15,312 bases of DNA from assembly GCA_021107695.1 (NCBI GenBank), contig JAIOSI010000005.1, forward strand, positions 1-15,312. The letters are read 5' to 3'. Under the pieces are notes generated by a model. It ran no database searches. It saw only the letters and a program-made list of their open reading frames with translations, and was not told where the DNA came from. Positions within the stretch are counted from its first letter, which is position 1, and every line of letters starts with the position of its first letter. The DNA is from a bacterium. Lineage in GTDB: Bacteria; RBG-13-66-14. Shown here piece by piece: positions 1-15,312 of this stretch. The translations under genes and the position numbers were made by a program.

Positions 1-56
1 ACGGCGACCAACTTACAGGGGCAGCTCCCTGCGCCTGCCCTCTTTGTATAATAACT

Positions 57-78
57 GGGCGGACACATAGGTCCGCCC
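57..78. repeat. 8-bp hairpin, inverted copy of the 7600-7621 repeat
   Basis: An 8-bp perfect stem (GGGCGGAC/GTCCGCCC) encloses a 6-base loop. On the minus strand the 22 bases are identical to the plus-strand hairpin at 7600-7621. A 16-base segment at 96-111 (starting ACAACTGC) also recurs at 7574-7589, so this is the same dispersed element family in a rearranged order. No gene is seen in 1-213. Confidence 0.7.
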
Positions 79-164
79 CTACCAGCGAAACCAGGACAAC
101 TGCAAGGTTTTATGTAGGGGTGTATTGCAATACTCCCCTACTGGCTAAAATCCCCACACAACAC

Positions 165-190
165 AAAAACGGAGCCTTGACGGCTCCGTT
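165..190 (-). terminator. Intrinsic terminator of the small minus-strand gene
   Basis: A perfect 9-bp stem (168-176 with 182-190, AACGGAGCC/GGCTCCGTT) has a 5-base loop. Read on the minus strand it ends in a T tract (TTTTTG). It lies 24 bases beyond the stop codon of the 53-codon gene, where a terminator would be expected. Confidence 0.75.
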
Positions 191-213
191 ATCTTAATTT
201 TTATTGTGGAGAA

Positions 214-375
214 CTACTCCTTAAACCCTCGTCCCTCGGTGTGCTTGTATCCACCCGGTGGTCGACCGTGGCGGGCGCTTGTGCGACTATGGTCGTACTC
301 CCGCGCCTGCTCGTTGATTTTGTGGTCGTTGATCTTCTTCAACTGCTTCTCACTTTCCCGCTTTGGACCAGTCAT
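214..375 (-). CDS. Small highly charged protein (53 aa), unknown function
   Basis: I do not recognise this protein. The frame is open further upstream, but the ATG at 375 is preceded by a perfect AGGAGG (381-386) five bases away, which sets the start at MTGPKRES. The product is rich in Lys, Arg, Glu and His, has no hydrophobic stretch, and ends in a Gly/Pro/Lys-rich tail (GRPPGGYKHTEGRGFKE). It is therefore probably soluble and partly disordered, possibly nucleic-acid binding, but that is inference from composition only. A strong intrinsic terminator follows the stop. It is divergent from the secreted protein gene at 583, with about 200 bases between them. The ribosome site, terminator and charged composition together make it more likely real than the opposite-strand frames over the same DNA. 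Confidence 0.65.
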   Translation of the reverse strand: MTGPKRESEKQLKKINDHKINEQAREYDHSRTSARHGRPPGGYKHTEGRGFKE

Positions 376-519
376 AGAGACCTCCTCGTTCGGAAATTGG
401 GGAATGTTTTCGTACATGGTTCCTACCCACAAGGTAGCTCACTTTTGCCATCGACGCAAGGCCAGCAAATATCGCGCCAGTTTTGATACGTTCTAAACAA
501 AAAATGAGTTGCCACTTGG

Positions 520-548
520 TTGACCGTTTTCGTCGTCGGTGCTACCAT
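520..548 (+). promoter_or_regulatory. Candidate sigma-70 promoter for the secreted TIM-barrel-like gene
   Basis: TTGACC (520-525), a 17-base spacer and TACCAT (543-548) lie about 35 bases upstream of the ATG at 583. The -35 match is good and the -10 match moderate. A weak ribosome site (TAGGA) follows, eight bases before the ATG. Confidence 0.4.
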
Positions 549-582
549 CCACGGGCAACGAAAATAATATAGGAACACGCCC

Positions 583-2523
583 ATGAAAGAACGTCTGAGG
601 TTCGTTACCCTGTTGTCGATGTTGGCTGTGCTGTTGCTGGCGGTTACATTAACCGTTGTCCTAGCGGAGCCAGGGTCGTTCTCTGCCCGGAGCGAGCAAC
701 CCGCCTTCTGGCGATACGAGGTCGTCGTGGTCGCCGTGGACGGTGTTCCATCGGCGACGCAGGAGCTAATCGGCGTACCGACCCTCAACGGCGAGGCGAT
801 CGCCGGGGTTACCGGAGAGACAGAGCTGCGCTTCCGCGAGGAAGAGGATGGCTACTGGCGCGGCTACTGGGCGATGCCCTGGGATCCGGCCCTGGGCGAT
901 TACCAGATGAAGATCGAGGCGAGGGACTCGGCGGGAGCGGTTCTGCAATCTACCGCCGCCGACTTCACTATCCGGGGGCGCGCGCCGTCGGAGGTTGTTC
1001 CGCTGCCCCATTTTGCCCTGACGCTGGAGACCGACGCCAACTACTACAACGCCCGTCTCGGCGGACCGCGGCGGCGGATTCCCGGCTGGAAGAATCTCAT
1101 CTCCTGGCCGGAGTACGTTGGTGCCGATTCCTTCTGGTTCAGCGCGGCGATTACCAAGACTACCTACAATCCTACCGCCGAGAATCCCTGGTTGCCCCTT
1201 GATCTGGAGATGGTTCCGGTGCTGGGGCGGGAATGTCAGCGTGCCGGGATTGACTTCGGCTGCTGGATCGCCAGCTTCTTTCCCTACGGAGCCAGTCGTC
1301 CGGCGATTGATTATGAGTTCTCCCGCAACTATGTCGTCCCCGACGAGCCGGGGAGTTCACCGGGCTTCTGGTGGACGCTCAACGCCAGCCTGAACTGCGA
1401 GCTGCGCAAGAACCACATCGTCGAGATGGCGCAGTGGCTCCAGGATCAGCCCCAGGTGGACTACATCGGGCTAGACTACATCCGCTCCGGGCCCGGTGGC
1501 TTCGAGATGGTCGGCGACTTCGTTACCGAGCTTGGGTTGATTCCTTACGACGGTTTCCTCGAACAACCCCTTGAGGTACAGATGACCTGGCTGGTGGGGC
1601 AGAGCCGCACCTATCCCCGGATGAGTCGTCTCTGGGCGTGGTGGCGGGCGAGCAAATCTGCCCAGACCCTTGCCGAGATCAAGGAACGAGCCGGAATCAC
1701 CAAGCCGCTTTGGTGCTTCGTCCTCGGCTGGATGCATCAGCACGGGCAAGACCTCAACATGATGACCGATGCCGGGGCGGACTTCGTCGCCCTGATGCTC
1801 TACGACGCCACGCGCAACGAGTGGGATGGTCTGCTGAAGGAATGGCCCAAGGAATACCGAGACGGGCGGGTGAACCTCCTCGGTGGGGTAATCGCCGACA
1901 CCGTCCAGCTGGAAAATCCGTGGAACCCTAACGCGCCGTTCCCCATAGAGATGGGCAATCGAGCCGAGGAGGCAGCCTTTGACCTTGCCGGCTCCGCTGG
2001 TCCCTGGGATGACATTGCTGCCCTCAACCCGGAGTATCCGGGAACCAACGCCAGCCTGCGTTCCGACGGGCTGCTGGAGGGACTCTTCGTCCACGATCTG
2101 GAGCGGATGGCGTACCGTACCGGAGGCTGGACGCTGGAGGACTATGCCATCACCGGAGCGGCGTCGATGAGCAAGCTGCGTCAGGCGAGCGGCGACATCC
2201 CTATCGAGATCGTCGTCCGACGACCGGAAGGTGCAGGAGCCTTCCTCTTCGACGTTCCCTGCGAGGTAACCAACCACGGCGACACCACACTCACCGACAT
2301 CCGCGTCCGTACCGAGCCGACCCGCTTCTCCGGAATCGCCCAGCAGGACACGGTCTGGATCGACTCCCTGGCTCCCGGCGAGACCGTTACCGTTCACCCG
2401 CTGCTCTACGCATTCGAGTACACGGCGGAGCATGTGATCGCCGCCAGCGCGTGGTGGGGCAGCCCAGAGGCAAAGGACATCGCCTTCGACTGCCGGTATC
2501 AGATTCCCTGGGTTATAGAGTAA
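583..2523 (+). CDS. Secreted multidomain protein with glycoside-hydrolase-like TIM barrel
   Basis: This is a 646-residue exported protein. Residues 1-28 form a signal peptide or N-terminal membrane anchor (KERLR then a Leu/Val-rich core ending VLAEP). Residues about 45-131 look like an Ig-like beta domain. Residues about 141-530 read as a TIM-barrel enzyme fold: alternating hydrophobic strands and helices, a LTLETDANYY start, GFWWTLN, and YIGLDYIR at 294-301. That last motif resembles the strand motif (hydrophobic-x-LDYIR) of GHL10/DUF4015-type putative glycosidases, where the Asp is thought to be catalytic. Residues about 540-640 resemble a CARDB/NEW3-like beta sandwich (VTNHGDTTLTDIRV, SLAPGETVTV). 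Polysaccharide or glycoconjugate cleavage outside the cytoplasm is an inference; the substrate is unknown. It stands alone, with its stop overlapping the terminator of the convergent gene. Confidence is high that it is a gene and moderate for the fold. Confidence 0.85.
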   Translation: MKERLRFVTLLSMLAVLLLAVTLTVVLAEPGSFSARSEQPAFWRYEVVVVAVDGVPSATQELIGVPTLNGEAIAGVTGETELRFREEEDGYWRGYWAMPWDPALGDYQMKIEARDSAGAVLQSTAADFTIRGRAPSEVVPLPHFALTLETDANYYNARLGGPRRRIPGWKNLISWPEYVGADSFWFSAAITKTTYNPTAENPWLPLDLEMVPVLGRECQRAGIDFGCWIASFFPYGASRPAIDYEFSRNYVVPDEPGSSPGFWWTLNASLNCELRKNHIVEMAQWLQDQPQVDYIGLDYIRSGPGGFEMVGDFVTELGLIPYDGFLEQPLEVQMTWLVGQSRTYPRMSRLWAWWRASKSAQTLAEIKERAGITKPLWCFVLGWMHQHGQDLNMMTDAGADFVALMLYDATRNEWDGLLKEWPKEYRDGRVNLLGGVIADTVQLENPWNPNAPFPIEMGNRAEEAAFDLAGSAGPWDDIAALNPEYPGTNASLRSDGLLEGLFVHDLERMAYRTGGWTLEDYAITGAASMSKLRQASGDIPIEIVVRRPEGAGAFLFDVPCEVTNHGDTTLTDIRVRTEPTRFSGIAQQDTVWIDSLAPGETVTVHPLLYAFEYTAEHVIAASAWWGSPEAKDIAFDCRYQIPWVIE

Positions 2524-2548
2524 AAAAGTGCCTCGTGAGAGACACTTT
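2522..2548 (-). terminator. Intrinsic terminator overlapping the stop of the opposite gene
   Basis: A 10-bp stem with one mismatch (2525-2534 with 2539-2548) has a GTGA loop. Read on the minus strand it runs into six T. It serves the minus-strand gene ending at 2555 and overlaps the TAA (2521-2523) of the plus-strand gene, giving a very compact convergent junction. Confidence 0.65.
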
Positions 2549-2554
2549 AGAGGG

Positions 2555-2839
2555 CTATACGATAGAACCTGTTCTTAATAATCGTTCTCTATCCCTTTGG
2601 AAGCTTTCCTCACAATAGGGAAAATTGCATTTGAGGAAGCAATAGCGACAAGGCTTATAGCCTAGGATAATGGCTGCTTCGTAAGTAAGAACCGTTAAAC
2701 ACTTTTTGGCATAGCCACATGTTGGTTCATCAAAGAAGTGAAACTTTGCTCCTTTCTCAGCCACTACTACTAGCGTATCTGGGGGAATGAGATACTTTCT
2801 GGTACGAGGGTGGCGATATCGCCGTTGTTTGTTGTACAT
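2555..2839 (-). CDS. Small Ada-type zinc-ligand domain protein
   Basis: The protein has 94 residues from the ATG at 2839, chosen because AGGAG (2844-2848) lies just upstream; an upstream in-frame ATG (2893) lacks such a site. The core (KFHFF..TCGYAKK at 32-46, then AAIILGYKPCRYC at 55-67) resembles the metal-binding domain of Ada-like DNA repair proteins and stand-alone relatives, in which a His or Cys near the start and a closing GY-x-PC-x-x-C bind zinc. Candidate ligands are H34, C41, C64 and C67; C71 and C76 are additional. The N-terminus is very basic (NKQRRYRHPRTRKY), consistent with nucleic-acid contact. There is no methyltransferase or AraC-type domain. Base composition is clearly AT-richer than the flanking genes, suggesting acquisition by transfer. 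A candidate sigma-54 promoter lies upstream and a terminator directly downstream. The domain match is moderate; function is unknown. Confidence 0.65.
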   Translation of the reverse strand: MYNKQRRYRHPRTRKYLIPPDTLVVVAEKGAKFHFFDEPTCGYAKKCLTVLTYEAAIILGYKPCRYCFLKCNFPYCEESFQRDRERLLRTGSIV

Positions 2840-3193
2840 TTTGCTCCTTTTTGCTACACATACATATGTAGCGATGGATGTAGAGGAATCCAAAGTTTGC
2901 TCCCCTCACATACTATAGCGCAAGAATCGTGCCAACTCATTATGTGAACAAAGAGTAGTACATACTATCACATCGTGTTTACAAATGTTACAGCAAGTAT
3001 CTATTTTCACTGTATTAGTATTGCATATTCCTCATGTTAGCATGTGCCGGTATGGCGCACTAATTTCGCGATTCTGCATTTTTGGCATTTTTTTAATTTA
3101 GAGAACGCTCCACCCCTCACCCCTGCCCGTGGGACGAGTCCCCTCCCCAGAGGGGAGAGGGGAAACACCTAAGTCCCATTGCACAGGTCTTCT
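2840..3193. other. AT-rich intergenic region ending in a GC-rich repeat module
   Basis: No gene is seen. 2840-3100 is AT-rich and contains the candidate sigma-54 site and several short imperfect inverted repeats (for example GTGCC..GGCGCAC near 3044-3060). From about 3105 to 3165 composition switches abruptly to a C/G-rich module with a CTCCCC-AG-AGGGGAG-type hairpin, the same style as elements near 7540 and 13400. Confidence 0.5.
2920..2934 (-). promoter_or_regulatory. Candidate sigma-54 promoter
   Basis: On the minus strand the sequence TGGCACG-ATTC-TTGC matches the -24/-12 consensus of RpoN promoters, with GG and GC separated by exactly ten bases. Transcription would start near 2908, about 70 bases before the start codon at 2839 of the Ada-type gene. 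No sigma-54 activator gene is in the window, so the functional claim is inference. Confidence 0.45.
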
Positions 3194-3895
3194 ATGACAA
3201 CCCTCCCCCAGCTTCAGGAAAATCTCACCAGCGTCCTCTCTCGCATTTCTTTTGCCCGGGGACGCTCGCCGAACGCTGCCAGCCAGGTGCGGCTGGTTGC
3301 CGTTACTAAATATGTAGAAGCAACTGTGCTGCCGCTGCTGAAGGAAGCCGGAGTCGAGCTTATCGGCGAGAACCGGGTTCAGGCGGCTCTGGCAAAACAC
3401 AAGGAGCTTAACGACAACGCCGGGCTTGCGTGGCACTTCATCGGGCGGCTCCAAAGCAACAAGATCAACAAAGTCCTCGACCTCTTTTCGATGATCCACT
3501 CGGTGGACTCACTCAAGCTGGCAGCGGGCATCTCCCAGCGTAGTCTGTCAAGTCCGATGCCCGTTCTCTTCGAGGTCAATCTCTCCGGCGAGGAGTCGAA
3601 GAGCGGCTTTTCCGCCGACGAGCTACGGGCGAGCTTTCCCGCCCTGCTCAAACTACCGGGGATTCTCCCGCGTGGTTTGATGACGATGGCGCCCTTCAGC
3701 GACAATCCTGAAGATGCCCGTCCGGTCTTTGCCGGGCTGCGCCAGCTCCGCGATGAGCTGCAATCTCGATATGAACTTGACAGCTTCACCGAGCTGTCAA
3801 TGGGGATGAGCGGCGACTTCGAGATCGCCGTGGAAGAGGGCGCGACCCTGGTGCGGGTCGGCTCGGCACTGTATGCCGAAACAAACACTGCGTAA
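3194..3895 (+). CDS. yggS: YggS/PLPBP family pyridoxal-phosphate homeostasis protein
   Basis: This is a single-domain TIM-barrel PLP-binding protein without known enzyme activity that buffers pyridoxal phosphate and affects amino- and keto-acid balance in the cytoplasm. Signatures are all present: LVAVTKY with the PLP lysine at K39, IGENRVQ, WHFIGRLQSNK, IHSVDS, LFEVNLSGEESKSGF, GLMTMAPF, and the C-terminal LSMGMSGDFEIAVEEGATLVRVGSALY, which is the phosphate-binding end. The length of 233 residues is normal for the family. I chose the ATG at 3194; a TTG five codons upstream is in frame, but family members begin close to this ATG. The ribosome site is weak (CAGG). In many bacteria this gene neighbours pilT, proC or cell-division genes; here it is followed by an MscS channel about 110 bases on, preceded by a possible separate promoter. 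Confidence 0.95.
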   Translation: MTTLPQLQENLTSVLSRISFARGRSPNAASQVRLVAVTKYVEATVLPLLKEAGVELIGENRVQAALAKHKELNDNAGLAWHFIGRLQSNKINKVLDLFSMIHSVDSLKLAAGISQRSLSSPMPVLFEVNLSGEESKSGFSADELRASFPALLKLPGILPRGLMTMAPFSDNPEDARPVFAGLRQLRDELQSRYELDSFTELSMGMSGDFEIAVEEGATLVRVGSALYAETNTA

Positions 3896-3907
3896 CCATG
3901 CGCTTTC

Positions 3908-3916
3908 TGCTATACT
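3908..3916 (+). promoter_or_regulatory. Candidate extended -10 promoter for the MscS gene
   Basis: TGC-TATACT is an extended -10 element located about 90 bases before the MscS start. I see no convincing -35 box, which such promoters can lack. It would let the channel gene be transcribed separately from yggS. Confidence 0.4.
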
Positions 3917-4005
3917 CCTAAAGGTGGCTTGTAAGAGTCCGCCTGGAGTGGCAACATCTGATTAGAACAGTGATACCTTTTGAAAAGCAACGCAAGGAGC
4001 AGTAA

Positions 4006-5145
4006 ATGGAAGGCAGCACCGCAGTAGCAACCGCTGAGATTACCGGCGGAACCTTTAATAACGTCTTTAAGGCGATCTTCTCTGGCAAGGGCGGCGCAAC
4101 CGCCTCTGGCTGGGAAGAGATCGTCATCGCCGTCGCTTTCTCCGTGGCGGTGGTCATCCTCGGCATTATTCTGGCAAAGATCCTCCGCTCGGTCTTCCGG
4201 CACATCGCCAAAAGACTGGCGAAGCTCACCAAAACCAATCTCGATGAGATGCTGGTGGAGTCCCTGGCGCAGCCGGTTCATAACGCGGCGATCCTCTCGG
4301 CGGTTTATCTGGCGTGGAGCCTCTACCCCTTCGACAAGCTGGGGCTGGAGAGCCTCGTCAGCGGCGCGCTCTTTGTCTTTGCGGTGCTGATCGCGATTAA
4401 GGGCATCCTCGGTCTGCTGATGGCATTCTTTAACTGGTACAGCACCAAGGCGGAGTCGGAGACCGGCGTTACTATGGGGCTGGACTTCATACCGCTGATT
4501 CGCAAGGTCGTCAGCGTTGCTATTTACTCCGTGGCTCTGATCATCGTGCTGGAGCATTTCGGCGTGGACATCGTCGCTCTGGTTACGACCTTAGGTGTTG
4601 CCTCAATGGCGGTGGCATTCGCGGCGCAGGATACCCTTGCCAACATGATCTCCGGCTTTGTGCTGATGACCGACCGCCCCTTCCGGGTTGGCGACCGGGT
4701 CAAGGTCGCCGGGGTCTATGGCGATGTTACCCGCATCGGGATGCGCTCCACCGACATCCTGACCCTCAACAACACCACGGTGGTCGTCCCCAACTCCACC
4801 ATCGCCGGGGAATACGTCGAGAACTTCAACTATCCGGACACCGTCCACAAGCTGAAGCTTAACATTGGTCTCGCCTACGGTACCGACCCCGAAGCGGCGA
4901 TTAAGACGATGCTCACTGCTGTCAGAGGAGCCAAAGGCGTCCTGAAAGATCCGGCTCCCAGTGCCTTCTTTATGGAGTTTGGCGATTTCTCGCTCAACTT
5001 CCTGATTGTCGCCTGGTGCAGGAGCTTTACCGAGGGGCTTGATGTTACCAACGCCATCAACGTCAAGCTCAACCGCACCCTGACCGATGGTGGCTACGAC
5101 ATCCCCTTCCCCATCCAGACCCTGCAGTTGAAGAATCTGGAATAG
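4006..5145 (+). CDS. MscS-family small-conductance mechanosensitive channel
   Basis: This 379-residue inner-membrane channel would open under membrane tension and release solutes during hypo-osmotic shock. Predicted membrane helices lie at about 38-58, 92-107, 117-141 and 166-183. They are followed by the pore helix TM3 at about 187-221 (LGVASMAVAFAAQDTLANMISG, rich in Gly/Ala) and the beta domain (DRPFRVGDRV at 223-232, VVVPNSTIAG at 259-268). A C-terminal alpha/beta vestibule domain ends at QTLQLKNLE. The arrangement has more N-terminal helices than E. coli MscS (three) and is typical of medium-length MscS-like proteins. The ribosome site AAGGAGC sits six bases before the ATG. The fecR-type gene follows after 64 bases without an obvious terminator, so the two may be co-transcribed. 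Confidence 0.95.
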   Translation: MEGSTAVATAEITGGTFNNVFKAIFSGKGGATASGWEEIVIAVAFSVAVVILGIILAKILRSVFRHIAKRLAKLTKTNLDEMLVESLAQPVHNAAILSAVYLAWSLYPFDKLGLESLVSGALFVFAVLIAIKGILGLLMAFFNWYSTKAESETGVTMGLDFIPLIRKVVSVAIYSVALIIVLEHFGVDIVALVTTLGVASMAVAFAAQDTLANMISGFVLMTDRPFRVGDRVKVAGVYGDVTRIGMRSTDILTLNNTTVVVPNSTIAGEYVENFNYPDTVHKLKLNIGLAYGTDPEAAIKTMLTAVRGAKGVLKDPAPSAFFMEFGDFSLNFLIVAWCRSFTEGLDVTNAINVKLNRTLTDGGYDIPFPIQTLQLKNLE

Positions 5146-5209
5146 AAAAGTTCTGCCTTGCTCCAACTGCTAGTTCACAAAACGCCCCTCCATTCCAAAG
5201 GAAAGAACA

Positions 5210-5869
5210 ATGAAACATGGCTCCCTGTTCACGCTGCTTATTCTGGCAGCCCTGATAACTCCGGTTGCTGCTCACACTTTGGTTGTTTACGAAGTTACCG
5301 GCGTCGCCGAGCGGGTTGATGTAGAACCTACCCTCCGTCTTTCACTGCGTGACGAGCTTCCCGAAGGTGCCGTTGTCCAGACAGGGTCTCACTCCGGTCT
5401 GGTACTCAGGCGGGTTGACGGCTCTGTTCTGCGCCTGGACTCTAACACTCGCCTGCGGATTGACCGCCTCGGCGAGTTGGGTTATCCTCTACGCGGTGAG
5501 TTCTCCGTTATCATGGGAATTGTCGGCGCGGCGGTTCAACGAGTAACCGCCGATCACCCCTTCATCGTCAACACGCCCTCCACCTCCGCCGCCGTGCGCG
5601 GAACCCGCTTTGTCTCCGGAATCGACGAGGGAGGCAAAGAGATTCTCTGCACCACCGAGGGTGCCGTGGATGCCAGCCTGCCCGGAGCCGACGAAGCGGT
5701 TTCCGTGGAAAAGGGCGACGGTGTCTGGCTCGATCCCGAATCCGGTGAGGTCGATGCACGCCCGATGACCGACGCGGAGTTCAACCGCTACAACGCCCTC
5801 TCCGCTCCTGCTGGTTCGACCGTCGAGGAGAAACCACGCATGTTTAGAGATTCCTGGCCGGTCTGGTAG
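5210..5869 (+). CDS. Secreted FecR-domain protein
   Basis: This is a 219-residue exported protein. Residues 1-21 form a signal peptide (MKHGSL, hydrophobic core, PVAA before HTLVV). The FecR domain spans about 30-160, with EGAVVQTG (52-59), a beta-helix-like LVLRRVDGSVLRLDSNTRLRI stretch and the diagnostic AVRGTRF (128-134) followed by VSGIDEGGKE..CTTEGAV. FecR domains in sensor proteins signal to ECF sigma factors, but this protein has no N-terminal cytoplasmic or transmembrane sensor part. No FecI-type sigma or TonB receptor is nearby, so it is more like the stand-alone periplasmic FecR proteins of unknown role. The ribosome site AAAGGAAAG precedes the ATG. A strong hairpin without a T tract (5889-5925) lies just downstream. 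Confidence 0.88.
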   Translation: MKHGSLFTLLILAALITPVAAHTLVVYEVTGVAERVDVEPTLRLSLRDELPEGAVVQTGSHSGLVLRRVDGSVLRLDSNTRLRIDRLGELGYPLRGEFSVIMGIVGAAVQRVTADHPFIVNTPSTSAAVRGTRFVSGIDEGGKEILCTTEGAVDASLPGADEAVSVEKGDGVWLDPESGEVDARPMTDAEFNRYNALSAPAGSTVEEKPRMFRDSWPVW

Positions 5870-5888
5870 GTCAAAGGAAAGTAAAGCG

Positions 5889-5925
5889 GCAGGTGTGGAG
5901 AATCCACAATTATCTCCACCCCTGC
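5889..5925 (+). other. Strong hairpin between the FecR and EAL genes
   Basis: A 13-bp stem with a single mismatch (5889-5901 with 5913-5925) has an 11-base loop and lies 20 bases after the FecR gene stop and 49 before the EAL gene. No T run follows, so it may stabilise the upstream mRNA or attenuate rather than terminate. Confidence 0.55.
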
Positions 5926-5973
5926 CAATGGTTAGTTAAGCAAAAGTAACCGCGTATCCAACTGGGTTAACTA

Positions 5974-7257
5974 ATGTCAATCTCCAACCAGAATAGCTCC
6001 AAGCCGGATATTCGCCTGAGGGCGGACCTGCTCCGCTATAAAAATCTCCTCTACGACCGCCTCACCGGACTGCCGACCCTTCCGGTGGCTCTCAACGATA
6101 TCCGCCGGATGCTCGACCGGGACGACCACGCCGTCGGGCTGATCTGCGTCGAGCTATCCCGAACCACCACCCTGGAAAGCTCCTTCGGCTGGCAGTCCAC
6201 CGACGAACTTATCTCCCGTCTGGCAAAGGTTCTCTCCATCTTCAACGACGATGTGATGGACGCTGAGGGCATAGTTTTTGAAGAGGCAATCCGCACGCCG
6301 AGCTTCTTCCTCTTCGTCACCGGCAACTGTCTGACCACTGGGAAGGTTGCCGAGGTCGTCGAGATGGTACGGGAGTTCTATAAAATCAGTACCCTGGGCA
6401 AGGAACTCCGCGAGAACAACCTCAATGTTAGCATCGGCTATTCGCTAATCGTGGACGACCCGCTGGTTCGCTTTGAACGCGTCGTTTACACCGCAATCCG
6501 CGAAGCCAGAGAGATGGCATCCGACGAGGACAAGCGCGAGGAGATGCTCAAGTATCGAGAACTGGCACAGATCATCTCCGGCGAGCGCATCAAGACCCGC
6601 TTCCAGCCGATTGTTTACATGAAGGACAAGGTGGTGCTGGGTTACGAAGCCCTCAGTCTTGGTCCGGAGAAAACCATTTTCCAGAACGCCGAACACCTCT
6701 TCTCCTTTGCCTCCAACTCTGGTCTCTCCGGCGAGCTGGATAATCTCTGTCGTCGCCACGCCGTCTCCGTGGCACCGGAGGTCATCGGCGACGAGGAGCT
6801 GCTCTTCCTCAACACAACCCCGCTCTCCTTTACCGATCCCCGCTTCTTCAGCGATCTCGAAGAGAGCGATGCCTACAAATCCCAGCGAATAGTCCTCGAA
6901 CTGACCGAGCGCACCGCCATCCACGATCTCACCGCCTTCAAGGACAGCCTGACCCGCTACCGCGAGAGGGGCTTCCTCATCGCCGTGGACGATGCCGGTG
7001 CAGGCTACTCCTCCCTCAATACCATCGCCGAGCTGCGACCGGAGTTTCTCAAGTTCGACCGGGCGATGGTTACCGAAATCCACAAGAACAAGATCAAGCA
7101 GGAGCTGCTCCTGACCCTCCTCGACCTGGCAAGCCGCATCGACAGCCGGGTCATCGCCGAGGGTATTGAAACCGTCGAGGAGTTCGAGAAGCTCAAAGAG
7201 ATGGGTGCCGAACTCGCCCAGGGCTACTACGTCTCCCGACCCACCGAAGGATTTTAG
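5974..7257 (+). CDS. Degenerate GGDEF plus EAL domain protein (cyclic-di-GMP)
   Basis: This is a 427-residue cytoplasmic protein with no membrane segment. Residues about 25-185 are a GGDEF domain (DRLTGLP at 28-34), but the signature loop is lost: near residues 107-113 the sequence is RTPSFFL instead of GGDEF, so cyclic-di-GMP synthesis is not expected. Residues about 200-427 are an EAL domain with the metal- and substrate-binding residues in place: E225 in YEALS, N280, E309/E312 in LELTER, D339-D340 in DDAGAGYSSL, K360 in LKFDR, E396 in IAEGIE and Q416 in QGYY. It could therefore hydrolyse cyclic-di-GMP, with the dead GGDEF as a possible GTP-sensing regulator as in known GGDEF-EAL hybrids. 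The start ATG lacks a good ribosome site. Repeats begin within about 35 bases of its stop. Confidence 0.93.
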   Translation: MSISNQNSSKPDIRLRADLLRYKNLLYDRLTGLPTLPVALNDIRRMLDRDDHAVGLICVELSRTTTLESSFGWQSTDELISRLAKVLSIFNDDVMDAEGIVFEEAIRTPSFFLFVTGNCLTTGKVAEVVEMVREFYKISTLGKELRENNLNVSIGYSLIVDDPLVRFERVVYTAIREAREMASDEDKREEMLKYRELAQIISGERIKTRFQPIVYMKDKVVLGYEALSLGPEKTIFQNAEHLFSFASNSGLSGELDNLCRRHAVSVAPEVIGDEELLFLNTTPLSFTDPRFFSDLEESDAYKSQRIVLELTERTAIHDLTAFKDSLTRYRERGFLIAVDDAGAGYSSLNTIAELRPEFLKFDRAMVTEIHKNKIKQELLLTLLDLASRIDSRVIAEGIETVEEFEKLKEMGAELAQGYYVSRPTEGF

Positions 7258-7319
7258 ACTCGCGATAACGGGTAACTCAGCTCCAATGCTGATTCCCGCG
7301 TATCCGCTTCCCGGTGGTC

Positions 7320-7522
7320 GGCAACGCGGTGCGTTGCATCACAAAGCTGGGCTTCGCCCAGAACCCCCTGAGATCGTCCGCTCCCGTTGGTCACTCACAA
7401 ATCTGGTGTAAACAACGTAGGGGCCGACCTTTAGGTCGACCCGTTGAATTGGATTAGGTATAGCAAACGGCGGGCATTTCTGCCGATGAAGCAATGCCCG
7501 CCTTACATTAACACCTTGCGAT
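7320..7522 (+). repeat. Long intergenic repeat, copy A (modular hairpins)
   Basis: It matches 9717-9921 over its whole length in the same orientation, with scattered substitutions and two small indels. Order of modules: hairpin 1 (7321-7337, GCAACGC-GGT-GCGTTGC); hairpin 2 (7347-7361, CTGGGC-TTC-GCCCAG); a CCGCTCCCGTTGGTC segment; a GACCTTTAGGTC palindrome; and a GCGGGCATT..AATGCCCGC stem near 7472-7502. Confidence 0.85.
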
Positions 7523-7599
7523 TGTGTAAAAAAGTTCCCCTCCCCCCAGTGGGGGGAAGGAGGAGGTGTCTGAACAACTGCAAGGTTTTGACGTTGTAG

Positions 7600-7626
7600 G
7601 GGCGGACCTATGTGTCCGCCCTTTTT
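7600..7626 (+). terminator. Terminator-like repeat hairpin, plus strand
   Basis: An 8-bp perfect stem (GGGCGGAC/GTCCGCCC) with a 6-base loop is followed by TTTTT. It would stop transcripts arriving from the EAL gene. The hairpin itself is an exact inverted copy of 57-78, so a repeat module may have been co-opted as a terminator. Confidence 0.55.
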
Positions 7627-7645
7627 CCACACCCTCTCGCAATAC

Positions 7646-7671
7646 AAAAAAGGGCGCAGCACGCTGCGCCC
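7646..7671 (-). terminator. Terminator-like hairpin, minus strand
   Basis: The stem GGGCGCAG/CTGCGCCC (7652-7659 with 7664-7671) is followed on the minus strand by six T. It would stop transcripts leaving the tyrosine-rich gene pair, facing the plus-strand terminator 20 bases away. Confidence 0.6.
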
Positions 7672-7719
7672 CTACGTTTATCAATACCACCGCATTACTA
7701 ATCGCCAAACCATATCTGT

Positions 7720-7800
7720 AAGCGACCAGCGTGAGCGGTAGGACACATCAAGGTATTCTGACCGAAGGTCAGCCCTGTGATGCAACGCACAGCGTTGCCT
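7720..7800 (-). repeat. Modular hairpin repeat, copy C
   Basis: On the minus strand it begins next to the stop codon of the tyrosine-rich gene. It carries hairpin 1 (7782-7798, GCAACGC stem), hairpin 2 (7758-7772, CTGACC-TTC-GGTCAG when read on the minus strand) and, further on, the GCTC-CGCTGGTCGCT-type segment. The module order is the same as in copies A and B. Confidence 0.75.
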
Positions 7801-8251
7801 AATAGCCCGGATCGTAGTAGTAGTAATCCACGTCGGTATCCGCCATGTTGTTGATGATGTTCATCGAGGTGGCGTGAGAGTCCATCATCGTGTCGTACAT
7901 GATGTCGTAGCTCGCCTGGTTCATTCCGCTGCCACCGCTTCCGGTGTCGTACTCGTAGCCACTGTCGTCGTAGGAGGTGTAGTAATCGCTGCCTGAGTAG
8001 TCGTCGTAGGAGCTGTAGCTGGTGTCGCTGGTTCCGTAGGGATAGAACATCCCGCTGGCGGCGTCGAAGTAGTAGTACATGTCCATGCTGGGATCGTAGG
8101 CAAAGTAGAAGTCGTTGTACGGCTCGTAGAAGTAGTAGTAGTAACCGTCGCTGGTGGCATAGAGTCCGCTGGCTTCGTCGTAGTACCAGCCGTCCTGGGC
8201 AAAGGTGGCAACTGCCATCAGCAGCAGCGCGAGTACGAGTAGCTTCTTCAT
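7799..8251 (-). CDS. Secreted tyrosine-rich OCRE-like protein, paralogue 1
   Basis: This is a 150-residue exported protein. Residues 1-18 form a signal peptide (KKLLVLALLLMAVATFA, likely cut before QDG). Residues 22-73 are an aromatic repeat array with units [YF][DE]xxx[GD]x[YF] at 24-31, 42-49, 52-59 and 62-69, spaced ten residues for the last three. This looks like the tyrosine octamers of eukaryotic OCRE domains, whose short beta strands pack Tyr rings. Residues 74-150 are a Ser/Tyr/Asp/Gly-rich low-complexity tail. AGGAG (8258-8262) precedes the ATG. It follows paralogue 2 by 76 bases, with no terminator between, so both are probably one transcript. Its TAG stop lies at the edge of repeat copy C. 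A role in a cell-surface or cross-linkable matrix is a guess; the OCRE comparison is by eye only. Confidence 0.85.
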   Translation of the reverse strand: MKKLLVLALLLMAVATFAQDGWYYDEASGLYATSDGYYYYFYEPYNDFYFAYDPSMDMYYYFDAASGMFYPYGTSDTSYSSYDDYSGSDYYTSYDDSGYEYDTGSGGSGMNQASYDIMYDTMMDSHATSMNIINNMADTDVDYYYYDPGY

Positions 8252-8327
8252 CGGGTTCTCCTTGTGTCAGTGATTTCCGCTGCCGGGAGTCCATCCCCCG
8301 GCTATCTTATGAGGTAAAGCGAATGGT

Positions 8328-8762
8328 CTAGTAGTCGTCGTAGCTGTCGTAGTTATCTTCATCGCCGGTGTAGTAGTAATGGTCCGTGTCGCCGTCGATG
8401 CCCTCATAGGCGTTCATCGAGGAGACGTAATCCTCGTTCATCGCATTCATCATGGCGTCGTAGCTCGACTCGCTCATGGTGTCGGTGGTGGCGTACCCAC
8501 TACTACTGTAGTCATCGTAGGAGGCGTAGCCAGTATCAGCCGTGCCGTAGGGATAGAACATCCCACTGGCAGCATCGAAGTAGTAGTACACGTCCACGTT
8601 GGGATCGTAGGCGAAGTAGAAGTCGTTGTACGGCTCGTAGAAGTAGTAGTAGTAGCCGTCGTCGGTGATGTAGAGTCCGCTGGCTTCGTCGTAGTACCAG
8701 CCGTCCTGGGCAAAGGACGCAAACACCATCAGCAGGATCAGCGCGAGTAGTAGCCGTTTCAT
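8328..8762 (-). CDS. Secreted tyrosine-rich OCRE-like protein, paralogue 2
   Basis: This 144-residue protein has the same design as its neighbour: signal peptide 1-18 (KRLLLALILLMVFASFA), tyrosine octamer array at 22-73, then a Ser/Tyr/Asp/Met-rich tail. Between residues 19 and 74 the two paralogues differ at only five positions and are also nearly identical in DNA, while the tails have diverged. That points to recent duplication, gene conversion, or strong constraint on the array only. This tail is longer past the shared SYDxMM segment and ends DSYDDY. AGGAG (8769-8773) precedes the ATG, and a consensus-like promoter lies about 70 bases upstream. It is first gene of the probable two-gene operon. 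Tyr makes up a large share of the array, but no Cys is present, so disulfides are not involved. Confidence 0.85.
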   Translation of the reverse strand: MKRLLLALILLMVFASFAQDGWYYDEASGLYITDDGYYYYFYEPYNDFYFAYDPNVDVYYYFDAASGMFYPYGTADTGYASYDDYSSSGYATTDTMSESSYDAMMNAMNEDYVSSMNAYEGIDGDTDHYYYTGDEDNYDSYDDY

Positions 8763-8832
8763 CTTTCACTCCTTTTAGGTTTCAAGCACATCTGTTACAC
8801 CTGAACACACAACCAAGCTGAAACTTAAGGAC

Positions 8833-8861
8833 AGTATATCAGTCCGTTTGGATTTCTTCAA
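8833..8861 (-). promoter_or_regulatory. Sigma-70 promoter of the tyrosine-rich gene pair
   Basis: On the minus strand TTGAAG (8856-8861), a 17-base spacer and TATACT (8833-8838) form a near-consensus promoter. It lies about 70 bases before the paralogue 2 start codon. The -35 box overlaps one arm of an 8-bp inverted repeat (CAACTTTA at 8859-8866 with TAAAGTTG at 8875-8882), a possible operator. Confidence 0.7.
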
Positions 8862-8883
8862 CTTTATGGGGTAGTAAAGTTGA

Positions 8884-8909
8884 AAAGCCGCCGGATAACC
8901 GACGGCTTT
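8884..8909 (-). terminator. Intrinsic terminator of the small secreted-protein gene
   Basis: An 11-bp stem with one mismatch (8884-8894 with 8899-8909) and a 4-base loop ends in TTTT on the minus strand. It lies about 30 bases after the stop at 8940 and just before the next promoter, so the gene to the right is a separate transcription unit. Confidence 0.6.
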
Positions 8910-8939
8910 GTCTTAACAATCAACTAAGGAGGTTGGAGC

Positions 8940-9545
8940 CTAGAGTTCGTTTTTGATGTAGCCCCAACTGGTCAGCTCAATCTGGCTACCACCGTCGTCC
9001 ACGATCACCCGGAACATATAAGCGGGGGCACTGGAGCTACTCCACCCAGAGCCGCCATCAAAGGCGTTATGGGAACCGTCGGAGTTGAAGTCGTAGGCGC
9101 AATACGGCTGAGGAGGAGAGCCGATGGGATAGAAGCACAGATAGAACTCATCTCCACTGGTCAGGTTAACACCCAGAGAGGTGAGGTCCACATCAAGCCA
9201 GCCTTCGCCGGTCGCCTCGCCACCGAGGTAGTTCAATATTCCGGTACCGTAAGGATTGCCATCGTCGGGCAGACCACTGCCATCCCGAGGACAGACCAGC
9301 AGATCAAAGGGAGCGTCGTAGTCCGTAGCCGGGGCGATATAAACGCGTGCGGTAACAACCTGAGCATCGAAGGGCATCGTAAACCAGACCCCGCGATCAA
9401 ATTCATACAAACTATGATGATATGTACCATCGTCCCACAGCAGCTCCTCGGTAATCAGGGGCTGGGACGTATCAACGAGAACAGCAGGGGAAGTTGCCAA
9501 AGCAACAGCCACCATCGCAACAAGAAACAGGATCATCTTTTTCAT
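8940..9545 (-). CDS. Small secreted beta-rich protein with TSWGYIK tail
   Basis: The protein has 201 residues from the ATG at 9545, chosen because AGGAGG lies seven bases upstream and the product then starts with a signal peptide (MKKMILFLVAMVAVALATS). The frame upstream of this ATG encodes no plausible signal. The mature part looks like a single jelly-roll or beta sandwich (TMPFDAQVVTARVYIAPATDYDAPFDLLVC, then GWLDVDLTSLGVNLTSGDEFYLCFYP). Such folds are seen in T9SS-type and other secreted proteins that describe parts of larger surface assemblies. It has only two or three Cys. The last ten residues, LTSWGYIKNEL, resemble the short SWGxIK-type C-terminal tail I recall from secreted proteins of candidate phyla. 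Function is unknown. It is a single-gene unit with its own terminator. Confidence 0.8.
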   Translation of the reverse strand: MKKMILFLVAMVAVALATSPAVLVDTSQPLITEELLWDDGTYHHSLYEFDRGVWFTMPFDAQVVTARVYIAPATDYDAPFDLLVCPRDGSGLPDDGNPYGTGILNYLGGEATGEGWLDVDLTSLGVNLTSGDEFYLCFYPIGSPPQPYCAYDFNSDGSHNAFDGGSGWSSSSAPAYMFRVIVDDGGSQIELTSWGYIKNEL

Positions 9546-9941
9546 CTGTCTTCCTCCTTGAGCAAAGTCTCCACAGGCTAACGCAGGTTTTCGTAGTCTC
9601 CAAAAATCAGCATTCGCACAGTAGCAGCTTTTTTCAAAAAAAACAAGTGTAGAGGGATTATTATCGGATGTATGCAAAAGGGCGGACACCAATCCCCATG
9701 GATCAGGTTCGCCCCTGGCAGCGCAGTGTGCTGCACCACAAGACTGACCTTCGGTCAGAACATCCCTGAGATCGTCCGCTCCCGCTGGTCGCTCACATAT
9801 CTGGTGTAAACAACGTAGGGGCCGACCTTTAGGTCGGTCAGCAGAATTGAATTAGGTATAGCAAACGGCGGGCATTTATTGCCGATGAGGCAATGCCCGC
9901 CCTACATTAACACCTTGCGATCGCCCTCTCTAGAAAAACCG
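9546..9941. other. Intergenic region with leader and long repeat copy B
   Basis: No gene is seen. 9546-9690 is the AT-rich 5' region of the small secreted-protein gene, with a weak TTGAAA-type -35 candidate but no convincing -10. 9680-9716 holds a degenerate GGGCGGAC hairpin. 9717-9921 is repeat copy B, which ends about 20 bases from the leuD stop. Confidence 0.55.
9717..9921 (+). repeat. Long intergenic repeat, copy B (modular hairpins)
   Basis: This is a direct copy of 7320-7522. Hairpin 1 (9718-9734) is GCAGCGC-AGT-GTGCTGC and hairpin 2 (9744-9758) is CTGACC-TTC-GGTCAG. Compared with copy A the stem bases differ on both sides, so pairing is kept. The 3' half, from about 9800, is almost identical to copy A. 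Confidence 0.85.
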
Positions 9942-10457
9942 CTAACAGTCGCAGCCGCAACCACAACCGCCACAGGTTGACGCGGCTTGCTCTTTGAGGC
10001 TGGCTGCTAATCCTCCGGCTTCGATGATCGCCTTGACCTTCGGTGGATAGGCTGGGAAGCTGAACTCTTTGCCAGCCACCCGGACGATGCCGGCATTGGC
10101 ATCCACCGTAACCTCGTCGCCGAGTTTATAGGCATCCACGGCGGCGGGGCATTCGACCACCAGCAGTCCCTGGTTAATCGCGCTGCGGAAGAAGATCCGG
10201 GCGAAGCTCTTTGCGATTATCGCCTGCACCCCCACGTGGCGCAGCCCCTTGCTCGGATGTTCCCGCGAGGAGCCGCAGCCGAAGTACTCCCCGGCAATGA
10301 CGATGTCGCCGGGCTTGACCTCTTTGCTGAAGGACTCGTCGAGGTCCTCGAAGAGGTGCGGGGCGATCTCCTCCGGCGTGGAGCAGGTGTAGGTGTACTT
10401 GCCGGGGAACATCTGATCGGTGTTTACGTCGTCGCCATACTTCCATGTTTTAGCCAT
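9942..10457 (-). CDS. leuD: LeuD-type aconitase-family dehydratase small subunit with Cys-rich tail
   Basis: This is the 171-residue swivel-domain partner of the LeuC-type subunit encoded just upstream. The pair would isomerise 2-isopropylmalate to 3-isopropylmalate in leucine synthesis, or related citramalate or homoaconitate substrates. Family marks are YGDDVNTDQMFPGKYTYT (7-24), GDIVIAGEYFGCGSSREH (50-67, with the substrate-binding GCGSSRE) and ARIFFRSAINQGLL. The archaeal-style short LeuD/HacB type fits the length, except for a C-terminal extension TCGGCGCGCDC with five Cys (162, 165, 167, 169, 171). Substrate cannot be fixed from the loop (KYTYT) alone. GAGGT lies eight bases before the ATG. 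A perfect 7-bp hairpin (10485-10503) lies in its leader. A truncated copy of its own start lies 174 bases upstream at the leuC stop. Confidence 0.92.
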   Translation of the reverse strand: MAKTWKYGDDVNTDQMFPGKYTYTCSTPEEIAPHLFEDLDESFSKEVKPGDIVIAGEYFGCGSSREHPSKGLRHVGVQAIIAKSFARIFFRSAINQGLLVVECPAAVDAYKLGDEVTVDANAGIVRVAGKEFSFPAYPPKVKAIIEAGGLAASLKEQAASTCGGCGCGCDC

Positions 10458-10484
10458 CGGACTACCTCACAAAAAGTGAATGTG

Positions 10485-10503
10485 CTTTGTCTGGACGACA
10501 AAG
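10485..10503 (-). other. Hairpin in the leuD leader
   Basis: A perfect 7-bp stem (CTTTGTC/GACAAAG) with a 5-base loop sits about 30 bases upstream of the leuD start, between the broken copy and the intact gene. No T tract follows immediately, so it is more likely an mRNA structure than a terminator. Confidence 0.45.
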
Positions 10504-10518
10504 TTTAACCTAACTAGA

Positions 10519-10548
10519 AGCGACCAACGGGAGCGCATACGCGGGAGT
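10519..10548 (-). repeat. TCCCGCGTA..GGTCGCT repeat module
   Basis: On the minus strand this reads like the modules at 14571-14594 and 7292-7320 (plus strand): TCCCGCGTA, a few variable bases, then GCTCCCGYTGGTCGCT. It lies between the truncated leuD copy and the intact leuD, and is evidence that a dispersed element inserted there. Confidence 0.6.
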
Positions 10549-10553
10549 GAATG

Positions 10554-10631
10554 TTACCCTGTCATATCGGTACGTCGCGAAAGTGAGTGCAGCATCATGC
10601 TGCCGTCGCCGTATTGCCAGATTTTAGCCAT
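10554..10631 (-). pseudogene. Truncated duplicate of the leuD start
   Basis: Overlapping the leuC stop by one base (TGATG), a 25-codon frame starts MAKIWQYGDG, matching MAKTWKYGDD of the intact leuD; 24 of the first 30 bases agree, and the bases before the ATG (GAGGT..TC.G) also match. After codon 10 the sequence becomes a hairpin (10589-10603, GCAGCAT-C-ATGCTGC) and a segment like repeat module 1, followed by a stop. The simplest reading is that the original, translationally coupled leuD was broken by a repeat insertion, while an intact copy, duplicated or regenerated, lies downstream. It might instead act as a leader peptide that couples leuC to leuD. Confidence 0.65.
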
Positions 10632-11902
10632 CAGATGACCTCCCGTGGGTCTGTGATAACGCCGGTGAGGGCGGAAGCTGCCACTGTGGCGGGGCTTGCC
10701 AGGGCGATGAAGGATTCCTTGCAGCCCATCCGCCCCTTGAAGTTGCGGTTCGCCGTGGAGAGGCACAGCTCATCGGGAGCCAGTGCGCCTTCGTGGGCAC
10801 CTAGGCAGGGACCGCAGCCCGGGTTGAGGATCACCGCTCCGGCACTGTGGAGGGCGGCGATGGTGCCGTCGGTGAGGGCGGCATCGTACACCGCCTCGCT
10901 GGCAGGCAGCACCAGCAGGCGAACGCTGGGGGCGATCTGCTTACCCTTCAGCACGGCGGCGGCCTCGCGGAGGTCGCTCAACCGACCGTTGGTGCAGGTG
11001 CCGATGAGTCCCTGCTGGAACGGCTTGCCGACCAGCTCGCTTACCGGCTTGATGTTGTCCACCTGATGGGGCCAGGCGATGACCGGAACCATCGTGCTGA
11101 GGTCAATTGCGTGGCGGGCTTCGTACTCGGCATCGTCGTCCGCCTCGATGATGTCGGCTTCGTTCCACTCGATTCCGTTGCTTTTCATCCAGTTACGAGC
11201 GAGGTCGTCGATGGGCATAACGGCGTTCTTTGCCCCCATCTCGGCGGCGAGGTTGGTGATGGTCAGGCGGTCGTCCATGGTCAGGCTGGCGAGTCCAGCT
11301 CCGGCGAACTCCACGGAACGGTAGTTCGCCCCGGCGGCACCGATCTTGCCTATCAGGGTCAGGATCGTATCTTTGGCATAGACCCCGGCGGGGAGCTTGC
11401 CGGTGAGGTCGAAGCGGATCGTCGTCGGTACCTTGAACCAGGTCTCGTCCTGAATCCAGAGTCCTGCCGTCTCGGTGCGGTCAACTCCGCAGGCGAAGGC
11501 TCCCAGCGCGCCGTGGGTCGGCGTGTGCGAGTCGCTGCCGACGATGAGCTTCCCCGGTGCGGCGTAGCCCTTCTCTGGCAGCACCTGATGACAGATTCCG
11601 CCGCGTCCGACATCGTGGAAGTTCTTAATCCCCTGGGCGGCGACGAACTCACGAATCTTGACGTGGTTGCTCGCCTCCTTCTGTCCGGGAGCGGGAACGG
11701 TGTGGTCGAGGATGACCAGAATCCGTTCCGGGCGGTTTACCTTACCCTCCTCGCCAGCGATTTTCTTAAAGTTTCCGATAATCGCTGCGGTGTTGTCGTG
11801 GGATAGCACAATGTCCGGGGCGGCGGTGATGATTTCGCCCGCCCGCACCTCGCGTCCGGTGCGTTTAGAGAAAAACTTCTCGGCAAAGGTTAGTCCAGCC
11901 AA
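10631..11902 (-). CDS. leuC: LeuC-type aconitase-family dehydratase large subunit
   Basis: This 423-residue catalytic subunit carries a [4Fe-4S] cluster and works with LeuD in the leucine (or related 2-oxoacid elongation) pathway. Cluster ligands are visible: C303 in GTCTNGR and C363 and C366 in NPGCGPCLGAHEG. Other marks are LSHDNTAAI (33-41), DHTVPAP, VGSDSHTPTHGALGAFACGV (121-140) and MTVCNM-type equivalent TITNLAAEMGAKNAV. The size fits the short LeuC2/HacA class rather than the roughly 470-residue enterobacterial LeuC. The start is TTG at 11902, set by a perfect AGGAGG (11908-11913) five bases upstream. Translation would couple through TGATG to the truncated leuD copy. No other leucine genes (leuA, leuB) or T-box leader are in view. 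Confidence 0.94.
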   Translation of the reverse strand: MAGLTFAEKFFSKRTGREVRAGEIITAAPDIVLSHDNTAAIIGNFKKIAGEEGKVNRPERILVILDHTVPAPGQKEASNHVKIREFVAAQGIKNFHDVGRGGICHQVLPEKGYAAPGKLIVGSDSHTPTHGALGAFACGVDRTETAGLWIQDETWFKVPTTIRFDLTGKLPAGVYAKDTILTLIGKIGAAGANYRSVEFAGAGLASLTMDDRLTITNLAAEMGAKNAVMPIDDLARNWMKSNGIEWNEADIIEADDDAEYEARHAIDLSTMVPVIAWPHQVDNIKPVSELVGKPFQQGLIGTCTNGRLSDLREAAAVLKGKQIAPSVRLLVLPASEAVYDAALTDGTIAALHSAGAVILNPGCGPCLGAHEGALAPDELCLSTANRNFKGRMGCKESFIALASPATVAASALTGVITDPREVI

Positions 11903-12097
11903 TCCAGCCTCCTGAGGAGTTTTTACCAGCGTACGTTTGGGGTGAAATGTCAGCAGCTTTTTAACAAATCTTCGGGCAACGCGGACAATGGAACAGACGC
12001 TTAACCAGCGAATGAGGATAATGGATTAACGCTACGACAATAACAAGAGGGCAACGCTAACAGGGCGAGAGAAGCCCATACCGTGTCATCAGCTTTT
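11903..12097. other. Intergenic region between leuC and the GT2 gene
   Basis: No gene or repeat module is clear. It should hold the leuC promoter, but no convincing -35/-10 pair stands out. An inverted repeat GTCATCA..TGATGAC (12085-12091 with 12103-12109) spans the stop codon of the GT2 gene and may act in its 3' end formation. Confidence 0.4.
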
Positions 12098-13261
12098 TTA
12101 TTGATGACTACTCTCCGCTTTTTTCCAGGTTGCCGGGCTGCCTGTGGTGATTAAACGCCAGATCCCGCCCAGGGCGGCGGCGTTGACCATCACAAAATGT
12201 CCGGGCAGGGCGAGGAGCTTACCGACGATTCCCCTTGCCTGCCAGCCCCGGCTCATCGCCCACCATGCCAGCAATCCCCAGAGCAGACCGCCGCCCAGAA
12301 TTGCCGTTACAAGGAACATCGGCAGTTGACCAGCGATTGTCCCGGGCAGGGAAAGCCCCAGCGCGCCGAGGTAGAAGATCGGTACCAGCCAGCGCAGCAG
12401 CTTGTGGAAGAGCAGGCGCAGCCCCACCGTGGGGCGTTTCCAGCAGCCGTGGAGGTAGAAGTACGCCCCGAAGTCACGGGCGATCATCCGCACCTTACGG
12501 CGGAACTCCTCGGCGGGTTTGACGGCGGTTCGCTCGAACGCCACCGCCTCTGGCACCCAGACCACCCGATAGCCCGCCGTGGCAATGGTCAGGGGGACGA
12601 TGGAGTCGTCGGCGCGATGGGACGGTACATCGGGAATCAGCTCTCGACGGGCGGCGTAGATGGTTCCCGCACCCATCAACATTGTGCCGGAGCGGGACTC
12701 CGCCGCCTTGATCAGATCTTCATAACGCCAGTACAGCCCCTCGCCGCCGGCGGTTCCGGAGCGGTCGGTTCCCTCCAGCCGCAGCCGACCACAGGCTGCC
12801 CCGACCTCGGTATCGGCGAAGACAGCGGTTAGCTGCCGCAGAGCGTCCGGGGCGTAGCGGGAGTTGGCATCGGAGAAGCAGATGATCTCGGCCTCAGGGG
12901 CAGCGGCGATGCCCTTCTTTAACCCTTCGACCTTTCCCGCCTGAGGCTCTTGGCGAATCAGGCTCAGGCGCGGGTCGGCAATCCCCTGGACGATCTCGTC
13001 GGTTCCGTCGCTGGAGCCGTCGGAGATGACGATGACCCGGAGCCGCTCCGTCGGGTAGTCGAGGGCGAGGGTGTCGCGCAGCTTCTTGCCGATGACCGCC
13101 GCCTCGTTGTAGGCGGGAATCAGCAGGGCAATCCGGGGCAGGTAGCTGGCATCCCGCCGGGGGCGGTAGTTGCGCAGCGCGCCGACCAAGACAATCAGCA
13201 GCGGATAGCCCAGATAGACGAAGGCGATCAACCCCAGCAGAATCCAGACGGCAACAGTCAT
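12098..13261 (-). CDS. Membrane glycosyltransferase family 2
   Basis: This 387-residue processive-type GT2 has an N-terminal membrane helix (4-28), a cytoplasmic GT-A catalytic domain (about 40-270) and C-terminal membrane helices at about 288-308, 312-335 and 350-370. Catalytic motifs: IPAYNEAAVIGKKL (48-61), DGSSDGT (81-87) with the nucleotide-binding Asp, FSDANS (129-134) as the DxD equivalent, GAGTIYAARRE (197-207), ADDS (217-220) as the base region, and RRKVRM (254-259) in the position of the QxxRW motif. It resembles enzymes that elongate or transfer sugars for surface polysaccharides such as PgaC/IcaA-like and related synthases. Donor and product are unknown. The GT4 gene is nearby on the same strand, implying a shared surface-glycan role, but about 290 bases of hairpin repeats separate them. 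The start ATG at 13261 lacks a strong ribosome site. Confidence 0.93.
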   Translation of the reverse strand: MTVAVWILLGLIAFVYLGYPLLIVLVGALRNYRPRRDASYLPRIALLIPAYNEAAVIGKKLRDTLALDYPTERLRVIVISDGSSDGTDEIVQGIADPRLSLIRQEPQAGKVEGLKKGIAAAPEAEIICFSDANSRYAPDALRQLTAVFADTEVGAACGRLRLEGTDRSGTAGGEGLYWRYEDLIKAAESRSGTMLMGAGTIYAARRELIPDVPSHRADDSIVPLTIATAGYRVVWVPEAVAFERTAVKPAEEFRRKVRMIARDFGAYFYLHGCWKRPTVGLRLLFHKLLRWLVPIFYLGALGLSLPGTIAGQLPMFLVTAILGGGLLWGLLAWWAMSRGWQARGIVGKLLALPGHFVMVNAAALGGIWRLITTGSPATWKKAESSHQ

Positions 13262-13381
13262 GGCGGGTTTCCAGAGGAATTAGGGTTGGATATTTACGAG
13301 AGTTTCCAGATTTGTAGTGGCATGGCACAACGAAACCATCTGCCATTTGATGATTATCAAAAACGCATACCCCCTGCGTTA

Positions 13382-13556
13382 GCCCCCCTTCCCGATCTTC
13401 CCCCAATGGGGGGAAGGGGACGAGGTGTAGCGACCAGCGGGAGCGGATGACCGTGGCGGTCGAACGCAAAGCGTTTATCTGCCCCGGTCGCGAAGGGGTG
13501 ATGCAACGCACCGCGTTGCTGTCCAGCTTCAAGCTGGCAACGCACAGCGTTGGCTA
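13382..13556 (-). repeat. Dense hairpin array, repeat copy E
   Basis: Between the two glycosyltransferase genes lies a C/G hairpin (about 13399-13416) and the GCTCCCGCTGGTCGCT segment. Five stems then follow in a row: GACCG/CGGTC (13449-13461), AACGC/GCGTT (13463-13475), GCAACGC/GCGTTGC (13503-13519), CCAGC/GCTGG (13523-13537) and GCAACGC/GCGTTGG (13537-13553). Most have 3-base loops. The array ends at the stop codon of the GT4 gene. No gene lies in 13262-13553. Confidence 0.75.
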
Positions 13557-14495
13557 CCAGGATTGCTCCGTAGGAGCTTTGGGTGGCGATTCCCCCGGCT
13601 CCAGGATCGTTCCGTGGTCGATCAGCCGCTGGTAGAGCTTCAGGTAGTCTTCTGCCAGACGAATGTGGTTGAACTGTTGCTCCACCTGCTGGCGGCAGGC
13701 GGCGGGGGCAACCTCGTCAATCCGCTCCACGGCTCGACACATCTCCTCCACAGAGTCGCAGCGGAAGCCGACATTCGACGGAATCAGCTCTGGCATCGAG
13801 CCGTTGTTCGTCGTGATGACCGGGGTTCCCGACGCCATCGCCTCGATGACGACATTGCCGAAGGGTTCCGGCCAGAGGGTGGGGAAGATCAACGCCTTCG
13901 CCCCGGCGAGGAGATCGCGCTTCTCCTGCCCACCGACCATGCCAACGTAGGTAACGTTGCGGCGGAAGTTGAGGCGGCGACCGCCAGCGACGACGAGGTT
14001 GATGCCGGTTCGCTTCGCAACCTCCAACGCCCAGCCGATGCCCTTGACGCTCCAGCGTACCTTGGAGAGGAAGAGGAAGTAGTCGCTCTTATTCGGATTG
14101 AAGGTGTACTCGGAGACGTCGAGACCGTTGTAAACGTAGTGCTGGGCATTATGACGACGGGCGTGATCCCGCGACAGAAAGCTGGTGTTGGGATTAAAGG
14201 TCTCGCCGGTACAGTAATTTCCGCCTAGGGTTACCAGAACCGGGCAGGGCAGCTCAACCCGGGGTCCGGTACGCAGATGCATAACATCGATACCGTCGGG
14301 GAGCTTCCGCGCCATGTCCTCCTGGCTGCTGATCCAGACGCACTGGGCAAAATCCGACTGGCTGCCGGGGAAGCTCATCAGGTAAACCTGATGCCCCAGC
14401 TCCGCCAGCCCCTTCGCCAGCCACATCACCACCCGCTCCGAACCGCCGTACTTCTTTATCGGCAGCACAGCGTGATAATAAAGAGCAATCTTCAC
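13554..14495 (-). CDS. Glycosyltransferase family 4 (GT-B fold)
   Basis: This 313-residue cytoplasmic or membrane-associated glycosyltransferase probably adds one sugar from a nucleotide donor during surface polysaccharide or glycolipid assembly. The N-terminal domain has KKYGGSERVVMWLAKGLAELGHQV (14-37), the usual glycine-rich acceptor loop. The C-terminal domain begins near 137 with YFLFLSKVRWSVKGIGWALE. Its donor-site block is ALIFPTLWPEPFGNVVIEAMASGTPVIT (201-228), with E211/E218-type residues of the EX7E motif. It is somewhat shorter than typical GT4 proteins (about 350-400), with a compact N-terminal half. The start is GTG at 14495; a G-rich ribosome-binding stretch (GGGGGAG) directly upstream is supplied by repeat DNA. 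The TAG stop is the first triplet of hairpin array E. Its tail after about residue 295 (PGESPPKAPTEQSW) is unstructured. Confidence 0.93.
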   Translation of the reverse strand: MKIALYYHAVLPIKKYGGSERVVMWLAKGLAELGHQVYLMSFPGSQSDFAQCVWISSQEDMARKLPDGIDVMHLRTGPRVELPCPVLVTLGGNYCTGETFNPNTSFLSRDHARRHNAQHYVYNGLDVSEYTFNPNKSDYFLFLSKVRWSVKGIGWALEVAKRTGINLVVAGGRRLNFRRNVTYVGMVGGQEKRDLLAGAKALIFPTLWPEPFGNVVIEAMASGTPVITTNNGSMPELIPSNVGFRCDSVEEMCRAVERIDEVAPAACRQQVEQQFNHIRLAEDYLKLYQRLIDHGTILEPGESPPKAPTEQSW

Positions 14496-14499
14496 TCAA

Positions 14500-14585
14500 C
14501 TCCCCCATCCCCCTCATCTTGAGGGGGCAGATTCGCGACGGTCAGGTTTAGATTAAGAGATGATTATTCCCGCGTACACGCTCCC
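14500..14585. repeat. 86-base direct repeat, copy 1
   Basis: It recurs 122 bases on (14622-14707) with few differences. Each copy holds an 8-bp hairpin CCCCCTCA-TCT-TGAGGGGG, a CTCGCGACGGTCAGG-type segment and a TTATTCCCGCGTAYA end. The copy ends five bases from the GTG start of the GT4 gene and supplies its G-rich ribosome-binding stretch. Confidence 0.85.
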
Positions 14586-14621
14586 GCTGGTCGCTACCCA
14601 ATATTGACCTAACCTCAATCC

Positions 14622-14707
14622 CTCCCCCATCCCCCTCATCTTGAGGGGGCAGACTCGCGACGGTCAGGTTTAGATACAGGCAACGATTATTCCCGCGTAC
14701 ATGCTCG
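14622..14707. repeat. 86-base direct repeat, copy 2
   Basis: This is a near-identical copy of 14500-14585, with the same hairpin and the same order of segments. It diverges after ACATGCTCGC, where copy 1 continues into the GCTCCCGCTGGTCGCT module. 14496-14770 has no gene. Confidence 0.85.
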
Positions 14708-14770
14708 CTTCATTAGCTCGTAATTACCTATTTTACAGAAAAATGCAGCGAACGAAGAGAGCGAACGATA

Positions 14771-14825
14771 TTAAAGGTCTTCCGGGCGAAGCCCGGTCTC
14801 GTGATGCAGCGCACTGCGCTGCTCG
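14771..14825 (-). repeat. Modular hairpin repeat, copy D, inside a coding region
   Basis: On the minus strand it holds hairpin 1 (14806-14822, GCAGCGC-AGT-GCGCTGC) then hairpin 2 (14782-14796, CCGGGC-TTC-GCCCGG), in the same order and spacing as copies A, B and C, with the same ATCAC link. It overlaps the 3' end of the membrane protein gene and is translated as its last 17 residues. Confidence 0.85.
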
Positions 14826-15312
14826 TCCAGTGGTTCCAGCTCGATCTCAATCGCGGGCAGTCGCTTTGCCAGGCGGTTGTAAACCACGACGACCAGGGTC
14901 TCCAGCCCGGCGAAGATCAGGGCGAACAGCGGCGGGGCGAGGAATCCGCCCATCAATGCGGAGAGGAACTCGTCCTCGGTAAAGCCAAGCTCGCCAGAGA
15001 CGATGAGGTAGGCGATGAACAGCCCCAGCCCGATAATCCCCAGCACGATCCAGCCGAGGAGAAAGCCCATCCTGAAGATTGATTTTGGTTCCAGCCGTTT
15101 CAGCTCGCAACGCGTCGCGTACTCTCCCCTTGATGTCAGCAATGCTCCTGCCAGTGCCAGCGCGCCGTTCTCCAGCTGCTTCGCGGCGGTCTGGAAAAGT
15201 TCCCCAACCTGGGCGAGGTCAGTATCCAGCTGGTGAACCTCCTCCAGCGACAGTTCGACGTACTCCACCCCGGCACCATTTGCCATGACCGGCGGGCCGA
15301 CGGGAACCCGCT
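14771..15312 (-). CDS. Two-helix membrane protein with repeat-encoded tail, 5' partial
   Basis: The frame is open to the window edge. An ATG at 15286 would give 171 residues, but it has no ribosome site, so the gene may begin outside. Numbering from that ATG: residues 1-60 are a soluble, helix-prone part (VEYVELSLEEVHQLDTDLAQ). LKRLEPKSIFRMGF (62-75) leads into membrane helix 1 (about 73-97), a Glu-rich loop, helix 2 (about 107-135), then YNRLAKRLPAIEIELE (136-151). I recall a family of small bacterial and archaeal membrane proteins with the pattern P-x-S-(V/I)-F, two helices, and YNxxAK..IEIELE as its natural end. The rest (155-171, EQRSALHHETGLRPEDL) is translated from the hairpin repeat. 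Function is unknown. Confidence 0.75.
   Translation of the reverse strand, partial: RVPVGPPVMANGAGVEYVELSLEEVHQLDTDLAQVGELFQTAAKQLENGALALAGALLTSRGEYATRCELKRLEPKSIFRMGFLLGWIVLGIIGLGLFIAYLIVSGELGFTEDEFLSALMGGFLAPPLFALIFAGLETLVVVVYNRLAKRLPAIEIELEPLDEQRSALHHETGLRPEDL

Follow-up and report, generated by a model that had tools for sequence, protein, structure and literature searches.

A family of short hairpin repeats has the 5' edge of its leading hairpin (hairpin 1) exactly at a TAG or TAA stop codon in about three in ten copies, and is probably a mobile, REP/BIME-like family specialised for gene ends. The stems remain paired while their sequence varies, the docked stops are native gene ends where tested, and the same gene end exists with and without the element; we infer that the repeat is mobilised and has a function as RNA. 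The host is an uncultivated bacterium with a genome of 1.83 Mb in 315 contigs (70.6% complete), and the whole 15,312-nt stretch of its DNA in which the repeat was recognised is termed the window.

Repeat Copies in the Window

A search with a model of the repeat (R1), together with the sequence, finds all five of the predicted copies of the two-hairpin repeat; four of these were included in building the model, and the 13.5-kb copy, which was left out, has the lowest score. Copy 1 (7321-7363, plus strand; 70.6 bits, and fold) is composed of hairpin 1 GCAACGC/GCGTTGC, an ATCAC link and hairpin 2 CTGGGC TTC GCCCAG, and is undocked, 63 nt 3' of the stop of an EAL gene. Copy 2 (7756-7798, minus strand; 65.7 bits) has hairpin 1 and a CTGACC/GGTCAG hairpin 2, and adjoins gene 7799-8251 at its TAG stop (7799-7801, minus strand). 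Copy 3 (9718-9760, plus strand; 64.0 bits, and fold) combines hairpin 1 GCAGCGC/GTGCTGC with hairpin 2 CTGACC/GGTCAG and is a free copy with minus-strand genes on both sides. Copy 4 (13498-13553, minus strand; sequence and fold, R1 match 13475-13519 with 31.8 bits) is compound, with a CAACGC/GCGTTG hairpin placed 1 base past gene 13554-14495, whose TAG stop is at 13554-13556 (minus strand), followed by CCAGCTTGAAGCTGG, then hairpin 1 with ATCAC, and then module F (CCCTTCGCGACC..., 13475-13497, minus strand, recognised in the sequence), which some family members carry in place of hairpin 2. Copy 5 (14780-14822, minus strand; 68.1 bits) is formed by hairpin 1 GCAGCGC/GCGCTGC and hairpin 2 CCGGGC/GCCCGG and is read through by ORF 14771-15286, which carries GAG at the place of the TAG of docked copies and ends ...QRSALHHETGLRPEDL. 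A further module, M3 (CGCTCCCGTTGGTCACT; repeat families D8, D15 and D16), lies behind copy 1 at 7379-7395 and recurs at 9777-9793 and 14579-14595 (all plus strand) and at 7721-7738 and 13429-13446 (both minus strand).

The stem sequences and stem changes are present as originally described, and hairpin 2 occurs in four of the five copies, the 13.5-kb copy having the CCCTTCGCGACC module instead. The predicted starts at 7720 and 14771 turn out to be the far ends of minus-strand copies, and the supposedly conserved ATCAC link is seen but alternates with ACCAC. Folding gives -19 to -24.5 kcal/mol for the four two-hairpin copies (z -2.2 to -4.3 versus shuffles) and -26.2 kcal/mol for the compound copy (z -2.8). 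Rfam returns a single sub-threshold match in the window, away from the hairpins (7647-7716, E 0.29), and across eight loci a single tRNA with no match at the hairpins.

Copy Number and Mosaic Architecture

At least 150 R1 copies are present in the host genome (all 150 scored among 1532 candidates matched) and 0-7 matches in each of 14 other genomes. When a long DNA query was compared with seven relatives, it matched them only through the final 52 bases, which make up the GTAGGGGC part. No sequence in genome_contigs or viral_contigs fits the element pattern exactly, though both possibly lack records close to the host. The one LeuC relative found for the host is 51% identical and comes from a Marinilabiliales MAG. 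Among the papers listed by literature searches, none deals with this hairpin family. Copy counts do not use a lax hairpin pattern that tolerated three mismatches and did without the link, as it gave 804 matches versus 366 in shuffled sequence; a similarly lax pattern was used for the gene-end counts, where chance matches elsewhere within the 150 nt are expected. Background, orientation, cluster and composite counts use 177 of the 188 R1 matches, one alignment having covered 150 of 161, and the docking count was redone with all 188.

The modules follow the order of a 7-bp hairpin 1, AYCAC, a second hairpin or module F, and then M3 or a module T. Neighbours no more than 400 nt apart are arranged tail-to-tail in 17 cases, in tandem in 18 and head-to-head in 2 (177 matches). 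The family agrees with the description of REPs (a hairpin of 20-40 nt in high copy number, mainly extragenic) in its many matches in gene-end and intergenic contexts, with 52 of 177 R1 matches inside crude, uncurated ORF calls of at least 100 codons; it agrees with that of BIMEs (spaced units of alternating orientation in a mosaic) in these neighbour arrangements and in chains of modules. The REP/BIME-like character originally proposed fits the short hairpins, their number (150 or more), the location at gene 3' ends and the mosaic clusters, both tandem and tail-to-tail. With their mosaic tails, the copies viewed gave neither a right-hand boundary nor a target duplication.

Stem Pairing and Covariation

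In an alignment of 55 copies, taken from 92 pattern matches after leaving out 37 without hairpin 2, 97.2% of the cells are paired versus 17-50% with the partners slid, and two-sided change occurs at 8 of 14 pairs. Since the hairpin-1 search pattern is biased to paired stems, the scan was repeated with the loop and link as the sole demand; this gave 302 sites, 126 pairing at 7/7 positions, 163 at five or more and 139 at four or fewer, many of the 139 probably being fortuitous, given how short the pattern is. Relatedness was allowed for with a tree-aware null, a home-made substitute for R-scape run over 500 simulations. For the 55 copies (51 distinct) none of the 500 comes up to the observed paired fraction or to the covariation summed over all pairs, but taken one by one the pairs all miss significance under 14-fold correction (best E 0.084). 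For 125 distinct hairpin-1 copies the paired fraction of 0.921 is attained in none of the 500 simulations (null maximum 0.882), while the pooled G falls short of significance (p 0.15) and pair 4 alone stands out (p 0.01).

The A-U/G-C change at pair 4 of hairpin 1 is mostly a marker of two subfamilies, with A-T accompanying ATCAC at 82 and G-C accompanying ACCAC at 54 of the 163 sites. More independent stem changes are few, yet present: pair 1 is G-C in 134, A-T in 6 and C-G in 5, pair 7 is C-G in 144 and T-A in 4, and the hairpin-2 types are found with either hairpin-1 subfamily. The selection on pairing that had been claimed is supported by pairing above the tree-aware expectation, though less strongly than first put when shared descent is taken into account, and the proposed covariation check, in its substitute form, gives a paired fraction beyond the null with no pair passing correction. 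Hairpin 1 is fully paired in 37 of 45 docked and 86 of 117 free copies (p 0.31), and since pairing is equal in the two groups, it does not link the structure with any function at the stop codon.

Docking at Stop Codons

Examining copy position relative to gene ends, as had been suggested, reveals a feature absent from the original prediction. The 188 R1 matches lie in 115 contigs, and 6 are too close to a contig end; among the 182 judged, 63 adjoin a stop triplet, nearly always TAG or TAA, and 50 of these lie behind an ORF of at least 80 codons. The junction falls between the TA and the G of TAG in 27, directly behind TAG in 26 and TAA in 6, at a TAA with a shared stem base in 2 and behind TGA in 2, the background frequencies before GC being 2.9% for TA followed by G, 0.5% for TAG, 0.6% for TAA and 1.4% for TGA. 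In the remaining 119 copies the hairpin does not adjoin a stop triplet. Contigs C1-C47 (266 kb), chosen regardless of matches, contain 34 judged copies, of which 15 are at any stop triplet and 12 are docked behind an ORF of at least 80 codons. For the undocked copies (about two thirds) the orientation of the upstream neighbour is random, being the same strand for 43, opposite for 39 and unclassed for 50 by crude gene calls.

Viewed from the gene side, a hairpin-1 match occurs at offset 0 or -1 in 53 of 561 gene ends, drawn from hit-enriched contigs, and the next commonest offset has 3; no antisense match starts within 30 nt of the stop at any of the 561, and 507 have no hairpin 1 at the stop. 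Control modules at -1 to +1 are found in 0/56 (M3), 0/70 (GTAGGGGC) and 0/48 (hairpin 2) genes, and in reverse in 0/16 (hairpin 2) and 1/20 (M3), so that the five patterns together give 1/210. Two alternative leading hairpins are at the stop in 8/30 and 2/13 genes, and the stem sequences GCAACGC, GCAGCGC, CCAGCTT and GCAGCTT are all seen at this same stop-side place. A bare TAG target fails to account for the gene-end preference: the hairpin is at the TAG of 52/482 gene ends, versus 7/1027 ORFs of 60-149 codons and 43/8451 ORFs of fewer than 60 codons, TAG at the end of a gene being favoured approximately 21-fold over TAG that closes a short ORF. Docked genes have an excess of TAG compared with genes having other repeats downstream (Fisher p 1.2e-4), and TGA stops are scarce (2/54 versus 18/123, p 0.039). 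Terminator-like sites lie behind 7/54 docked hairpins versus 113/507 gene ends otherwise (p 0.12), no significant difference in either direction.

Native Gene Ends and the Third Stop Base

Ten docked proteins were submitted to profile comparison, and the rplL, gdh, M18, OsmC and DsrE proteins match their family profiles to within two positions of the profile end. The UvrC end is off from several profile ends and is aligned through its last residue with three orthologues; for the L133, L033 and L164 proteins the comparison is uninformative. In other genera of the family, rplL, gdh and uvrC have orthologues that align through the last residue of the query, and the M18 peptidase has orthologues that align as far as residue 495 or 496 (of 496); the 72 nt or so viewed behind these genes contain no hairpin 1. 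Two gdh paralogues of the host itself both end in GGAATCTACCCC TAG, with the element behind one and absent behind the other. Premature stops brought in by the element are not supported, the proteins tested having native C termini.

In copies whose hairpin begins within the stop codon, the last base of the codon doubles as the first base of the stem and is paired (G-C in 22 and A-T in 3 of 25). The rplL stop is TAG here and TAA in 4/4 same-family relatives searched, and the M18 stop is TAA here and TAG in 4/4. In a post hoc comparison CCAGC hairpins are behind TAA in 5 and TAG in 2 cases and hairpin 1 behind TAG in 44 and TAA in 8 (p 0.004). However, rplL of G007, from a different family, ends in TAG, as do gdh in 2/4 and uvrC in 3/3 same-family relatives, so supply of the third base by the element is not proven.

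Search for a Mobilising Enzyme

Searches with three protein families gave no candidate mobilising enzyme in the host genome as assembled (70.6% complete). The RAYT-type transposase proposed as a check (PF01797, Y1_Tnp) and the IS630 DDE_3 transposase (PF13358) both have 0 matches there. The sole RVT_1 match is in a 404-aa ORF, the submitted part of which best fits Drt2 (336 bits versus a cut-off of 390); this protein appears from its sequence to resemble antiviral Drt2 and was rejected as the mobiliser. Y1_Tnp is present in 10 of 15 genomes examined, including four of the same family, and these four have 0-7 R1 matches. The suggestion of a small mobile element thus fits the filled and empty sites but lacks an enzyme among the three families.

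Proposed Mechanism and Alternatives

To our knowledge it is unsettled whether the gathering of REPs at gene ends reflects targeting or selection. This family sharpens the question through an exact stop junction with a stop base within the stem, a filled and empty paralogue pair, and differing stem sequences in one place. The explanation we lean towards, with some confidence, is that of lineage-specific, REP/BIME-like mosaic repeats, docked at stops and spread by a structure-recognising copying enzyme. Such an enzyme would insert the element so that its hairpin end follows the TA of a stop codon, the first base of the element would rebuild the stop leaving the protein unharmed, and gene-end copies would be retained as a hairpin against the stop may be harmless or useful. 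On the mRNA, the hairpin would meet the ribosome a few codons ahead of termination and later shield the 3' end. A bolder and rather doubtful form has the mobile hairpin target the stop itself, entering in the sense direction behind the TA of TAA or TAG with its first stem base rebuilding the stop, independently of a RAYT and by a gene-end route such as the transcript or the terminating ribosome. If insertion is targeted, the repeat could multiply in gene-dense DNA without breaking proteins.

The strongest competitor, credible though we favour it less, is a selected RNA element kept at stops for acting there, by slowing terminating ribosomes or by stabilising or ending the mRNA, with the copying mechanism incidental. 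Exact sense placement at gene stops, the preference for gene-end TAG over other TAG and the scarcity of TGA agree with this, as does the ribosome stalling reported in the available text of PMC12306157 for E. coli REPs that lie no more than 15 nt from a stop; yet docked copies are no better paired than free ones, most gene ends have no hairpin, and orthologues in other genera do without it. A plain RAYT-mobilised REP family, its head supplying the stop codon as in GTAG REPs, is unlikely: the hairpin, the number of copies, their BIME-like clustering and their place at gene ends would suit it, GTAG REP ends reportedly often supply the TAG stop of flanking ORFs (PMC3733652, in the text available), and Y1_Tnp genes exist in four same-family genomes, but those genomes have just 0-7 R1 matches, the host assembly has no Y1_Tnp match, the GTAG head is rare, and the commonest base before the docked stop is C (25/50) and not G. 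Intrinsic terminators or DNA-uptake signals repeated by coincidence are very improbable; hairpins at gene 3' ends, in part as inverted pairs, recall them, but no T-run directly follows either hairpin in the copies viewed (by eye), the many undocked copies are randomly oriented, and Rfam has no match at the hairpins.

Comparison with Known Systems

The Correia and IS630/Tc1-type MITEs have terminal inverted repeats and a TA target duplicated on both sides, and the junction at TA is shared with this family; the 17 tail-to-tail composites, viewed by eye in mosaic tails that show no right edge, all lack TA on at least one side, and no DDE_3 transposase was found in the host assembly. Integron attC core boxes have the form GTTRRRY/RYYYAAC, and an attC site was rejected by eye as the consensus GTTGCAT misfits GTTRRRY. 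GTAG REPs and BIMEs, as far as the available text of Di Nocera et al. 2013 (PMC3733652) and Nunvar et al. 2010 (PMC2817692) describes them, share short high-copy hairpins, mosaic or inverted clusters, location 3' of genes and compensatory stem changes with the present family. Unlike REPs with their conserved GTAG (or CGTC) head, this family has GTAG in just 10 of 182 copies, a frequency on which membership among the GTAG-headed REPs was rejected, and no stop triplet at the hairpin in 119 of 182; it consists of two different hairpins in fixed order, its third stop base pairs in the stem in one docking register, and no RAYT was found in the host assembly. In common with the E. coli REPs of PMC12306157 (available text), the hairpin lies shortly behind the stop in the path of the terminating ribosome, and it differs from them in lying at 0 or -1 nt, almost only at TAG or TAA. 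With so many copies docked at stop codons, the family is an atypical relative of the REP/BIME repeats described so far.

Repeat copies and stem pairing

All five copies of the original prediction are present in the window (locus L043) as matches to R1, the covariance model of the repeat, at 7321-7363 (+), 7756-7798 (-), 9718-9760 (+), 13475-13519 (-) and 14780-14822 (-), and hairpin 2 is carried by four of them, in line with its expected presence in most. R1 was built from 55 copies, four of the window copies included. The four two-hairpin window copies each fold into two hairpins with 3-nt loops, and folding z-scores are negative for all five stretches. Hairpin 1 is followed by hairpin 2 or module F and then by M3 or T, in several combinations. 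Neighbors within 400 nt (177 R1 matches) are arranged tail-to-tail in 17 cases, in tandem in 18 and head-to-head in 2.

The 55 aligned copies, being those with hairpin 2 among 92 pattern matches (37 without it excluded), have 97.2% of cells paired, falling to 17-50% when the partners are slid, and both-sided change occurs in 8 of 14 pairs (51 cells altogether). Since this first pattern favored a paired hairpin 1, a rescan required just the loop DGT and the link AYCAC; of its 302 sites, 126 have seven of seven pairs and 163 have at least five. Whether pair 4 is A-U or G-C goes along with the identity of the link base (82 and 54 of the 163 sites), so this exchange is mainly a marker of two subfamilies. 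Exchanges at pair 1 (G-C 134, A-T 6, C-G 5) and pair 7 (C-G 144, T-A 4) are fewer but spread, and the hairpin-2 types CTGGGC, CTGACC and CCGGGC are each found with both subfamilies. A compensated stem variant, ACAACGC/GCGTTGT, occurs in a tandem array of 102-nt units at L147:4514-4754 (-).

The stem changes had been proposed to reflect selection on structure. Under a tree-aware null (substitutions redistributed over a FastTree tree, 500 simulations), pooled covariation in the 55 copies (51 distinct) exceeds 500 of 500 simulations and three pairs reach p ≤0.01 in at least one of two runs, but no single pair remains significant once the 14 pairs are corrected for. In the set of 125 distinct copies, the fraction paired exceeds all simulations, but pooled G does not rise above the null (p 0.15). 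When each copy is compared with whichever of two consensus stems is closer, full pairing is retained in 21/35 copies that carry one change (chance expectation 16%), 12/16 with two (5.6%), 1/7 with three (2.1%) and 0/15 with four (0.8%). We conclude that pairing is maintained, with a statistical force below what the raw counts suggest.

Docking on stop codons

The 115 contigs searched (771 kb) hold 161 + 27 = 188 R1 matches, of which 182 were judged, 6 being too close to a contig end. A stop triplet adjoins hairpin 1 in 63 of the 182 (docked copies). The third base of TAG is the first stem base in 27, a full TAG precedes the stem in 26, a full TAA in 6 and a full TGA in 2, and TAA shares a stem base in 2; the background rates before GC are 2.9% for the shared TAG and 0.5, 0.6 and 1.4% for full TAG, TAA and TGA. 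In 50 of the 63, the ORF that precedes the hairpin is 80 codons or longer. In contigs C1-C47 (266 kb, picked regardless of matches) a stop triplet is found at 15 of 34 judgeable copies, 12 of the 34 with such an ORF.

Viewed from the gene side, on contigs enriched for matches, a hairpin-1 match lies within 1 base of the stop at 54 of 561 gene ends (TAG 44, TAA 8, TGA 2), with offset 0 in 29, -1 in 24 and the next commonest in 3 genes. Within 30 nt of the 561 stops no match begins in antisense, and it is this missing counterpart that carries weight, docked copies being sense by definition. Five other downstream modules lie within 1 base of the stop at 0/56, 0/70, 0/48, 0/16 and 1/20 gene ends, and the alternative leading hairpins CCAGCTTGAAGCTGG and GCAGCATSATGCTGC are at stops in 8/30 and 2/13. 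TAG is overrepresented compared with genes having other repeats nearby (p 1.2e-4). It is also the commonest gene-end stop of the genome (TAG 272, TAA 199, TGA 90 of 561; in C1-C47 101, 58 and 40 of 199); in the genes sampled from G002 and G003, both relatives, TGA is instead the most frequent stop.

The minus-strand ORF at 14771-15286 has GAG in place of the TAG of docked copies, possibly through loss of a stop there, and runs on into hairpins 1 and 2, which would have given the protein a short C-terminal tail. Tandem paralogues at 7799-8251 and 8328-8762 (-), Tyr/Asp-rich and secreted-looking, share 255 nt at 84% identity; the former, which has no Pfam match, ends in TAG and hairpin 1, and the latter in TAG without hairpin 1.

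Where TA directly precedes a stem of at least five pairs (25 sites), the first stem pair is G-C at 22 and A-T at 3. A CCAGCTT/AAGCTGG stem occupies the same place behind TAA in 5 and TAG in 2 cases, compared with TAG 44 and TAA 8 for hairpin 1 (p 0.004; a post hoc comparison that excludes unclear, GCAGC-type and offset-shifted cases). GCAGCTT/AAGCTGC and GCAGCC/GGCTGC variants are found at stops too. Most simply, the third stop base would be supplied by the element and TA would be the host part of the junction, a reading that is provisional because the numbers are small. C precedes docked TAG more commonly (19/44) than TAG of other genes (58/228; p 0.027).

Native gene ends and empty sites

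Ten docked proteins were submitted to profile comparison. RplL matches its profile to 125/125, glutamate dehydrogenase NF041398 to 410/410, the M18 peptidase to 462/463, and the OsmC and DsrE proteins to 133/134 and 157/159; docked stop codons are native where tested. Among orthologues sought in G001-G004, G007 (another family) and G008, those of rplL, gdh and uvrC from the same family align up to the last residue of the query, whereas the M18 alignments reach residue 495 or 496 of 496; the 72 nt or so behind the orthologues of all four genes contain no hairpin-1 sequence. The rplL gene ends GAGATCAAG-TAG in the host genome, GAGATCAAG-TAA in G001-G004 and TAG in G007, and the M18 gene, with TAA in the host genome, uses TAG in four relatives. 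The uvrC and gdh stops do not discriminate because relatives also use TAG (3/3 same-family relatives found and 2/4 relatives, respectively). The clearest filled/empty pair is provided by the two gdh genes of the host genome, both ending GGAATCTACCCC-TAG, one followed by the hairpin and ~300 nt of repeat-rich sequence, the other by different sequence and a T-run terminator.

Distribution and other repeats

The host genome has at least 150 copies (150/150 scored of 1532 candidates match), and 14 other genomes searched have 0-7 R1 matches each, none outside the family. The exact motif was not found in genome_contigs (84,980 species) and viral_contigs, where close-relative records may be missing. 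Docking is not limited to the host genome, since in G003, which belongs to a different genus of the same family, the TAG of an ORF read by eye is immediately followed by a copy (TAG, then CAACGCAGTGCGTTGCATCACAG), after which come two further copies in tandem.

A separate GTAG-headed, REP-like repeat starting GTAGGGGC is present at 7417-7442 and 9815-9839 and also in G000 and the relatives G002, G004-G006, G008, G010 and G011; it adjoins the stop at 0 of the 70 gene ends that have it. Two 54-nt direct copies of a CCCCCTCATCTTGAGGGGG-type repeat, 98% identical, lie at 14500-14553 and 14622-14675.

Mechanism and comparison with known REPs

The favored reading is a REP-like mobile hairpin with the TA of stop codons as its target. 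The hairpin would be copied to this TA by a putative enzyme and insertion event, and gene-end copies would then be kept as harmless or, through a putative RNA effect, useful. Simple targeting is at variance with the weak use of TAG elsewhere, the hairpin being carried by 52/482 gene-end TAG triplets but by 7/1027 behind ORFs of 60-149 codons and 43/8451 behind shorter ORFs. A simple function in the RNA at gene ends, for its part, is at odds with free copies being paired as well as docked ones. The host genome also encodes, at L162:48-1262 (+) on contig C292, a reverse transcriptase whose closest resemblance is to the antiviral Drt2 family.

Docking is not unheard of given earlier reports, including PMC12306157, in which REPs within 15 nt of the stop are said to stall ribosomes. 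Compared with known REPs, the GTAG head is rare in the present repeat (10/182 copies) and the base before the docked stop is most commonly C (25/50). Further differences are the exact junction with the stop, the pairing of the stop base in one register and the fixed order of two different hairpins; nor was a RAYT (REP-associated Y1_Tnp transposase) found in the host genome, which is 70.6% complete.
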